Origin: Sporolactobacillus laevolacticus DSM 442
Lineage (GTDB): Bacteria > Bacillota > Bacilli > Bacillales > Sporolactobacillaceae
Assembly: GCF_000497245.1 (NCBI RefSeq)
Contig: NZ_AWTC01000016.1
Location: 94,481 to 158,480 of the forward strand
Length of the DNA stretch: 64,000 nt
Direction of reading: 5' to 3'
The position numbers were made by a program, and so were the translations under genes. How positions within the stretch are numbered: the first letter of the stretch is position 1; each line of letters opens with the position of its first letter. Under the pieces are notes generated by a model, which was given only the letters and a program-made list of their open reading frames with translations, was not told where the DNA came from and ran no database searches. This document shows, piece by piece, positions 1 to 64,000 of the stretch.

Positions 1-260
1 GAGGACAAAAAGGGCCGAGGTCAGGCAGAACGCCACGTCCTGTGGCATGCCTGACACTAGCACGTCCTGTGCGTCGAAGATCAAGGAAACGCAGTTTCGA
101 GCACCAGAGCGTACTTCTACAGGATGTAATGACTTCAACGTTGCGTACAGGACGTACGCGGTATTAGTTGAAGTTCTCCTGCTAATACGTGAGAAGTGCA
201 GAAACAAGTTGACGATGAGATTGGACAGCAATTTTTCCCAGACTTTTTGAACATCCTCTA
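1..260. repeat. Dispersed element, copy 1 (truncated at window edge) carrying four AGGA-loop hairpins
   Basis: This stretch matches 9024-9163 as an interrupted copy: both share the GAGGACAAAAAGGGCC start, a middle block ending GAGCGTA, a TACGTGAG block and the AATTTTTCCC end. Copy 1 holds two extra inserts absent from the other copy, roughly 24-85 and 115-180. Each insert carries two small hairpins: 32-46 and 60-72 (loop AGGAC on the minus strand), and 118-128 and 143-159 (loop GGA or AGGAC on the plus strand). A 67-codon open frame crosses it, but it has no ribosome site and is explained by the repeat. No gene is seen before 295. Confidence 0.7.
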
Positions 261-294
261 AAGGCCAACAATTTTATTACACTATAGGGGGTAG

Positions 295-1371
295 ATGACG
301 ATTAAGACCAGGCTTCTTCTCACTTCGGGACTCTTGCTGCTTTTCTTACTTACCGGATGTGGGCATTCATCAAATGGAAATGGAACCGGAAAAGGGGAAG
401 GAAAATCCGATGTCGCTACGGTAACCATTAAAGATGGGCAGTTTATCACAACAGAAGGGCAGGAAAACACCGATGACAGCGCGCTTCTCGCACTAAATAT
501 CAGTATCACCAACCATTCCGGCGACTCGCTCGATCTCCTCACCGATGATTTTTCCCTGTATGATTCAAAAAATGAGAAAGTGTCCGTCGATGATACCATT
601 TACGACGACTCGGGAAACTTTAAAATGCTAGATACAGATTCCTTGGCGAAAGATAAAACCGTGACCGGATATATTCCATTCAGAGTAGCAAAAAACAAAT
701 CATATGAATTGCATTTTCAGCCGGACGTTTATAAAAGTGATAAAAAAGTTAGCGATATTGTTGTAAAAATCAATACAAAGGATTATCAGGATAATCAGCA
801 GGAGATCAAGGACGCGATGAACGCCTATGTCCAAACCGTCTTTTTTGAGAAAAAGGATCCGAAGTACGCAACACTCGTCGCCAATGATGCGAATAAAGAC
901 GCGGAACAGCTAAAAGCTTTGTTTATCAAAAATATGGGGACCGACTTGGAGGATCAGTTGTCCGACCAGCAAATGAATCAAATTTATGAAACGTTTAAGC
1001 GCGCCAATAGTGAAAAAGGGAGCGTGAGTCTGAAGGTTCAAACTGCGCTTCCGAAAACAGCAGTTGTTGAAGTCACACCAAAAGTGCTTTTCCTCGATGA
1101 TATGTATGACGAGGTTGAGAAGCTGAAAAACCAGTTCGTCGATGATAACCGCGGAAAATACTCGGACTATGATGCCGCGCTTCAGGCCTGGTATGTTTAT
1201 ATGACGAAGAATATCGGAGAAGTGTTCAAAAATACGGACCCGCGATCCTCTGATACCAGCTATAAAATTAATCTTATAAAGGAAGGAAAGAAATGGCGGA
1301 TTGACTCCGAAAAGAGCACGGACAACTATGACTATGAGCAATTACAAGGCGATATGACCGGCGGGTATTAA
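295..1371 (+). CDS. Lipoprotein, DUF5105-like
   Basis: Predicted secreted, membrane-anchored lipoprotein of 358 residues. The N-terminus has two basic residues, a hydrophobic stretch and a lipobox LLTGC with the lipidated Cys at residue 22, followed by a Ser/Gly/Asn-rich linker. Residues about 40-160 look like a beta-rich DUF4352-type immunoglobulin-like domain; residues about 165-350 resemble the DUF5105 domain of Bacillus and Listeria lipoproteins. The function is unknown in the family. A GGGGG ribosome site lies just before the ATG. It stands alone and ends at a strong terminator. The family assignment is from recall of sequence character; the lipoprotein nature is directly visible. Confidence 0.8.
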   Translation: MTIKTRLLLTSGLLLLFLLTGCGHSSNGNGTGKGEGKSDVATVTIKDGQFITTEGQENTDDSALLALNISITNHSGDSLDLLTDDFSLYDSKNEKVSVDDTIYDDSGNFKMLDTDSLAKDKTVTGYIPFRVAKNKSYELHFQPDVYKSDKKVSDIVVKINTKDYQDNQQEIKDAMNAYVQTVFFEKKDPKYATLVANDANKDAEQLKALFIKNMGTDLEDQLSDQQMNQIYETFKRANSEKGSVSLKVQTALPKTAVVEVTPKVLFLDDMYDEVEKLKNQFVDDNRGKYSDYDAALQAWYVYMTKNIGEVFKNTDPRSSDTSYKINLIKEGKKWRIDSEKSTDNYDYEQLQGDMTGGY

Positions 1372-1383
1372 AGGACCATGTCG

Positions 1384-1424
1384 AAACCGGATTGAACGAT
1401 GTGAGAGACGCTCAATCCGGTTTT
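1384..1424 (+). terminator. Rho-independent terminator of the lipoprotein gene
   Basis: A perfect 12-bp inverted repeat AAACCGGATTGA / TCAATCCGGTTT sits 13 bases after the stop codon and ends in TTTT. Confidence 0.85.
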
Positions 1425-1565
1425 AATGAATATCTGTTTTAGACAAGCTCAAAGCATATTATGATCTAAGCATCTTAAGAGGTTCACCTGTTGAATCACT
1501 CTAATTAACATATTTTTACCTCGCTTAAATGTAGCTTATTAGAGCAACCTCCACTTAAAAACGCT

Positions 1566-2045
1566 TCAACAATGAATCAATTGCTCAAAAACATACTGTT
1601 CACCATGTGCGCCAATAACCCTTCTTCCAGTATCCGAAAATCCATTCCTCAGATATAGATTCTGGGCCGGATAATTGGCGCGGTTCACCCCTAGAACAAC
1701 ACGTTCTATATCTGAAAAATTCGTACGAACAAAATCTGGCAACTGCTTCATCGCTTGTTTAGCATATCCTTTGCCTTGATGCCTCGTATCAATTGAAAAT
1801 GTGCGCAGCAGCAATGCATGCTGATCATCTGTATATTTTTTCGCACCCGCCCATCCATGCAGGACAAAAAATCCAACGAGAGCTTGGCCATGCAAGATGA
1901 GGATGGCATGCCTGTCCGGCTCTTTTTCCGCCAACTCCACAGCTTCTCTTGGATGCCCTGTAAATTGAATGTCTTCAATAATATAATCATCCACTTCTTG
2001 CTGATACTGCTTATGAAAAACACTTAGCGTAACTGTTGCTTCCAT
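1566..2045 (-). CDS. GNAT-family N-acetyltransferase
   Basis: About 159 residues with the GNAT fold pattern: a central strand LLLRTFSIDTRHQGKGYAKQ giving the acetyl-CoA pyrophosphate loop (R/Q-x-x-G-K-G), then VVLGVNRANYPAQNLYLRNGF, the usual N-x-x-A-x-x-L-Y-x-x-x-G-F C-terminal motif. It transfers acetyl from acetyl-CoA to an unknown amine. I chose the ATG at 2045 because AAAGGGA lies about 11 bases upstream; an in-frame ATG 51 bases earlier lacks a ribosome site. Monocistronic, convergent with the lipoprotein gene. Confidence 0.8.
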   Translation of the reverse strand: MEATVTLSVFHKQYQQEVDDYIIEDIQFTGHPREAVELAEKEPDRHAILILHGQALVGFFVLHGWAGAKKYTDDQHALLLRTFSIDTRHQGKGYAKQAMKQLPDFVRTNFSDIERVVLGVNRANYPAQNLYLRNGFSDTGRRVIGAHGEQYVFEQLIHC

Positions 2046-2231
2046 ATTTACTTTATCCCTTTCCATTTTGAATCTATAAATAAGTTGGAAAATCAACTGA
2101 ATATCCTAAGTATAGCATCCTTCTTCATTATATTTAGGTCTGCTCTTCAATGCAGTGTCAAATCTGAACGCCTTTTTTGTGGTTAGGCTCTGTTAACTTT
2201 GATGTTGTTTTTATATAGTCTTTCAGCCTGT

Positions 2232-2352
2232 TAACGCTTTCGATGCTCGCTTTCCGCGGGCAGTCCGGGAGCCTCCTCAAACAATCCAGTCGTCTGCGGG
2301 GTCTCCCCTGGCCTGCATCAACTGGTTCGATCCCGCTGGAGTCTCGCACCAC
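2232..2352. repeat. GC-rich intergenic repeat of the type seen across Bacillaceae
   Basis: The stretch contains CTTTCCGCGGGCAGTCCGGG, GAGCCTCCTC, CTGCGGGGTCTCCCCTGG and CCCGCTGGAGTCTCGCACC in the order that I recall from a widespread Bacillaceae intergenic repeat. It is much richer in GC than the AT-rich flanks. An open frame on the minus strand across it has no ribosome site and is discounted. Confidence 0.5.
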
Positions 2353-2486
2353 GCGTTCTTCGGCTTATACCTGGGTAAAAACAACCTTAGATTTAAACAT
2401 AGCCTGTAATTAAGCCCACTACTTTTTTGCTTAGAACCATTATTGAAACGTTTTCACAATATAGCCACAAACCTGTTAACAAATTG

Positions 2487-2500
2487 TGTCAGCGCTTACA
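2487..2500 (+). promoter_or_regulatory. Candidate CcpA site (cre) upstream of adhE
   Basis: TGTCAGCGCTTACA agrees with the cre consensus TGWAARCGYTWNCW at 13 of 14 positions. It lies about 95 bases before the adhE start. Carbon-catabolite control of adhE is known in related bacteria; here it is inferred. Confidence 0.5.
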
Positions 2501-2539
2501 TAACCATTGCACATGAAGCTCGCATGCATTAAATTATAT

Positions 2540-2557
2540 ATGTGAAATGATTCACAA
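2540..2557. promoter_or_regulatory. Candidate Rex operator upstream of adhE
   Basis: A perfect palindrome TGTGAAATGATTCACA fits the Rex consensus TTGTGAA-N4-TTCACAA except for the outermost base on the left. It lies 38 bases before the adhE start. Rex senses NADH/NAD and represses fermentation genes, which fits the gene controlled. A matching site precedes ldhD. Confidence 0.75.
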
Positions 2558-2594
2558 TGTCATTATTGATTGATACCCTAAGGAGGAAGATCAT

Positions 2595-5210
2595 ATGGCC
2601 ATCGAAGAACATTCGTTAAACGATAAGGAATCAAAAAAAGAAACGCTAGAAGAAACGATTGATCTGCTTGTGACGAATGCAAAAACCGCATCGGAAGAAT
2701 TCACTCCACTTGATCAGCAGCAAATCGATGAGATTGTCAGGCAAATGGCTCTCGCGGGACTTGACCAGCATATGCAGCTGGCGAAAATGGCTGTCGAGGA
2801 AACCAAGCGCGGTGTTTATGAAGATAAAATGATTAAGAACATTTTTGCAACTGAATACATTTATAACTCAATAAAGAAAAATAAGACGGTTGGCGTCATC
2901 TCCGAAGATCCATATGAAGAAATTGTCCAGATCGCTGAACCCATCGGTGTTATTGCCGGTGTCACACCGGTTACGAACCCTACATCAACGACGATGTTCA
3001 AGTCACTGATTTCGATCAAGACAAAGAACCCGATTATCTTCGCCTTCCATCCTTCCGCGCAAAAGTGCAGCGCCGCAGCTGCCAAGGTTGTTCGCGATGC
3101 AGCCGTCAAAGCCGGTGCGCCGAAAAACTGCATTCAATGGATTGAAACACCTTCACTAGAGGCGACACAACGCCTAATGCACCATCCAGGTGTTTCACTG
3201 ATTCTAGCAACAGGCGGATCAGGTATGGTTAAGGCAGCGTATAGTTCCGGAAAACCTGCAATTGGTGTTGGTCCTGGAAATGTGCCTGCCTATATCGAAA
3301 AGTCGGCCGATGTTAAGCAAGCGGTCAATGACCTGATCCTATCGAAGACTTTTGATAACGGTATGATTTGCGCATCGGAACAAGCAGTCATTGTTGACCA
3401 GCAAATCTATGAGGCTGTTAAAAAGGAAATGATTGATAACAAATGCTACTTCCTGAACAATGAGGAAAAGAAAAAGGTGGAGAAGCTGGTTATCGATGAA
3501 CGGCGATGTGCGGTGAATCCGCAAATTGTCGGCAAAACCGCTGCATTCATCGCCGGACTCGCCGGTGTTACTGTTCCCGAAGACACAAAGGTGATCGTTG
3601 CCGAACTGAGCAGTGTCGGTCCTGAGTCACCACTGTCACGAGAAAAATTGAGTCCTGTGCTTGCCTGCTTTAGGGCCAAGACGACTGAAGAAGGCTTTAA
3701 ACGCTGCGAGGAAATGCTGGCTTTCGGTGGTATCGGCCACTCTGCGGTGATTCATTCAAACGATCAGAAAGTGATCGATGCTTTTGCCATGCGCATGAAA
3801 GCCGGACGGTTGATCGTCAACGCGCCATCATCATTAGGCGGAATCGGTGACATCTATAATCATTTTATTCCGTCACTAACCTTAGGCTGCGGCAGCTATG
3901 GCGGCAATTCCGTATCCACAAACGTCGGCACAGCCAACCTGATTAATATCAAGACCCTGGCTAACCGCCGAAACAACATGCAATGGTTCAAGGTACCGCC
4001 TAAGATTTATTTTGAGAAAAATGCAACCAAGTATTTGTCGGTAATGCCGGATATTACACGCGCGTTTATTGTGGCTGACCCCGGTATGGTAAAATTCGGC
4101 TACGTTGATCGGGTGATTCACTTCCTGAAACAGCGCAGAGACCCGGTTCACTATGAAGTATTCTCCGATGTTGAACCGGATCCATCCGTGGCTACGGTCA
4201 TGAAAGGTACGGAACTTATGAGAAAGTTTGAACCAGATGTCATTATCGCACTGGGCGGCGGATCGGCGATGGATGCTGCCAAAGGGATGTGGCTGTTCTA
4301 TGAAAGCCCTGAAACGGATTTCTTCGGACTCAAACAAAAATTCCTGGATATCCGGAAACGTGTATTCAAGTTCCCAGACCTAGGCAAGAAAGCCAAATTT
4401 GTCGCCATTCCGACCACATCAGGAACCGGATCCGAAGTCACCTCTTTCTCGGTTATTACGGATAAGGAAAATGATATGAAATATCCGCTTGCTGATTATG
4501 CGCTAACGCCAAATGTGGCCATCATCGATCCTGAATTTGTTCTGACTGTGCCTCAGCGCGTGCTTGCTGATTCAGGTATGGATGTGCTCACACATGCGAT
4601 CGAAGCCTATGTTTCCAATATGGCCAATGACTTTACCGATGGACTCTGTATCAAAGCGATCCAGCTTGTATTCAAATATCTGCCGAGATCGTATAAAGAC
4701 AGCACCGACCGGGAAGCAAAGGAAAAAATGCATAACGCATCGACGATTGCCGGTATGGCGTTCTCAAATGCCTTTCTCGGAATCAATCACAGCCTGGCGC
4801 ACAAATTGGGCAACGAGTTCCATCTAGCACATGGCCGCTGCTGTGCCATTCTGCTGCCGCATGTGATTCGTTTCAACGCTCAAAAGCCAACAAAATTCGC
4901 AGCGTTCCCGAAATACAAACATTTTATTGCTGATGAGCGCTATGCAGAGATCGCGCAAGTCCTTGGCATCGCCGGAAAGACCACGGAAGAAAGTGTTGAA
5001 AACCTTGTTCAGGCTATTAAAAAACTGACTCAGGAATTAAACATGCCGATGAGCATTGAAAAAAATGGAGTAAGCAAAGAAGCATTTGAAGCAGCAGTTG
5101 ATAAGCTCGCGGATCGCGCATTTGGCGATCAATGTACCCCTGCCAATCCGAAAATGCCGCTTGTATCCGAACTCACTGAAATCTATCGCCAAGCATTTAA
5201 GGGTATCTGA
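2595..5210 (+). CDS. adhE: Bifunctional acetaldehyde-CoA / alcohol dehydrogenase AdhE
   Basis: An 871-residue fusion enzyme reducing acetyl-CoA to acetaldehyde and then ethanol with two NADH, for redox balance in anaerobic fermentation. The N-terminal aldehyde dehydrogenase half (to about residue 440) has the catalytic Cys at 259 in NGMICASEQ and the Rossmann signature ATGGSGMV. The C-terminal half is an iron-dependent alcohol dehydrogenase with GGGSAMDAAK near residue 552 and the metal-binding histidine run HSLAHKLGNEFHLAHGRC. Length is that of the usual family. TAAGGAGGAAG precedes the ATG. Transcribed alone, behind Rex- and cre-like sites, and closed by a palindromic terminator. Confidence 0.98.
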   Translation: MAIEEHSLNDKESKKETLEETIDLLVTNAKTASEEFTPLDQQQIDEIVRQMALAGLDQHMQLAKMAVEETKRGVYEDKMIKNIFATEYIYNSIKKNKTVGVISEDPYEEIVQIAEPIGVIAGVTPVTNPTSTTMFKSLISIKTKNPIIFAFHPSAQKCSAAAAKVVRDAAVKAGAPKNCIQWIETPSLEATQRLMHHPGVSLILATGGSGMVKAAYSSGKPAIGVGPGNVPAYIEKSADVKQAVNDLILSKTFDNGMICASEQAVIVDQQIYEAVKKEMIDNKCYFLNNEEKKKVEKLVIDERRCAVNPQIVGKTAAFIAGLAGVTVPEDTKVIVAELSSVGPESPLSREKLSPVLACFRAKTTEEGFKRCEEMLAFGGIGHSAVIHSNDQKVIDAFAMRMKAGRLIVNAPSSLGGIGDIYNHFIPSLTLGCGSYGGNSVSTNVGTANLINIKTLANRRNNMQWFKVPPKIYFEKNATKYLSVMPDITRAFIVADPGMVKFGYVDRVIHFLKQRRDPVHYEVFSDVEPDPSVATVMKGTELMRKFEPDVIIALGGGSAMDAAKGMWLFYESPETDFFGLKQKFLDIRKRVFKFPDLGKKAKFVAIPTTSGTGSEVTSFSVITDKENDMKYPLADYALTPNVAIIDPEFVLTVPQRVLADSGMDVLTHAIEAYVSNMANDFTDGLCIKAIQLVFKYLPRSYKDSTDREAKEKMHNASTIAGMAFSNAFLGINHSLAHKLGNEFHLAHGRCCAILLPHVIRFNAQKPTKFAAFPKYKHFIADERYAEIAQVLGIAGKTTEESVENLVQAIKKLTQELNMPMSIEKNGVSKEAFEAAVDKLADRAFGDQCTPANPKMPLVSELTEIYRQAFKGI

Positions 5211-5230
5211 TTACAAACTAAAGCGAAAGG

Positions 5231-5260
5231 TCCGCTCATGAATTCATGAGCGGATTTTTT
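5231..5260 (+). terminator. Terminator of adhE
   Basis: A perfect palindrome TCCGCTCATGAA / TTCATGAGCGGA is followed by TTTTTT, 20 bases after the adhE stop. Confidence 0.9.
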
Positions 5261-5317
5261 GTTTCGTTCTGCTTTTCTTAACATCACTTCGTTGCATAAC
5301 AGCGGTTATGCTTTAAA

Positions 5318-5332
5318 TTGCAATCGTTTACA
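5318..5332 (+). promoter_or_regulatory. Candidate CcpA site (cre) upstream of ldhD
   Basis: TTGCAATCGTTTACA matches the older cre consensus WTGNAANCGNWWNCA at all 15 positions. It lies about 125 bases before the ldhD start. Confidence 0.6.
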
Positions 5333-5357
5333 TTTGCTTGCGCATTCGATAAAATAA

Positions 5358-5375
5358 TTGTGAAATGGTTCACAC
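5358..5375. promoter_or_regulatory. Candidate Rex operator upstream of ldhD
   Basis: TTGTGAAATGGTTCACAC agrees with TTGTGAA-N4-TTCACAA at all but one base. The same motif precedes adhE, so the two fermentation genes probably form a Rex regulon that opens when NADH is high. Confidence 0.75.
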
Positions 5376-5456
5376 TTTAAACTATAAGAAATTAAAGAAT
5401 AGATGAAACGGCGCAAAAATACGCCATTCATTTGAAAATGAGGGAGGAGAATTCAA

Positions 5457-6467
5457 ATGAAATTCTTGATGTATGGAGTACAAGATCATGAGAGAGCAAC
5501 GATCGAGAATTGGGCAAATCAACATCAGGTGGAGATCGTAACAACCTCAGATTTCCTCTCAGAAGATACAGTCGCTCAATCGAAAGGCTTTGACGGTATC
5601 TGCATTCAACAGCCGATTGCACTCGGAGGCCCGAATTTATACACTCAATTAAAAAGCAACGGTATCAAACAGATTGCTACACGAACCGCCGGTTATGACA
5701 TGATTGATTTGAACGAAGCCGAGAAAAACGGTTTGTTGGTGACCAATGTTCCAGCATACTCCCCTTACGCAGTCGCCGAGCTCGCGGTCACTCAGGCGAT
5801 GCAGCTCGTCCGCCATATTCCTGAATTCACTAAACGCGTTGCAGGCAAAGATTTTCGCTGGTCAGGCCTTATTTCCAGAGAAATCCGATCATTAACGGTC
5901 GGCATAGTCGGCACCGGCCGCATCGGTGCAACGGCCGCACAGCTCTTCAAAGGACTAGGAGCAAAAATCATTGGTTTTGATCAATATCCCAACGATCAGT
6001 TAAACAGTATCCTTGACTATCGGCCTTCACTTGAAGACGTGCTTAAGGAAGCTGATATCATTTCTCTTCACACGCCGCTTTTTGATTCGACTCGGCACAT
6101 GATCAATAAAAGCACATTAAAACTGATGAAAAACAGTGCCTATCTAATCAATGTTGCCAGAGGCGGCTTAATTAAAACTGAAGATCTGATTGAAGCACTT
6201 GAAAACGGCGAAATTGCCGGCGCAGCGTTAGATACCTTTGAAAATGAACTCATGATTAATAAAGATCTGAGTAAGCAGTCGCTCAATGATCCGCTTCTTT
6301 CGAAACTTCTCGATATGGAACAAGTGCTGCTCACACCGCATGTCGGCTTCTTTACTGAGACCGCCATTCAAAACATTGTTGAAGGTGCCTTAGACAGTGT
6401 TGTCGAGGTTTTGAGGACAGGAACAAGCAAAAATCTTGTTCAAGCACAGCCGCTATCGGCAAAATAA
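5457..6467 (+). CDS. ldhD: D-lactate dehydrogenase (D-2-hydroxyacid dehydrogenase family)
   Basis: A 336-residue cytoplasmic NAD-dependent enzyme converting pyruvate to D-lactate. The nucleotide-binding motif GTGRIG begins at residue 152, followed by a beta strand ending in the acidic residue of GFDQYPN. The family catalytic residues are visible: Arg in NVARGGL, Glu in DTFENE, and His in TPHVGFFTE. The substrate loop RTAGYDMIDL and length fit D-LDH rather than phosphoglycerate dehydrogenase. GGGAGGAG lies 7 bases before the ATG. Control by Rex- and cre-like sites supports a fermentative role. A related D-hydroxyisocaproate dehydrogenase specificity cannot be excluded. Confidence 0.92.
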   Translation: MKFLMYGVQDHERATIENWANQHQVEIVTTSDFLSEDTVAQSKGFDGICIQQPIALGGPNLYTQLKSNGIKQIATRTAGYDMIDLNEAEKNGLLVTNVPAYSPYAVAELAVTQAMQLVRHIPEFTKRVAGKDFRWSGLISREIRSLTVGIVGTGRIGATAAQLFKGLGAKIIGFDQYPNDQLNSILDYRPSLEDVLKEADIISLHTPLFDSTRHMINKSTLKLMKNSAYLINVARGGLIKTEDLIEALENGEIAGAALDTFENELMINKDLSKQSLNDPLLSKLLDMEQVLLTPHVGFFTETAIQNIVEGALDSVVEVLRTGTSKNLVQAQPLSAK

Positions 6468-6477
6468 AGAACAAATA

Positions 6478-6527
6478 AAAAGAGCAGGAAATGATCATAA
6501 GCTTCGATCATTCCCCGCTCTTTTTTT
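6478..6527. terminator. Bidirectional terminator between ldhD and the TetR gene
   Basis: The inverted repeat AAAGAGC-x-GG-x-AATGATC / GATCATT-CCCC-GCTCTTTTTTT lies between two convergent genes, with T runs on both strands. Confidence 0.85.
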
Positions 6528-7143
6528 ATACGTCCTCGTTTTTCAGCAACCCGCGCAGACTCATAGCTAACATATTCAGAAACTGATCGATAAAAGGCTT
6601 TAGATCATCGATTGTTGCCTCGGGATGTTCTTTTAAGTAGCCCATTGACTGACCAGAATAAAATTGATAATGAGACATCAGCACTGCCTGCAGTGTATTG
6701 GTGTCGACATCATCTTTCAAATCAAGCCCATCAATCACTTTTTGAAAAAACTCAGGCGCCATGGCCATCAACTCGGTAAACAAATTGGTCAATTTTTCGG
6801 ACAGCTGCTTCGGCGGTTTTGTGAAAGCAGCAATAAGCAACTGATAGATGTCCGGGTATTTTTTGCAAAAGAGAAATTCCTGCTCACAATACCCCTTCAA
6901 CTTCTCGATTAAATTGCCTTCCATATCCCATTTTTTAAAATCTAACTCTTTCATTGAAAAATCAAGGGCGTAGTTAATGCTCGCTTCAAAGAGCTTCTCT
7001 TTTGAATCATAATAGTGAAAGATCAGCCCTTTTGACGCCCCGGCAGATTTAGCGATCTGATTCGTTGACGCCTGATCGAATCCTTTCACCGCAAATTCAT
7101 GGATCGCCGCTGTCAAAATCGCTTTTTCTTTCGATTCTTCCAT
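6526..7143 (-). CDS. TetR/AcrR-family repressor of the ABC exporter operon
   Basis: A 205-residue regulator with an N-terminal TetR helix-turn-helix (FAVKGFDQASTNQIAKSAGASKGLIFHYYDSKEKLF, residues about 13-47) and an all-helical ligand domain. It is the last gene of a three-gene operon, starting at the base after the permease stop. Two identical TTGACCACTCGGTCAA palindromes upstream of the operon are the obvious targets, so it probably represses its own operon and responds to a substrate of the exporter. The ligand is unknown. Confidence 0.9.
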   Translation of the reverse strand: MEESKEKAILTAAIHEFAVKGFDQASTNQIAKSAGASKGLIFHYYDSKEKLFEASINYALDFSMKELDFKKWDMEGNLIEKLKGYCEQEFLFCKKYPDIYQLLIAAFTKPPKQLSEKLTNLFTELMAMAPEFFQKVIDGLDLKDDVDTNTLQAVLMSHYQFYSGQSMGYLKEHPEATIDDLKPFIDQFLNMLAMSLRGLLKNEDV

Positions 7144-7950
7144 TTATACTTTCAAATCCTTCCTCCTGTAGATCCATAATGCCAGCAAACATGAGATGCA
7201 AATGACAATCAGGTCGGTCACGATATAGTTCCACTCAATGCCATTTTTGAAAACGGCACTTGGAAGCGCGGCATCCACCGGAGAAAAATAGACAAGTGCT
7301 TGAAAATCCTCCTTAAGCTTGCCGACAACCCCCAAAATAAAAGTCAGAAAGACAAGACCAAGTGACAGGGACGTTGCTGATTTATTTGAAGACAGCAGCG
7401 ATGATAAAAGGAATCCAACCGCAAGGAAGGTCAGTCCCATCACCCATCCGGCAAACGTCAGTTGTGAGAATGCTTTGAACAAATTAGACACGGAAGCGCC
7501 CGATTCTTTAAAAATCAAACAAACAAGAAACGCGACAGCCATTGAGACGATCCAATAGAGCGTATAAAGGATACTATTAGCCAGCATTTTCTGCCCGATA
7601 ATCGATATACGTGAAATTGGCTGTGCATAGAGATAGCTAATCGTCCCTTCCGATTCTTCCCTTGAAAGAGCGTTCGTACCAAGCATCGCTGCAAAAATAC
7701 CGGTCGCAATCATGACATATTGATACTCATAGCCAAAGTACCCTTTAATAGTCGCTAGTAGCCCCATATCCGACAGGTTAAATGCCTTCAGCATTTCTTT
7801 CGGCATCGACTTCAAGTCCATCTGCTGCAGGCCCATATCTTTCATTGCCGGAAACAAAGAGACCAAACCTAAAGTCAGCAAGCCAACCACAATAATCCAG
7901 ATCAACAGCGTTTTAATATGTGTTTTGCATTCAAGCCTGAAAAGTGTCAT
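7144..7950 (-). CDS. ABC-2 type transporter permease
   Basis: A 268-residue membrane protein with six predicted hydrophobic segments, starting at residues about 15-36 and ending at about 240-262. A long loop after the first segment and the SREESEGTISYLYAQPISR motif are typical of ABC-2 permeases. It pairs with the upstream ATPase, whose stop overlaps its start by 4 bases, so translation is probably coupled. Exporters of this shape carry drugs, lipids or peptides; the substrate cannot be read here. Confidence 0.88.
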   Translation of the reverse strand: MTLFRLECKTHIKTLLIWIIVVGLLTLGLVSLFPAMKDMGLQQMDLKSMPKEMLKAFNLSDMGLLATIKGYFGYEYQYVMIATGIFAAMLGTNALSREESEGTISYLYAQPISRISIIGQKMLANSILYTLYWIVSMAVAFLVCLIFKESGASVSNLFKAFSQLTFAGWVMGLTFLAVGFLLSSLLSSNKSATSLSLGLVFLTFILGVVGKLKEDFQALVYFSPVDAALPSAVFKNGIEWNYIVTDLIVICISCLLALWIYRRKDLKV

Positions 7951-8846
7951 AACCGTTCTCCCTCCTGACGTTCATACATAGACATGAACTGTTCCTCCAA
8001 GTCACGGTTTGCGACGGAAACATCGTCAAGATCCGCTGAAAGATTCGAGAGTGTTGAGAAAAGCTGCGGCAGTCCGCCTTCATAGAGAAAACGTGCTTCA
8101 TGATCCTCTTTTTTTATACACTTCGCGCCAATGGTCTGCATTTGTTCCAATGGCAGCGTCTCGCCTTTTAAAGTAATCACTTTCACCTTTTTATTAATTT
8201 GGGACAGATCTTCAACACCGATCAGCTGGCCACTGCGAATAAATGCAACCTTAGAACAGTAGTCCTCCACTTCCTTCAAGTTGTGGCTGGACAGAAAGAT
8301 CGTTACACCCTGCTCCTGCTTTTCTTTCAGTACGCGGAATAGTCGTGCGTGCATCAGCGGGTCAAGTCCATTCGTTGGTTCATCCATAATGATTAATTCA
8401 GGATGATGGATGAGCCCGCATACAAGCGCCACCTTTTTCTTATTTCCAAGCGACAGATCACCGAACTTCTTCTTACGATCAATTTGGAAAAGATCACAAT
8501 ACCGATCGATTTCCGCTTTGTCGCCTTCCATATGATGAAAATCGAGCGTGTAACGGATCAAGTCCTGCACACGAAGCTGCGGATAAAACCGCACATCGCT
8601 CGGCACATAGCCGATCCTTTTCTTCACTTCAAGATCATATTGCGGCACTTTTTTCCCGAGCAGTGAGATCTCTCCCCCACTGCATTTAATAAAATTCAGC
8701 ATCATGTTCATTGTTGTTGATTTGCCTGCACCGTTCGGTCCAATAAATCCAAAGAACTCACCCTGCTCGACGGAAAAAGACAGATCATTCACAGCGACAA
8801 ACTTGCCAAAACGTTTACTAATATGACTCAGTTCAATAACAGACAT
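7947..8846 (-). CDS. ABC transporter ATP-binding protein
   Basis: A 299-residue nucleotide-binding subunit. Walker A GPNGAGKST is near residue 37, the Q-loop and signature LSLGNKKKVAL (an LSGGQ variant) follow, Walker B is LIIMDEPTNGLD, and the H-loop is SSHN. About 80 extra C-terminal residues follow, as in multidrug-type exporters. It is the first gene of the operon; GGGAGG lies 8 bases before its ATG, and two TetR palindromes lie about 28 and 61 bases upstream of the ATG. Confidence 0.92.
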   Translation of the reverse strand: MSVIELSHISKRFGKFVAVNDLSFSVEQGEFFGFIGPNGAGKSTTMNMMLNFIKCSGGEISLLGKKVPQYDLEVKKRIGYVPSDVRFYPQLRVQDLIRYTLDFHHMEGDKAEIDRYCDLFQIDRKKKFGDLSLGNKKKVALVCGLIHHPELIIMDEPTNGLDPLMHARLFRVLKEKQEQGVTIFLSSHNLKEVEDYCSKVAFIRSGQLIGVEDLSQINKKVKVITLKGETLPLEQMQTIGAKCIKKEDHEARFLYEGGLPQLFSTLSNLSADLDDVSVANRDLEEQFMSMYERQEGERL

Positions 8847-8873
8847 CTCAGTGAACCTCCCTTTCGATGCACA

Positions 8874-8889
8874 TTGACCACTCGGTCAA
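8874..8889. promoter_or_regulatory. TetR-type operator, proximal copy
   Basis: A perfect 16-bp palindrome TTGACCACTCGGTCAA. An identical copy lies at 8907-8922; the centres are 33 bp apart, about three helical turns, suggesting cooperative binding of two dimers. Confidence 0.8.
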
Positions 8890-8906
8890 CATCAATATAT
8901 CATGCA

Positions 8907-8922
8907 TTGACCACTCGGTCAA
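8907..8922. promoter_or_regulatory. TetR-type operator, distal copy
   Basis: Identical in sequence to the palindrome at 8874-8889, located in the same intergenic region upstream of the exporter operon. Confidence 0.8.
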
Positions 8923-9007
8923 CACTAATAAAAAGGAAATTTTATGTCAGACTCTGTAACAAAAAACCAGCAGTTTTTACGCGGAGTGGTATCCTTTATT
9001 TGTCTAT

Positions 9008-9165
9008 AGAGTCTGTTCGAAAAGGAGGACAAAAAGGGCCAAGAAGGTCAAGGAAACGCAGCTTTGAGCACCGGAGCGTATGCACATAATACGTGAGGAG
9101 CAGAAAAGCAAGTTGACACAGAGATTCGCCGGTAATTTTTCCCGGACTTTTCGAACACCTCTAAT
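9008..9165. repeat. Dispersed element, copy 2, with inverted ends
   Basis: The unit is bounded by TGTTCGAAAAGGAGGAC on the left and GGACTTTTCGAACACC on the right, so TTCGAAAAG is inverted at the two ends. The interior matches 1-260 without that copy's two hairpin-bearing inserts. The structure suggests a small non-autonomous element or a long-hairpin intergenic repeat. It ends about 30 bases before cynS. Confidence 0.65.
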
Positions 9166-9193
9166 AAAGCATGATCTGGGAGGCATTGCGAAC

Positions 9194-9637
9194 ATGGCTT
9201 ATTCTTCAGCAACAGAGTTAATACTGGAAGCGAAAGAAAAGAAAAATCTTACCTTTTCCCAAATCGCAGATGCCGCGGGCTGTTCCGAGGTATTCTGCAC
9301 AGCCGCTATTTATGGACAGCAGACGCTAAGTCCCGATCAGGCAAAAGCGGTCACTGAATTACTCGAATTACCAGCGGAAGTTGAACGTGATCTGAAATCG
9401 ATCCCATTCCGCGGTGCAAATTTTTCCTTGCCACCAACAGATCCAACCATTTACCGCCTTTACGAACTCGTTCTTGTATATGGCGATACAATTAAAGCGC
9501 TGATCCATGAAAAATTTGGCGATGGAATCATGAGTGCTATTGATTTTAAAATGGATCTGGATAAAGAGGAGGATCCTCACGGCGATCGTGTGGTGATTAC
9601 GCTAAGCGGTAAATTTCTCAAATATAAAACGTTCTGA
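9194..9637 (+). CDS. cynS: Cyanate hydratase (cyanase)
   Basis: A 147-residue enzyme that converts cyanate and bicarbonate to ammonia and CO2 via carbamate. The N-terminal half is a helix-turn-helix-like bundle; the C-terminal half has the cyanase signature PPTDPTIYRLYELVLVYG and KALIHEKFGDGIMSAIDF. The three catalytic residues fall at Arg88, Glu91 and Ser114, the same spacing as Arg96, Glu99 and Ser122 of the E. coli enzyme. I chose the ATG preceded by GGGAGG rather than an upstream in-frame ATG inside the repeat. No carbonic anhydrase or cyanate transporter gene is adjacent. Confidence 0.95.
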   Translation: MAYSSATELILEAKEKKNLTFSQIADAAGCSEVFCTAAIYGQQTLSPDQAKAVTELLELPAEVERDLKSIPFRGANFSLPPTDPTIYRLYELVLVYGDTIKALIHEKFGDGIMSAIDFKMDLDKEEDPHGDRVVITLSGKFLKYKTF

Positions 9638-9666
9638 TACTCTCATTCTGCACTCGAATTTTTTTG

Positions 9667-9695
9667 GTATATCTCTCCCTCCCGGTCGCATAATA
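9667..9695 (+). promoter_or_regulatory. SigG-like promoter of tlp
   Basis: GTATA at 9667-9671 and CATAATA at 9689-9695, spaced by 17 bases, resemble the forespore sigma-G consensus GYATR / CATNNTA. This fits the known forespore expression of tlp. Confidence 0.6.
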
Positions 9696-9723
9696 AGGAG
9701 CGAAAAACGAGGAGGGATACACA

Positions 9724-9951
9724 ATGGCAAAACCTGATGACCGTTCAGACAACATGGAAAAAATTGCGAAAAACATTGGTCATACTCTGAAAAACATGGA
9801 TGAAGCCAATGATTTTGTCAAAGCACATGGTAATGAAATGAGCGAAGAAGAGAAGCAGCAGATTCAAGAAAAAAATCAGCGCCGTGAGCAAAGCATCGAA
9901 GGCTTGCGCGATGAAATCAAAGACGAAGCTGCCTTCAGCAAAACAAGATAA
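9724..9951 (+). CDS. tlp: Small acid-soluble spore protein Tlp
   Basis: A 75-residue hydrophilic, helical protein that is Lys/Glu/Gln-rich. It matches Tlp of Bacillus in the N-terminal PDDRSDNMEK block and the C-terminal KNQRREQSIEGLRDEI block. Tlp is a minor spore core protein made late in the forespore; its exact role is not settled. A GAGGAGGGA ribosome site, a SigG-like promoter and a terminator frame it as a single-gene unit. This gene is the clearest evidence that the organism forms endospores. Confidence 0.93.
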   Translation: MAKPDDRSDNMEKIAKNIGHTLKNMDEANDFVKAHGNEMSEEEKQQIQEKNQRREQSIEGLRDEIKDEAAFSKTR

Positions 9952-9954
9952 TGA

Positions 9955-9994
9955 AAAGGTGTCGATTGGCGTTGCCGATTGACACCTTTTTTTC
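9955..9994 (+). terminator. Terminator of tlp
   Basis: AAAGGTGTC / GACACCTTTTTTT inverted repeat starts three bases after the tlp stop codon. Confidence 0.88.
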
Positions 9995-10184
9995 TTGCTC
10001 TGCGCGTAAGATGCGCCAATACGTTGAGCATATCCGGGCCCCTCGCTTTCATGGGACACCCCCCAAAAGTTAACCGTCATGATCAATTCCAAAACTATTA
10101 TTGCTCCCATAGTTGCAGTTGATCCTCTAAAAATCCTGAATCCGCTTAGTAGCAGAGTTCTCGTGTGTCTACAGGTTTTTACAG

Positions 10185-10682
10185 TTAAATGTATTTCACC
10201 ATCAAGTACTCACCGACGAATCCATCTTCTTCCTTCATTGCGTTTTGATCTTCGCCATAAATGTTGAATCCAAATTTTTTATAGGCACGGATGGCACTCT
10301 CATTATGAGTAACCACATAAAGATACATTTTTGTAACGCCGTCTTTTTTTACCGTATCAATCATGTATTCCATGATTTTCCGGGCAATACGCTGACCTCT
10401 ATTTTCGGGCGAAACATAAACGCTGGTAAGCGTGCTGCGATGGGCCATCTTGGGTAGTGATTCCAGATGAAGCGAGGCGATCGCAATAAGCCGGTCACCA
10501 TCGAATCCGCCGACCGTCATCACGTATGGATTGGATAAATGGGTCTTGATTTGATCCATTGATCGATTCTTCTCAGTTACGTAATCCGATGCATAGGCTT
10601 CAGGGTTTGTTCGAAGAGCTTCCAATCTTAATGTTCTATAGATTTCCGCATGTTCAGCGCTTAACTTTTTAAAAATGACCAC
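10185..10682 (-). CDS. GNAT-family N-acetyltransferase
   Basis: About 165 residues with a complete GNAT core: strand STLTSVYVSPENRGQRIARKIMEYMI carrying the R-G-Q-R-I-A acetyl-CoA loop, and YLYVVTHNESAIRAYKKFGFNIYG as the C-terminal motif. I propose a GTG start at 10682, because GGAGG lies 9 bases upstream of it; the longer ATG frame runs through that ribosome site. Divergent from the neighbouring Nudix gene with about 70 bases between them. Substrate unknown. Confidence 0.85.
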   Translation of the reverse strand: MVIFKKLSAEHAEIYRTLRLEALRTNPEAYASDYVTEKNRSMDQIKTHLSNPYVMTVGGFDGDRLIAIASLHLESLPKMAHRSTLTSVYVSPENRGQRIARKIMEYMIDTVKKDGVTKMYLYVVTHNESAIRAYKKFGFNIYGEDQNAMKEEDGFVGEYLMVKYI

Positions 10683-10755
10683 GGACGAACGCCTCCACAA
10701 CATATTCTCTATGTTATTATGGGCTTATTCGCAAAATTTATAGAGGTGAGGATCC

Positions 10756-11211
10756 GTGCACATTTTCGGTACTGTGAAAGATGGCTTGAACTATAAAGTG
10801 AGAAAAGGCGCGTATGCTGTGATTTTTGAGGAGGGTTATCCAAAAAAAGTAGCGCTGATACGCGCACATGGCAATCAATATTTTCTGCCCGGCGGAGGTG
10901 TTGAATCTGATGAAACGGACGCGCAATGTCTTCGGCGTGAATTACTGGAGGAAACGGGGCATTTGATTGATGAGATCCGTTATCTGGATCATGCGCAACG
11001 CTATTTCTTATCAACGCTTCCTGTCGTTCAGCCGATGATCAACGACGGCTACTTTTACACCACGCGTTTAGGTCAGAAGATTCAGGCGCCTATTGAAACA
11101 GACAACTTTCTGGAATGGGTTGATGTGCGGCAAAGTGCGGATCTCATGTTCCATGAGCATCAGGCATGGGCCATTCAAAAAGCGCTTGATCAATTACAGG
11201 ACCGACCATGA
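10756..11211 (+). CDS. Nudix hydrolase
   Basis: A 151-residue hydrolase of nucleoside diphosphate-linked compounds. The Nudix box GGGVESDETDAQCLRRELLEETGH matches G-x5-E-x7-R-E-x-x-E-E-x-G in full. It starts at GTG, with GAGGTGAGG just upstream. Its last 18 bases overlap the end of the convergent Nudix gene at 11194. Substrate is unknown. The family includes housecleaning phosphatases acting on damaged nucleotides. Confidence 0.88.
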   Translation: MHIFGTVKDGLNYKVRKGAYAVIFEEGYPKKVALIRAHGNQYFLPGGGVESDETDAQCLRRELLEETGHLIDEIRYLDHAQRYFLSTLPVVQPMINDGYFYTTRLGQKIQAPIETDNFLEWVDVRQSADLMFHEHQAWAIQKALDQLQDRP

Positions 11212-11682
11212 ATCATATATGGTGGCTTTGCTCGGCATTTTTCTATTTTTGAGCCACTCGACTGCTTTTAATACGAGCGGGGACGCATTACGATCGTTAA
11301 ATTTCTCGATGCTGACCCAATGTGCACCCGCAGAATCCTGACCATCGAAGACTTCGGGCGTCTCAAACTGTCCTTCAGCTTGAGCGATTTTATAAAAGAC
11401 TGCAACATGGTGAACATGCGTAAAATTTCGCCACATCCATGGTAGAAAGAAATCAAAAACACCGATTTGCGAGTAGTTGGAAACCGTCAGACCGGTTTCC
11501 TCCTTAAATTCCCGAACTAATGTTGCTTCCAATGATTCGCCCGGCTCCTGGCTCCCACCCGGCAGATCATAACGATGAATGTACGGTCCACCGGTCTTAT
11601 CGATTACAATCATTTTGCCGTCACGCTCGGCAATACCATAGCAGCCGAACACCGTATGGTAGCGTTTTTCCGGTTCATTCAT
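11194..11682 (-). CDS. Nudix hydrolase
   Basis: About 162 residues with Nudix box GGSQEPGESLEATLVREFKEETGL, complete for the metal-binding R-E-x-x-E-E. An earlier HRYDLPGG strand precedes it, as in ADP-ribose or NTP pyrophosphatases. AGAGGTGA precedes the ATG at 11682; a GTG three codons earlier is less likely since it lies inside the ribosome site. The gene is tail to tail with another Nudix gene of different sequence and overlaps it by 18 bases. Confidence 0.85.
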   Translation of the reverse strand: MNEPEKRYHTVFGCYGIAERDGKMIVIDKTGGPYIHRYDLPGGSQEPGESLEATLVREFKEETGLTVSNYSQIGVFDFFLPWMWRNFTHVHHVAVFYKIAQAEGQFETPEVFDGQDSAGAHWVSIEKFNDRNASPLVLKAVEWLKNRKMPSKATIYDSWSVL

Positions 11683-11716
11683 GTTGATCACCTCTATGTG
11701 TACGTTATAAATAAGG

Positions 11717-11821
11717 AATTCGGTCGTTGTTCGTGATATTCCGGTCGTCGTTCTGAATAATTCGGTCGTTATCGAGAAAAATCCGGTCGTTATTCCATAT
11801 AATCCGGTCGTTACCTAGTTT
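11717..11821. repeat. 21-bp tandem repeat array, block 1 (five units)
   Basis: Five head-to-tail 21-base units with core AAT(T/C)CGGTCGTT, starting at 11717, 11738, 11759, 11780 and 11801. There are no spacers. The final unit includes the stop codon of the NERD gene. On the minus strand the units read as NDRI heptads. A hairpin ACAAAAAGTAG / CTACTTTTTGT at 11837-11861 follows, inside the coding end of the NERD gene. The same arrangement recurs at 12915-13080. Confidence 0.9.
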
Positions 11822-12782
11822 TCAACAATCGCTTAGACAAAAAGTAGCTCCTACTTTTTGTTCCGCCTTCATAACGCTCAGAAAAGGAATGAAGTAATTT
11901 TTTAACCGTGCTTTCAGCATTGAATTTCAGAAATTCACGGCACTTTTTGTTTGTTATCTTCGGCCCATAGATATGCAAATAATCGTAAAGCGCCTCTATA
12001 TGTGCATTTTTTGATGTCCGATCACATGAATGACAATACCAAGTTCGAGTCTTACGTATCATTGAAAGTGTACCACAATTCGGGCATTGCACACCTTTTA
12101 TTAGATCGTCGGGTTTTAATCGAGTAGTGAACTTTTTAATAACCCGCGGATGATGATTGGCTAGCAGTTGATCAGCAATCTTCTTCATCGTCTCTGGTGA
12201 CAGATAGTCCTTAGCAAACTGTTGATTCAATTGCAGAAGTTCCGCCTTGAGTTTGGCTCTGCGCACGATTTTTTTGATCTTATCGCTTTTCAAATCGGTC
12301 ACCTGGAGCTGGGCGGAGGAAGCAATGACGACTCGATCTACAATCGGTATTGATATTCCGTAGTGTCGCTCCAGCCATTCACCCAACTGCGTTTTTAAAT
12401 ATTCCGCCTGTAAAATCGGATCATCGTAAACATCGGTTGTGTCATCCAATTCCCGAATTAATTGATTGAACTCGGTGTCGAATGTCAGCTTGCCGATAAT
12501 ATTTTTCACTTCTAAAATGAGCGCAAATCTGGAGCAAAGGACAAGAAAGTCAATTTGAAAATGATGAAGGCCATCAAATAAGCGAAGATCGTGAAAAATG
12601 AAGAAGTCATCATTGGGGAGATAACTAAGCGGAAAGTCCAGAGACTGTTCACCTCGAAAACCAGCCATTGCTCTTTTATAGAGCGACGTTAAATCATCAC
12701 GTAACGGCCCCGGTTTTAGCCTTTTGATAAACACTTCATACTGATACACATGATAGGGAATTTCGATTTTTTTCAAATACAC
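11811..12782 (-). CDS. NERD-domain protein with C-terminal zinc ribbon
   Basis: A 323-residue protein with a nuclease-related (NERD) domain: GFRGEQ around Glu45, FQIDFLVLCSRFALILEVKN giving Asp79 and Glu91-x-Lys93 of the restriction-endonuclease-like fold, and DPILQAEYLKTQLGEWL after it. A zinc ribbon follows with Cys233, Cys236, Cys250 and Cys253. The fold predicts DNA binding or cleavage; the biological role of NERD proteins is unknown. It starts at GTG after GAGGCGG. The stop codon lies inside a 21-bp tandem repeat, and a decayed copy of its tail plus repeats lies just upstream of the gene. Foreign or selfish character is possible. Confidence 0.85.
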   Translation of the reverse strand: MYLKKIEIPYHVYQYEVFIKRLKPGPLRDDLTSLYKRAMAGFRGEQSLDFPLSYLPNDDFFIFHDLRLFDGLHHFQIDFLVLCSRFALILEVKNIIGKLTFDTEFNQLIRELDDTTDVYDDPILQAEYLKTQLGEWLERHYGISIPIVDRVVIASSAQLQVTDLKSDKIKKIVRRAKLKAELLQLNQQFAKDYLSPETMKKIADQLLANHHPRVIKKFTTRLKPDDLIKGVQCPNCGTLSMIRKTRTWYCHSCDRTSKNAHIEALYDYLHIYGPKITNKKCREFLKFNAESTVKKLLHSFSERYEGGTKSRSYFLSKRLLKTR

Positions 12783-12914
12783 GTCACCGCCTCACTTTCC
12801 TTTAAAAAGTTCTCCGGCTAGGCTGTGCATCCCTATGTGAATTTTGCCGTTAATAATACCATTTTGTGAACAATCTGAGCCCACTGCTTGATCGACAACT
12901 TTCCTATTTTTAGT

Positions 12915-13080
12915 AATTCGGTCGTTGTTCATGATATTCCGGTCGTCGCAAAAGATAATTCGGTCTTTATCGAGAAAAATCCGGTCGATATTCAAAATAA
13001 TCCGGTCGTTACGGAAAATAATCCGGTCATTACCTATTTTCCCACAAAATTTCCGACAAAAAGTAGTTCCTACTTTTTGT
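12915..13080. repeat. 21-bp tandem repeat array, block 2 (six units) plus hairpin
   Basis: Six units begin at 12915, 12936, 12957, 12978, 12999 and 13020, with the same core and nearly the same order as block 1. The hairpin ACAAAAAGTAG-TTC-CTACTTTTTGT is at 13056-13080, at the same distance from the last unit as in block 1. On the minus strand the frame through these units stays open for more than 60 codons and reads as NDRI heptads. Confidence 0.9.
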
Positions 13081-13140
13081 ACAGCGTTTATCGATCAGCT
13101 TGAGCAACATATCAATCACTTTCAAAATTTTATCAATCAG
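13030..13140 (-). pseudogene. Decayed C-terminal end of a second NERD gene
   Basis: Read on the minus strand, the sequence gives CTKSRNYFLSEILWENR and a stop, which lines up with GTKSRSYFLSKRLLKTR and a stop at the end of the intact NERD protein. The stop falls at the same offset (bases 11-13) of a 21-bp unit in both blocks. Upstream, only weak similarity remains (LLK-IDKR against LLHSFSERY), and no NERD domain is left. I read this as the remnant of a tandem NERD duplication. Confidence 0.65.
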
Positions 13141-13174
13141 TTCCTATTTTCACCTGCCGCCGCGCACCACAAAA

Positions 13175-14086
13175 TCATTTCTCCAAAATCAGATCGAGGC
13201 TCTGACTGCATGCTTCGACGATCTCCTGATCTCCTATATCATGTCCATACATGAGCAGGGAAACGGTTGTGAATGCTGCCTTCCATTTGGCGAGCGCTTT
13301 CGTGGAATCATCGACGCGGCCGTAGTGTTCAAAAAACAGGTTCCAGCCTCGTTTTGGCAAGAAGCTGTAGATGATCGATAAATCCACCGCCGGATCACCG
13401 ATATGGACATCGCCCCAGTCAATCACCCCAGTTACCATATGATGCCCGTCAACAATCAGATTACGGATATGCATATCTCCATGCACAAGGCACTGCTGTT
13501 CAGACAAGGCAACCGGGCCGGTCCCCTCTACATATCGCCGCAGGTTGTGCACATTACCGTACAGATTCAAAGCTTCCATTTGATCAATGCGTTCCAGCAG
13601 CGCAGTTTTTCGCTTACCAATGTCCAGACGACCAAGCATATCGGGAGGAACACCTAACGCTTTCGCCTGATCAACTGGAAAATCATGAAGCGCGCGCAAA
13701 AATTTGGCGAGTACCACGGCAGATTCCACACGCTTTTCTTCAGTCAGTACTCCGGGCAGATTCCCCCGTACCAGTTTGTACCCCATAAAAGGCCACGGAT
13801 ACACTTTTTCTACAGGCTCACCAAAGTAAATCGGCTCAGCAATTTGCAGCGGTAACGTCCCAGCCAGTTTCGGTAACAGACCTTTTTCTGTGTTCAATAG
13901 ATTTACTGCGATCTGCCTGCGCGGAAAGCGGAACACGTAACAATCATTGACGAGATAGACCGTGTTGTCATAGCCTTCACCAAGCGTGGTCACAGTCACT
14001 GGAGATAAATCAGGAAACTGCCGCTCGACCAATTCTTTCGCCAATTTCTCCGAAACGACCTGCTCCGGATCCCAGATATTTGCCAT
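13175..14086 (-). CDS. Aminoglycoside phosphotransferase (APH) family kinase
   Basis: About 303 residues with the APH kinase core: the nucleotide loop TLGEGYDNTVYLVN at the N-terminus, the catalytic loop LVHGDMHIRNLIV (H-G-D-x-H-x-x-N), and the metal motif VIDWGDVHIGDPAVDLS. The family phosphorylates small hydroxylated molecules, including aminoglycosides, macrolides and choline, so resistance cannot be claimed without testing. I chose the ATG at 14086, as GGGGGAG lies 4 bases upstream; the longer frame begins in the preceding hairpin. Downstream of the MFS gene and possibly cotranscribed with it. Confidence 0.85.
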   Translation of the reverse strand: MANIWDPEQVVSEKLAKELVERQFPDLSPVTVTTLGEGYDNTVYLVNDCYVFRFPRRQIAVNLLNTEKGLLPKLAGTLPLQIAEPIYFGEPVEKVYPWPFMGYKLVRGNLPGVLTEEKRVESAVVLAKFLRALHDFPVDQAKALGVPPDMLGRLDIGKRKTALLERIDQMEALNLYGNVHNLRRYVEGTGPVALSEQQCLVHGDMHIRNLIVDGHHMVTGVIDWGDVHIGDPAVDLSIIYSFLPKRGWNLFFEHYGRVDDSTKALAKWKAAFTTVSLLMYGHDIGDQEIVEACSQSLDLILEK

Positions 14087-14111
14087 TGCGCTCCCCCATT
14101 TAAAGTAGAAT

Positions 14112-14143
14112 AACCCGCCTCCTGTTTTTCCGGAAAGCGGGTT
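14112..14143 (-). terminator. Weak hairpin between the MFS and APH genes
   Basis: AACCCGC / GCGGGTT inverted repeat. The T run on the minus strand is poor, so it may only attenuate readthrough from the MFS gene into the APH gene. Confidence 0.4.
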
Positions 14144-14159
14144 CCATTTTATCAATAAC

Positions 14160-15353
14160 CTATGCCTTATTAAAGCTTTTCTTTAAAAACAGCAACACCG
14201 TCAGCAGGATCAGCAGCACACCGCCGAGCAATCCGAAACTGATTGAAAAATTCAGTTTCTCGATCAACCATCCTGTAAACGGGAATAGGATAATCATGGT
14301 TACACTAAAAAGCATGCTGGAAACACTAAGTAACGTTGCTCGGCTTGACGATGGAATCAGCTCATTAAAATAGTTACTGAAGATTGGCTGGCTGATCGCG
14401 ATTAGAGCATTCATGCCGATGAAGCAGATGATCAGAACTACTAGCTGATTCGTAAACGAGACGAGAAGAAAAACGCAAAGCAAAAATGAAAATGTGTTAA
14501 TAAGCATGATCTGCCCGGCTCTTTTTTCAATTTGAGGAGAGATTTTTGCCCCGATGATCTGGAATACTGCAGACACAATCATCAGTATGCTAATTTGAAA
14601 GCCTTTAAACCCGTTCTTATCTACTAGCGATTGAAAATAAAAATAGTAAGTAGCGGCGATCCCTTGAAAAAGCGCGAAAAAGATCATCAGAAAACGGAGC
14701 TGACCATTTTCTTTGAGGAAGCTTGCGGCGTTTTTCAAAATCGCAAAATACCCCGTCGCCTTCTCCGATTGCTGCTTGATCTTAGACTTGTCCGGCTCCA
14801 CCATCATAACAACAGCCAAAATTGCAAACAGCGAAATGACAATCTGAATCCAGTACACACCCTCAAAGTAGACATTGACGAGCCAGCCGGCAATAAAAAC
14901 ACCCAGTGTATCAGCAAACTCATAAATTGCATTAATATTGGCAGAAACGCTAATGTACTTCTTTTCCGCACCCAAATTTCGCAACGATTCATAAACGAGC
15001 GCATCAATCGTGCCAGAATTCAAATTATAGGACCATGCGGAAATGATAAATCCGACAGCAAACCAAAGGAAGTCATGTGAAAAAATCAAAATAACACTGC
15101 TGATCATCGAACAGACTCGCCCAAGTATCAGCACCGCCCGATAGCTCAAGCGATCCGCAAGCGCACCGCTCGGCACCTCAAAAAGAAAACTACTTACATG
15201 GAAGATGCTCTCAAGCAATCCTACCTCGACAAGCGACATCCCGCGATGCGTCAAATAGAGCACCCAGAGCGCTGTCACACCAAAAAAGGAAAAGAAATTA
15301 TAAAAATAATTATAACGAACATTATTGCCAATACTTCTTCTCCAGGTCATCAT
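14160..15353 (-). CDS. MFS transporter
   Basis: A 397-residue, 12-helix major facilitator. Between helices 2 and 3 is the MFS motif A in the form GALADRLSYRAVLILGR. It resembles drug-efflux permeases of Gram-positive bacteria. I chose the ATG at 15353, with GGAG 8 bases upstream; a GTG three codons earlier is also possible. The adjacent kinase gene downstream suggests a resistance or detoxification pair, but this is inference. Confidence 0.85.
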   Translation of the reverse strand: MMTWRRSIGNNVRYNYFYNFFSFFGVTALWVLYLTHRGMSLVEVGLLESIFHVSSFLFEVPSGALADRLSYRAVLILGRVCSMISSVILIFSHDFLWFAVGFIISAWSYNLNSGTIDALVYESLRNLGAEKKYISVSANINAIYEFADTLGVFIAGWLVNVYFEGVYWIQIVISLFAILAVVMMVEPDKSKIKQQSEKATGYFAILKNAASFLKENGQLRFLMIFFALFQGIAATYYFYFQSLVDKNGFKGFQISILMIVSAVFQIIGAKISPQIEKRAGQIMLINTFSFLLCVFLLVSFTNQLVVLIICFIGMNALIAISQPIFSNYFNELIPSSSRATLLSVSSMLFSVTMIILFPFTGWLIEKLNFSISFGLLGGVLLILLTVLLFLKKSFNKA

Positions 15354-15653
15354 TGTGTCCACTCCGTCCTACGCATAAGAAAATGCTCGCTTATGCTAAA
15401 CAATCAACCTATTTATCGTATCAAAAAAGGATCGCCCGGCATAGAGATCCTTTTCTAGCTATTCGATTTTTATATAGAAACTGGATGATTGCATTCTCTT
15501 GCGAGTTAGCCGATTCTATTTAGCTTCATTTTTATGTAAACCACAACGGTCCCAGATCATTTCATAGCGTTAGGGCCAGGATGGTGTACTGTTTCATTTA
15601 TTACAATTCTATGTCACTGTAAATTTTAAACCAAGTAATTCAATCAAATATTA

Positions 15654-15681
15654 TTGACATCGAATTACTATGAATTATAAT
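15654..15681 (+). promoter_or_regulatory. SigA-type promoter of the S-box transporter operon
   Basis: TTGACA at 15654-15659 and TATAAT at 15676-15681, both perfect to consensus, with a 16-base spacer. Transcription would start near 15688 and give a leader of over 400 bases. Confidence 0.8.
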
Positions 15682-15690
15682 TTAGCTAAT

Positions 15691-15780
15691 GATCATCGCT
15701 AGCAAAAGTCCTGGAACGCGTCCGGGACATGTCAGGCTGAAACGTTTCGCAAGATTTGTTTTGTAAACCTAAAACTGAAC
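15691..15780 (+). ncRNA. Conserved structured leader segment upstream of the SAM riboswitch (unknown)
   Basis: The segment starts GATCATCGCTAGCAAAAG and ends AAAACTGAAC. A diverged copy is at 27187-27270. Hairpin TCCTGG / CCGGGA here is TCTCAG / CTGGGA in the copy; one pair changes from G-C to A-T and others change through G-U, so pairing is kept. A second hairpin around GGCTGAAACG follows. I do not recognise it as a known riboswitch class. Confidence 0.45.
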
Positions 15781-15787
15781 ACTTAAA

Positions 15788-15889
15788 TTCTTATCAAGAG
15801 CGGCGGAGGGACTGGCCCAATGAAGCCCGACAACCAGCACATGGTGCAATGGTGTCAATTCCTGCAGATTCAATTCTGGCAGATAAGAA
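15788..15889 (+). ncRNA. SAM-I riboswitch (S-box)
   Basis: The S-box core is plain: TTCTTATC and GATAAGAA form P1 at the two ends, followed by the conserved AAGAGCGGCGGAGGGACTGG, CCC-ATGAAGCCCGACAACC and the later GGTG-AATTCCTGCAG blocks. This RNA binds S-adenosylmethionine and, in Firmicutes, stops transcription of methionine and cysteine genes when SAM is plentiful. An intrinsic terminator follows at 15905. The next gene starts about 215 bases later. Confidence 0.95.
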
Positions 15890-15904
15890 GCAACGGCAAT
15901 AAGG

Positions 15905-15937
15905 CTGCTTTCGATTCTGCGAAAGCGGTCTATTTTT
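15905..15937 (+). terminator. S-box expression-platform terminator
   Basis: CTGCTTTCG / CGAAAGCGG hairpin followed by TCTATTTTT, 15 bases after the riboswitch P1. It should form when SAM is bound. Confidence 0.85.
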
Positions 15938-16105
15938 CGTGATACAGCATTCGACGTTGCCCGTTGTCTTCGACGATCTTTAAACATTTTTTTCGCTAGA
16001 GCCGCGATCTGCCCGTGGCGCTCTATAATTCGTGAACAAACTGGAGCCTGAAAGAATCAGAAAATCAGGGTCCACCACCATGACAATCTTTAAGGGGGAG
16101 TATCA

Positions 16106-17725
16106 ATGAAGCTTCGCAAAGGATTTGCAATCGTTTTATCTTTTTTATTAGTTGTGTTGTCGCTTGCAGGATGCAGCAGTGCATCCGACAATAAAAAAAG
16201 TGAAAATAAGGTTGATAAAAATGTGGTCACAATCGGCGCTACGGATTCATTGACCACAATTAATCCGCTGCTCGTAGATCTTACTGAATTAGGTAAATAC
16301 GCGATTGGGCTCAATTTTCTGCCGCTGATTGAACTCGATCATAAGCTGAATGTAGTCGGCCAGCTGGCAGACAGTGTTACAACAAAAGACAATCGAACAT
16401 TTACAGTCAAAATTAATAATAAGGCGAAATGGTCGGATGGTCAGGATATTACCGCCGATGATGTGATCTTCTCCGTTCTGAGGCTAACCGATCCTAAGGT
16501 CGGAAATGTAAACATTGGCGGATATGCCGCATTAAAAGGATTTTCCGACAGCGGCAATTCACCGGACGGTGCAACAAGTATTGCCGGCTTGAAGAAGATC
16601 GACAATAAAACAGTGGCGTTCATTACGAAAAGCCCGCTGTCGATTGCAACTTTTGACAATACAATCGGACGCTATCTATTTACAGTTCCAAAGCATGTAT
16701 TAAAAGATGTCAGCCCGGATCAGTTAAGCAAATACAGCTGGTTCAACAAACCAACCGTTGTCAGCGGTCCTTACAAGTTGGTCAAATACGATTCCAATCA
16801 CTATATCACGTATACTGCGAACAAAAATTATTGGAGAGGCGCACCAAAAATTAAGAATTTGAACATAAAAATCGTGCCGTCAAGTCAGCTGTACTCCGGG
16901 CTTAAATCAGGCGAAATTGATTTTGTTCAGCAAACCCTAGGCGTTTTCCCACAAGAAGACTATAAAAATGTTCAAAAATTAAGCAATGTAAAAACGGTCC
17001 TGGAGCAGCCGCTCACGCACCAACTCGTTTCAATAAATACCAAAACGATTTCTGATGTGCGCATCAGAAGAGCCATTCAACTGGCGACAAATCGCGAAGA
17101 AATAGTGAAGAGCTTGCTGAACGGAAACGGCGATATCGTTGATGGGTTCGTTACATCTTACAGTCCGTACTATGACGCATCCATCAAACCGGTCGCCTTT
17201 GACTTGAAAAAAGCAAAGAAGCTGGTTGACGAAGCACATTGGGATAAATCGAAGAAACTGACATTCCTTGTTAATTCAGGAGACAGCACGTTCGTTCAAG
17301 CAGCAAATATTATTGCAGCGAATCTGAAAACCATCGGCATTAACGTGACCGTCCAGACACTGGATTTGTCCAATCTGCTCGCTAAAGCTTCGAAGCATCA
17401 ATTTGATTTGTTCGCCGTTCAATATACACTGTCCCCAATTGATCCATATCCGGATGTTGATTGGATCGTCAACAGTGATGGCGACTGGCCGCAGTATAAA
17501 AATAGCAAACTCGCAGACAATCTTTCTAAGATTCAGTCGGCAAAAAGTGTGGAAGAAACTAAGCAGCTGTACAGCAACATCGATAAAATTGTTCAAAAGG
17601 ATGTTCCTGTCTATTCAGCATATGTGTTGCGTTCACTAGGCGCTTACAATAAAGACCTCAAGAACGCCGAACCGCATATTTACGGATCCTTCAACACGAT
17701 CGAGAAGTGGGAATGGAAAAAATAA
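16106..17725 (+). CDS. Peptide-type ABC transporter substrate-binding lipoprotein (SBP_bac_5)
   Basis: A 539-residue extracellular binding protein anchored by a lipidated Cys at residue 23 (lipobox LAGC). It has the OppA/DppA-type family 5 features: TIGATDSLTTINPLL near the N-terminus, WSDGQDITADDVIFSVLR, and a large two-lobe body. It captures the ligand for the permease and ATPase encoded next. As the first gene after the SAM riboswitch, its ligand is probably methionine-related, for instance methionine-containing peptides; this is inferred from regulation, not from the binding site. AAGGGGGAG precedes the ATG. About 195 bases of repeats separate it from the ATPase gene. Confidence 0.92.
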   Translation: MKLRKGFAIVLSFLLVVLSLAGCSSASDNKKSENKVDKNVVTIGATDSLTTINPLLVDLTELGKYAIGLNFLPLIELDHKLNVVGQLADSVTTKDNRTFTVKINNKAKWSDGQDITADDVIFSVLRLTDPKVGNVNIGGYAALKGFSDSGNSPDGATSIAGLKKIDNKTVAFITKSPLSIATFDNTIGRYLFTVPKHVLKDVSPDQLSKYSWFNKPTVVSGPYKLVKYDSNHYITYTANKNYWRGAPKIKNLNIKIVPSSQLYSGLKSGEIDFVQQTLGVFPQEDYKNVQKLSNVKTVLEQPLTHQLVSINTKTISDVRIRRAIQLATNREEIVKSLLNGNGDIVDGFVTSYSPYYDASIKPVAFDLKKAKKLVDEAHWDKSKKLTFLVNSGDSTFVQAANIIAANLKTIGINVTVQTLDLSNLLAKASKHQFDLFAVQYTLSPIDPYPDVDWIVNSDGDWPQYKNSKLADNLSKIQSAKSVEETKQLYSNIDKIVQKDVPVYSAYVLRSLGAYNKDLKNAEPHIYGSFNTIEKWEWKK

Positions 17726-17729
17726 GAAC

Positions 17730-17880
17730 TTCCGCAGGATGCGGTGGCTTTCGCGTTGTACACAGTACGTACTTCCACAGGATGTGGTGACTTTCGCGTT
17801 GTACACAGGACGTGTACGTATTTAGCGAAAGATCCTTTCCTTTATTAGCGAAAGATCATCTCCTTAGCAGAAGATCATTC
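17730..17880 (+). repeat. AGGA-loop hairpin cluster and GAAAGATC direct repeats between binding protein and ATPase genes
   Basis: Two near-identical units of about 43 bases each begin ACTTCC and contain GGATG, CTTTCGCGTTGTACACAG. Hairpins: CCGCA-GGA-TGCGG at 17732-17744, CCACA-GGA-TGTGG at 17775-17787, GTACAC-AGGAC-GTGTAC at 17801-17817. The stems differ by paired changes, so structure is conserved. Three imperfect repeats of TTAGCGAAAGATC follow at 17822, 17845 and 17864. The same hairpin type occurs at 118-159. They may stabilise or process the binding protein message. Confidence 0.7.
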
Positions 17881-17921
17881 TCATCTTCTTTGAACAACCT
17901 TATTAAAGGAATGAGCAGTTA

Positions 17922-18902
17922 ATGGAACATTTGCTTCAAATCGATCATCTTGATACCACTTACACAGTTCATTCAGAAGAACGGATTCTTGTTCACGATG
18001 TCTGTTTGCATCTAGATAAGGGAGAAACACTGTGCCTGGTCGGTGAATCCGGGTCTGGGAAAAGCCTGACGATGCTGTCTGTTTTGGGCTTATTAAAAAA
18101 CAACGGCAGGATTACTTCCGGATCAATACGATTTGAAAATCAGGAATTACAGAATCTTTCAGACCGCGAGCTGGATAAAATCCGTGGAAGCAAGATCAGT
18201 ATGATTTTTCAAGATGCATTGACAAGCCTGAATCCTGTATTCACTGTCCGGAACCAAATCGAAGAAATTATTGATGCACATCTTAACCTTTCAAGAAAAG
18301 CAAAGAAGAAAAAAGTGATTGACCTACTGAATCAAGTAGGTCTTTCTGATCATGAGCTGATCTTGAAAAAATATCCGCATGAATTGTCCGGGGGCCAAAG
18401 GCAAAGAGTGCTGATTGCCATCGCCTTAGCGTGTCATCCTAAGGTTCTGATCGCCGATGAACCCACAACGGCTCTCGATGTTACTATTCAGGCTGAAATC
18501 ATGAATCTATTAGATCAGTTAAAAAGAGAGTTGAATATGGCTCTGATCTTAATCACCCATGATATGGGACTCGTGGCGCAGATGGCAGACCGTGTGGCCG
18601 TTATGTATGCCGGTGAAATCATTGAAGAGGCGAACGTGAACGACATTTTCTTACGTCCCAAACATCCTTATACCAAAGCGCTTCTCCAATCAATTCCAGA
18701 TATCGAACATTCAAAGGCGAAGAAAATCGAGCCAATAAAGGGCCGAGTTCCGGAGAATTATGATCAGATTAAGGGATGCCGCTTTGCTGATCGATGCGCG
18801 TTCAGACAACCGGCATGCACACAGAATGTACAGTCATTAAAAAAACTTCAGGAATCACAGGTGCGCTGCCAGTTTGCAGAACAATTGCTAAATGGAGAAT
18901 AA
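17922..18902 (+). CDS. Peptide-type ABC transporter ATP-binding protein (OppD/DppD-like)
   Basis: A 326-residue ATPase. Walker A GESGSGKS at residues 41-48, signature LSGGQRQR, Walker B VLIADEPT, H-loop LITHD. The C-terminal oligopeptide/dipeptide domain carries CRFADRCAFRQPAC, the cysteine cluster of OppD-type ATPases. It pairs with the next ATPase to drive import through the two permeases. Second gene of the S-box operon. Confidence 0.93.
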   Translation: MEHLLQIDHLDTTYTVHSEERILVHDVCLHLDKGETLCLVGESGSGKSLTMLSVLGLLKNNGRITSGSIRFENQELQNLSDRELDKIRGSKISMIFQDALTSLNPVFTVRNQIEEIIDAHLNLSRKAKKKKVIDLLNQVGLSDHELILKKYPHELSGGQRQRVLIAIALACHPKVLIADEPTTALDVTIQAEIMNLLDQLKRELNMALILITHDMGLVAQMADRVAVMYAGEIIEEANVNDIFLRPKHPYTKALLQSIPDIEHSKAKKIEPIKGRVPENYDQIKGCRFADRCAFRQPACTQNVQSLKKLQESQVRCQFAEQLLNGE

Positions 18903-18904
18903 AG

Positions 18905-19831
18905 ATGAATGACGATACCGTTTTGAAAATCATTAAGTTGAATAAGGTCTATAAGGTGCAGTCCGCCTCATTTTTTACAAAGGCTGTTGTCCATGCCGTA
19001 AAGGATGTTTCCTTTATGATTAAAAAAGGTGAAATTTTGGGATTAGTCGGCGAGTCAGGCAGTGGCAAGACAACGATCGGCAAGCAAATTGTTGGATTGG
19101 GAAAGCCCACATCAGGAACCATTCAGTTTCGCGGCAAAGATATATTGACCTTCACGCCAAAGGAAAAAAGAGCGAACCGCGTGAAGATCCAAATGATCTT
19201 TCAAGATGCTTACTCTTCTTTAAATCCGAGAAAAAATATCTTTGATATTCTGGAAAAACCGATTTTGGTGAACCATATCGCTTCAAAGCGTGATGCAGGC
19301 GTTTATATCGATCATCTGCTTGATCTTGTCGGTCTTCCTAGAAGTTCAAAAGACAAATATCCCCACGAGTTTTCGGGAGGGCAGCGACAGCGCATCGGGA
19401 TTGCCCGCGCCTTATCGCTTAAACCCGAACTCTTGGTCTGTGATGAGCCTACCTCAGCGCTTGATGTCTCAATTCAGGCACAGATATTGAATTTGCTGAA
19501 AGAAATAAGAGACGAGCTGAAGCTTTCCATGCTTTTTATTGGTCACGGACTTGGGGCTGTGAGCTATGTGAGTGATCGAATCGCTGTCATGAATCAAGGC
19601 AGAATTGTCGAGATTGCCGAATCCGCCGAACTCTTTAGGCATCCGCTTCATCCCTATACCAAAGTTTTAAAGGAAGCAATCCCAATCGCGAGTCCGCTCA
19701 TTAAATCGATGAAGGCGGAAGAAAATGCGCGCACACAATGGGACCCGAATGATGCATCACCACTCGAACTTGTTGACCAGCAGACGCATCATTATGTGAA
19801 ATCGTCCATTCTGAAGGGAACTGGGTCATGA
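18905..19831 (+). CDS. Peptide-type ABC transporter ATP-binding protein (OppF/DppF-like)
   Basis: A 308-residue ATPase with Walker A GESGSGKTT, signature FSGGQRQR and Walker B LLVCDEPT. It lacks the cysteine cluster of its partner. I start it at the ATG at 18905, two bases after the preceding stop, behind GGAG; a longer frame upstream overlaps the previous gene and is rejected. The H-loop reads FIGHG where FITHD or FVTHD-like is common, so the His is kept. Its stop overlaps the next start by 4 bases. Confidence 0.92.
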   Translation: MNDDTVLKIIKLNKVYKVQSASFFTKAVVHAVKDVSFMIKKGEILGLVGESGSGKTTIGKQIVGLGKPTSGTIQFRGKDILTFTPKEKRANRVKIQMIFQDAYSSLNPRKNIFDILEKPILVNHIASKRDAGVYIDHLLDLVGLPRSSKDKYPHEFSGGQRQRIGIARALSLKPELLVCDEPTSALDVSIQAQILNLLKEIRDELKLSMLFIGHGLGAVSYVSDRIAVMNQGRIVEIAESAELFRHPLHPYTKVLKEAIPIASPLIKSMKAEENARTQWDPNDASPLELVDQQTHHYVKSSILKGTGS

Positions 19832-20775
19832 GAAAATATGTACTAAAGAAAATTCTTTTCGCCATTCCGATTCTTATTGGTATTACGATTATTGATTATC
19901 TGTTCATGAGCTATGCGGGGAATCCTCTGCAAATGATTCACGGTCCCAAGGTGTCACAGGCCGCAGTCCATGCGAAGGAAATCGAATATGGATTAAATAA
20001 ACCTTTTTACATCCAGTATCTCGTTTGGCTCAATCAAATCCTCCATGGAAATTTCGGCTATTCCTATAAAAGCTTTCAGCCGGTTTCGGATTTAATCGCA
20101 AGTCATGTCGGACCGACGCTGCTGCTCATGGGGAGTGCACTTTTTATCAGCATCGCCCTCTCGATTCCGGTTGCCATTTACAGTGCAACCCATCAGTATT
20201 CGAAGGGCGACTATACCATTGTCACAGCATCCTTTGTCGGAACAAGTATTCCAAGTTTCTTTTCTGCTTTAGTTGTGATTTACCTTTTTACAGTCAAATT
20301 AGGCTGGCTTCCCTCCAGCGGTATGAGTACGCTTGGCGAAAACACCCAATTTGGCGATGTGTTTCGTCATCTGCTTTTGCCGGTCATTGTCCTTGTTGCG
20401 GCAACAATGGGAAGCAATGTGCGCTATATTCGCTCCGCCATGCTGGAAATTCTGCAAAAGGATTATCTATTAAATGCCAGGGCAAAAGGAATCGGCCGAT
20501 TTCTTGTCATTAATAAGCATGCATTAAAAAACGCGCTAATTCCCATTATCACGGTGATTGGCATGCAGATTCCTTTGCTGTTTGGCGGAACCGTCATCAT
20601 TGAGCAGATTTTTTCCTGGCCCGGTCTGGGCCTGCTGACCATGACGGCCGTTCTGAATAATGATTATCCAGTCATTATGGGTGTCTGCCTGTTAACCGCC
20701 GTTGTCGTGCTCATCACTAATTTGTTGACCGATATTCTTTATGCTGCTGTGGATCCGACCATAACTTTCAAATAA
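19828..20775 (+). CDS. Peptide-type ABC transporter permease (OppB/DppB-like)
   Basis: A 315-residue inner-membrane permease with six hydrophobic segments. The first is at residues about 9-27, and the ATPase-contact EAA loop reads YLLNARAKGIGRFLVINKHALKNALIP. The terminal DPTITF block matches the family. Starts inside the previous gene (ATGA overlap), so coupling is likely. Forms a heterodimeric channel with the following permease. Confidence 0.92.
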   Translation: MRKYVLKKILFAIPILIGITIIDYLFMSYAGNPLQMIHGPKVSQAAVHAKEIEYGLNKPFYIQYLVWLNQILHGNFGYSYKSFQPVSDLIASHVGPTLLLMGSALFISIALSIPVAIYSATHQYSKGDYTIVTASFVGTSIPSFFSALVVIYLFTVKLGWLPSSGMSTLGENTQFGDVFRHLLLPVIVLVAATMGSNVRYIRSAMLEILQKDYLLNARAKGIGRFLVINKHALKNALIPIITVIGMQIPLLFGGTVIIEQIFSWPGLGLLTMTAVLNNDYPVIMGVCLLTAVVVLITNLLTDILYAAVDPTITFK

Positions 20776-20789
20776 TCTCAGGGGTAAAA

Positions 20790-21656
20790 ATGGAAGCACT
20801 CATTCAAAAGAAAAGTCAAAAACGTACGCATACTTTTGTTTTCTGGAAGCATAAGCTTGCCTTTGCCAGTGTGATCCTACTCATCATTTTTGTAGTCACT
20901 GCTCTTTTTGGCAATATGATTTCGCCTTATGCTCCCAACACGATCACCGGGTCTTTTTCTGCCCCGCCATCGGTGCAGCACTGGCTTGGCACCGATCAAA
21001 TTGGGAGAGACGTTTTGAGCAGACTCATCTACGGGATCAAAATTTCTCTGCTAGTCGGGGTGTCCGTAACTGTAATTTCTTCAATCATAGGAATTGTGAT
21101 CGGACTCGTTGCCGGCTTTTTTGGTGGAAAGATCGATGCGGCATTAATGGGACTGACAGATATGGTGATGTCCTTCCCTTATATTCTCTTGGTCCTTGTG
21201 GCTGCTGCGATCTTTAAACCTGGTTTACTTTCGATTATCCTCATTCTCGGCTTTGTCGACTGGCCGGGCATTGCCCGTCTCGTTCGCGGCAGTGTGCTCT
21301 CGCTTCGGGAAACCAATTTTATAAAAGCCGATCAGCTGGCAGGATTGCCAAAGACCTACATTCTTTTTTCTGAAATCTTGCCGAATGCCATAGCGCCGAT
21401 CTTAATCTATGCGACCTCTGTTATGGCCTACTCCATACTCGATGAAGCTGCACTGAGTTTTCTTGGTATGGGCATCCAGCCGCCGACGGCTAGCCTAGGC
21501 AATATGCTTAATGGTGCAGAGAATCTGACCATCCTCACGGAAAGACTTTGGCTCTGGTTGCCGCCTGGCATTGTGATCATTTTACTCGTGCTTGCTATCA
21601 ACTTCATCGGTGACGCATTACGAGACAGCTTTGATCCAAATAACCATTATAAGTGA
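20790..21656 (+). CDS. Peptide-type ABC transporter permease (OppC/DppC-like)
   Basis: A 288-residue permease with the OppC hallmarks HWLGTDQIGRDVLSRLIYG after the first transmembrane segment, and the EAA loop FIKADQLAGLPKTYILFSEILPNAIAP. It completes the translocation pore. It begins 15 bases after the OppB-like gene and is followed after 9 bases by the C39-like gene, all in one operon. Confidence 0.92.
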   Translation: MEALIQKKSQKRTHTFVFWKHKLAFASVILLIIFVVTALFGNMISPYAPNTITGSFSAPPSVQHWLGTDQIGRDVLSRLIYGIKISLLVGVSVTVISSIIGIVIGLVAGFFGGKIDAALMGLTDMVMSFPYILLVLVAAAIFKPGLLSIILILGFVDWPGIARLVRGSVLSLRETNFIKADQLAGLPKTYILFSEILPNAIAPILIYATSVMAYSILDEAALSFLGMGIQPPTASLGNMLNGAENLTILTERLWLWLPPGIVIILLVLAINFIGDALRDSFDPNNHYK

Positions 21657-21665
21657 GGGAATCGT

Positions 21666-22256
21666 ATGAAAACGCCACTTTACTATCAAATGTCCGAATA
21701 TGATTGCGGCACAGTAACACTTTTGAATGCCATTAAGTACCTTTTTCCGCGTGAAGTGATTCCGCCTGACGTGATCAAGGCAATTACGACCTATTCACTG
21801 GATACATATAATCCGGATGGTGAAGTCGGTAAACACGGCACTTCGAAAGCAGCAATGAAGTTTATCGCCGAATGGTTGAATCATAACGGCCCCATTAAAG
21901 GACTTCCCATTCATGGAAGCTATTATGCAGGCGATCGCGTGCATTTAGGAGAAAAAAGTGAAGTTATTGATGCGATCCAAAAAGGTGGCGTTGCCATTTT
22001 CCGATTAAACTACGGTGGTGAACATTATGTACTGGCAACAAAGGCAGACACGACAAGCCAGTATCTTTATCTGTTTGATCCCTATCTTGATGAAGATCTA
22101 AAATATACGGACGGAATCGTTCTACTAGATGGATTTCCTTACGCCTATAACCGAAAAGTACCGTTCCATTTTTTCGAAGAAGAAGAGTACAGTAAAGTCT
22201 ATGCGCTCGGCAAAAAAGAGAACAGAGAAGCCATTGTGTATTCAGTGCAGGACTAA
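21666..22256 (+). CDS. C39-like cysteine peptidase family protein in the S-box operon
   Basis: A 196-residue protein without signal peptide. The N-terminus YYQMSEYDCGTVTLLNAI resembles the active-site helix of C39-like papain-fold peptidases (Cys14 candidate). His120 in GGEHYVLATK and Asp138 in LFDPYLDED could complete the triad. It is the last gene of a SAM-riboswitch operon for a peptide-type importer, so it may trim or release a methionine-containing substrate in the cytoplasm; this is inference. GAGGGA precedes the ATG. Two degenerate copies of its 3-prime end lie at 27.3 and 30.2 kb. Confidence 0.8.
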   Translation: MKTPLYYQMSEYDCGTVTLLNAIKYLFPREVIPPDVIKAITTYSLDTYNPDGEVGKHGTSKAAMKFIAEWLNHNGPIKGLPIHGSYYAGDRVHLGEKSEVIDAIQKGGVAIFRLNYGGEHYVLATKADTTSQYLYLFDPYLDEDLKYTDGIVLLDGFPYAYNRKVPFHFFEEEEYSKVYALGKKENREAIVYSVQD

Positions 22257-22274
22257 GCTGATGGAAAATGAATT

Positions 22275-22313
22275 AGAGTTGAATCCTTGACGTCAGGGAT
22301 TCAACTCTTTTTT
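22275..22313 (+). terminator. Terminator of the S-box transporter operon
   Basis: AGAGTTGAATCC / GGATTCAACTCT, a perfect 12-bp stem followed by TTTTTTA. Recognisable copies of it occur at 27460 and 30359. Confidence 0.9.
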
Positions 22314-22397
22314 ATTAGGCCTAATGTTTTTGCAGGACGGATAATGTGCAATTACCTATTTAAATTTTGCTCATAATGATTGTCTCAAAAGCTGCTT

Positions 22398-23257
22398 TTA
22401 GCCTACTTCAATATCTAGTTGTTTACATAGCTTGGAATAATAATCGGCAGTCTCCCGATAGTTTAAGTTGATGAACAGATTTAGACGTGTTCTTAGTTCC
22501 GTGGCAGACTCTCTGCCCAACAAATTTTTTGCAATGTGTTCTATGGTTTCACTGATAAGTTGATTATACAGATCATGGTTTTTAACAGCGTATCCTTGCG
22601 AAACCCCACAGTATTCCAAAGCCGTTTTGAACTCATGATTATTTAGTGCCATTTCAGATAGATTGTTAAATAATACGGGTATTTTAAATTCACTGGAATT
22701 AGACCAGTCATATTGGAATTTAGAAATAAATTGTTTGGCCAGCACTTTTGCAACTGAGTATTTTGCAAGAAAAATAGCATTACTTAACAAAGAAATCTCA
22801 TATTTACGCCAATTTTGGCATTTTAATAAATAGGTAAACAGCGATTGATATTTAGCATAATTAATGTGACCATCATGCTGAATAAAATCAACTAATCCTA
22901 GCATATTTAAGCGCTTATGTTCTAGGCGAAGAGAACGTTTAGCAATTCTTTCTGTAAATTCTGTTTCCAGAAATGTTGCGAGCTCATCAACTTTACTTTC
23001 TGTTGAAAGATCATTAGCACGTTGAATATAATAATCCTCAAAAAATAATTCCTTCTGATGGAGTTCGAGTTCAAATTCTGCCAAAGATAACCCTAATCTG
23101 TAAATAAGCATGATCATTTTGTCATAGGTTGGATAGTAGTTATTATGTTCAAGTTCTGTGATAAATGCGAACGCGAGAGAATATCTCGAGCAGCTTCTTT
23201 CTGTGTCATTCCCTTATCGATTCTAATTTTTCTAATCAACTCTCCGGTTGTAAGCGT
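22398..23257 (-). pseudogene. Rgg/GadR/MutR-family regulator, frameshifted and without a normal start
   Basis: The C-terminal 239 residues from 23117 down form a helical Rgg-type C-terminal domain of TPR-like repeats. The N-terminal helix-turn-helix is present upstream in another frame: LTTGELIRKIRIDKGMTQKEAARDI. The two frames join around 23165-23190, so one indel separates them. At the place where the start should be, AGGAGG is followed at the correct distance by ACG rather than ATG. Two independent lesions indicate a pseudogene. Rgg proteins normally bind short hydrophobic peptides; it is divergent from an MFS gene that it may once have controlled. Confidence 0.75.
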
Positions 23258-23385
23258 ATGAATCCTCCTCACTCAACGATATAAGTAACACAACATTAAG
23301 CCCATTATGCCAACAGTTTAAAATGTTATCAATAGTTAAGAAGTTGTTTGATTAACAACGGTCTAGGAAGAGGTATAGCGTCTTA

Positions 23386-24606
23386 ATGAATTGGAAAGAA
23401 GAAAAACTAGCGCCACTCATGCATACTCATTGGTATCAATTGATGCTCATCTTGTTGTTTGGCAATATTGTCGCAGGCGTTGCTTTTAGTGAAATTATGC
23501 CGTTTCTGCCATTTTTCTTACGCGATTTAGGGGATTATTCAGCGCAGCAGCTCAATATCTATAGTGCCATGGTGTTCTCATCTACTTACTTGATTGCTAT
23601 GTTTCTCTCACCGCTCTGGGGAAAAATAGGGGATCAATTTGGGAGAAAAACGATTTTGTTACTAAGTGCCCTAGGGGCTGCAATAACAATTAGCGCTTTT
23701 GCTACTGTCACAAATGTATGGGGATTAATTGGCTTGCGTCTTTTACAAGGTGCGTTTGCCGGCTATTTCAGCAATACGAATGCTTTATTGGCAGCGGAAG
23801 TGCCAAAGGAAAAAAGTGGTTATGCCTTAGGGACGCTAGCTACCGGTTTCATAACAGGCTCTCTTCTTGGTCCCTTATTAGGAGGAGTGATTGGCTCACT
23901 TCTTGGCTACAGATTAACCTTTTTGATAACTAGTTTTTTATTAATTATCGTCTTCTTTATAAATCTTTTCGGTGTTTATGAAACTAATCATCACCCATGG
24001 ATAAAGAACCCATCTCTACAGCAAGTGACAATCAACGTATTACCTAAGAAAAAAATCATCGTGAGTTTGTACATTACCACACTGCTTATTCAAATTGGGA
24101 ACAATTCAATCAATCCAATACGCTCCTTGTATGTGGCACAGTTAATACAAAATACAGGAAATGTGAATTTAATGAACGGAGTGGTAGCTTCAGCTCCTGG
24201 AGTCGCTTGTTTATTGACGTCTTCCTATTTTGGCAAAGTAGGTGATCGTATAGGTACGGGGAGGATACTTAAAATTAGCTTGTTGGCAACCATTTGTTTC
24301 TTGTTGCCAATGGCTTTTGTAACAAACATATGGCAATTAGTGTTTCTGCAACTGCTTATTGGACTGTCAGATGCAGCATTAATGCCATCGGTTAATATCC
24401 TACTCACCAAGAATACACCAGTCTCAATTTCTAGTAGTATTTTTGGATATAACCAATCTTTTCAATCTGCGGGGATCGTAATCGGTCCATTTGTCGGCTC
24501 CTTTATAGCTAATTTATTCGGATATCGAGGAGTATTTATTGTAGCGACTCTATTATTCTGTGTCCTGGTGGTTATAATCAAAGCCGCAAATCACCAGTAT
24601 GCATAA
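23386..24606 (+). CDS. MFS multidrug-type transporter
   Basis: A 406-residue, 12-helix major facilitator. Motif A between helices 2 and 3 is GKIGDQFGRKTILLL, and helix 5 has the motif C-like stretch GFITGSLLGPLLGGVIG typical of drug:proton antiporters. It is AT-rich and divergent from the broken rgg gene. Upstream, GTTGTT / AACAAC at 23343-23359 may be a small operator. The start is an ATG about 15 bases after GGAAGAGG; substrate unknown. Confidence 0.85.
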   Translation: MNWKEEKLAPLMHTHWYQLMLILLFGNIVAGVAFSEIMPFLPFFLRDLGDYSAQQLNIYSAMVFSSTYLIAMFLSPLWGKIGDQFGRKTILLLSALGAAITISAFATVTNVWGLIGLRLLQGAFAGYFSNTNALLAAEVPKEKSGYALGTLATGFITGSLLGPLLGGVIGSLLGYRLTFLITSFLLIIVFFINLFGVYETNHHPWIKNPSLQQVTINVLPKKKIIVSLYITTLLIQIGNNSINPIRSLYVAQLIQNTGNVNLMNGVVASAPGVACLLTSSYFGKVGDRIGTGRILKISLLATICFLLPMAFVTNIWQLVFLQLLIGLSDAALMPSVNILLTKNTPVSISSSIFGYNQSFQSAGIVIGPFVGSFIANLFGYRGVFIVATLLFCVLVVIIKAANHQYA

Positions 24607-24810
24607 TGATTGAATATAAAGATCTAAAATTCAACAGCAGACAAATAATCTGCAAAAAAAGTTAAACCGGATTGAGGTGGCCAATATGTGAGGAGGCTTG
24701 AACAAAGAATGTAGACGATAAAAAACCACCATAAAAAACTATACTTGTTTAAAACCAAACAACACTATCTTCAGTTCTGTTCTAAACTATTTTGAAAGGA
24801 AACAGTAGAT

Positions 24811-25263
24811 ATGACAGATTATATTCAGAGCAAGACAGCTAGTAGGACATACTCCTATTATTTTAAATACAGCTACCGGAATCGTTATGGATCATGATCA
24901 GTTACTCCTGCAAAAAAGAGAGCTGGCGGTGGTTGGTGTCTACCTGGAGGCTATTTGGAATATGGTGAAGCCTATGACGAGGCATGTAAAAGAGAATTGC
25001 TTGAAGACACAGGATTAAATGTTGAGGTGGTCCGACCGCTGGGCTTGTTTGACAAGTATTTTATGGAGTATTCAAATGGAGATAAGTTACAAAACATCGG
25101 TATGCTATTTTTGGTTAAACCAATTAGTGGACGTCTGCTTAGTAAACGAACCAATGAAACTTGGAGTCTCAAATATTTTGATATAAACCATACCCCTGAA
25201 CTGATTTTCGAACAAAATAAAGACATGCTTAAGTTGGTCAAAGATTTATTTCGTCAAAATTAA
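24811..25263 (+). pseudogene. Nudix hydrolase with two frameshifts
   Basis: AAAGGA and an ATG at 24811 start a frame giving MTDYIQSK, after which homologous sequence shifts to a second frame ([27 protein letters not shown]) and then to a third ([32 protein letters not shown]). The Nudix box sits in the third frame, from about 24940, and has Asp for the second Glu of the E-E pair. Two indels within about 140 bases make function unlikely. It resembles the intact Nudix gene next to it in domain but not closely in sequence. Confidence 0.75.
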
Positions 25264-25387
25264 TTATTGTAATTTCAAAATAATAATTTCAAGTTATTGA
25301 AAGCTGTGGAAACAATTGTTTAGGAATATCCGAACTTTGAAGAGGTAGAGGGTTTATTTAAATTAAGTGAGAAAGGTTAGGAGAAAA

Positions 25388-25855
25388 TTGGATTACATAA
25401 AACATTTGAGATCAATGGTTGGTCACGAAAAGGTATTAATGGTTGTTTCAGGTGCAATTGTTTTTGATAAAGAGAATCGTGTACTTATGCAAAGACGTTC
25501 TGATAATTGGCAATGGGGTTTTCCAGGTGGATTTATGGAATTAGGTGAAAGTGTTCAGGATACAGCTAGGAGAGAAATCTATGAAGAGACAGGACTTCAA
25601 TTAGAAAAACTTGAACTCTTTGGTATTTATTCAGGTCCACAGTATGATAAAATTTTTTCAAATGGCGACCAAGTTTCATTGGTTCTAATTTCTTTCACAT
25701 GTATGGAATATAAGGGTGAATTAATTGAGAGCAACGAAGAGTCAATACAAAATAAGTTTTTTCCACTTGAAGAATTACCCGACAATATATTTACGGAACA
25801 TAGGATGCTGGTTAACGCTCTATTATCAAACAAACTTCGTCCTATTATTGGATAA
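25388..25855 (+). CDS. Nudix hydrolase
   Basis: About 155 residues beginning LDYIKHLRSMVGHEKVLM, with Nudix box GGFMELGESVQDTARREIYEETGLQ complete. The family hydrolyses nucleoside diphosphate derivatives; substrate is unknown. I place the start at TTG 25388, with AGGAG close upstream; a GTG seven codons earlier is an alternative. AT-rich like its neighbours, and follows a broken Nudix gene. Confidence 0.8.
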   Translation: MDYIKHLRSMVGHEKVLMVVSGAIVFDKENRVLMQRRSDNWQWGFPGGFMELGESVQDTARREIYEETGLQLEKLELFGIYSGPQYDKIFSNGDQVSLVLISFTCMEYKGELIESNEESIQNKFFPLEELPDNIFTEHRMLVNALLSNKLRPIIG

Positions 25856-25953
25856 CTCATTCTTATGGAAAGTGTTGAACATTGGTATTGAAGATTAACC
25901 CTATAATAATGGATATACAAAATAGTGTACTTGGGGTGTGCGGCTCAGTCAGG

Positions 25954-26313
25954 TTAATAATTTTCTCCACGAAAATAGCGTTCAAGTTTATTATCTAAGT
26001 GAATGAGTTGCGATTTTTTCTCCTCAATTTCATCCAAAAGTTTCTGTTTTTGATTTTGAATCAATTCAATTCGTTCCGGCAATGTCGAAGTACCGACGTT
26101 TACAAGATTACGGTACTTCTTGATTTCTTGAACACTCATCCCTGTTTCGCGCAGACATTTGATGAAAATCAGCCATTTGATTTCTTGATTTGTATAGAGA
26201 CGGTTATTATGTTCGTCACGCGCGGCAGGTTCTAAAAGACCTCTACTTTCGTAAAAGCGAACGGCTCCAATATTCAACCCTACTTCTTTTGCAACTTGTC
26301 CGATTGTAAACAT
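25954..26313 (-). CDS. MerR-family regulator
   Basis: A 119-residue protein with MFTIGQVAKEVGLNIGAVRFYESRGLLEPAARDEHNNRLYT as the winged helix-turn-helix, then a coiled dimerisation helix rich in Lys/Glu/Gln. It has no cysteine signature for metal binding, so it is more like the aldehyde- or thiol-responsive MerR group. Divergent from an SDR oxidoreductase gene with overlapping dyads in between, so it likely controls that gene. GGAAGTGG precedes the ATG. Confidence 0.85.
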   Translation of the reverse strand: MFTIGQVAKEVGLNIGAVRFYESRGLLEPAARDEHNNRLYTNQEIKWLIFIKCLRETGMSVQEIKKYRNLVNVGTSTLPERIELIQNQKQKLLDEIEEKKSQLIHLDNKLERYFRGENY

Positions 26314-26342
26314 TTTATCCACTTCCAAACTCTTTCTTTGAC

Positions 26343-26368
26343 CTACACTTAGTGTAGCATAGTACACT
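26343..26368. promoter_or_regulatory. Overlapping dyads between merR-type gene and SDR gene
   Basis: CTACACTTAGTGTAG at 26343-26357 overlaps AGTGTA-gcatag-TACACT at 26351-26368. Both are perfect inverted repeats, placed for a MerR-type operator in a divergent promoter region. Confidence 0.55.
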
Positions 26369-26412
26369 ATGAATCGTTGACAGATACGAATTTACAGGAA
26401 GAAGGATATTTC

Positions 26413-27123
26413 ATGAAGAAAATTGCATTTGTAACAGGGGCGAATAAAGGAATTGGATTTGAAATTGCGAAACAACTTGGTGAGAAAGACTGGACGGTAT
26501 TACTTGGCGCTCGAGATATAAAACGTGGTGAAGCCGCAATATCAGAGTTAAAAGCACAAGGTTTAGATGTTCATTTTATTCAGACTGATCTATCGAACTT
26601 AGAAAGCATTGAAAAAGCTGCTGAAACAATCAAAGAAAACTATTCTGAATTAACACTTCTGATCAACAATGCCGGCATGCCAGGAAGTTTCTCCAGCTCA
26701 TTTACTGAAACAAAAGAGAAAGACTTGCGAAACGCATTTGAAGTGAATTTCTTCGGAACCTTTCGCTTAAATCAACGCTTGTTTTCATTAATTACGAAAA
26801 ATGAAGGCACGATCATAAATGTCTCAACCGACATGGCTTCACTTGACCACATGCAAAACTTCGAATTCTTACCAAACGCCTTTGACTACAATTCCTCAAA
26901 AACTGCGAACAATGCAATGACTGTTTCTATGGCCCTAGAACTAAAAAACAGCAAAGCTCAAGTCTTTGCCGTAACACCTGGTTTTACGACAACCGATTTG
27001 AATGGAAACGCTGAAGGCGGAAAATCAAAACACGAAGCAGCATCCATTATCGTGGGCTATGCAACCAATGGTGAACGTCACAACGGAGAATTCCTGAAAG
27101 AAAATGGCAGCTTCGCTTGGTAA
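26413..27123 (+). CDS. Short-chain dehydrogenase/reductase (SDR)
   Basis: A 236-residue NAD(P)-dependent oxidoreductase. Cofactor motif TGANKGIGFEIA near the N-terminus, NNAG, catalytic Ser in INVSTD, and the Y-x-x-x-K pair as YNSSK. It resembles carbonyl reductase-like SDRs. I chose the ATG at 26413 behind GAAGGA; a TTG 12 codons earlier lies too near the promoter dyads. Probably induced through the divergent MerR-type regulator, suggesting removal of a reactive carbonyl. Confidence 0.88.
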   Translation: MKKIAFVTGANKGIGFEIAKQLGEKDWTVLLGARDIKRGEAAISELKAQGLDVHFIQTDLSNLESIEKAAETIKENYSELTLLINNAGMPGSFSSSFTETKEKDLRNAFEVNFFGTFRLNQRLFSLITKNEGTIINVSTDMASLDHMQNFEFLPNAFDYNSSKTANNAMTVSMALELKNSKAQVFAVTPGFTTTDLNGNAEGGKSKHEAASIIVGYATNGERHNGEFLKENGSFAW

Positions 27124-27186
27124 ATGAAAGTGAGTGGTTAGAAATTAATGCGATTAGTCTCTAAATCCAGATCACTTGCACAAGAC

Positions 27187-27510
27187 GATCCTCGCTAGCA
27201 AAAATCTCAGAACACGTCTGGGAATATTGGAGCTGAAACGCTCCGCAAGACCAGTTTTGTACAACTGAACGATCCCTATCTAGATGAAGATCTAAAGTAC
27301 AAAGATTGGAACGCTCTATTGGATGGATTTTCCCTATGCCTATAACCGCAAATTATCGCTCCGTTTATTGGAAGATTACGGTAAATTCTATGCTCTATGC
27401 AAAAAAGCACAAAGCCGTTGTGTTTCCTTTGCGTGACGAATACGGTGCCAAAACGAATTAGAGTTGAATCCTTGATGTCAGGGATTCAACTCTTTTAATT
27501 ATGCCTAGTG
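27187..27510 (+). repeat. Degenerate copy: S-box operon leader segment joined to the tail of the C39-like gene
   Basis: 27187-27270 matches 15691-15780 (the leader segment before the riboswitch). Without any gap, 27271 onward matches 22077-22320: the code for DPYLDEDLKY, the rest of the C39-like gene in broken frames, and the terminator at 27460-27496 (AGAGTTGAATCC / GGATTCAACTCT). The 6.3 kb between them in the intact operon is missing here. There is no functional gene between 27124 and 27683. Confidence 0.75.
27460..27496 (+). terminator. Terminator in the degenerate operon copy
   Basis: AGAGTTGAATCC / GGATTCAACTCTTTT, nearly the same as the terminator at 22275. Confidence 0.75.
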
Positions 27511-27683
27511 CTTTTGCACGAAGTTAAATGAGGGCTCAGGCGTAGCATTAAAGTTATCAATAGTACTTGGCTTATAATGAACAGTAGACGAATACTGCGT
27601 AAGAGTGAATTTGTAATCATTATGGTAAGAAACTGAAAAATGAAGGCTAACAAGGTTAATTGATAATCGGCCATCTGTTTACA

Positions 27684-28226
27684 CTAGTTATTACTTTCGA
27701 TGCAAATCAAATGCCATACTTTTTCAAATAATTCTTGGTAATCATCATGATCCCAACGATCCGCAAAATAAGGATTATGAAAATAAACGAAAGCGGTCAT
27801 AATAGCTTGACCTTCCCCTCTACGACCGCTAATTACCTCTGCCTTTTCCGCTAATTGTTTAAGATGATTATTGATCAGTACTTGTGTGCCCTCCAAGTAG
27901 CTAGTATATAAGAAAAACATTCGTTGATCATTGTGATATAGGTTTTTCTTTGTATTAGCGAGAAACCAAAGCCAATCATGAAGAGCAGATTCACCATCCA
28001 TATTTTCCGGAGCTATCCATTCTAATAAGTCTTTTGAGGTGGCGTTTAACCACTTTAATGCAAGTTGCTGCAATAGATCCTCTTTGTTTTTGTAATGCTT
28101 ATAGAAAGCCGCATGGGTGACGCCTAAGGCTTTTGCTATATCTGAAAGTGTAATTTTTTTTACACCCTTTTCCATGATCATTGCTTCTGCAACGCTAAAA
28201 ATCTTTTCCTCTGTGAGTATCGCCAA
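27684..28226 (-). CDS. TetR-family regulator
   Basis: About 180 residues. The helix-turn-helix is KITLSDIAKALGVTHAAFYKHYKNKEDLLQQL, with a C-terminal helical domain for ligand binding. I propose the TTG at 28226 as start, since GGAAAGGG lies about 9 bases upstream; the frame further upstream runs through the promoter. Divergent from two SDR genes. Two 24-bp dyads (GTTACAA-N10-TTGTAAC) in between are likely its operators. Confidence 0.85.
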   Translation of the reverse strand: MAILTEEKIFSVAEAMIMEKGVKKITLSDIAKALGVTHAAFYKHYKNKEDLLQQLALKWLNATSKDLLEWIAPENMDGESALHDWLWFLANTKKNLYHNDQRMFFLYTSYLEGTQVLINNHLKQLAEKAEVISGRRGEGQAIMTAFVYFHNPYFADRWDHDDYQELFEKVWHLICIESNN

Positions 28227-28277
28227 TTCGATTTTCCCTTTCCTTTTTTTGTTTTTAGTATACAGGAAAAAGTTACG

Positions 28278-28303
28278 GGTTACAATTTCTTGACATTGTA
28301 ACC
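28278..28303. promoter_or_regulatory. TetR-type operator overlapping the -35 region
   Basis: GGTTACAAT / ATTGTAACC around a 10-base centre (GTTACAA-N10-TTGTAAC). It covers TTGACA at 28290 of the promoter with TATAAT at 28312, 16-base spacer. Confidence 0.7.
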
Positions 28304-28317
28304 GACAAATGTATAAT
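28290..28317 (+). promoter_or_regulatory. SigA-type promoter of the SDR pair
   Basis: TTGACA and TATAAT, perfect boxes with a 16-base spacer, directed at the SDR gene at 28380 and flanked by the two dyads. Confidence 0.75.
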
Positions 28318-28328
28318 AATGTTTGTGA

Positions 28329-28352
28329 GTTACAAACGAACAAAATTGTAAC
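28329..28352. promoter_or_regulatory. TetR-type operator, downstream copy
   Basis: GTTACAA-N10-TTGTAAC again, centred 50 bp from the first dyad and just after the predicted transcription start. Confidence 0.7.
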
Positions 28353-28379
28353 TTTTATAAAAAATAAAGGAGCGATTTT

Positions 28380-29132
28380 ATGCTTAACACAACAAATGAA
28401 ACGAATGATTTAAGAGTAGCGCTAGTCACAGGAGGTTCTGGTGGGATTGGCCGGGCAGTTGTAAAGAAATTGTCTGATGCCGGTTTTGCTGTTGCCGTTC
28501 AATATGCTGGCAATAAAGTGAAAGCAGATACTTTAGTAGCAGAAATAGTTGAGCAAGGTGGTAAAGCAATCAGTGTTGGCGGAGACGTTGCAGACGAGCA
28601 AGCCATGAAAGACCTTTTTGATACAGTTGAAACAGAATTCAGCGGTATCGACGTGGTCATCAATACAGCGGGAATTATGCTTCTTAGTCCAATTGCAGAA
28701 ATAAACTTAGATGATCTAGATAGAATGCATCGGACCAATATTCGTGGAACTTTTGTTGTCTCAAAGCTTGCTGCACGTCGCGTACGTAAAGGCGGTGCTA
28801 TTATTAACTTCTCCACTTCAATTACTCGCACAAAATTTCCTAATTATGGGGCATATGCTGCAAGTAAAGCTGCTGTTGAGTCAATGACGTTGATCTTAGC
28901 TCGCGAATTACGTGGAAAAGATATCACTGTTAACGCTGTGGCGCCTGGACCAACAGCGACCCCACTATTTTTAGATGGAAAAGACGAGAAAACGATCGAC
29001 CATCTTGCTAAGTCTGTACCTTTGGAACGTCTTGGTCAACCAGAGGATATTGCTGAAACAGTGGCTTTTCTTGCAGGCCCTGCACGTTGGGTTAATGGAC
29101 AAGTTATCTTTACAAATGGAGGCATGGCCTAA
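28380..29132 (+). CDS. SDR-family oxidoreductase
   Basis: A 250-residue classical SDR. Cofactor motif TGGSGGIGRAVV, N-T-A-G in place of NNAG, Ser in INFSTSI, YAASK catalytic pair, and PGPTATPLF with a C-terminal FTNGGMA typical of 3-oxoacyl-ACP-reductase-like enzymes. Starts at ATG behind AAGGAG. First gene of a two-SDR operon controlled by the divergent TetR-type gene; substrate unknown. Confidence 0.9.
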   Translation: MLNTTNETNDLRVALVTGGSGGIGRAVVKKLSDAGFAVAVQYAGNKVKADTLVAEIVEQGGKAISVGGDVADEQAMKDLFDTVETEFSGIDVVINTAGIMLLSPIAEINLDDLDRMHRTNIRGTFVVSKLAARRVRKGGAIINFSTSITRTKFPNYGAYAASKAAVESMTLILARELRGKDITVNAVAPGPTATPLFLDGKDEKTIDHLAKSVPLERLGQPEDIAETVAFLAGPARWVNGQVIFTNGGMA

Positions 29133-29156
29133 ATATAACGTTAGGAGGAATGAATT

Positions 29157-30065
29157 ATGAATAGTGAAGAGAAAAAAATTATTGTGATCACAGGTGCCTC
29201 CAGTGGCTTTGGATCACTAACTGCCCGTGGGCTTGCTGATTGTGGCCATATTGTTTATGCTGGTATGCGCGAAACGTCGAAACGCAATGCGCCCCAAGTT
29301 CAAGCTGCAAAAAATTATTCATTAGAGCATGATGTAGCTCTTCATGCCATCGAAATGGACGTAAACTTTCAGGATTCAGTGGATTCAGCGATTAATAAAA
29401 TCATAGCGAAACATGGACATATCGATGTCTTGATCCACAATGCTGGACATATGGTTGTTGGCCCGGCGGAAGCCTTCACTCCTGAACAGTTGGCGGAATT
29501 ATATAACATCAATGTATTATCTACACAACGTGTTAATCGCGCGGTCTTGCCTAACATGCGCCAACGCGGGGAAGGCCTGGTCATATGGGTATCGAGCTCA
29601 AGTGTTAAAGGTGGAACGCCACCCTATTTAGGACCATATTTTGCTGCTAAGGCCGGAATGGATTCACTTGCAGTATCTTATGCGGCCGAATTAGCCCGCT
29701 TTGGTGTGGAAACTTCAATTGTTGTCCCAGGTTCTTTTACTAGTGGAACGAATCATTTTCTGCATGCTGGGCATCCAAAAGATCAAGTTATCCAAAGCGA
29801 GTATAATGAAAAATATCAAGGTTTGATGGAACAAGTTAGTGAGAAGCTTGCTTCACTTGCCCCCAAGAGTATTGATTCATCGTTGGTTTCCAATGAGATT
29901 GTACGTATTGTCTCACTTCCTAAAGGACAGCGACCATATCGTGTGCATATTGATCCGGCTGACGATGGTTCAGAAAAAGTTTCGGAAGTTGCAGATCGGA
30001 TTCGTAGAGAATTTCTTACTAGAATAGGTTTAGAAGATCTACTTAGTCCCCAAATGTCTAAGTAA
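29157..30065 (+). CDS. SDR-family oxidoreductase
   Basis: A 302-residue SDR with TGASSGFGSLTARGL, HNAGHMV, Ser in WVSSSSV, and YFAAKAG for the catalytic Tyr-x-x-x-Lys. The C-terminal extension of about 50 residues is longer than in the previous SDR. It begins 24 bases after that gene behind TTAGGAGGAAT, so the two are cotranscribed. Probably reduces carbonyl compounds; partner role is inferred from operon position. Confidence 0.9.
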   Translation: MNSEEKKIIVITGASSGFGSLTARGLADCGHIVYAGMRETSKRNAPQVQAAKNYSLEHDVALHAIEMDVNFQDSVDSAINKIIAKHGHIDVLIHNAGHMVVGPAEAFTPEQLAELYNINVLSTQRVNRAVLPNMRQRGEGLVIWVSSSSVKGGTPPYLGPYFAAKAGMDSLAVSYAAELARFGVETSIVVPGSFTSGTNHFLHAGHPKDQVIQSEYNEKYQGLMEQVSEKLASLAPKSIDSSLVSNEIVRIVSLPKGQRPYRVHIDPADDGSEKVSEVADRIRREFLTRIGLEDLLSPQMSK

Positions 30066-30091
30066 ATGAGGTAGATTTTAATACAATAACT

Positions 30092-30131
30092 AAAGGTGGT
30101 GTAGCTTCGTCATGGAGTCACACCACCTTTT
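30092..30131 (+). terminator. Terminator of the SDR pair
   Basis: AAAGGTGGTGT / ACACCACCTTTT inverted repeat 26 bases after the stop. Confidence 0.85.
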
Positions 30132-30172
30132 AGCTTAACAGGATGTTGGAAATACTTTTACTCTAAATAAGA

Positions 30173-30400
30173 CCTGAACGCTCCCTATCTGGATGAAGAT
30201 TTAACTATACGGATGGAATCGTTCTATTGGACGGATTCTCCTATGCTTATAATTGCAAAGTACCGTTCTGATTTTTTGAAGAAAAAGATTACGGTAAAGT
30301 CTATGAGAGAAGCCGTTGTGTATTCCGTACATGACTAAGACGGTAGGAAAACGAATGAGAGTGGAATCCTTGATGTTGAGGATTCCACTTTTTTTATTCT
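30173..30400 (+). repeat. Second degenerate copy of the C39-like gene tail and terminator
   Basis: Beginning CTGAACG-TCCCTATCTGGATGAAGAT, it tracks 22080-22320 through the coding end and the terminator. The frame is broken by an internal TGA and by a deletion near the end. Its terminator at 30359-30394 (GAGTGGAATCC / GGATTCCACT) keeps pairing by a compensatory change against the original. No gene is seen from 30066 to 30604. Confidence 0.75.
30359..30394 (+). terminator. Terminator in the second degenerate copy
   Basis: GAGTGGAATCC / GGATTCCACTTTTTTT; shows a paired T-A to G-C type change relative to the operon terminator at 22275. Confidence 0.75.
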
Positions 30401-30544
30401 TAACTCCCTTACAGAACATTAAATGGCGCTCGATTGTAGCCACTAAAATGATCAATAACACTTGGTTTATCACGGCAGTAGACGGAAAATGTGTCATTAA
30501 CAGATATGACTGCTGCCCTCAACGTTGATAAATACAGCATTCTA

Positions 30545-30573
30545 TTGACATATGAATATATATGCGATATATT
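30545..30573 (+). promoter_or_regulatory. SigA-type promoter of the GntR operon
   Basis: TTGACA, 17 bases, TATATT. The spacer and -10 contain an imperfect AT-rich dyad (GAATATAT / ATATATTTC), a plausible GntR self-operator. Confidence 0.6.
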
Positions 30574-30604
30574 TCTAATAAATCAAAATATGGAGAGCGT
30601 TAAT

Positions 30605-31273
30605 ATGCCTATACCTAAAAATTATCCTTCTCCCGTCCGTATGTCAGCTAAGGAGAAAGCGTTTGATCAACTGCAACGATGGATTATTGATGGAACGCTT
30701 GAACCTGGAGAAAAGCTTAACGATTCAGAACTTGCAGAAACACTTGGTGTTAGCAGGACACCCATTCGTGAAGCAATGCAGTTGCTTGAAGTTCAAGGAT
30801 TTATTGAAACGTTCCCTGGAAGAGAAACACGTATTACCCAGATCAAAAAAACAGACGTTTTAAAACTGTATCCACCACTCGCTTCCTTACAGGCTTTGGC
30901 CGCAGAAGAAGCATCTAAGGTTATCGCTTCGGGACAGACAAAGGAATTGAGAACACTTAACCAAAAATATGATGAAGCCATGAAAAATGGACAACCTTTC
31001 AATGCTATGACTTACGACGAACACTTTCACAATTTGATTTTAAAGATTGCTGATAATCCTTACATTGATCGCTTTTCGTCAACGTTACAACTACATCTTC
31101 GACGGTTTAAATATATTTTTCTAAATAATGCGCTTACTCTTAAATCAGACTCTGTGAAAGAGCACACTGCTATCATTGAAGCTTTAACAGACCATAACGC
31201 CAAATTGGCAGCAGATATGATGCGTCAAAATTGGCTGAGACCAATGAACGAAGTCTATCAACTTCTAAAATAA
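30605..31273 (+). CDS. GntR-family regulator (FCD type)
   Basis: A 222-residue regulator. The winged helix-turn-helix LEPGEKLNDSELAETLGVSRTPIREAMQLLEVQGFIETFPGRETRI is textbook GntR, followed by a helical FCD-type ligand domain with metal-binding-like His (EHFHNLILKIADN). The ATG follows GGAGAG by 8 bases. Followed closely by the DUF2000 gene and a DMT permease gene, which it probably controls. Confidence 0.88.
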   Translation: MPIPKNYPSPVRMSAKEKAFDQLQRWIIDGTLEPGEKLNDSELAETLGVSRTPIREAMQLLEVQGFIETFPGRETRITQIKKTDVLKLYPPLASLQALAAEEASKVIASGQTKELRTLNQKYDEAMKNGQPFNAMTYDEHFHNLILKIADNPYIDRFSSTLQLHLRRFKYIFLNNALTLKSDSVKEHTAIIEALTDHNAKLAADMMRQNWLRPMNEVYQLLK

Positions 31274-31297
31274 TGTCTATAAAAAGAGGTCATACAG

Positions 31298-31708
31298 ATG
31301 AAGGCAAATACAAAAATAGCCGTTGTCATAAGAGAGAATCTTCAAATGTGGCAAGAGCTGAATGTAACAGCGTTTACTGTAAGTGGTATTGCCGGAACAA
31401 TTAAAGATAGCGTTGGAGAGAATTATGAAGACGGTTCTGGAAATGTATACCTACCCATGTTCAAGCAGCCTGTATTAGTTTTTTCTGCAGACAAAGACCA
31501 AATCCAAAAGGTGCATCAACGTGCTTTAAGTCGAGCGATTCACTTTTCACTTTATACAGAAGAACTTTTCGATACGAGCAATGACGAGGATAATCGAGCA
31601 GTTGTTAAGGCATGCAGGAGTGAAGATCTTCACATTGTCGGGATGGCTATGTATGGGCCCAAAAACACTGTAGATAAGGTATTAAAGGGACTTTCTCTAC
31701 ATAAATGA
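31298..31708 (+). CDS. DUF2000-family protein
   Basis: A 136-residue protein of unknown function. It resembles DUF2000, which has a peptidyl-tRNA-hydrolase II-like fold: N-terminal KIAVVIRENLQMWQELNVTAF, a central PVLVFSADKDQIQKVHQRAL, and HIVGMAMYGPKNTVDKVLKGL at the end. AAAGAGG lies upstream. It is 24 bases after the GntR gene and 90 bases before a DMT transporter gene; the trio looks like one operon. Confidence 0.75.
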   Translation: MKANTKIAVVIRENLQMWQELNVTAFTVSGIAGTIKDSVGENYEDGSGNVYLPMFKQPVLVFSADKDQIQKVHQRALSRAIHFSLYTEELFDTSNDEDNRAVVKACRSEDLHIVGMAMYGPKNTVDKVLKGLSLHK

Positions 31709-31797
31709 ACAGATTCCAAATAATTAAAAGTCCAATAAATTAAGGAGAACAAGAAATGAAATCAATTCAATAACCAAATAAGGGATCCTATTATTTT

Positions 31798-32694
31798 TTG
31801 CTGTTGCTTGTTCCCTTATTTTGGGGTGGAGCATTTGGCGCCACAAAGCATGTAATCACCGAGATTGCCCCTTTAACTGCAGCAACAATACGTTTTAGCT
31901 TAGCCAGTATACTATTATTGATCATTATCTTTTTTAGATCTGAATGGAAAATCAATTTCCTAAATAGAAGTAGTATTGGTATCGTGTTCATGTCTCTAAC
32001 CGGTATTTTTGGTTACAACGCTTTTTTCTTTGAATCAATGAAATATACTTCAGCGATTAATGGATCTTTAATAATGGCTACAACTCCTGTTTTTGTTACA
32101 TTTGTTGCCGTGTTTTTCCTAAAAGAATCATGGAATACTCGCATCGGTGTCGGACTTTTATTATCGCTCTTCGGTGTCATTCTTGTCATCATTAAGGGAT
32201 CACTACAGGCCTTTTTATCGCTAAAGTTTAACATAGGAGATCTACTGCTTCTCGGGGCATTAGTTTGCTGGGTTATTTATGGATTAATCGGAAAAATTGT
32301 CATGAAAACCTATTCCCCGCTTTTGACAACAACGTCTACAATGTTGATTGGTTCACTTTTCTTGGCAATTGGTTCTCTTTTTGAAAATGACTGGGAGAAT
32401 GTCATTCATGCATCGATGCAGACATGGTCAGAAATGACTTTTATGGTTCTAGGTTCAACTGTTATTGCTTTCTTTCTCTGGAATAAGGGGATTCAAAAAA
32501 TTGGAGCAAGTAAAACAAGCATGTATATGAATTTAGTACCCATTAATGCAGCATTGATCTCTTTACTTCTCTATGGTTCAACGATTACTTGGCCACAAAT
32601 AGCCGGAATGATTTTAGTCATTATTGGTGTACTCTTTACAACACATACTCGAAAAATAACTCTGAAAAACTCAGTGCAAAGAAAAAATGCCTAA
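31798..32694 (+). CDS. EamA/DMT-family transporter with a nonsense codon near its natural start
   Basis: About 298 residues of a ten-helix EamA-type permease in two homologous halves (first EamA unit about residues 1-130, second 145-285). The natural start appears to be the ATG at 31756, behind TAAGGAG; but codon 6 in that frame is TAA (31771-31773), where CAA-CAA would be expected. The TTG at 31798 is in frame after the stop but has only a distant AGGG. Translation may be weak or abolished. Substrate unknown. Confidence 0.7.
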   Translation: MLLLVPLFWGGAFGATKHVITEIAPLTAATIRFSLASILLLIIIFFRSEWKINFLNRSSIGIVFMSLTGIFGYNAFFFESMKYTSAINGSLIMATTPVFVTFVAVFFLKESWNTRIGVGLLLSLFGVILVIIKGSLQAFLSLKFNIGDLLLLGALVCWVIYGLIGKIVMKTYSPLLTTTSTMLIGSLFLAIGSLFENDWENVIHASMQTWSEMTFMVLGSTVIAFFLWNKGIQKIGASKTSMYMNLVPINAALISLLLYGSTITWPQIAGMILVIIGVLFTTHTRKITLKNSVQRKNA

Positions 32695-32757
32695 ACCTCA
32701 AATGGTAGCGAGTAAAAACAGATGATTTAGGGGAATCGTGAGATAGAGAAAAAAGGA

Positions 32758-32805
32758 AACAAGCTCTCAGAAATTCAATGAAATCATGAATTTCGAGAGC
32801 TTGTT
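32758..32805. terminator. Bidirectional terminator between the DMT gene and mqo
   Basis: AACAAGCTCTC-x-GAAATTCA / TGAATTTC-GAGAGCTTGTT, a near-perfect 19-bp stem between convergent genes. Confidence 0.8.
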
Positions 32806-32865
32806 CTATTAGATACCGCCTTTTAATTGAGGACAAATCAAAGGCTTTATCTTTTGAGCATTGTT

Positions 32866-34344
32866 TTAGTTTAATCCCAGCGTCTGTGCTGTTGATGTAT
32901 GAATCGCTTGGAAAAGTTCCGGATTTTCCGCAAGGGACACGCCATACGAAGGAATCATCTCTTTTATTTTCGGTGCCCACTCGTTCTTCTGCTCTGGGAA
33001 GCATTTTTCTAATACCTCAAGCATGACAGGGACGGCAGTTGAAGCACCTGGAGAAGCGCCGAGCAATGCGGCGATCGATCCGTCTGCAGCCGTCACCACT
33101 TCCGTACCAAATTGAAGGGTTCCCTTTCCGGCTGCCGTATCTTTAATTACTTGTACGCGTTGACCGGCAACCACAATCTCCCAGTCCTCGCTTTTGGCAT
33201 TTGGAATGAACTCGCGCAACGCTTCCATGCGCTTTTCATTTGATAACAGCACTTGCTGGATCAGGTATTTAGTCAATGCCATTTCCTTTACGCCTGCCGC
33301 AAGCATCGTGAGGACATTATTCGGTTTTACGGAACCGATCAAGTCAAAGTTTGAACCCATTTTTAAAAACTTTGGTGAGAAGCCGGCAAATGGGCCAAAC
33401 AGTAAAGTTTGTTTGTTGTCGATAAATCGGGTATCCAGATGTGGAACGGACATTGGAGGCGCACCAATCTTAGCTTTGCCGTATACTTTGGCATGATGCT
33501 GCCGGACGACTTCCGGATTGTTGCATACCATAAAGAGTCCGCTTACCGGGAACCCGCCAATATGCTTGGACTCAGGAATACCGGTCTTTTGCAGCAAAGG
33601 CAGGCTGCCGCCTCCACCACCGATAAAGACAAATTTTGCCGAATGGGTTTCGGTTTTACCGCCATCGATATCCTGTACCTTCACTACCCACGAGCCGTCA
33701 CTCGCACGTTTTATATCTTGAACACGATGCTTGTAGTTGATTTCGACGTTTTTATGCTTTAAGTGGTCAAACAACGTGCGTGTTAAAGCGCCAAAGTTAA
33801 CATCCGTTCCCGAATCGATTTTCGTTGCTGCGATCGGTTCATTCGTTGTACGGCCATCCATAATCAGCGGAATCCATTCCTTCAGCTTTTCAGGGTCATC
33901 GGAAAATTCCATTCCTTTAAACAGAGGATTGTTTGAAAGTGCTTCGAAGCGTTTTTTTAAAAACGCGACATTTTTTTCCCCTTCGACGAAGCTCATATGA
34001 GGGATCGGCATGATAAAGTCATGCGGATTGCGAATCAAATCGCCGTTTACAAGATAAGACCAAAATTGTCGTGAACGCTGGAACTGTTCATTAATTTTAA
34101 TTGCTTTGCTGATATCAATTGATCCGTCCGATTTTTCGGATGTATAGTTAAGCTCGCACAACGCAGAATGGCCTGTGCCCGCATTATTCCATTCGTTCGA
34201 ACTTTCCTCTCCTGCGCTTGCAAGTTTCTCAAACACTTCGATTTTCCAGTCAGGTGCCAATTCTTTTATTAACGCGCCCAAAGTTGCGCTCATGATCCCG
34301 GCACCAATTAAAATCACGTCTGTTGTTTTCTGTATGCTGCTCAT
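32866..34344 (-). CDS. mqo: Malate:quinone oxidoreductase
   Basis: A 492-residue FAD enzyme of the membrane periphery that oxidises malate to oxaloacetate and passes electrons to quinone. N-terminal FAD motif [20 protein letters not shown], then [31 protein letters not shown], the Mqo signature, and a C-terminal [19 protein letters not shown]. Length is standard for the family. AAGGAAGG precedes the ATG. It stands alone, between accessory genes. A related family of L-2-hydroxyglutarate oxidases is less similar in the signature. Confidence 0.95.
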
Positions 34345-34842
34345 GATAACCTTCCTTATCCTCTCTGTTCACCATACGAGTAAGCGTCTGCTAGACTGTT
34401 CGCAAAAAACGAGACAATATGTTAGAAACATACCTTTTGTCTCTATATAATCCTATCAAACTATGACAACTATTTGTAGATGAAAAGATCAACTGTTATA
34501 ACACTAAAAATGGTAAAAGGCCAAGGGTCATTTGTTGACAGGTGGAAAATGGATCTATATTATAATAGAACGATCGTTCCAATTATTTCTATACCCTAGG
34601 ATAAAATCTTTGAGAAGAACACGTGTCGAAAACATAGTTCAAAAAAATTGTCTTTCTTTTACTTAACTTAATTTAACAGGCTGATTATTTATTCAGCAGG
34701 TTAATAATTTTTCACTATTTCACTTAATAATTGAATGAATCACTTCCTTGCTTTAAGAATTATTTTTTTGTCATTTTTCGGAACGACCGTTCCTATAACA
34801 GTATCATTCATTCTGAACTATAGATAATGAGGAGGAAAAATT
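34345..34842. other. Gene-free AT-rich region with two GGAACG-type palindromes
   Basis: No gene is seen. AGAACGATCGTTCC at 34568-34581 follows a promoter-like TTGACA-N17-TATTAT read on the plus strand; GGAACGACCGTTCC at 34780-34793 lies beside TATAAC upstream of the DMT gene. The two palindromes are related and 212 bases apart, typical of TetR-family operators. No matching regulator gene is next to them. Confidence 0.55.
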
Positions 34843-35793
34843 TTGAAACATAAAGCTTGGTTTTTATTAGTTTTATGCAATCTGTTTTGGGCTGGAAATA
34901 TGATCTTTGGTGGATATACTTCATCAGAATTTCCACCGGTTTGGATCACTTTTCTTAGATGGATTATTGCACTTATCTTTTTGATTCCCATGGCTAATAT
35001 TATCGAAAAGCCCTCATGGTTTCGCATTTGGAAGAAAAACTGGTTACTTATTCTTATGATGTCGGTGACCGGGATCGCTATTTACAATGCAATGACCTAT
35101 ACGTCACTGCAGTATACTTCTCCGACAAATGGTTCTCTAATTAACTCGTTGACGCCAGCTTTAATTATGCTCTTTTCGCTAATCGTTCTTCGTGAACGAA
35201 TAAACGGAATCCAGTTTATTGGATTAGTTGCTTCATTCCTTGGTGTGCTGATTGTGTTAACTAAAGGAGATCTGATGCAAGTTTTCTTTACGCACTATAA
35301 CAAAGGTGATGGCATTATGATCGTTGCGATCTTATTCTGGACCGCCTATTCATTGATTAGCAAAAGAGCCAAGCATTTACCATCCATTACCTTAGTCACT
35401 TTGACCGCGGTTGTAGGATCTGTAATTATGCTGCCATTTTTATTTATTCAGCCTCTTCATCCTGAAAAAATCACGACTTTAGGCACTGTCGGTATTCTCT
35501 ACCTAGGGATCTTTCCATCCGTATTTTCGTTTATTTTTTGGAATAAAGGGATTAACAGCCTCGGCGCAACGATTGCCGGAGTTTCAATGAACTTAATTCC
35601 AATTTTCACAGTCGTCATTGCTTTAATTTTAGGTCAGCAATTAATCCTCTCGCAAGTAATGGGCGGCTTTATTGTGATTATTGGCATGTTACTTACATCT
35701 ATGAAAAGGAAGCAGAAACCGTTTAAAAAGATGATTCCTGAGTTAATAGAAACATGTCCTTATACTATGCTCTCGATTAAGGAAGACAGTTAA
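34843..35793 (+). CDS. EamA/DMT-family transporter
   Basis: A 316-residue, ten-helix drug/metabolite permease in two EamA halves. It starts at TTG after GAGGAGG. Motifs LFWAGNMIFGGY at the start of the first half and the repeated FWNKGINSLGATIAGVSMNLIPI in the second are family-typical. Preceded by TetR-type palindromes, so expression is probably inducible. The substrate is unknown; it is not closely similar to the DMT gene at 31.8 kb. Confidence 0.85.
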   Translation: MKHKAWFLLVLCNLFWAGNMIFGGYTSSEFPPVWITFLRWIIALIFLIPMANIIEKPSWFRIWKKNWLLILMMSVTGIAIYNAMTYTSLQYTSPTNGSLINSLTPALIMLFSLIVLRERINGIQFIGLVASFLGVLIVLTKGDLMQVFFTHYNKGDGIMIVAILFWTAYSLISKRAKHLPSITLVTLTAVVGSVIMLPFLFIQPLHPEKITTLGTVGILYLGIFPSVFSFIFWNKGINSLGATIAGVSMNLIPIFTVVIALILGQQLILSQVMGGFIVIIGMLLTSMKRKQKPFKKMIPELIETCPYTMLSIKEDS

Positions 35794-35888
35794 AAAATGA
35801 TCTGCCTCCTTAATGGGAGCTTTTCTCATCCAGCGTTTGACAAGACCCGTGAATTAAGATAAAAAGACATTAAGACAAATGAGTATAT

Positions 35889-35990
35889 AAGGTTGATGAA
35901 CATTTAAGTAACGCCAAAAAGTACAGAATGAATTCGAGAAATTGAGAATGATCATTCTTGACTGTCAGCTGATCGAAAATTGATGAGGGG
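35889..35990 (+). repeat. Degenerate partial duplication of the 5-prime end of the next gene
   Basis: AAGGTTGATGAA-ATTTAAGTAA then AGAATGAATT, TTGAGAATGAT, TTCTTGACTG and GATCGAAAATT align in order with 36023-36120, the coding start of the DUF1801-type gene. Many substitutions and stops prevent coding. It looks like an old tandem partial duplication. Confidence 0.65.
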
Positions 35991-35999
35991 TGTTCCTTG

Positions 36000-36593
36000 A
36001 TGCCAAACAGTAGAATGAATCCTAAGGTTGATGAATTTTTAAGTAAAACCACAAAGTGGCAGGAAGAATTTAAAGAGTTGAGAAAGATTGTTCTTGGCTG
36101 CGAGTTGACCGAAGATTTTAAGTGGATGCATCCTTGCTACACGTTTGAAAATAAAAACATCGTTTTAATCCATGGATTTAAAGAATACTGTGCGCTTCTG
36201 TTTCACAAAGGTGCCTTGTTAAAGGATGCCCATGGTCTTCTCATCCAACAAACCGAGAATGTACAGGCGGCACGCCAGATTCGGTTCACCAATGTACAAG
36301 AAATTGCTGAAATGGAAGATACACTGAAAGACTACATCAATGAAGCCATTGAAGTGGAAAAAGCCGGTTTGAAGGTAAACTTAAAGAAGAGCACTGAATT
36401 CGCAATCCCAGAAGAATTCCAAAGTAAACTGGATAAAATCCCTACTCTAAAGACTGCATTCGAAGCACTGACGCCTGGACGCCAAAGAGCCTACCTCCTT
36501 TATTTTTCCCAAGCGAAACAATCTAAAACTCGAGCATCAAGAGTTGAAAAATACATGCAGAAAATTCTTGATGGAAAAGGATTAAATGATTAG
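36000..36593 (+). CDS. YdeI-like protein (DUF1801 plus OmdA-type C-terminus)
   Basis: A 197-residue cytoplasmic protein. N-terminal DUF1801-like unit (residues about 15-120, WMHPCYTFENKNIVLIHGFKEYCALLFHKGALLKD) and a C-terminal helical region ALTPGRQRAYLLYFSQAKQSKTRASRVEKYMQKIL typical of YdeI/OmdA proteins. Function is not known with certainty. GAGGGG precedes the ATG. Directly preceded by a decayed duplicate of its own 5-prime end. Confidence 0.82.
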   Translation: MPNSRMNPKVDEFLSKTTKWQEEFKELRKIVLGCELTEDFKWMHPCYTFENKNIVLIHGFKEYCALLFHKGALLKDAHGLLIQQTENVQAARQIRFTNVQEIAEMEDTLKDYINEAIEVEKAGLKVNLKKSTEFAIPEEFQSKLDKIPTLKTAFEALTPGRQRAYLLYFSQAKQSKTRASRVEKYMQKILDGKGLND

Positions 36594-36652
36594 TATTTTC
36601 GATGTGTAAATACTTTAAGATAGAAATATTAGGCCACCCCCGAAATCGAAAT

Positions 36653-36700
36653 AGCGACAGTCATGGACGAGAAAATAAAGTCCTGGACTGTCGCTGTTTT
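36653..36700 (+). terminator. Terminator after the YdeI-like gene
   Basis: AGCGACAGTC-x2-GGAC / GTCC-x2-GACTGTCGCTGTTTT. The following 36,760-36,870 holds a minus-strand stretch that reads KDKRVMPFVGVHRPAVIPTEV to a stop, possibly a gene remnant, unrecognised. Confidence 0.75.
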
Positions 36701-36888
36701 ATTAAACGATCATACTCGTTAGCTCAATGCTTAGGGATAGGTTAAACCATTTAAATCTCTTCTAATAAATTATTAAAACTTACTTCCGTCGGGATAACAG
36801 CTGGACGATGCACTCCGACAAACGGCATCACGCGTTTATCTTTCAAACCACTGATGTTCCATCATATAGACAACCATTCCAGTCCCTG

Positions 36889-38295
36889 TCATGAATCAGT
36901 TAATGCTTTTTCTCGTGTGGGTTGGCTTGCTGGAAGAAAGCAGATCAGCGTCGCAATAAGGGCAGACGTTACAAATAACACTGATCCCAATATGGAGCTC
37001 GATATAGCTTGAGCGAAATGCATCTTTGACGGTTGATCCGTACGGATAGCTGCATCAAATACGGATATGAGAATAGCCAGTCCCATCGAGGAACCGCTTT
37101 GATGCGCAACATTAATCAGACCCGAGGCTGCACCGGTATCGTGAGGATCCACATTTGAGAGCCCCATAGCGGTAAGCGGTTGGAAAGCCATGCCGGCGCC
37201 AATGCCCATGATCGTCAATAGGATGAACATTTGCGGAAAGAACTGGGCTTGCACGGCAACGATCCGGCTTATCCAGAGGGTACTTATGATGGCTAATAGC
37301 AAACCGGCCATCAGGACTTTCCTATTTCCAAAACGGTGCACCAACCCGGGCATCAAATACATCATCCCGAATTGAGCGCCTGTAAATGGCACGAAGGCTA
37401 CACCTGCTTCCAACGAACTGAAACCGAGCACGTTTTGCAAATACTGAGGGATAAAGAAGAAGAGTGAAAAATTCCCGCACACCAAGAGGAACCTTCCAAG
37501 ATAAGCCCCGGACCGCTGGCGGTTCGCAAACAATCGGAGCGGGATGATCGGCTCCGCCGCCCGGGCTTCAATAAGAACGAATGCCGCTAACATAATAATC
37601 CCGGCTGCAAGCAAAATCCATATTTCGGGTTCCCCCCAACCGCGATCTGCAGCTTGAACAAAACCGTATACCAACGCAGTCATGCCGATGACAGAGACAA
37701 TTGCACCCCAAAAATCAAAACGTCCGGTCCTCGTACCTGTTTTCTGTATATACTTCTGTACCAAATACAGCAAAGCAATCCCAATGGGTACATTGATAAA
37801 CATCCCGACGCGCCAGGAAATAAAATCAGTTAAAAATCCACCAAGAAGGAGACCGATACTGCCACCTGCAGCTGAAACCGCGCTGTATATCGCGATCGCT
37901 CTAGCACGTTCCTTGGCCTCTACAAAGCTCGCTGACAGTAATGCTAGCGCAGCAGGCGTTGCCAAAGCAGCCGCAAAGCCTTGGAATGCACGGGAAACCA
38001 GCAAAAATTCGGCTGTCGGCGCCAAACCAGCCAGTGTGGAGGCAAGCGAGAATAATCCAATACCTACACCAAGCATTCTTCTGAGCCCCAAAAGATCCCC
38101 TGCCCGAGCACCGAGCAACAAGAAACCGCCGAACGGCAAAATGTAGGCATTTTGGACCCAAGTCAAGCTGGTTGCTGTCATATGCAACGATCGACCGATT
38201 TGAGGTATTGCTGTTATCATAATGGAGGCGTCAAGCACAACAATCAGTTGACATGCGATAATAATGGTTAAAATGATCCACTTTGATTGATTCAT
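36889..38295 (-). CDS. DHA2-type MFS drug transporter (14 helices)
   Basis: A 468-residue permease of the EmrB/QacA type. ILTIIIACQLIVVLDASIMITAIPQIG carries the helix-1 Asp motif of the DHA2 group; motif A is GARAGDLLGLRRML; motif C is SAAGGSIGLLLGGFL. Predicted proton-driven efflux of small toxic molecules. AAGGAAG precedes the ATG. Divergent from an AraC-type regulator gene 140 bases away, which probably controls it. GC content is higher than in the AT-rich neighbours. Confidence 0.88.
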   Translation of the reverse strand: MNQSKWIILTIIIACQLIVVLDASIMITAIPQIGRSLHMTATSLTWVQNAYILPFGGFLLLGARAGDLLGLRRMLGVGIGLFSLASTLAGLAPTAEFLLVSRAFQGFAAALATPAALALLSASFVEAKERARAIAIYSAVSAAGGSIGLLLGGFLTDFISWRVGMFINVPIGIALLYLVQKYIQKTGTRTGRFDFWGAIVSVIGMTALVYGFVQAADRGWGEPEIWILLAAGIIMLAAFVLIEARAAEPIIPLRLFANRQRSGAYLGRFLLVCGNFSLFFFIPQYLQNVLGFSSLEAGVAFVPFTGAQFGMMYLMPGLVHRFGNRKVLMAGLLLAIISTLWISRIVAVQAQFFPQMFILLTIMGIGAGMAFQPLTAMGLSNVDPHDTGAASGLINVAHQSGSSMGLAILISVFDAAIRTDQPSKMHFAQAISSSILGSVLFVTSALIATLICFLPASQPTREKALTDS

Positions 38296-38442
38296 GATTA
38301 TCTTCCTTCCTTTTCAGTTGTGTTGTGTTCCTGAAGAATATTATGGATGGAATTAGCGGAAGGAAGTAGACCGTTGCTGCATAAAACTTGCCTAAAGCTG
38401 CAAATCTATGTAAATTAAAAATAGAAGGGTGGAATGGAATTC

Positions 38443-39411
38443 ATGCCGGAACAAAGAGTGGGTAAACAAGCTAACTTTGGAAAGAGTGTTTCTATTCATA
38501 AGAAAGCATTGGATCAACTCATTGCCATGACGGATCGGATTACCTCAGCAGACGGACGGACGCCAACAATAGTTCCGTTTCTTACGATTGTCAGGAGCAG
38601 TCGTGAAACGCCGAAAAGTCAGGGGGTGTTGACACCTTCTTTTTGCCTGATCCTTCGAGGGACTAAGAAGTTTTACCTTGGTCAAGAAATTTTTCATTAC
38701 TCGGCGGGCGATTATTTGACGTCACTCATCGATATACCGGCTGCCGCCCAAGTCATCGACGCTACGGAAGAATCGCCGTATATCGGTTTACGTGTCGATT
38801 TTACGACTCAAGAAATAGCTTCTGTGGCCATGGAGGCGGAAATCAGCACGGAGCCAAAGGAGAAAAACCGGGGTGCCGGTGCCTTCATTGGAAAATCAGA
38901 TGCCGCGCTGCTGGACATATTTTTCCGGTTGCTGACGCTTGTTGATAAGTCTAAAAACGTTCGATTTCTTTCCGAGTTGATCAAAAGGGAAATGATTTTC
39001 AACTTGCTGTCAGGAGATTTTGGGCACTTATTTTTGCAAAAGGCGCTCTTTGATCAAAGAGCGGACGGAGTCGGAAAGGCCATTCATTGGGTCAAAGAAA
39101 ACTACGCACGCTCTTTCACCATTGAGGAGCTCGCCAAATCCTGCAACATGAGTATCTCTGGGCTGCATCATAAATTCAAAGCCGTCACAACAATGGGACC
39201 CTTGCAGTACCAGAAGCAGCTTCGACTTCTGGAAGCGAGGCGTCTCATGTTGAGTGGTCCCATGGGGGCAACGACAGCCGCTTTGACAGTAGGCTATGAA
39301 AGTCCGTCACAGTTCAATCGGGAGTATCGGAGACTCTTTGGTCTACCTCCTCTCCAGGATATGAAATCGTTGCGAAGAACTTCATATGCCGGGGGATTTG
39401 AGGATAGTTAA
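38443..39411 (+). CDS. AraC-family regulator (AraC_N type)
   Basis: A 322-residue regulator with an N-terminal cupin-like AraC_N domain (residues about 25-200, containing SFCLILRGTKKFYLGQEIFHYSAGDYL) and a C-terminal double helix-turn-helix (FTIEELAKSCNMSISGLHHKFKAVTTMGPLQYQKQLRLLEARRLM and the second helix pair with GYESPSQFNREYRRLFG). The ATG at 38443 is better spaced from GGGTGG than the one nine bases earlier. Divergent from a DHA2 exporter, its likely target. Confidence 0.88.
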   Translation: MPEQRVGKQANFGKSVSIHKKALDQLIAMTDRITSADGRTPTIVPFLTIVRSSRETPKSQGVLTPSFCLILRGTKKFYLGQEIFHYSAGDYLTSLIDIPAAAQVIDATEESPYIGLRVDFTTQEIASVAMEAEISTEPKEKNRGAGAFIGKSDAALLDIFFRLLTLVDKSKNVRFLSELIKREMIFNLLSGDFGHLFLQKALFDQRADGVGKAIHWVKENYARSFTIEELAKSCNMSISGLHHKFKAVTTMGPLQYQKQLRLLEARRLMLSGPMGATTAALTVGYESPSQFNREYRRLFGLPPLQDMKSLRRTSYAGGFEDS

Positions 39412-39677
39412 GTGGTGTCGGCCAGTTTTCCGTTGAACGAATGAAACTCATTGGCTTGCCGCGGGTACTGATTGGTGTCTTCTTTATTCATCGCCGGAGC
39501 GATATAGGTTTTATTTTACTTGTTTAGATGTGCCGATATGTAATCTTGTTTAATCGGGCCTGCAGGATGGAAACGATATCATCATCAATAACAGGCATTA
39601 ATGTATATCTACAGAGCGAAAAACTAAAAATCTTTTTTTAATTATCCTACCATTCAAAAATGTGACAAACCCTGTTG

Positions 39678-39760
39678 CTCAAAAAGCGCCGCTCAGGCGC
39701 CTTTTTTGATTTCCGATGATATTTCGAAACAATCACACAGCCAAGAAGTTTCGGTCGAAA
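39678..39760 (-). repeat. Relic of an aldo/keto reductase 3-prime end and its terminator
   Basis: The hairpin AAAAGCGCCGCTCAGGCGC and the following GATTTCCGATG, TTTCGA, CAATCACAC and AAGTTTCGGT blocks align with 45597-45680, the end of the intact aldo/keto reductase gene. Read on the minus strand it gives DRNFLAV and a stop, against NRNFLSV and a stop. Only about a dozen codons remain. The rest of 39412-39809 shows no gene. Confidence 0.65.
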
Positions 39761-39809
39761 AAAATCTCCATCAAAGTTGCAATGGTAACTCTTCTTAGCG
39801 ATGCCTCTC

Positions 39810-40430
39810 TTACTCATTACGTACATGTCGGGAACGAAAACGTTTAAGTTTATTCCTGTTCCCACAAGTCTTCATGTTGCACCACCGACGGCTTTTATTT
39901 CTGGTTTCATCCATAAAGAGCCAGCTGCAAGAAGGACTGGCGCACTCTCTAACATGTGTTAAATCAGCAGAAGTGATTAAGTCTGCTGCTGAGCGCGCGA
40001 TAGGAGCGAGAAGTGAATCTAATTCGGTTGGTTCTTCCCACCCCCATTTATAACCTGATAATGTCCAAACAATTCGCTGGTGATGAAGCCCATGTTCGAG
40101 CTCTCTATTCATTACCACAAGATCTGAATTTGGCGGTATCTGCCCAGAAGCGATAGCAGAAAAAATATGGTAAATCGATTCTCTTAATTCCTTCGCTTTT
40201 TCTAAAACTTTATTTGCTTCGGACTGATGATCTTTCGATTTTAACTCTAGAGACTCAGCCTGCTTCGCGCTTAATAAACCTGCTAAGAGGTTCCAGTTCA
40301 ATAGATCTTGATAATTTTTAAGATACTCGGTTTCATTTGTCTTGCCCCGAGCTCCACCTAGGGTATTCGTGAAATTCAAACATGCAGCTCCTGCAATTAA
40401 TTCAAAATTTTTACCAATCATGATGACCAT
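39810..40430 (-). CDS. CGNR zinc-finger (ABATE-domain) regulator
   Basis: About 206 residues. N-terminal ABATE-like part starting FELIAGAACLNFTNTLGG; C-terminal zinc finger with CASPSCSWLFMDETRNKSRRWCNMKTCGNRNK, giving four Cys and the CGNR signature. This group is thought to bind DNA as stress or metabolite regulators. AAGGA precedes the ATG at 40430; upstream frame start has no ribosome site. Divergent from an epoxide hydrolase gene with 95 bases between starts, so control of that gene is likely. Confidence 0.85.
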   Translation of the reverse strand: MVIMIGKNFELIAGAACLNFTNTLGGARGKTNETEYLKNYQDLLNWNLLAGLLSAKQAESLELKSKDHQSEANKVLEKAKELRESIYHIFSAIASGQIPPNSDLVVMNRELEHGLHHQRIVWTLSGYKWGWEEPTELDSLLAPIARSAADLITSADLTHVRECASPSCSWLFMDETRNKSRRWCNMKTCGNRNKLKRFRSRHVRNE

Positions 40431-40525
40431 TCTTCCTTCCAAAATCAGTGCATCAATCATTGACAAATCACATTAATCATCATTACAATGAAACCATTAA
40501 AATATATTTTAGAGGGTTACACCTG

Positions 40526-41695
40526 ATGAGTCAAGGAGGGAAAGTCGTGCGAGCTACACCCTTTCATATTGATGTCACTCAGTCTGTTCTAGATGATCTA
40601 AAGAGGCGGCTAATACAGACGAGATGGCCGGATGCTCCTAAAGAAGCAAATTGGAATGACGGCACCAACATTGGTTATTTACGGCAGCTCGTTTCTTATT
40701 GGATCCAGGATTTCAATTGGCGAGATCAAGAAAAATACCTGAACGGATTTCAGCAATTTAAAGCAAGAATTGATGGATTAAAGATACACTTTATCCATGA
40801 GTGCGGCGTTGGTCCAAAGCCCATGCCCTTGATCCTCACTCATGGATGGCCCAGTTCATTTTTTGAAATGACGAAGATTATTCCCCTGCTGACTGATCCC
40901 GCTTCACATGGTGGCGATGCAACAGATGCCTTTGATGTAGTCGTTCCATCGCTTCCAGGATATGGGTTTTCACAGAATCCTAATTATCGGAAAATGACAC
41001 TGAAAGACATATCCGACCTCTGGACAAAACTCATGGTTGACATTCTGGGTTATCGTCATTTCGGAGCTCACGGAGGAGATATTGGAGCAGGTGTAGCGAC
41101 AAACCTCGGGCGTTTTCATCCCGAAAATATGATTGGCATTCACATTCTCGCATTTGCCAGTCCGATTCTTAACCAAAAGACAGCCCCCCTGACAGAAGCG
41201 GAACAACAGTATGTATCAAAACTCAAATTGTGGGAAAAAGAAGATGGAGCATATGAGCACCAGCAGTCCACTCGCCCTCAGACGCTCGCTTATGGTCTCA
41301 ATGACTCACCTACTGGCCTTGCAGCTTGGATTATTGAGAAATTCAGGTCCTGGAGCGATTGTAATGGTGAGATAGAAAGACGTTTCAGTAAAGATGAACT
41401 GTTAACAAATTTGACAATCTATTGGATAACCGAAACCATTAATTCCTCAATTCACTTGTACTACGATCACCAGCATAGTCCAAAAAACACTCAAATGTTT
41501 CGGCGCATAGAGGTACCAACTGGAGCAACCTTGACTGTGGAACCTGTGAATCGTCCACCACGCGAGTGGGTTGAACGCACATATAACGTGCAACGTTGGA
41601 CGGAACTGCCAAGGGGAGGTCACTTTGCTGCATTTGAAGAACCCGAGTTGCTAGCCAGGGAAATTAGAGCTTTCTTTCGCCCATTTCGCAAATAA
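40526..41695 (+). CDS. Epoxide hydrolase (EHN-type alpha/beta hydrolase)
   Basis: A 389-residue hydrolase. The N-terminal EHN domain starts TPFHIDVTQSVLDDLKRRLIQTRWPDAP. The oxyanion element HGWPSSFFEM, the nucleophile elbow GAHGGDIGAG with Asp, and the C-terminal catalytic His in PRGGHFAAFEEPELL follow. It opens epoxides to diols; natural substrate unknown. A GTG at 40547 with AGGAGGG upstream is an alternative start. The promoter-like TTGACA at 40459 lies upstream. Divergent from the CGNR regulator. Confidence 0.88.
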   Translation: MSQGGKVVRATPFHIDVTQSVLDDLKRRLIQTRWPDAPKEANWNDGTNIGYLRQLVSYWIQDFNWRDQEKYLNGFQQFKARIDGLKIHFIHECGVGPKPMPLILTHGWPSSFFEMTKIIPLLTDPASHGGDATDAFDVVVPSLPGYGFSQNPNYRKMTLKDISDLWTKLMVDILGYRHFGAHGGDIGAGVATNLGRFHPENMIGIHILAFASPILNQKTAPLTEAEQQYVSKLKLWEKEDGAYEHQQSTRPQTLAYGLNDSPTGLAAWIIEKFRSWSDCNGEIERRFSKDELLTNLTIYWITETINSSIHLYYDHQHSPKNTQMFRRIEVPTGATLTVEPVNRPPREWVERTYNVQRWTELPRGGHFAAFEEPELLAREIRAFFRPFRK

Positions 41696-41899
41696 ACATG
41701 GGTTGAGCAAAATGGCAATTTTCATGACGTGACTAATGATGTTGTAAAATTGTCACCAACTAAATAATAGAGCTGATAATGCTATAGAAACATATCCCTT
41801 CTTCCCGCATTAATTCCGTGATCTGAAAACGTTCAGTCATCCTTAACACCCCAAGATTCAACTTTATCTTTTATCCGTTTAACTCTGTTAAAGCTCAAT

Positions 41900-42275
41900 G
41901 TTGATTTTTCTCCCCCGTTGATGGGGGCGAAGTCCGTGTCTGGGTTTCCTGACGGATGGGATCATTATGTGCCTGAGCTCGATGCTTTTCAGAGCGGTTA
42001 TCTAATAGCCAAAAGTCAATGAGGCACATTTTATGGTACCGACTTTGACTTGCAACTGCGTCGCAGTGCATTGAGACGATTGTATTATGCGGCATTTCAA
42101 CGGGAATTGGCGTTGATACAACGGCACGGGAAGCGTATGTGCGTGGTTATGAGCAAATCTTTGTCGAGGATGCGATGACTGTATCGACTAAGGAAGAACA
42201 TGAACACTGCATTTCCTATATCTTTCCGAAAAAGTGCGTATGAGTGAGGAAGTTCTTGCGCTTTTTAGCAAATAG
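41900..42275 (+). pseudogene. Isochorismatase-family hydrolase, fragmented
   Basis: Pieces of one protein lie in different frames: SPVDGGEVRVWVS, then DGWDHYVPELDAFQSGYLIAKSQ, then [10 protein letters not shown], and [47 protein letters not shown], ending [11 protein letters not shown] with a stop. Together they match the central and C-terminal parts of isochorismatase-like cysteine hydrolases. There are at least three frame changes and an in-frame stop, and the N-terminal part is absent. Not functional. Confidence 0.75.
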
Positions 42276-42312
42276 GTATTCGATATCATTGATGAATCAA
42301 AACTCCCCTCAA

Positions 42313-42364
42313 TGAACAGCCCCCTAAAGTTGGATAGTCAAAATCCAATTCAGGGGGCTGTTCA
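42313..42364. mobile_element. Palindromic scar resembling fused ends of an IS3-family element, copy 1
   Basis: TGAACAGCCCCCT / AGGGGGCTGTTCA, a perfect 13-bp arm, with GTTGGAT / ATCCAA inside. The arm sequence resembles IS3-family terminal repeats as I recall them. With only 52 bases, it could be an internally deleted insertion sequence or a tiny non-autonomous element; as a hairpin it could also terminate transcription. Confidence 0.45.
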
Positions 42365-42518
42365 GATAAAATAAAAAATACTTCTCTATATCCTTTTCAA
42401 AATGATTGCTCATATCGATTTAAAATAACAGTATTTTCGTTTGAACTTATGACTGGCTTTCAATTGAATGATATGCCACCCCACCAATAGATGTATTATT
42501 TTCAATGCAGGCCTTCTA

Positions 42519-43301
42519 CTAAAAGTTAACTTTTTGTTGTATTTTCACCGCATTATTCTTACCGCTGGCTAGAACAGCTCCAATAATGGTAATTATTCCT
42601 CCCACTAAAGTGATTCCAGATATTTGTTCTTTTAATAAAAGGACACCTAATAAAACAGTCCAAACTGGAAGCAAATTAATATATGGAGCGGCTTGTCCTG
42701 CACCAACGATTTTTACACCAGCATTCCATAAAACAAAAGCGATGACTGAAGCGAAGGTACTCACATAAGCAATACCAAGCCATGCATTTGGAGACATATG
42801 AATGGAACTTGGATCAACAGTTCCGATGCAGCTAATGGCACTTAAAAGTGTTCCGTAAAAAGCAGCTCCAGCAGTTAAGGTTAGCGGATCAATCCTTTTG
42901 ACATACTTTTTTCCAAAAACTGTGTACATTCCCCAAGCTACACACGATATAAGAATTTCAATTTCACCAAGAATTGATCCTTCAGAAGAAGCGGTCTGTT
43001 TGCCTTGAATCAGCAGAATAACGCCAATGATCGAAATGATAGCTCCAACCCATGCTTTTAATTTAATTTTTTCTTTAAGAAAAATTGGGGTAAAGATTAA
43101 GATGGTAATGGGAATACCTGCTGAAATCATCCCTGCTTGTGATGCACTAATGGATTGTAAGCCCAAATAATTTAATGTTGAAAAAGCGAATACACCATAA
43201 AATCCGGATACGAGAAATTCTTTCCAGTACTTAAAAATCGGAAATGGCTTGTTATAAAAAGCGAGTAATCCCCAAAGAAGGGGAGCTATAAAAGCATCCA
43301 T
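42519..43301 (-). pseudogene. EamA/DMT transporter lacking its N-terminus
   Basis: 260 residues covering about nine helices: second EamA half is complete (FASVIAFVLWNAGVKIVGAGQAAPYINLLPVWTVLLG), but the first half begins at the second helix (LLWGLLAFYNKPFPIFKYWKEF). The first helix found in intact homologues is not encoded in the right frame upstream; an ATG at 43345 opens only a short frame of 18 codons. Also no ribosome site is seen before the ATG at 43301. Probably truncated by rearrangement, together with the MFS fragment next to it. Confidence 0.6.
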
Positions 43302-43461
43302 CCAAAGAAATAGATTGAGTACTTAAAGAAATGTGATTTCATCCTATGTTATATTTCAATATTAAATTTTTCCATTAACAGGGACGAACTGTGCGTGTGT
43401 TCGTAAAGAATCCTGACGAAGGGTGGGGTAGGATTCATACTATAAAAGTGAGGAATACCCT

Positions 43462-43806
43462 TTGCCAAATAGCCAAAGTAGAATGATAGAATCTGAAAAT
43501 GAATTTAACCGAACAATTCCTGAGTGGAAGTTTTCTTTTATTGCTTGGCTATTCGCTTTTTGCGCAGTATTTGTAATTTCTAATGTATATACAATGATTC
43601 CGATTATTAAGGATTTTTCTCAAGAATTACATGTGTCAACAAGCACAGCTTTCTGGGCAAGCAGTATTTTCGCGATCTCTTATGCGCTTGGCTTCTTAAT
43701 ATTCGGCCCACTATCGGATAAATTGGGACGAAAACAAGTGATTGTCTATGGTCTTCTGTTTTTAACGGTCACGACTTTTTCTATTAGTCTTGTTCATAAT
43801 ATCTAA
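43462..43806 (+). pseudogene. N-terminal fragment of an MFS transporter
   Basis: 114 residues containing about three transmembrane helices and motif A (GPLSDKLGRKQVIVYG), ending with a stop after SLVHNI where some 280 residues more would be expected. It starts at TTG behind GAGGAA. A palindromic insertion-like scar follows 65 bases later. A functional product is unlikely. Confidence 0.75.
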
Positions 43807-43871
43807 TTGATTTCTGACTATAGTCTTCAATAACACTAAACTTAACATCCATGGAATTTAGTTATAAAAAA

Positions 43872-43911
43872 ATCCCCCAGAAGTTAGATTTATTGTCCAA
43901 CATCTGGGGGG
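43872..43911. mobile_element. Palindromic scar resembling fused IS ends, copy 2
   Basis: TCCCCCAGAAGTTAGA and TCCAACATCTGGGGGG form an 8-bp outer stem CCCCCAGA / TCTGGGGG with GTT / AAC inside. The AGTTAGA and AGTTGGAT parts resemble the palindrome at 42313. The two scars flank a truncated DMT gene and a truncated MFS gene. Confidence 0.4.
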
Positions 43912-43987
43912 CAGTTTACAGTTTTAATGTTCACTTTCTCAACGGACTAAAGTCTATAAAAACGCGATACTAGGTTCACATTTTAGC

Positions 43988-44464
43988 TCATTTTCTAACG
44001 ATTGGAATCCAAATCTCGCCGTTGATTTTTCCATCAGTTTCACTTGTTTTCACCGATGTGTTTGGACCGCCAACATAAGCAAAGTCAGTTGCGTTAGGCA
44101 AGACTTCCCCAAAGGCAGCGCCTTCTAATTGACTAAACAATTGTCCTGCATTGTCGGATGAACCGGCAATGACTAGATATTCACCGGCGGGAAATTGAAC
44201 CGCACGGGAATAATCGCTATCAGGCAGTTCAGCGCTACTTTGAACGCCGGAGTAATACCACATTTCATTATTAACAGCTTCATTGATCGCAAATTCTAGG
44301 TCGTTATCAGCCAAACGCCTTAACTGATCCCAACGACCGTCATTGATTATCGTTTGCCACCATTCCGCTTTTGCGGCGGGAATTTGTGCATAGTCATCCG
44401 GCAGCCTTGTGCCATAAGCTAAAATGGTGAATGCTTCTTTTGTTTGAATGGTGTACTCTGACAT
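43988..44464 (-). CDS. GyrI-like / effector-binding domain protein
   Basis: A 158-residue stand-alone small-molecule-binding domain, similar to AraC effector-binding and GyrI-like proteins. It starts SEYTIQTKEAFTILAYGTRLP and ends INGEIWIPIVRK, the typical first and last strands. AGGAGG lies 8 bases before the ATG at 44464. Divergent from a WYL-type regulator gene. The promoter region contains GTATCG-TTTTTTGACATG, also present upstream of the gene at 46862. Confidence 0.82.
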   Translation of the reverse strand: MSEYTIQTKEAFTILAYGTRLPDDYAQIPAAKAEWWQTIINDGRWDQLRRLADNDLEFAINEAVNNEMWYYSGVQSSAELPDSDYSRAVQFPAGEYLVIAGSSDNAGQLFSQLEGAAFGEVLPNATDFAYVGGPNTSVKTSETDGKINGEIWIPIVRK

Positions 44465-44505
44465 GGTTTGTGCCTCCTGTAATTTGATATACTTAGTGTA
44501 AAACT

Positions 44506-44529
44506 TAATCATGTCAAAAAACGATACCA
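44506..44529 (-). promoter_or_regulatory. Shared promoter/operator motif, copy 1
   Basis: On the plus strand, ATCATGTCAAAAA-A-CGATAC; on the minus strand its TTGACA can serve as -35 for the GyrI-like gene. The same 20-base motif, one base different, is at 47454-47474. Confidence 0.55.
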
Positions 44530-44551
44530 TTTAAAAGGAAATTCAAAAGAA

Positions 44552-45493
44552 ATGAAAAGAACTGAACGTTTAAATACAATGATGCGTTATATGAATAACC
44601 GCCAATTCTTTACCATCAGCGAATTGATGCGTGAGTTCTCCATTTCGCGCTCAACAGCGATTCGTGATGTGCACGATATTGAAGCATTAGGGATGCCACT
44701 CGTGGCTGAAGTTGGCCGTGATGGTGGCTATTCAATCATGACAAACCAATTATTGCCGGCTGTGCAATTTACCAACAATGAGCTCAAAGCGTTGTTTATC
44801 GCTTTTTTAGGAACAGCTAATCAACAATTACCCTATTTACAAAATCGTAAATCATTAAGTGAAAAACTATTGGCCATTGCCTCAACCGGTCAACAAGACG
44901 AATTAGTGGAGTTAAAACGCTTGCTACACTTTGAGAACACCAATCCCAACAATCCTGACTTGTTGGAACTAAACGATTTCGCCACACCAATGCTTAATAC
45001 ACTCCTTGAACTCGCATTAAAGAGTCGCTATCTTATCTTTGATTATCAAAAGAGCATGCGGCGTGTGTACCTATTAAATTTTTTCAGACACAATGCAAAT
45101 TGGTACGCAGCAACTTTTGATTTTTTGCATAAAGAGCAACGAACATTTCGAGTTGACCACATTGAAGCTGTGCATATAGATCATCAGGCACCGATGCCAC
45201 AACAACAACTCACTGCGCAACTAAAAGCTAGCCATCCTGAACCTAATTTAATGATCAACTTAGGTGCAAAAGCAATTAATAAGTTCAAACAAATGCACCT
45301 GCAAGCACTTAGTTTGCACTATTTAGATGCTTTTCAACAAACAGCAAGATTTTCAGATTTTATTGATGTACACGATACGGAAAAATTAACATCGTATGCT
45401 GAGTGGTTATTGTTTCTAGGAGACGAGCTAGAGGTTGTGAAAATGCCGGATGAACTGCGGCATGTGATTCGCAAAAAAATAGCTAAGTGGTAA
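44552..45493 (+). CDS. Helix-turn-helix/WYL-domain regulator (YafY-like)
   Basis: A 313-residue regulator. N-terminal HTH_11 winged helix (MKRTERLNTMMRYMNNRQFFTISELMREFSISRSTAIRDVHDIEALGMPLVAEVGRDGGYSI), then a WYL domain around residues 150-230 (LIFDYQK through NWYAATFDFLHKEQRTFRVDHIEAV) and a WCX-like C-terminus. WYL domains bind ligands or nucleic acids. It is the likely controller of the divergent GyrI-like gene, perhaps through the CATGTCAAAAA motif. Confidence 0.88.
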   Translation: MKRTERLNTMMRYMNNRQFFTISELMREFSISRSTAIRDVHDIEALGMPLVAEVGRDGGYSIMTNQLLPAVQFTNNELKALFIAFLGTANQQLPYLQNRKSLSEKLLAIASTGQQDELVELKRLLHFENTNPNNPDLLELNDFATPMLNTLLELALKSRYLIFDYQKSMRRVYLLNFFRHNANWYAATFDFLHKEQRTFRVDHIEAVHIDHQAPMPQQQLTAQLKASHPEPNLMINLGAKAINKFKQMHLQALSLHYLDAFQQTARFSDFIDVHDTEKLTSYAEWLLFLGDELEVVKMPDELRHVIRKKIAKW

Positions 45494-45596
45494 GCTCAAT
45501 ACCAAACGCGAGGTGTTCTGTTCATGATGTTCTTCTGACCATTTACCGAATTAAAAATGAAAAGATCCTTCCGTTCTTACCCTCTTGGAGGATAAA

Positions 45597-45622
45597 AAAA
45601 AGCGCCGCTCAGGCGCTTTTTG
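45597..45622. terminator. Terminator between the WYL and aldo/keto reductase genes
   Basis: AAAAAAGCGCC-GCTCA-GGCGCTTTTT hairpin with T runs on both strands, between convergent genes. A copy lies at 39680. Confidence 0.8.
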
Positions 45623-45654
45623 GGATTTCCGATGTCGTTTCGAGATACTCACAA

Positions 45655-46593
45655 TCACACCGACAAAAAGTTTCGGTTGATGAGATCGTATTCGTCTTTT
45701 GAAAGTTTGACTTCAGCAGATTGCACAATTCCCGGAATCTGACCGGCATTCCGTGCCCCGGGAATCACTGCAGTCAAATCAGGATTAGCCAAATACCACG
45801 CCAGTACAATCTGAAGCACATCAACATTATGCTGACGTGCAATCGGGCGGAGTGTGTCAACCGCCGCCATCGTGTTTTGGAACGATTTGCCCGTGAATTT
45901 CTCACTTTTGCTGCGGCGATCATTTTCAGCAAACGTTGAATCTTTCGTGTACTTGCCGGTAAGAAGACCGGATTCAAGCGGGAAGTACGGGACAAAAGAA
46001 ATGTGCGCGTCTTTCAAATACGGAATCAACTTTTCTTCTTCATCACGATGAATCAGGCTGTAGTAATTCTCGACAACATCAACAAAGCCATTCTGATTCG
46101 CTTCCTTAACCTGCTCAAGCGTGAAATTAGAAATACCGATCGCCCGTATTTTCCCTGCCTCTCGCAGTTCTTGAAGAGCACCGACCGCCTCACTTTTTGG
46201 CGTCTTTTCATCAGGAAAATGAATATAAAAAATATCGATATAATCTGTCTTCAATCGCTTTAGTGCATCATCCACCGACTTTTTTAGAAATTGCGGTTCA
46301 TTATTCAATACCATTTCGCCGCTAGAGAAATCATGCGCCGCTTTGTCAGCAATAATCACTTGATCCCTTGGAAAATCGGCAATGACTTCGCCGATTAATT
46401 CCTCAGAGCGTCCTTTTCCATACATGAACGCCGTATCAAGCAGCTGAATTCCCGATTCAAGAGCAGCGCGAACTGTCTCCAGACCATCTGACTCCGATAA
46501 ATTGGGAAACAAATTGTGTCCGCCGACTTTGTTTGTACCTAGTCCAAGTGGTGCTGTCTCGACTTGACTTTTACCGACTTTACTCCTAACCAT
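45655..46593 (-). CDS. Aldo/keto reductase
   Basis: A 312-residue NADPH-dependent oxidoreductase with the TIM-barrel AKR signatures. The catalytic tetrad is visible as Asp and Tyr in LLDTAFMYG, Lys in IIADKAA and His in YIHFP. The cofactor loop reads VIPGARNAGQI near the C-terminus. AGGAGG is well spaced from the ATG. Transcribed alone. It probably reduces small aldehydes or ketones. A relic of a similar gene end lies at 39.7 kb. Confidence 0.9.
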   Translation of the reverse strand: MVRSKVGKSQVETAPLGLGTNKVGGHNLFPNLSESDGLETVRAALESGIQLLDTAFMYGKGRSEELIGEVIADFPRDQVIIADKAAHDFSSGEMVLNNEPQFLKKSVDDALKRLKTDYIDIFYIHFPDEKTPKSEAVGALQELREAGKIRAIGISNFTLEQVKEANQNGFVDVVENYYSLIHRDEEEKLIPYLKDAHISFVPYFPLESGLLTGKYTKDSTFAENDRRSKSEKFTGKSFQNTMAAVDTLRPIARQHNVDVLQIVLAWYLANPDLTAVIPGARNAGQIPGIVQSAEVKLSKDEYDLINRNFLSV

Positions 46594-46861
46594 TCATATG
46601 CCTCCTCGATTACATTTCCTCCCTATGAATATAGCACAGCAGCTGCCAAAAATACGTTTTCATGCTTAGCATAAGTGACATGCATTGAGGAGGAGGCATG
46701 CAATGGATTCATGCAAAAATGAATATCCTTGATTTCTCGCAGGCAGCGCTAGCGTTAACACGGTTGCAAAGTTAACAAAAAAGCCATGCAGCGGCGCTGA
46801 GCATTAAAAAAATGATCTAGTGCGAAAAATGGCTGAATCCCTCACTTATGCTTTGCTTATT

Positions 46862-47323
46862 TTAATATTCTCCTTTAATTACAAAATATGAACCCCGAAT
46901 TGTTCCAGCTAGTTTAGACTTCTGCCGAGCAAACTTAAACTTCCCTTCTAACTCCTTGGGTACCTCCATCCCTTCAGAAAGCTTAAAACCAACAGCCCGC
47001 TTCTTAGGGTTATCAACCGTATACATAACGTTGACCTCAAGTCCATCCTCAAAAAAGACGTAGGCAAATTTGATATTTTCCACTTGAAAACGCGATGTTT
47101 CGAGAGGCTTGGCCGCAAATTCAAGATCACGTTCTTTCAAAATTCGGTTCACATAATCAAGAGTCTCCTGGCTTTCGTTGGCTGGTACAACCGTAAATTC
47201 ATGCTTGTATTTGTTCATAAAGTAACGAGCCTCATTTGCACGTAAACCAGCAAGCGCTTCTGCTACGGGTGAAGATTCTAATCCAATCTTAGACACATTT
47301 TTATAATCAACGATATAGGACAT
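46862..47323 (-). CDS. Conserved hypothetical protein
   Basis: A 153-residue soluble protein, MSYIVDYKNVSKIGLE..., with no signal peptide or membrane segment, rich in Lys and Glu. I do not recognise a function. AAAGGAG lies 8 bases before the ATG at 47323. Its promoter region holds the CATGTCAAAAAGCGATAC motif, also found upstream of the GyrI-like gene, so it may belong to the WYL regulator's targets. No neighbours in the same operon. Confidence 0.72.
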   Translation of the reverse strand: MSYIVDYKNVSKIGLESSPVAEALAGLRANEARYFMNKYKHEFTVVPANESQETLDYVNRILKERDLEFAAKPLETSRFQVENIKFAYVFFEDGLEVNVMYTVDNPKKRAVGFKLSEGMEVPKELEGKFKFARQKSKLAGTIRGSYFVIKGEY

Positions 47324-47453
47324 TTCCATTTCTCCTTTTATCACTCTATTATCCAACAACAGGAATCTACATTTCGCGCGCCGTTTCGGCAGTCAAACCT
47401 CAACATTGAATTGGCTTTATCTTCTTCAATTTATGGATATATAATACCCCTAA

Positions 47454-47474
47454 ATCATGTCAAAAAGCGATACT
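47454..47474 (-). promoter_or_regulatory. Shared promoter/operator motif, copy 2
   Basis: ATCATGTCAAAAAGCGATAC on the plus strand, giving -35 TTGACA on the minus strand toward the gene at 47323. It also opens a 46-codon plus-strand frame from 47457 that has no ribosome site and is not called. The remainder of 47324-47682 has no gene. Confidence 0.55.
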
Positions 47475-47682
47475 GTTTATGTGCCCGATAAAAAAGTTAA
47501 ACGGACGAATGCAATTGTGTGGTTTATCAACAACTGCGCCCGCAACCACTTAGCAGTACCTGAAATCTTGAGAAAATTTAAAACCGACAGTGATTAGCGG
47601 TAAAAAAAGAACCGGCCGCTGCGGTCGATTCTATTCTTCCAAATGCTTCGTCAATCAAAACTCGGTCATCTCCATGCCTCCG

Positions 47683-48024
47683 TCAGTGAAACGGGCGCAC
47701 CTCGACCGGCACCCGACAGGCGACGGCGGCTTTGCGCCCCCACGTCAACGCCTCGTCCAGGTCAGCGCATTCCAGCACCCATAAACCACCAACGTGCTCC
47801 TTGGTCTTCAGGTACGGCCCGTCGGTGATAAGCACCTCACCATCGGACTGTGCCCGCAGCGACTTCGCACTGCTTACCGGGTGCAGGCCGCCCACAAAAA
47901 CCCTGACACCAGCGGCCTTCATCTCGTCGTTGAGCGCATCGATTTCTCGGTGCATTGCTTCATCCTCTGCGATGGAAGGATCGTAGTCGTCGGGGTGGTG
48001 AATAGCAACCAAATACTGCGTCAT
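47683..48024 (-). CDS. YCII-related (DGPF-type) domain protein
   Basis: A 113-residue protein with the YCII-related pattern: MTQYLVAIHHP at the start, VFVGGLHPVSSAKSLRA, and VLITDGPYLKTKEHVGGLWVLECADLDEAL. The family is an alpha-beta-barrel dimer of unclear catalytic role, often near ECF sigma factor genes in GC-rich bacteria. AGGAGG precedes the ATG. GC content is far higher than in the neighbours, with many G or C third positions, so recent acquisition from a GC-rich donor is likely. Confidence 0.85.
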   Translation of the reverse strand: MTQYLVAIHHPDDYDPSIAEDEAMHREIDALNDEMKAAGVRVFVGGLHPVSSAKSLRAQSDGEVLITDGPYLKTKEHVGGLWVLECADLDEALTWGRKAAVACRVPVEVRPFH

Positions 48025-48628
48025 GACTTCTCCTCCTCGTGCTTTACTTATAGGACAATTACCCCTATTACAGTTATACCCTACTTACTATAAATTACCG
48101 GACTCCTTTTTATAAACAATCAACAATCGAGAAGAGGAAAATATAATTTGTTATCAGTGTCAAAATACAGCTTCATGATAATAAAAACACCCCTGCCAGA
48201 TCATCAATTCTGGCAGGGGTGTTGGCAGGGAACTATTTAATTTTAAGCAGTTTTACCGTTTGTTAGGCACAATAAACACTATCAAATAGGCTTGCTCAAT
48301 TCGATTTGTGTTAGCCTTTTACCACTCTTTTGTATTCAACGGATTCAGAACATTGATTTAGCGGTATTTTGAATGAGTTAAAGACACTTAAACAGGTTTA
48401 AATAAGGTTTAGTTGATGACATGATAAAATAAAATAACAAGACACACTTTTGAATAGATTTGAGATTATTTTTTACGGCGCGCTGCTATCTAACTATTCT
48501 TCCTGCGACGTTCGAGAAAGAAGCATAATCAAAAAATGATTAAATATAACTCTTCTAACGGATAAAGATATTTTAAACTCTTTAACTCTGCTAAGATTAG
48601 CATATAAAAAAGAAAGTGAGGTTATAGC
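48025..48628. other. Gene-free stretch bordering the defence island
   Basis: No gene seen. It holds one strong hairpin at 48186-48223 (AACACCCCTGCCAGA / TCTGGCAGGGGTGTT) whose T run (TTTTTAT) is on the minus strand, so it ends leftward transcription although no leftward gene lies to its right. The right half is AT-rich and leads to the restriction gene, with GTGAGG before its ATG. Confidence 0.6.
48186..48223 (-). terminator. Strong minus-strand terminator hairpin without an evident gene
   Basis: A perfect 15-bp stem; the T run lies only on the minus strand. It may be left over from a lost gene, or it may insulate the island. Confidence 0.6.
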
Positions 48629-49414
48629 ATGAACGAAGATACAAAAGAGCGGATTCGACATCGTATCCGTGTGAAAATGGATGGCATAATAGAACGAAAA
48701 ATTGCCGCATTACCAGAACACATGGAAAAGTTACGTGAGACTAATCCGTTTGGATCCCGATTAGTTCCTGATGAAATATGGAAATCTAGTACATTTGAGC
48801 GTTCATTTGTAACATCATTTGGCCAAGGTGTGTATGAACAAGTAGCATATGAAATTGCAATCGGCAGTGGCGCAGAAGCACAAAATCAACACCAAGAAAC
48901 CGTAACAATCAATCAATTTCAAAATACTCGTATTGATGAATTGATTGAAGATCAACGTAGAAACCGTACTAAAGGTTCTCCTGTTTGGAAAGATGAAGTT
49001 ATTGAAATTAAATCATTACGCACGCGTCAAAGAATTGAAATACCAACTCTTTTTGACTTGTACATAAAACGTCTGGATGGTTCAGAAGAATATTATTCAT
49101 TGAAAACAGTTAAACCAAATTTAGATCAAACTCAAATTGCAAAGCGAGACATGCTCTGCATTGAAGCAGCAAAAGAAAACGGCCATGCCTTTTTTGCGTT
49201 GCCTTTTAATCCTGATGGAGAAGGAAATCCTTATTCATGGAGTGTCCCTTCTAAGTTATTCGATATGCAGAAAGCCAGTAGCGTGCTAATTGGAGCAGCA
49301 TTTTGGAATATGGTGGGTCAAAATGAAAACACGTATAATGAGTTGCTAGAAGTCTTTGAGACACTGGGATCAGAGTACGTAAACAAGATCCGGAGTGACT
49401 ATTTAGGACTTTAA
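48629..49414 (+). CDS. Type II restriction endonuclease, TdeIII-like
   Basis: A 261-residue nuclease. The block LFDLYIKRLDGSEEYYSLKTVKPNLDQ matches the conserved core of TdeIII-type restriction enzymes: Asp143, and Lys159 in S-L-K, form a D-Xn-(S/E)-x-K variant of the PD-(D/E)xK site. N-terminal part is helical and charged. It cuts unmethylated DNA; the prototype recognises GGNCC, but specificity here is not proven. The next gene encodes the likely partner methyltransferase. GTGAGG precedes the ATG. AT-rich, foreign-looking. Confidence 0.8.
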   Translation: MNEDTKERIRHRIRVKMDGIIERKIAALPEHMEKLRETNPFGSRLVPDEIWKSSTFERSFVTSFGQGVYEQVAYEIAIGSGAEAQNQHQETVTINQFQNTRIDELIEDQRRNRTKGSPVWKDEVIEIKSLRTRQRIEIPTLFDLYIKRLDGSEEYYSLKTVKPNLDQTQIAKRDMLCIEAAKENGHAFFALPFNPDGEGNPYSWSVPSKLFDMQKASSVLIGAAFWNMVGQNENTYNELLEVFETLGSEYVNKIRSDYLGL

Positions 49415-49530
49415 TTTGAAAAGTATCAGCGCCAAAAAAAGAACAAACGTTCCCTTCGGATCTTGATAAGTGAGTATTTTTTGTTATAATAGGACTACAG
49501 ATTGTTTCGCAAAAGAAAGGAGACGTGTCC

Positions 49531-50931
49531 ATGGACGGGATTCTGTTATCTGCCACAAAAGTTGCATATAAGCTAAAAGTATCAGAACAATATGCACGTA
49601 AACTCATGCGTGATGGCAAAATCAAATCTGAGCAAGTAGGGAAATCATGGGTGACTAAAGAAGACAACTATAAGGACTACATTAACTCTGGGGAATTTTT
49701 GGTGAATCCTGATGATAAAATTCGTCCTTCACATGAAATTCCTGAAATAGTGGCACTAAGCTTTTTTTCAGGAGCTCAAGGACTTGATTATGGTTTTTCA
49801 AAAACATGCGTTAAACCTATTTTGGCATGCGAAATAAACAAAGACGCACGATCAAGCATTTTGGCAAATGATTCTGATATTGGTTTAATTGGTGACATTT
49901 GGGACGCAACACCCGAGCGTATCTATGAGTATGCCAATCTACCTATGGGATATCCAGTTGATATTATCATAGGTGGTCCTAATTGTCAGCCCATGTCTAC
50001 TGCTGGCAAGCGAAAAGGTTTTGCTGATATCCGTGGTGAAGCGTTTATACGATATATTGACGTGATTGAGGAAATACGCCCGAAATATTTTATTCTAGAA
50101 AATGTCCGTGGATTACTTTCTGTTGAAGCTATTTTCGATGATACTAACGATAAACCCGTTAAAGGTGGCGTGCTTCATTACACATTAAATCGCTTTGAAA
50201 AAATGGGCTATGCAGTCTCATTCCAATTATATAACGCAGCTAACTTTGGTGCCCCACAAGGTCGTGAAAGAATTATTTTGCTCGGAAAATTAGGCACAGA
50301 AAAATTACCTTATCTGACACCTACACACAGTGAAAATGGAGAGTACGGACTTCCAAAATGGAGAACCTTGCGTGATGCGATCGGCGATATCCAAAAAGGT
50401 ATACACCACTACGTTGATATTCCAAAAGGTCGTAAAGATTGGTATACAAAAATACCAGAGGGCGGAAATTGGCGCTCCTTATCGCTTGAAGACCAAAAAA
50501 AAGCAATGGGAAACGCTTACAATAGTAGCGGTGGAAAAAGCGGGTTCTTTAGACGGTTGGATTTTAATAAAGTATCGCCAACTTTATTAACCAATCCGCT
50601 AATGAAGGCCACGGATCTAGTTCATCCGACCGAGCTGCGCCCACTTTCAATAGAAGAGTATTCACGCATTCAAGGTTTTCCTGATGATTGGCATTTTTGT
50701 GGGAAAATTGTTGAACAATATCGTCAAATTGGAAATGCTGTTCCAACACAACTAGGAGAAGCAATTGGACGTACAATTATGGCTGATATTCGTGGAAAAA
50801 GGCTTCCGCAATATGAAGGCTTTAAATTCTCACGTTACAAAAATACTGATGAAATTAGCTTTAAGTCTGATTATCAAAAGTGGACTAAAGATGCAATGAG
50901 CAAGAACCTTCAAATGAGTTTAACAATTTAA
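49531..50931 (+). CDS. DNA (cytosine-5) methyltransferase with N-terminal helix-turn-helix
   Basis: A 466-residue modification enzyme. Residues 1-50 are a MerR/excisionase-like helix-turn-helix (SATKVAYKLKVSEQYARKLMRDGKIKSEQVGKSWVTKEDN), then the m5C methyltransferase motifs: I FSGAQGLDYGF (79-89), IV GGPNCQPMS with catalytic Cys152, VI ENVRG (190-194), VIII QGRERI, IX near the target domain, X GNAVPTQLGEAIGR. The usual Pro-Cys pair of motif IV is Asn-Cys here. The N-terminal domain may repress the system's own promoter, as in other m5C enzymes. ATG follows GGAG by 8 bases. Confidence 0.92.
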   Translation: MDGILLSATKVAYKLKVSEQYARKLMRDGKIKSEQVGKSWVTKEDNYKDYINSGEFLVNPDDKIRPSHEIPEIVALSFFSGAQGLDYGFSKTCVKPILACEINKDARSSILANDSDIGLIGDIWDATPERIYEYANLPMGYPVDIIIGGPNCQPMSTAGKRKGFADIRGEAFIRYIDVIEEIRPKYFILENVRGLLSVEAIFDDTNDKPVKGGVLHYTLNRFEKMGYAVSFQLYNAANFGAPQGRERIILLGKLGTEKLPYLTPTHSENGEYGLPKWRTLRDAIGDIQKGIHHYVDIPKGRKDWYTKIPEGGNWRSLSLEDQKKAMGNAYNSSGGKSGFFRRLDFNKVSPTLLTNPLMKATDLVHPTELRPLSIEEYSRIQGFPDDWHFCGKIVEQYRQIGNAVPTQLGEAIGRTIMADIRGKRLPQYEGFKFSRYKNTDEISFKSDYQKWTKDAMSKNLQMSLTI

Positions 50932-51143
50932 TATAACAAGCTAAACTTTCAATTATGAAGATATAGTTAACAAAAAGTCAGAACATAAAATCCCACTAGT
51001 TTTAGGACAGAAAAGAATCCCAAAAACATGGCAGAATTGGGCTTTTCTATTAGCAATATACATAAATACACATTACCTATTGCATAAAGTCCTCTGAAAA
51101 ACTTGAGGTATTTTATAATAACAGAATCGCGTTGATAAAAATG

Positions 51144-51179
51144 ACGACTCAAATTCTTTTTTGATTGAGTTGTTTTTTT
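51144..51179. terminator. Terminator between methyltransferase and helicase genes
   Basis: ACGACTCAA / TTGAGTTGT stem with TTTTTTT on the plus strand and T-rich sequence on the minus strand. The rest of 50932-51247 has no gene. Confidence 0.6.
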
Positions 51180-51247
51180 GTTAATTTATGTACTGCTTCT
51201 ATATGTCATCTCAGTTTCACAGGTAATATCTTGTCGTTTTATTGTCA

Positions 51248-53308
51248 CTAATTATCTCTACTGTACACTTGAATTTCACCAAAAATACTCTCAACCACAT
51301 CTGAAAATCCTGATACATCATCAATATACAATATTTTCAAGTTCTTAACAGCACGTGTAACAGAAACATATAACAAGTTTCTAGCCTGTTCATACTTTTT
51401 CAAATCTTCGTCGATTAAATGTCCGCTATCCTTATAGTTTTTGAAGAAAAGATTAAAATAATTTCTTTCTTTGCCAAACGAATTTCCTAACACAATTATC
51501 ACATTATCAAATTCTAGTCCCTTTGTTCTATGATACGTATGATATACGACATTCCCGAGATGATTCCCCGTCAAATAATCATACCATCTTGTATATTCAT
51601 TCATTTCTAAATTCAAAATATTTTCAACATTTTTCCTTGCATCATCTTCTATCTCCTCAGTCATATTCGGATATAATTTTTGAATCATGTATCTCTTTAT
51701 ATCAACTATTGAAGACTCATCAATGTCAAACAGAGAATCAATGACTTTTTTATAACTTAAATTATCCTCACTTTGATAAAAACCACATATAGACTGAATA
51801 TTATTTAACAATGTTGTTCCTTCAATTCTTTTTAACAAGTCTACCAATACTTTTACCTGCGACAAATTATTATTTGCATATATTGAATACGTTAATACAT
51901 CTGTAATAGAAGTTTCCTCATTGCGGACTTTATTTATAAATTTTACTATTCTAAAAATCAGAAGTGGTATTTCTCCCAACTTAGATGGATCATCACTCAA
52001 CAATTCCGTATTTAATTGCTGATAATAAGTCTTATAGTATTGTGTGCTTGAAAATAGCAAATACAAATTTTCAAACCCACTAAATTGAGCAACTGATTTA
52101 TTGGTTAACATAAAGCAATGTACTGGATTTTCTTTTGTTGCATTTAAAGTATTTTTTTCAATAAAATCCGTTGCATCTCTTTCATCTCCCACATAAAATT
52201 CCACGCTCCCCCCTTGACAATCCTCAAATATTGAACTTTGTACAATTTCATCATTTCTAATTTTATTGGCCACGTAAACAATTTCTTGCGCCGATCTTCT
52301 ATTAAATTCCTTGTTCACCACTTCTAGGCCAGAATGAAAATTTCCTATATTTGTTCCGACACCATCTTCATAAATATTCTGGACAGAATCACCAAAATAT
52401 CCAACAAAAATTGGATGTTTAATATCCACTGAAAACTGTTGTAACATATCCATAACGCTAATAACTATTTCCTTTGTATCCTGATACTCATCAATAAACA
52501 TGAATGGATATTTATCTACAAGAAATCTTTTCAAAAGATCATACTTTTTAATCATCTGATACCCATATTCTAATAATGTATCATGACTAATTTTCATTCG
52601 ATGCAGTTGATCTCTATTAGACAGAACATTGTATAAAACTTCGTTGTAACCAGGTTTACTCTCATGAATATTTTGAATACACTTTTTATAATTTCCAATT
52701 CTAAATAACGTGTTAACTATTTTCTTAAAATGAGCAACATTTTTTAATAATGAAGCATAAACTCCAAGTATACTTGATAATGCTTGCTTAAAATCCTTGG
52801 CGCCCAAATTATAACTTTTATAATATGTGTCTTTATTTTCAAACATAATATTAAAAAAATTTGATTTATCATCATTTGATAATTGTCTATACAATTCAAA
52901 TTCTTTTTGGTTTGTAGTCTGTTCCACTAATTCGTCTACTTGTTTAATTAGGTTTTCAAGATGCAATTCCACGAGTTCTTTTTGATATCCATGAATAAAA
53001 TTCCATATTCTTTCATGTATCGTGGATATTCGTACAATGCTAGTATTTCCTAACCGTTTCTTGATTTCTTCTGTAGCGACATTTGTATATGTAATACAAA
53101 TAATCTGTCGATTGTGTTCTTTTAACATTTTTCCATATGTATTAACGGCATACTTTAAACTTAGTATTAATGCATATGTCTTTCCTGCTCCTGCACCAGC
53201 ATTAAAAATGGTACACTTTTTATCATCTATATTCCTAAATATTTTATCTATTGTAGCTTTTTCTATTTGCTGATTTTCCCTAGAAATCTGACTAAGCATT
53301 ACTATCAC
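51248..53308 (-). CDS. UvrD-like helicase/ATPase, Gabija GajB-like
   Basis: A 686-residue superfamily 1 helicase. Motif I NAGAGAGKT (36-44), Ia CITYTNVATEEIK, II FIDEYQDT, III VGYFGDSVQNIY, IV EFNRRSAQEIV, V YHTYHRTKGLEFDNVIIV and VI LLYVSVTRAVKNL are all present, so it should be an active ATPase. It starts at GTG overlapping the TGA of the upstream OLD nuclease gene (GTGA), a sign of coupled translation; an ATG three codons in is an alternative. The pair resembles Gabija (GajA-GajB), although this protein is about 190 residues longer than the prototype GajB. Very AT-rich. Confidence 0.85.
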   Translation of the reverse strand: MIVMLSQISRENQQIEKATIDKIFRNIDDKKCTIFNAGAGAGKTYALILSLKYAVNTYGKMLKEHNRQIICITYTNVATEEIKKRLGNTSIVRISTIHERIWNFIHGYQKELVELHLENLIKQVDELVEQTTNQKEFELYRQLSNDDKSNFFNIMFENKDTYYKSYNLGAKDFKQALSSILGVYASLLKNVAHFKKIVNTLFRIGNYKKCIQNIHESKPGYNEVLYNVLSNRDQLHRMKISHDTLLEYGYQMIKKYDLLKRFLVDKYPFMFIDEYQDTKEIVISVMDMLQQFSVDIKHPIFVGYFGDSVQNIYEDGVGTNIGNFHSGLEVVNKEFNRRSAQEIVYVANKIRNDEIVQSSIFEDCQGGSVEFYVGDERDATDFIEKNTLNATKENPVHCFMLTNKSVAQFSGFENLYLLFSSTQYYKTYYQQLNTELLSDDPSKLGEIPLLIFRIVKFINKVRNEETSITDVLTYSIYANNNLSQVKVLVDLLKRIEGTTLLNNIQSICGFYQSEDNLSYKKVIDSLFDIDESSIVDIKRYMIQKLYPNMTEEIEDDARKNVENILNLEMNEYTRWYDYLTGNHLGNVVYHTYHRTKGLEFDNVIIVLGNSFGKERNYFNLFFKNYKDSGHLIDEDLKKYEQARNLLYVSVTRAVKNLKILYIDDVSGFSDVVESIFGEIQVYSRDN

Positions 53309-55314
53309 CGGCTTCCCAATTCTAAACTTAAAAATTTTAATCCCTTTTCGATATAATTAGGTAAAGTAGGAATATTATCTTCTTGTGTCATCATCTCGTA
53401 CAATATTTCATTTGAGAATCTACTTTTATCATTAGATAACTTAGACTGCCATTTATATGAATATTTTTTATTGTATTGATAGTTTACCGAATTACCCAAA
53501 ATTTCATTATAAATTCCAGGTTTTATTCTTTTTAACACCTCGTTTAAAATAGCATTATCAAAATTCTTTGCTATAAATGCTTCTTCAAAACTTGTAGGAA
53601 AATAGTATCCTGTCTTTCTTTGAAAAAGCACATAAATATTTTCATCCTGCAAATAATTTGCTAAGTCTTCAATATTATCCATACCACTATTAAATGCTTT
53701 TATTGTTTGATTGGTGGTTGTCCTTCCCTTCAAACTACTTATTTGCTTGAAATTTTCTTTTTCGGCGTCATCACGTTTAATATCCAAATCTGTAATAATA
53801 AGAGTTGGAATTTTAAGAGCTTTTATTAAATTAGTGTATACTAACCCATGAGCTCCGTTTATATTCAAAATTGTTATATATTTATGCTTCAAATTTCTGT
53901 CCTGATTAAGATAAAAAGGTAACAAATTATACTCACTTATACCTTCAACTAATATTGCAGCATCCGCAAAAAATAAGTCAGAGAAATTGAACTTAATATG
54001 TTTTTTTATAAATTTAAAATCTTTATCATTCGTCGTCCCACTTGGTGAAATTAAAATATCATTTAATGGGATCACTTTGGTGAAATTATCTTTAGCTGTA
54101 ACGTAGTTGATATTATTGAAGCTTTCTCCTATATGTACTTTACTATTCAGAATATGCGAAGAATGTGTGGTAATAATTAATTGGCTATTAATATTCTTAT
54201 TCCGAAAAGACAGTAATGTTGCTATAGCATCATTGATATACTTAATAAATAATTCTTGCATTTGTGGATGCATATAAGTTTCCGGTTCTTCAATACATAT
54301 TAGGTTTATTCGGCTGTTAAAAGCACTATCTGGATATTTTTCCATATAATCTATTAAATCTGCAATTATCATCATCAAATTAGTATAGCCAAGACCAAAC
54401 TGATTTTCCGGGATATGGTTACCTTTTTCAATATACTCATATTTAACCATGTTTCTTATTAATTTTTGAAACGTCAAATCTGCACTTAATAAAACATGCA
54501 ATATATCTCCTGAAACGACTCTTTTTAAAGAAGAATTTATTGGCTTTGTATGTTTTCTCTCAATATCTTTGGTTAGGCTATTATTAATTTTGGCCAATTT
54601 ATCCTCCAATGCCTCTTTTTCATCTTTAAATAATTCTTCATACCGATACTGTATAATTTTATTAAAAGCATCTGAAAGACATTTATCTCCCGTCACATTA
54701 TTAGCTTTGACCATCGCCAGATCTATTAAATCTTTAAGATGGAACTTTTCAACTTTTTTCATATTTTTATCATAATAATTGACTGTGTAGTGGGAATCAT
54801 CAATTACATCTAAAATTCTAGAAAATTTCACGGATTCATTGTATTTTTTAGTAATGATCTTTTTCACTGCACTGATAAACAGCTCTGTATCAGTTAACTC
54901 ATATCTCACAATTATATTCATTTCTGTAGCATCTATATCTTTTAACAACATAAATGGAATAATGTTTGTTACATAGTCATCTCTCCCCTTATCAAGCCCT
55001 ATAGTTACAATAAACTCTATAATTGGTATATTTTTGTAATTGTCAATCTTATATTCGGAAAATAATTTTTTCAAATAGAAGAAATTAAAATCATTTGAAT
55101 TAATATTTTCCCCATGAATTAATTTATTCATAGCTTGAATAATAGTTGTCTTTCCTACATTATTCTTTCCTACAATCAATGTAGTAGTTGAAGCTATATT
55201 CACATCTTTAGCTTCTTTCCTTTTTAAATAACTTTGTGCGTCAACAAGTTCTACTTCGTTATTTCCAAGCCCAAACTTTCTGAAATTGTTTATTTTAATG
55301 CGTTTTAAGTACAC
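53305..55314 (-). CDS. OLD-family ATP-dependent nuclease, Gabija GajA-like
   Basis: A 669-residue protein. N-terminal ABC-like ATPase: Walker A VGKNNVGKTT (49-57), Walker B LICIEEPETYMHPQ, and TTHSSHIL. C-terminal TOPRIM nuclease: Glu in AAILVEGISEYNLLPFYL and D-x-D in IITDLDIKRDD. In Gabija, GajA nicks DNA and is restrained by nucleotides that phage replication depletes. It begins at GTG after GGGGGAGGAAA and is the first gene of the two-gene operon. Longer than the prototype GajA (about 580), so a variant or a different OLD class 2 system is possible. Confidence 0.88.
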   Translation of the reverse strand: MYLKRIKINNFRKFGLGNNEVELVDAQSYLKRKEAKDVNIASTTTLIVGKNNVGKTTIIQAMNKLIHGENINSNDFNFFYLKKLFSEYKIDNYKNIPIIEFIVTIGLDKGRDDYVTNIIPFMLLKDIDATEMNIIVRYELTDTELFISAVKKIITKKYNESVKFSRILDVIDDSHYTVNYYDKNMKKVEKFHLKDLIDLAMVKANNVTGDKCLSDAFNKIIQYRYEELFKDEKEALEDKLAKINNSLTKDIERKHTKPINSSLKRVVSGDILHVLLSADLTFQKLIRNMVKYEYIEKGNHIPENQFGLGYTNLMMIIADLIDYMEKYPDSAFNSRINLICIEEPETYMHPQMQELFIKYINDAIATLLSFRNKNINSQLIITTHSSHILNSKVHIGESFNNINYVTAKDNFTKVIPLNDILISPSGTTNDKDFKFIKKHIKFNFSDLFFADAAILVEGISEYNLLPFYLNQDRNLKHKYITILNINGAHGLVYTNLIKALKIPTLIITDLDIKRDDAEKENFKQISSLKGRTTTNQTIKAFNSGMDNIEDLANYLQDENIYVLFQRKTGYYFPTSFEEAFIAKNFDNAILNEVLKRIKPGIYNEILGNSVNYQYNKKYSYKWQSKLSNDKSRFSNEILYEMMTQEDNIPTLPNYIEKGLKFLSLELGSR

Positions 55315-55805
55315 GTTTTCCTCCCCCTAGTTAATACTGTATCTACTCTTTGTATTCAATGATGCTGGAAAACAAAAATTTAATTTATTGAACCGCCGAA
55401 TAAACTAAATGCATTTATAGCAGTAGCATCAGCACTTTTCTCAATAAATTTGCCTTTGCTATTCATTTTTTCTTGTTCTATGTAAATAAGTAAATAATAA
55501 CCAAGCATAAATTACTATTATTATAGTTGAAACAATTAATCATGACTATAGCACTAAGGCGAAAATCGATAGAAAATTTAAAAATTTTTACTTGGACGAC
55601 AAAAACACTTTATGCTATAGAAGCCATAAAACGCAAATAGACATTTATCCTCTTGTTGTTTCATCACGGCTTATTGAATTAAAAGGATCCATCTTAATTC
55701 ATTTTATTTAAAATTAGATAGTCGTAATTTAAATTAAATCAATAAATAGAAAAGCCCTTAGAAATCCTACAACAAGGAATTCTAAGAGCTAAATACTTTA
55801 TTTGA
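55315..55805. other. AT-rich gene-free region with guaA terminator
   Basis: No gene seen in this AT-rich stretch, which holds the promoter region of the OLD/UvrD operon (no clear boxes) and at 55746-55790 a minus-strand terminator AGCTCTTAGAATTCC / GGATTTCTAAGGGCTTTT for guaA. Confidence 0.6.
55746..55790 (-). terminator. Terminator of guaA
   Basis: Inverted repeat of about 15 bp with one or two mismatches, followed on the minus strand by TTTTCTATTT; 16 bases after the guaA stop. Confidence 0.8.
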
Positions 55806-57347
55806 TTATTCCCACTCAATCGTTGCCGGTGGCTTGGAGGTGACGTCGTACACGATGCGGTTGACGTGTTCGACCTCGTTTACGATTCGGGTTGAGATCT
55901 TCTCGAGCACATCCCATGGGATGCGTGCCCAGTCGGAGGTCATACCGTCGATCGACGTGACGGCGCGGATGGCGATACAGTGATCATAGGTACGTCCGTC
56001 GCCCATGACGCCAACGCTTTGAATGTTCGGCAGCACGGTAAAGTATTGCCAGATGTCGCGGTCAAGGCCGGCCTTTTTAACTTCTTCACGCAGGATCGCG
56101 TCGGATTCACGGACGATTTCCAGCTTGTCTTCGCTGATCGCGCCGAGGACGCGGATACCAAGTCCTGGGCCTGGGAACGGCTGGCGCCAAACCACCTCGT
56201 CGGAAAGGCCGAGCTCTGTGCCAAGCTGACGCACTTCATCTTTAAACAATGTATTCAATGGTTCAATTAATTTAAATGTCATATCTTCCGGCAGACCGCC
56301 GACGTTGTGGTGCGACTTAATGTTCTGAGATGAACCGCCGGCGCCGCTTTCGACAACGTCCGTGTAAAGCGTGCCCTGTACGAGATAAGAAATATCCTCG
56401 AGCTTATTTGCTTCATCCTGGAACAGATAAATAAATTCGTTGCCGATAATTTTACGTTTGCGTTCCGGATCACTGACACCTTCCAACTTGTCCAGAAAAC
56501 GTTTCTTCGCATCGACATGGATAAAATTCATGTGAAAATGGTTCTTGAATGTATCGACAACGCCTTCCGCTTCACCCTTGCGAAGCAGGCCATGATCAAC
56601 AAAGATACAGGTGAGCTGATCACCGATCGCTTTGTGAACGAGCACAGCCGCAACCGAGGAATCTACCCCGCCGCTCAGCGCGCACAATACTTTTTGATCA
56701 CCAACGGTTGCGCGAATCTTTTCAACCTGCTCTTCGATAAAGTGTTCCATCGACCAGCTCTTTTCTGCACCGCAGATGCCGAACACAAAGTTACTGAGCA
56801 GTTCATTGCCATGAACAGAATGACGAACTTCCGGGTGGAACTGTACCGCATATACATTTTTCACGGTATTCGCCATTGCTGCAACCGGACAAGATTCACT
56901 GCTTGCCTCAATAACAAATCCTTCAGGCAGGGTTTTGACGCGGTCGCCATGGCTCATCCAAACCGTTTGCTGTTCCGGAAGCCCTTTGAAAAGCGGGTTT
57001 TCCGTATTGGCGGTAATCTCCGCTTTACCATATTCCCGGTGTGTCGCGCGCTCAACCGTGGAGCCATAGTGCTTGCTGATCAGCTGTAGACCGTAACAGA
57101 TACCAAGAATCGGAATGTCCAAGTCGAAAATGGCTGGATCGCACAATGGTGCGCCCTCATCATAGACGCTGTTCGGTCCGCCTGAGAAGATAATCCCTTT
57201 AGGATTTTTTTCTTTAATTTGTTCTGCAGTCAGCGTGTTCGGAAACAATTCACTGTATACGCCTAAGTCACGGATACGCCTTGCGATCAATTGATTGTAC
57301 TGACCTCCGAAGTCCATAACGATAATCAAGTTATTCGGTTGTGCCAT
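55806..57347 (-). CDS. guaA: GMP synthase (glutamine-hydrolysing)
   Basis: A 513-residue enzyme that makes GMP from XMP, ATP and glutamine, the last step of guanine nucleotide synthesis. Class I glutamine amidotransferase domain first, with Cys in [10 protein letters not shown] and His/Glu in QFHPEVRHS; then the ATP pyrophosphatase loop [11 protein letters not shown], and the C-terminal dimerisation domain ending [12 protein letters not shown] chose the ATG at 57347, giving the usual length; an ATG six codons upstream has no ribosome site. A perfect palindrome CAGACG-TTTT-CGTCTG lies at 57382-57397 in the leader; no purine riboswitch is apparent. Confidence 0.97.
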
Positions 57348-57427
57348 CCTTCTGTTCCACCCCATCCATTTTATTTAGTCACAGACGTTTTCGTCTGGTC
57401 TTTTCGTGTCCGCAATATATGATCCAT

Positions 57428-57456
57428 TTAAAAAGCCGGAGGCCATAAGGCTTCCA
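57428..57456 (-). terminator. Terminator of the ArsB/NhaD-type gene
   Basis: On the minus strand GAAGCC-TTATGGCCTCC-GGCTTTTT, about 90 bases after that gene's stop and before guaA. Confidence 0.6.
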
Positions 57457-57546
57457 GTTTCACTTTTACAATCGCATTATTCAACAAGATTTAACAAATG
57501 AACTACTTTTCCTATTTTAACAATGAATGCTGTGTTCATCAACCCA

Positions 57547-58827
57547 TCAAACCAAATACCTCAAATAGACATAAATCGTTGAAATAATAATGGAAAGCAG
57601 CATAACTGGGATGCCCACTTTCATAAACCTGATAAAGGTGATCGGATGGCCCGTTTTACCGGAAATGCCGGCAACGACAAGGTTCGCGCTAGCACCGATT
57701 AAGAGTCCGTTACCGCCAAGGCAAGCACCTAATGAAAGGCTCCACCACAACGGTTCCAGCTGAGTGACTCCGAGTTCGCCCATGTCCTTGATTAAGGGAA
57801 TCATCGTTGCGACAAATGGAATATTGTCAATGAAAGAAGAAGCGATTGCGCTCATCCACAGAATGAGGAAAGTCGTTGGTACAAGTTTTCCGCCGGTCAG
57901 TTCAAGTGCTTTTTGTGCCAGGCTGGAAATGACCCCTGTCTCAACCAGTCCGGCGACAAGGACGAACAGCCCGACAAAAAAGAAAATCGTTGTCCATTCC
58001 ACACCGGCAAGTGCCCGTTCCAAATAGCGATCGCCTGACAGCAATAGCAAGAGGAACGCTCCGGCAAGCGCGATCGTTGCTGTCTCCACATCAATAATCT
58101 GATGCAGAAAAAATCCGGCAACCGTAAGAAAAAGCACGAGTAACGCTTTAACAAGCAGCGTTTTATCCTTGATCGCGTCAGCGGCATTAAGTGCAGCAAG
58201 CCGAGTACGTGCCTCGATGCTTCCACGAAGCGAGCCACGATAGATGTATGCAAGAAGCAGAATGGTTAGCACAGTAATGATCAGGATCACCGGTGCCAGA
58301 TTCACAATGAAATCCATAAAACTTAACTCTGGGACTGCGCTGCCAATCATAATATTAGGAGGATCACCAATCATGGTCGCTGTTCCGCCGATATTAGCCA
58401 TGAAAATTTCTGACATCAGGAAAGGAATCGGCGAAATTCTCAGCTCCCTCGCTATGCTGAACGTCACGGGAACAACCAACAAAACTGTCGTGACATTATC
58501 CAAAAATGCGGAACCAATTGCTGTGATCAGTGAAAAAACAACAAGTAAAGCGAAAGGCCGTCCGTTCACGCTTTGCGCGGAACGAATGGAGATATATTTG
58601 AACAATCCTGTCTGCGCCGTTATGGATACAATAATCATCATCCCGGTCAGAAGACCGATCGTATTGAAATCAATTGATCGGATAGCCGCATTTTGACTAA
58701 GTATTCCTAAAAAAATGAGCAGAGATGCTCCGGCCATAGAAGCAATTGTTCGATGAATTTTCTCGGAAATAATCAGTCCGTAAGCCACTATAAAAATAAT
58801 GATTGCAGTTAATGCTTCATTCCCCAT
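57547..58827 (-). CDS. ArsB/NhaD-family ion transporter
   Basis: A 426-residue membrane protein with about 11-12 helices, of the ion transporter superfamily that includes ArsB, NhaD and SLC13-like carriers. Repeated signatures are AIGSAFLDNVTTVLLVVPVT and MSAIASSFIDNIPFVATMIPLI, plus ANIGGTATMIGDPPNIMIGS and ACLGGNGLLIGASANLV, the two inverted re-entrant regions. The substrate (anion or sodium) cannot be told. GAGGATA precedes the ATG. Monocistronic. Confidence 0.88.
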   Translation of the reverse strand: MGNEALTAIIIFIVAYGLIISEKIHRTIASMAGASLLIFLGILSQNAAIRSIDFNTIGLLTGMMIIVSITAQTGLFKYISIRSAQSVNGRPFALLVVFSLITAIGSAFLDNVTTVLLVVPVTFSIARELRISPIPFLMSEIFMANIGGTATMIGDPPNIMIGSAVPELSFMDFIVNLAPVILIITVLTILLLAYIYRGSLRGSIEARTRLAALNAADAIKDKTLLVKALLVLFLTVAGFFLHQIIDVETATIALAGAFLLLLLSGDRYLERALAGVEWTTIFFFVGLFVLVAGLVETGVISSLAQKALELTGGKLVPTTFLILWMSAIASSFIDNIPFVATMIPLIKDMGELGVTQLEPLWWSLSLGACLGGNGLLIGASANLVVAGISGKTGHPITFIRFMKVGIPVMLLSIIISTIYVYLRYLV

Positions 58828-59247
58828 GTTATCCTCTACCTTTAAATGCGTTTATGTGTCAAAGTATATCGGTATTGCCAGAGGCGGCGGATTCGCGAAA
58901 TTTTGGGGAGCCAAGGGGAGCCACATTTACCCCATCCGCAATACGATTAAATGAAAGAGCCACCTTAGACTACCTAAAATCTCTGCCTCCCCTTACCTGA
59001 TATCTTACGATGGCTCTTTTCAATACCTCTATAATCAAAATGATGCATTTCCTTTTGAATCCGACCGCCAATTTGTGCGATAATTTCTTCATAAAAGTTT
59101 TTTTAAAATTACAGCCATACCTATTTCTAGATTCATTATTTCACAAGGCCATGTCTTTTCAAATGAAAACATGAGCCTTCGTTTAGCAAATTAGGCCACT
59201 TATCAACGTCTTACCATAACTTTATAAAGAAGGGAAAAAACAAACTT
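58828..59247. other. Gene-free region with a long inverted repeat
   Basis: No gene seen. GAAAGAGCCA at about 58951 and TGGCTCTTTTC at about 59011 form an inverted repeat with a loop of roughly 50 bases; it may act as a terminator or regulatory hairpin. Nothing else stands out before the nitrilase-family gene. Confidence 0.45.
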
Positions 59248-60024
59248 ATGAAAATAGCATCGATTCAATTGGAAATTCGTGACACGGAATCCGCATCCGA
59301 GCGAACGAAAAGAGCGGATTCACTTCTCGATGGCCTTCATGGTTACGACTTTATTCTTCTTCCGGAAATCTGGATGACCGGATACAATACATTTGACCGC
59401 TACACTGAGGAAGCCGAGGAAATCAGCGGTTCCTTTGTCTCACACTTTGCGCAAAAAGCAAGAGAACTGAACGCCTATCTGTTTGCCGGAAGCTTCGTCG
59501 AAAAATCAGACGGAAACTATTACAATACGAGCGTTCTATTCGACCGCCAAGGGCAATTGATCGCCTCGTATCGCAAAATTCATCTGTTTACGTACGGATC
59601 GAAGGAAGGCGAGCTGCTGACTCGCGGTACCAAGCCAATCACTGTAGATACCGAGTTTGGAAAAGTCGGTTTATCCACTTGCTATGATTTGCGTTTCCCG
59701 GAACTCTACCGAAAAGAACTTGATCTTGGCGCTAAACTATTTCTTGTCACTTCGGCATGGCCGCTCGCCCGTTTGGCCCACTGGGAATTATTCAACGCTG
59801 CCCGTGCAGTGGAAAATCAATGCTTTCTCGTGTCCTGTAACTGTGTCGGCTCCAATCAAGGCGTCGTTCTTGGTGGACACAGCCGGATTGTCGATCCATG
59901 GGGCAAGGTGATTGCGACTGGCGACGAAAACGAGACTATCGTTACTGCTGAAATTGATCTGGCAACTGTTGATCAGATTCGCGAAGAGTTCCCGCAATTA
60001 AAGCATCGCGTACCGATCGACTAA
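59248..60024 (+). CDS. Nitrilase-family carbon-nitrogen hydrolase (omega-amidase-like)
   Basis: A 258-residue cytoplasmic amidase. The Glu-Lys-Cys triad is visible: Glu in FILLPEIWMTGY, Lys in SYRKIHLF, Cys in LSTCYDLRFPELYR. The pattern is close to omega-amidase (Nit2/YafV) enzymes, which hydrolyse 2-oxoglutaramate or 2-oxosuccinamate, for example in methionine salvage linked to glutamine transaminase. Substrate is inferred. AAGAAGGG precedes the ATG. Convergent with the antiporter gene, sharing a terminator. Confidence 0.88.
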   Translation: MKIASIQLEIRDTESASERTKRADSLLDGLHGYDFILLPEIWMTGYNTFDRYTEEAEEISGSFVSHFAQKARELNAYLFAGSFVEKSDGNYYNTSVLFDRQGQLIASYRKIHLFTYGSKEGELLTRGTKPITVDTEFGKVGLSTCYDLRFPELYRKELDLGAKLFLVTSAWPLARLAHWELFNAARAVENQCFLVSCNCVGSNQGVVLGGHSRIVDPWGKVIATGDENETIVTAEIDLATVDQIREEFPQLKHRVPID

Positions 60025-60083
60025 CATTCGCTCTGTTCAAACAGGCAGGTGCTAGTACTCTGACAAATCTATTGGTTTAACTT

Positions 60084-60114
60084 CGCGTATATTTATTTCT
60101 TATACGCGTTTTTA
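60084..60114. terminator. Terminator between nitrilase-family and antiporter genes
   Basis: CGCGTATA / TATACGCG stem followed by TTTTTATTTT, between two convergent genes. Confidence 0.75.
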
Positions 60115-61266
60115 TTTTGCATTTATTTGCTCACCTTCTCGACCAAACAATATTTTTAAAAGCGGAGGCGTGATTAATGTGGTCAAGATCACGATAATAA
60201 TCAGCGGTGTAAAGTATTTCGGTTGAAGGACATAGGCTTCGATCCCTATCGATGCAAGGATAAGCGCCACCTCCCCTCTTGAAATCATGCCGGAGCCAAT
60301 CCGCATTGAGGACAGAAATGAAAAACCAGTCATCCATGCACCAAGACCTGAGCCGACGAATTTGGTAAGGATCGCAAGCACGGTGATTCCGATAATGAAC
60401 CAAATCTGATCGAAGATTCCAGAAAAGGTAACTTTGAGCCCGATACTTGCAAAAAATACAGGTACAAAAATACTGTAAGCGAGCGGTTCAATCTTCCGTT
60501 CAACCGTTTCTCGAAAGTTAGTCTGGCCTATTGCCGTCCCAGCGATAAAAGCGCCGATGATTCCGGCAACACCGAGCAGCTCAGCGTACCAAGAAAATAT
60601 AAGGCAAAGAACGAGTGCAACACTTATGACCGACTCGGTAACCTTCAGCCTACCGCACAGGCGCATCAGCAAGGGAACTCCTTTCCAAGCAACAAGCAGA
60701 ATTGATGCAAAGAACAGGCCCTTTTCGCCAATCACCAATAGAATATTGGTATCTGCGTCGCCAAAAAAGCTCATGGCAAACGCTAATAGAATGATTACGA
60801 TGACATCATCAAGAACCGCCGCTCCAAGCAGCGTCATGCTTTCCTTTGTCTGCAGCTTTCCCAGCTCTTTCAAGGTTTGGACAGATATGCTCACCGAAGT
60901 TGCTGATAGAATCAGTCCTAAAAAAACAGCATGAGCGGTATCCATACCAAGCAGCGTACCTGTAAAAAAGCCTAGTCCAAGCGGGAAGATCACTCCGCCG
61001 ATTGCCACAGCCGAGGAAGATTTTGCACTGTTCTTTAAAGCGATAAGATCCGTTTCAAGACCGGCGATAAACATGAGAAGAATCACGCCGAGTTCACTGA
61101 ATGTATGAATGATGTCTGAGTCCGGCACCCAACCAAGCAGCGCCGGCCCGATCAATATACCAACTAAGAGTTCGCCAAGAACGGCGGGTTGCCCGAAACG
61201 AACACTCACATGCCCTGCCAGCTTTGTTGAAATGATGATCACTGCTAATTGGATCAAGATCTGCAT
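60112..61266 (-). CDS. CPA2-family cation:proton antiporter
   Basis: A 384-residue membrane protein with about 12 helices. Family signs: VRFGQPAVLGELLVGILIGPALLGWV in the first helices, LGAAVLDDVIVIILL with the D-D pair of the ion site, and GMISRGEVALILASIGIEA near the end. It lacks a regulatory TrkA-N domain, as do NapA-type exchangers. It exchanges Na+ or K+ for protons. GGGGGG precedes the ATG, and a terminator-like hairpin lies in its leader at 61306-61328, so expression may be attenuated. Confidence 0.9.
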   Translation of the reverse strand: MQILIQLAVIIISTKLAGHVSVRFGQPAVLGELLVGILIGPALLGWVPDSDIIHTFSELGVILLMFIAGLETDLIALKNSAKSSSAVAIGGVIFPLGLGFFTGTLLGMDTAHAVFLGLILSATSVSISVQTLKELGKLQTKESMTLLGAAVLDDVIVIILLAFAMSFFGDADTNILLVIGEKGLFFASILLVAWKGVPLLMRLCGRLKVTESVISVALVLCLIFSWYAELLGVAGIIGAFIAGTAIGQTNFRETVERKIEPLAYSIFVPVFFASIGLKVTFSGIFDQIWFIIGITVLAILTKFVGSGLGAWMTGFSFLSSMRIGSGMISRGEVALILASIGIEAYVLQPKYFTPLIIIVILTTLITPPLLKILFGREGEQINAK

Positions 61267-61297
61267 TTTATCCCCCCTATCCTTTTTCCCCTAAAAA

Positions 61298-61328
61298 AAG
61301 CAAAAGGAGCCCATGTTGACAGGCTCCA
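61298..61328 (-). terminator. Terminator-like hairpin in the antiporter leader
   Basis: Reading on the minus strand: GGAGCC-TGTCAACATG-GGCTCC then TTTTGCTTTTTT, about 40 bases upstream of the antiporter ATG. No minus-strand gene lies further right, so it acts, if at all, on the leader of the antiporter gene. Confidence 0.55.
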
Positions 61329-61566
61329 CCAAATTTCATTTATTATTCACTTGTTTACACTAATAAGCTTACCCATCCATTAGGTCTATTGTCAATGAAA
61401 TCGCTACCCGTTTTTAAAGGGTTTGTAAAATTCACGCCAACATTCTGCGAACTCTTGAAATCTAGCAAACTAGCCCCGATAATAGAACTACAGAGAAAAA
61501 TCTGACACATTGACAAAAAAGGAGGGTAGTTCTGTCGACAATCTGTAACTTTGGGGAGAGTGAAAA

Positions 61567-63273
61567 GTGAATAAAGCAGTAAAAATCGTGGCTGTTTCTC
61601 TATTATTTTTCTCTTTGGCGATAGGAAGCATTCTCGCGCCATTCGGAGATACGGCCCAAGCCGCGTCAGCTTTTACCGCGCGCATTACCGTTAGCAAAGC
61701 AAAAGTCCACACGGGTCCCGGAAATAAATACCGCACAATTGGAACACTGTATCGAAACTCTTCGGTGACGATTAAGGGGAAAACAGGCAGCTGGTATAAA
61801 GTCAGCTATAAAGGAAAAACCCGTTACATATATGGAAAATACGCAGCAAAGATCGTACGGGCGAAGTTCTCCTCATATAAAGCCTATGTAAAATCCTACT
61901 CACTTAAAATCCGCAACAAAGCCAGCAACAAATATAAAACGATTCGCAAAGTTTACATGAACACCAAAGTCACGGTTATCGGTGCAAAAGGAAGTTATGC
62001 ATATATTTACTCAGGTGGAAAAAAAGGATATGTGCAAAAACAGTGGCTTAAATCAAAGATCAGTTCCTATAAAGCATATGTTAATGCTAAAACGTTAAAC
62101 ATGCGCACAGGACCAAGCACAACATATAAGCATGTTAAATATCTTTATAATCGCTATATTGTTACCGTTTCTGGCAGCAGCAATGGCTGGTACTTGGTCA
62201 AGTACGGGAACAAAACGGGCTACGTTAAGGGGCAGTATATTAAAAAAGGCACTCCGCCAGTAGCGAGTGTGACACCGCCTCCGGCTCCAGCTCCACAACC
62301 GGCACCGGCACCACAACCGGCACCGGCACCACAACCTGCTCCTGCACCACAGCCTGCACCACCGGTCAGCACAGTAACTTTTAATCCTGTAACTCCCTAC
62401 ACTTCTTACGTCGGAGAATACAGTGTTAAAGTTCACGCAGCACCTAGCACAGACTCAGACGTAAATACAACACTATATGATCGAACAGCAGTTAAAGTTA
62501 TCGGAATCAGTCAAGATGGAAAATGGCTAAAAATCGATCTAAGCAACGGTAAAGATAATTACGTCTGGGGAGAATACTTAGATAGTGATTGGAGTCACTT
62601 TATTCCACCTGCTGGGGCAAAGTATGGGGTTGATTTTTCTCACCTAAAGGGTGATGTAAATTTTGATAGTATAAAACAAGCAGGGAACAGTTTTGTAATC
62701 CTAAAAACTTCCGAGGGTGCACCCACTCCTACTGAATCTTTTTCAATGGAAGATGATCATTTCTCTACCTACGTTAATCAGGCACGGCAAATCGATGGTT
62801 TGATGGTTAATTCCTATCATTTCTTCCGCGCAAGGAATATAGACGATGCGCGTGCGGAAGCAGATTATTACGTGTCTCTGCTAAATAAAGCAGGAATAAC
62901 TGACAGTAATTCTTTTGGATACACATTTGTAGATGTGGAAGCAAAATCAAACAACACTGTGCTGTTTGATGGTATTTCTCCTCAGCAAATGTCCGACAAT
63001 ATTAATGCTTTTTTTGCTGAAATGAGATTAAAAGGCTTCAATAAATTAGGAATCTATGCTAATCAAAACTTCTATGAGAATAATATTGATTCATCAAAGC
63101 TTGATCGAAATAATATACTCCTTTGGCTTGCGCGATATAGAAGTGACCAAACCAATCAGGGTATTGGAACGAATTATCAGGTCGATATCTGGCAATATTC
63201 AAGTACTGGCAGGGTCAGTGGTGTTAATGGTTATGCTGATCTTGATGTCGTTTATACTGATAAATTCAACTGA
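61567..63273 (+). CDS. Secreted SH3b-repeat GH25 lysozyme
   Basis: A 568-residue exported cell-wall hydrolase. Signal peptide to about residue 33 (cleavage after AQA), three bacterial SH3 (SH3b) repeats at about 39-95, 103-160 and 168-225, a Pro-Ala-Gln-rich linker (229-268, repeats of PAPAPQ), a fourth SH3b at about 280-338, and a C-terminal GH25 muramidase domain (about 352-565). Catalytic acids are Asp in YGVDFSH and the D-x-E of FVDVEAK. It cuts peptidoglycan glycan strands, with a role in growth, sporulation or lysis. GTG start after GGGGAGAG. Confidence 0.93.
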   Translation: MNKAVKIVAVSLLFFSLAIGSILAPFGDTAQAASAFTARITVSKAKVHTGPGNKYRTIGTLYRNSSVTIKGKTGSWYKVSYKGKTRYIYGKYAAKIVRAKFSSYKAYVKSYSLKIRNKASNKYKTIRKVYMNTKVTVIGAKGSYAYIYSGGKKGYVQKQWLKSKISSYKAYVNAKTLNMRTGPSTTYKHVKYLYNRYIVTVSGSSNGWYLVKYGNKTGYVKGQYIKKGTPPVASVTPPPAPAPQPAPAPQPAPAPQPAPAPQPAPPVSTVTFNPVTPYTSYVGEYSVKVHAAPSTDSDVNTTLYDRTAVKVIGISQDGKWLKIDLSNGKDNYVWGEYLDSDWSHFIPPAGAKYGVDFSHLKGDVNFDSIKQAGNSFVILKTSEGAPTPTESFSMEDDHFSTYVNQARQIDGLMVNSYHFFRARNIDDARAEADYYVSLLNKAGITDSNSFGYTFVDVEAKSNNTVLFDGISPQQMSDNINAFFAEMRLKGFNKLGIYANQNFYENNIDSSKLDRNNILLWLARYRSDQTNQGIGTNYQVDIWQYSSTGRVSGVNGYADLDVVYTDKFN

Positions 63274-63286
63274 TGAATCCTATTTT

Positions 63287-63313
63287 GACCTTCACTCGAA
63301 GGTCTTTTTTTTT
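63287..63313 (+). terminator. Terminator of the GH25 gene
   Basis: GACCTTC-ACTC-GAAGGTC followed by nine T residues, 13 bases after the stop. Confidence 0.9.
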
Positions 63314-63325
63314 ACAAAAAAAAGG

Positions 63326-63349
63326 AGCGCCTATGATTAAGGCGCTCAA
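63326..63349 (-). terminator. Minus-strand terminator-like hairpin
   Basis: GAGCGCCT / AGGCGCTC with a long T run on the minus strand. A backup terminator for leftward transcription from the DUF3298 gene is possible. Confidence 0.55.
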
Positions 63350-63514
63350 GAGTTGTTCTTATAAAAAGGGGAGGTTAAACATGTTCATTGGTTTAACATT
63401 CTTTATATTAATGGACAATCCTTAAAAAATGATTAAAGAATTTCTGAATGATTTCTGAACTTGTGAAAAGACAGCCATATTTTGAGACACCTAGACAGTG
63501 CTTGGCTATTTTTG

Positions 63515-63544
63515 CAAAAAAATAAACCCTTAATTAAAAGGGTT
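63515..63544 (-). terminator. Terminator of the DUF3298 gene
   Basis: On the minus strand AACCCTT-x6-AAGGGTT followed by TATTTTTTT, about 130 bases after the stop codon. The remainder of 63350-63673 has no gene. Confidence 0.65.
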
Positions 63545-63673
63545 CAAGCAAAGCTATATTACAGGGGGAAGTTAAACAAACAATACTTTATTGAACAATT
63601 AAATCATAACGCATTTTTCTTAACGTAATATTAAATTCGGTAAAATTTTCAAATACATGTTAGCCTTTTCATA

Positions 63674-64000
63674 TTAATCCTGATCATCTTGATCTTTAAT
63701 GAACACATGGTAGGGAACTTTCAAATGGATGATTCCATTGGAGTATGGTGCAACTTCATATTCCTGAAATACAATCACAATCCCATCATCGTAAAAATAA
63801 AACTGCCCCTTACCCAGATCAACACTTTTGAAGGCATCGAGAAAGAAATCATAGCGACCTGCGTTCTTTAGCTCGATCATTTGTTTTTTCAGGTAGGCAT
63901 TCACTTTCTTTAGTTCCTTTTTATCACGGATGATATCCTTTAACTGAAATTGTCTGCCGCTGCGTGTGTCATAATTGTATACTTTTTCATAGTGCATGCC
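63674..64000 (-). CDS. DUF3298 (RsiV-like) domain protein, partial
   Basis: Only the C-terminal 108 residues lie in the window; the frame stays open past its end. HYEKVYNYDTRSGRQFQLKDII and FYFYDDGIVIVFQEYEVAPYSNGIIHLKVPY match the DUF3298 domain found at the C-terminus of the anti-sigma factor RsiV and of secreted proteins with a DUF4163 partner domain. Whether it is an anti-sigma factor cannot be seen without the N-terminus. Confidence 0.8.
   Translation of the reverse strand, partial: GMHYEKVYNYDTRSGRQFQLKDIIRDKKELKKVNAYLKKQMIELKNAGRYDFFLDAFKSVDLGKGQFYFYDDGIVIVFQEYEVAPYSNGIIHLKVPYHVFIKDQDDQD

Follow-up and report, generated by a model that had tools for sequence, protein, structure and literature searches.

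The closest described relatives of the arrangement reported here are the REP-associated tyrosine transposases (RAYTs) with their REP repeats. As set out by Nunvar et al. 2010 (PMC2817692) and Corneloup et al. 2021 (PMC8266576), a stand-alone chromosomal gene is flanked in these systems by its own extragenic repeat, further copies of which are scattered through the genome; the protein and its repeat vary in concert, and repeat abundance follows the cognate gene. The pair of gene and repeats that we describe is like RAYT/REP in these respects, the agreement between gene presence and repeat abundance being seen for the word CGGCACATA and in a ranking of distant arrays (15/29; both below), and less sharply for the word of the window. 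Its parts are different: according to the same sources, the RAYT is an HUH (Y1) tyrosine transposase related to IS200/IS605 and REPs are hairpin-forming palindromes that flank their gene in inverted orientation, whereas the NERD protein studied here is predicted to be of the PD-(D/E)XK type and its arrays are built of non-palindromic 20-21-bp tandem units, the 5' and 3' arrays being direct in 18 of 20 distinct genes and inverted in two (L058 and L066). The NERD family itself (PF08378) is attributed to Grynberg and Godzik 2004 in PMC12567373. Set against PF08378 at large, the protein of the window is a member by sequence, and its subgroup adds a predicted zinc ribbon, a predicted winged helix and the arrays.

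Centromere-like site arrays of the ParB or pNOB8 type likewise combine phased tandem sites with a winged-helix or helix-turn-helix DNA-binding protein, and one pNOB8 centromere-binding chain, 4rs8, was among the weak structural matches of NERD (Z 5.5, 66 residues, rmsd 2.8). Unlike them, NERD has many dispersed arrays, a predicted nuclease domain and no conserved partner gene: the commonest neighbour family occurred at only 11/80 loci, by which we rejected a conserved operon partner, and no partition-type ATPase was found in that role, the neighbours in the window being a Nudix and an APH gene (Pfam). CRISPR arrays consist of near-identical repeats and unique spacers of about 30 bp; the arrays reported here differ in having 21-bp units with five low-information positions, and that stretch is partly shared between copied arrays. 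The bcr elements and the VNTR typing loci of the Bacillus cereus group are also repeats in Bacillus genomes, but neither is known to be linked to a gene family. The parts are unrelated to those of RAYT/REP, and no family tested has both the enzyme and the repeats. In the titles and abstract beginnings of the open-licence papers listed, we found no link between NERD and a repeat. To the initial annotation the locus had looked like an undescribed gene-repeat module, and the association proved to be real.

The window, that is, the whole 64,000-nt stretch of Sporolactobacillus laevolacticus DSM 442 that was analysed, carries, read on its minus strand towards lower coordinates, an APH gene (13175-14155), a T-type array, the remnant of a NERD gene, block 2, an intact NERD gene, block 1 and a Nudix gene (Table 1). 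Block 1 lies directly 3' of the NERD gene and overlaps its stop codon, while block 2 lies 5' of the intact gene. With up to three mismatches allowed, the core ATWATCCGGTCGTTA matched 12 times in the window, ten of these within the blocks, compared with a mean of 2.6 in shuffled sequence. TRF, repeat and unit scans confirmed the two arrays of five and six 21-bp units that the initial annotation had described, and other details of its account were equally borne out. The unit order is common to both blocks, because units 1 and 3 each differ at one position between them; the TAA stop of NERD (11811-11813, minus strand) falls within a unit, as does that of the remnant (13030-13032), at the equivalent place in block 2. 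The remnant CTKSRNYFLSEILWENR, the end of a second, lost NERD gene, is close to the NERD C-terminus GTKSRSYFLSKRLLKTR. The decayed T-type array, which adjoins the APH gene, is additional to the two blocks originally noted; in the sister species G008, the two arrays at the syntenic NERD gene are of this type as well.

Table 1. Features of the NERD locus and its repeat arrays, in positions of the window.
Feature	Positions	Strand	Evidence
Block 1, five 21-bp units, C-type, minus-strand word TAACGACCGGATTAT	11717..11813	-	TRF, repeat and unit scans
NERD gene, 323 aa	11811..12782	-	Pfam PF08378, alignment of 60, AlphaFold2 model
Part of the NERD gene coding for the predicted winged helix, residues 257-323	11814..12014	-	structure comparison, identity to the G008 protein
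25-nt palindrome in the NERD coding end, codes TKSRSYFLS	11837..11861	-	repeat finding, folding
Block 2, six 21-bp units, same word as block 1	12913..13034	-	TRF, unit scans
Remnant of second NERD gene, last 17 codons and stop, CTKSRNYFLSEILWENR*	13030..13083	-	sequence
Third array, three decayed 21-bp units, T-type (plus-strand TTTATCRATCA)	about 13087..13149	-	unit scans

The initial annotation had also noted a hairpin shared by the two blocks. It was detected in both copies (11837-11861, RNA z -2.8; 13056-13080, z -4.5), and it did not hold up as a functional trait of the family, as z fell below -2 in 6 of the 93 NERD gene ends tested, the window's included. The coding hairpin is probably incidental.

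PF08378 was the sole Pfam match of the intact protein (E 6.7e-15, residues 41-153, 56 bits against a curated cut-off of 22.1). Residues G44, E45, D78, E91, K93 and Q107, together with the CxxC/CxxC pairs, were invariant across 60 aligned sequences, and the AlphaFold2 model (pLDDT 91.8, pTM 0.85) comprises a core resembling nucleases, a zinc-ribbon segment and a C-terminal domain of three helices and two strands. We thus predict a nuclease of the PD-(D/E)XK type that also contains a zinc ribbon and ends in a winged helix, and take D78/E91/K93 to be its active site from the motif and from general knowledge of PD-(D/E)XK enzymes. For residues 3-190 the weak matches were Can2, VC1899, McrBC and Holliday-junction resolvases, the best of them at Z 7.9 (152 residues, rmsd 4.4); for residues 257-323 they were winged helices (Z about 6). 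Foldseek gave no match to the model at E 0.001 or better, every VIA-align match was below Z 8, and the NERD profile found no credible relative among the sequences of solved structures; because the structural matches are weak, the domain names rest on the Pfam match, the motif and the shape of the model. In a set of 98 genomes, comprising the window's own and its relatives, the protein was present in 78, with up to 10 matches per genome. One further copy in the window's genome is a broken gene, the second half of which is recognisable in pieces (L196:1247-1809; G000:C9).

Many spore-formers carry a gene for such a predicted DNA-cutting protein with rows of 20-21-letter repeats alongside, and every such gene has a word of its own. 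An array adjoined the gene at 25/30 loci of a first set, which took one locus per genome. A larger set of 80 named loci comprised the best 80 of 190 relatives, mostly from other Bacillaceae genera by record titles; counting TRF arrays with a period of 19-22 bp, or multiples thereof, within about 450 bp of the gene, 45/80 had one, where about 2 were expected from the 10 arrays present in 391,388 bases of the loci's own flanks more than 1.5 kb away. With one gene kept per 70%-identity group, the count was 37 of 66 named loci. Among forty stretches of up to 20 kb, arrays accompanied 33 of 42 NERD genes (about 1.5 expected; 20 arrays in 594 kb of background flanks), some of the named loci being the same genes as in the other genome set. 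The enrichment at NERD over the flanks is about 20-fold. No array was detected by TRF in 35 of the 80 named loci (about 44%), including groups of close relatives. The arrays are found on either side of the gene (28 loci 5' only, 9 3' only, 8 both), which contradicts the initial proposal that the repeats are tied to the 3' end; the median gap between a 5' array and the matched gene start is 118 bp, and that between the stop and a 3' array 15 bp. A scan of lags from 12 to 45 gave an excess only at 20, 21 and 40-42: lags 20/21 exceeded background at 33 (5') and 18 (3') of 80 loci, compared with 1 (5') and 3 (3') for the control lags 17/24.

The presence of arrays depended on the winged helix. In the same Pfam search, arrays were found at 8/11 NERD genes with the winged helix and at 1/19 without it from the same or related genomes (Fisher p = 2.2e-4); four of these 19 (L226, L227, L231 and L239) are truncated genes of the winged-helix type, and the sole positive, L227, is one of them. 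NERD genes without the winged helix from other classes of the phylum had none (0/7), bringing the combined count to 1/26 (p = 3.5e-5 with these seven added). Outside Bacillales, one genome of the same class has four full-length genes, three of them with arrays. At L209, a full-length but weak relative (81.8 bits), there are two short arrays, whose period of 23 is outside the period limits.

The arrays also show internal organisation. In 43 of the 69 NERD-side arrays of at least 105 bp, units two apart were more alike than neighbours, forming an A-B-A-B pattern (mean identity 0.71 for units two apart vs 0.64 for neighbours). The 3' array of the second NERD gene in the window's genome has an 82-bp higher-order repeat of about four different ~20-bp units (L195:2507-2941; G000:C4), and an array of about 36 21-bp units in another genome lies ~520 bp upstream of NERD, beyond the distance limit (L013:215-982; G001).

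Each gene was found to have a repeat word of its own. We compared words in 101 genes, or 94 without near-identical ones, leaving out broken proteins and those shorter than 280 residues. The 5' and 3' arrays of a gene shared their word in 17/21 genes, as judged by a similarity above the 99th percentile of cross-gene pairs, and in 19/20 after removal of near-identical genes. Across all genes, protein identity and word similarity were hardly correlated (Spearman 0.07-0.09, a value reached in 10-50 of 500 shuffles), and the nuclease part predicted word similarity about as well as the winged helix; a clear resemblance between the words of related proteins is confined to identities of more than about 50%. 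The NERD arrays of two genomes (G033 and G078) supplied the word CGGCACATA, which occurred there in 176 and 93 pairs spaced by 21 bp, and in 94 other genomes it matched once in one and in none of the remaining 93, with no match of the reversed control. Distant arrays, ranked in nine genomes, best matched the NERD arrays of their own genome in 15/29 cases (0.35 expected; five of 34 were excluded because their own genome has no NERD-side array). Of the 14 that did not rank first, two are level with a duplicate of their genome in the set, and some look by eye like coding low-complexity repeats.

The window's own word is not sharply private within the genus. Allowing two mismatches, it matched in all 15 genus genomes (2-63 matches, reversed control 0-9); the 63 matches in G011 are mostly ATCGGTCGT, the own word of that genome's NERD gene (L005), and much of the remainder looks like scattered singles. 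A set of 53 units of the window's word showed a strongly conserved core, AATYCGGTCRT, and five positions with at most 0.3 bits. Adjacent units were spaced by exactly 21 bp in 42 of 43 cases and by 20 bp in one, and across genes the spacing is 20 or 21 bp, or two helical turns. Such exact spacing despite low-information positions is expected of protein sites on one face of the DNA. The initial annotation had proposed looking for a AACGACCGG core downstream of NERD genes in Bacillales; homologues do carry arrays, and it is the generality of that word which failed, since words vary by gene.

A change of word was caught in the comparison with G008, where NERD is syntenic (Nudix, NERD, APH, MFS; neighbours 75-92% identical, the APH genes 68% identical over 79 residues). 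Between the two NERD proteins the nuclease domain is 83% identical and the winged helix 48%, the largest winged-helix deficit of 87 pairs. This goes along with different words: the G008 gene has T-type arrays on both sides, whereas those of the window gene are C-type. Pairs of T-type units numbered 40 in G008, 18 in the window's genome and 4 and 1 in two others, and were absent from 11 genomes. The T-type array on the APH side in the window has decayed, with a mean of 1.67 mismatches per 12-bp core compared with 0.83 in G008. The window's genome retains T-type arrays, yet both of its intact NERD genes lack an intact one alongside; because the second intact gene has another word and the third place holds a broken gene, the dispersed T-type arrays look orphaned. 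G008 has a decayed counterpart of the lost NERD C-terminus at the same place (27-bp alignment, as good in 0/500 shuffles), suggesting that the duplication preceded the species split.

The window's word is dispersed in its own genome, where it gave 45 spaced-pair matches compared with 2 for the reversed control; a strict pattern with variable gaps had no match there. The 45 fall at the two blocks, at eight further arrays and at three single places, the last probably by chance. The initial annotation had the repeats travelling with NERD genes; this stood in so far as homologues elsewhere carry arrays, and failed within the window's genome, in which at least eight C-type arrays with the window gene's word lie away from NERD and two beside it. 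Seven of the eight dispersed arrays were examined, and all seven lie between ordinary cellular genes: pheT/cvpA-like, EutC/cobalamin adenosyltransferase, peptidase/PDZ protein, aldo/keto reductase/hydrolase, Sel1/GGDEF proteins, GatB/lipid kinase and thrS/acyltransferase. Four tested ORFs of at least 100 residues that cross dispersed arrays had no Pfam match. The arrays at C4:224569 and C11:35434 open with the same succession of units as blocks 1 and 2, which argues that whole arrays were copied.

Sites can be occupied in one lineage and empty in another. The EutC/adenosyltransferase site was empty in all three relatives for which the two flanking genes were located (12 of 16 loci compared), and the window's genome lacks a T-type array that G008 has at the corresponding site. 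Elsewhere the two species have arrays at common sites (L077/L189, L179/L186 and L079/L190), indicating that arrays are also inherited and that turnover is not fast everywhere. One pair stands apart: a 5.2-kb stretch with both words adjacent (L077:1345-6567 and L189:1-5201; G000:C16 and G008:C34) is 95% identical, other array flanks being about 67-87% identical between these genomes, and may represent a recent exchange.

The explanation that we favour, and hold to be fairly probable, is that NERD and its 20-21-bp word form a cognate nuclease-repeat pair, in which the winged helix reads the word and the arrays are copied. That the winged helix reads the unit is the simplest reading of the dependence of arrays on this domain and of the linked switch in G008; NERD would then be a sequence-specific DNA-binding nuclease, and tandem units at two-helical-turn spacing would place the bound proteins on one face of the DNA. 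From the dispersal, and by analogy with RAYT/REP, we infer that NERD may spread or maintain the arrays, which would act as small non-autonomous elements: copies of entire arrays would be placed between genes elsewhere in the genome, the simplest route being cleavage by the cognate NERD and subsequent repair. Protein and word would change together as a cognate pair, new words arising when winged helix and repeat change in step, and the old-word array still decaying in the window would be a trace of such an event. A wider claim, which we put forward tentatively, is that this is a widespread and undescribed two-part selfish element of Bacillales, in which winged-helix NERD proteins disperse or maintain arrays with paralogue-specific words and of which the window has caught a switch.

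The main rival is a host-serving role, with NERD as an organiser or regulator that binds phased arrays so as to shape the chromosome or regulate adjacent genes, ordinary recombination multiplying the arrays, their usefulness preserving them and the nuclease acting rarely, for instance in repair. The phased 20-21-bp spacing would fit cooperative binding, and the placement of all seven examined arrays between ordinary cellular genes, like the sharing of some sites between species, is compatible with such a function. So is the outcome of a search with the single homologue queried, L109, to which none of 50,697 phage and 72,556 plasmid records gave a match at E 1e-5, by which we rejected a phage or plasmid link, and the median of 118 bp upstream of the matched gene start leaves room for a promoter. 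It would be odd, however, for a housekeeping organiser to have words that change and as many as 10 family matches in a genome; arrays of an abandoned word persist, arrays and empty sites are lineage-specific, and the residues of the nuclease motif are invariant. On this evidence we consider the organiser role rather unlikely.

The initial annotation had offered selfishness or defence as functions, of which the first is plausible and the second drew no support. A defence or addiction system, in which a nuclease held or licensed by chromosomal arrays would attack DNA once released or once arrays are missing, could appeal to the NERD domains of the PglW and MAD6 defence proteins and to the presence of Can2, NucC and McrBC nucleases among the weak structural matches. 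A BREX paper (PMC12839542) names NERD. The similarity to these proteins is weak: the window protein scored 14.6 bits to the NERD part of PglW and had no NCBIfam match, placing it outside the PglW/BREX and MADS kinases, and for MAD6, whose cut-off is 460 bits, the homologues L097 and L109 reached 19.8 and 19.9. Since, moreover, no partner gene is conserved (11/80 loci), L109 was not found in the phage or plasmid records, and arrays without NERD occur as well as NERD without arrays, a defence function appears very improbable.

That the arrays are ordinary minisatellites in or beside which NERD merely happens to lie would account for the 10 arrays in 391 kb and the 20 in 594 kb of flanking sequence that do not adjoin NERD, and is scarcely credible given the about 20-fold TRF enrichment at NERD, the lag scan, the ranking of distant arrays, the restriction to winged-helix NERD, the word common to both gene sides and to distant arrays of the same genome, and the joint change of winged helix and word. 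Least credible of all is that the arrays encode peptides repeating every 7 residues or act as structured RNA: 21 is divisible by three and short ORFs run through arrays, but coding is disfavoured because the periods 20, 40 and 41 seen among TRF rows near NERD (27, 10 and 10, vs 36 and 14 for 21 and 42) would break the reading frame, and RNA of the window arrays folds no better than shuffles (z 1.2, 0.9, 0.5 and -0.6).

Under the favoured explanation of a cognate nuclease and repeat, the data suggest a protein-and-repeat pair that spreads or marks chromosomes. An orphan nuclease family is thereby tied to a class of genomic repeats, with a rule that predicts which repeat a genome carries. If the protein reads its arrays, the natural protein-word pairs would form a code set for DNA recognition by winged helices and for its coevolution. 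Should NERD spread them, the RAYT/REP arrangement would have been invented independently a second time, using different chemistry, and many intergenic tandem repeats in Bacillaceae would be accounted for.

Other repeat and RNA features were observed elsewhere in the window. At 8875-8925 there are two copies of a TTGACCACTCGGTCAA-like palindrome, with an ABC transporter-like gene downstream and a TetR-like gene (6526-7143) nearby; they are probably operators of the latter. The Listeria sRNA rli38 matched at 48183-48330 on the minus strand (63.1 bits, E 1.7e-6). The Bacillaceae-1 RNA matched three times (10-73, 116-183 and 17774-17841), and the last of these matches overlaps a 43-bp tandem duplication at 17728-17813.
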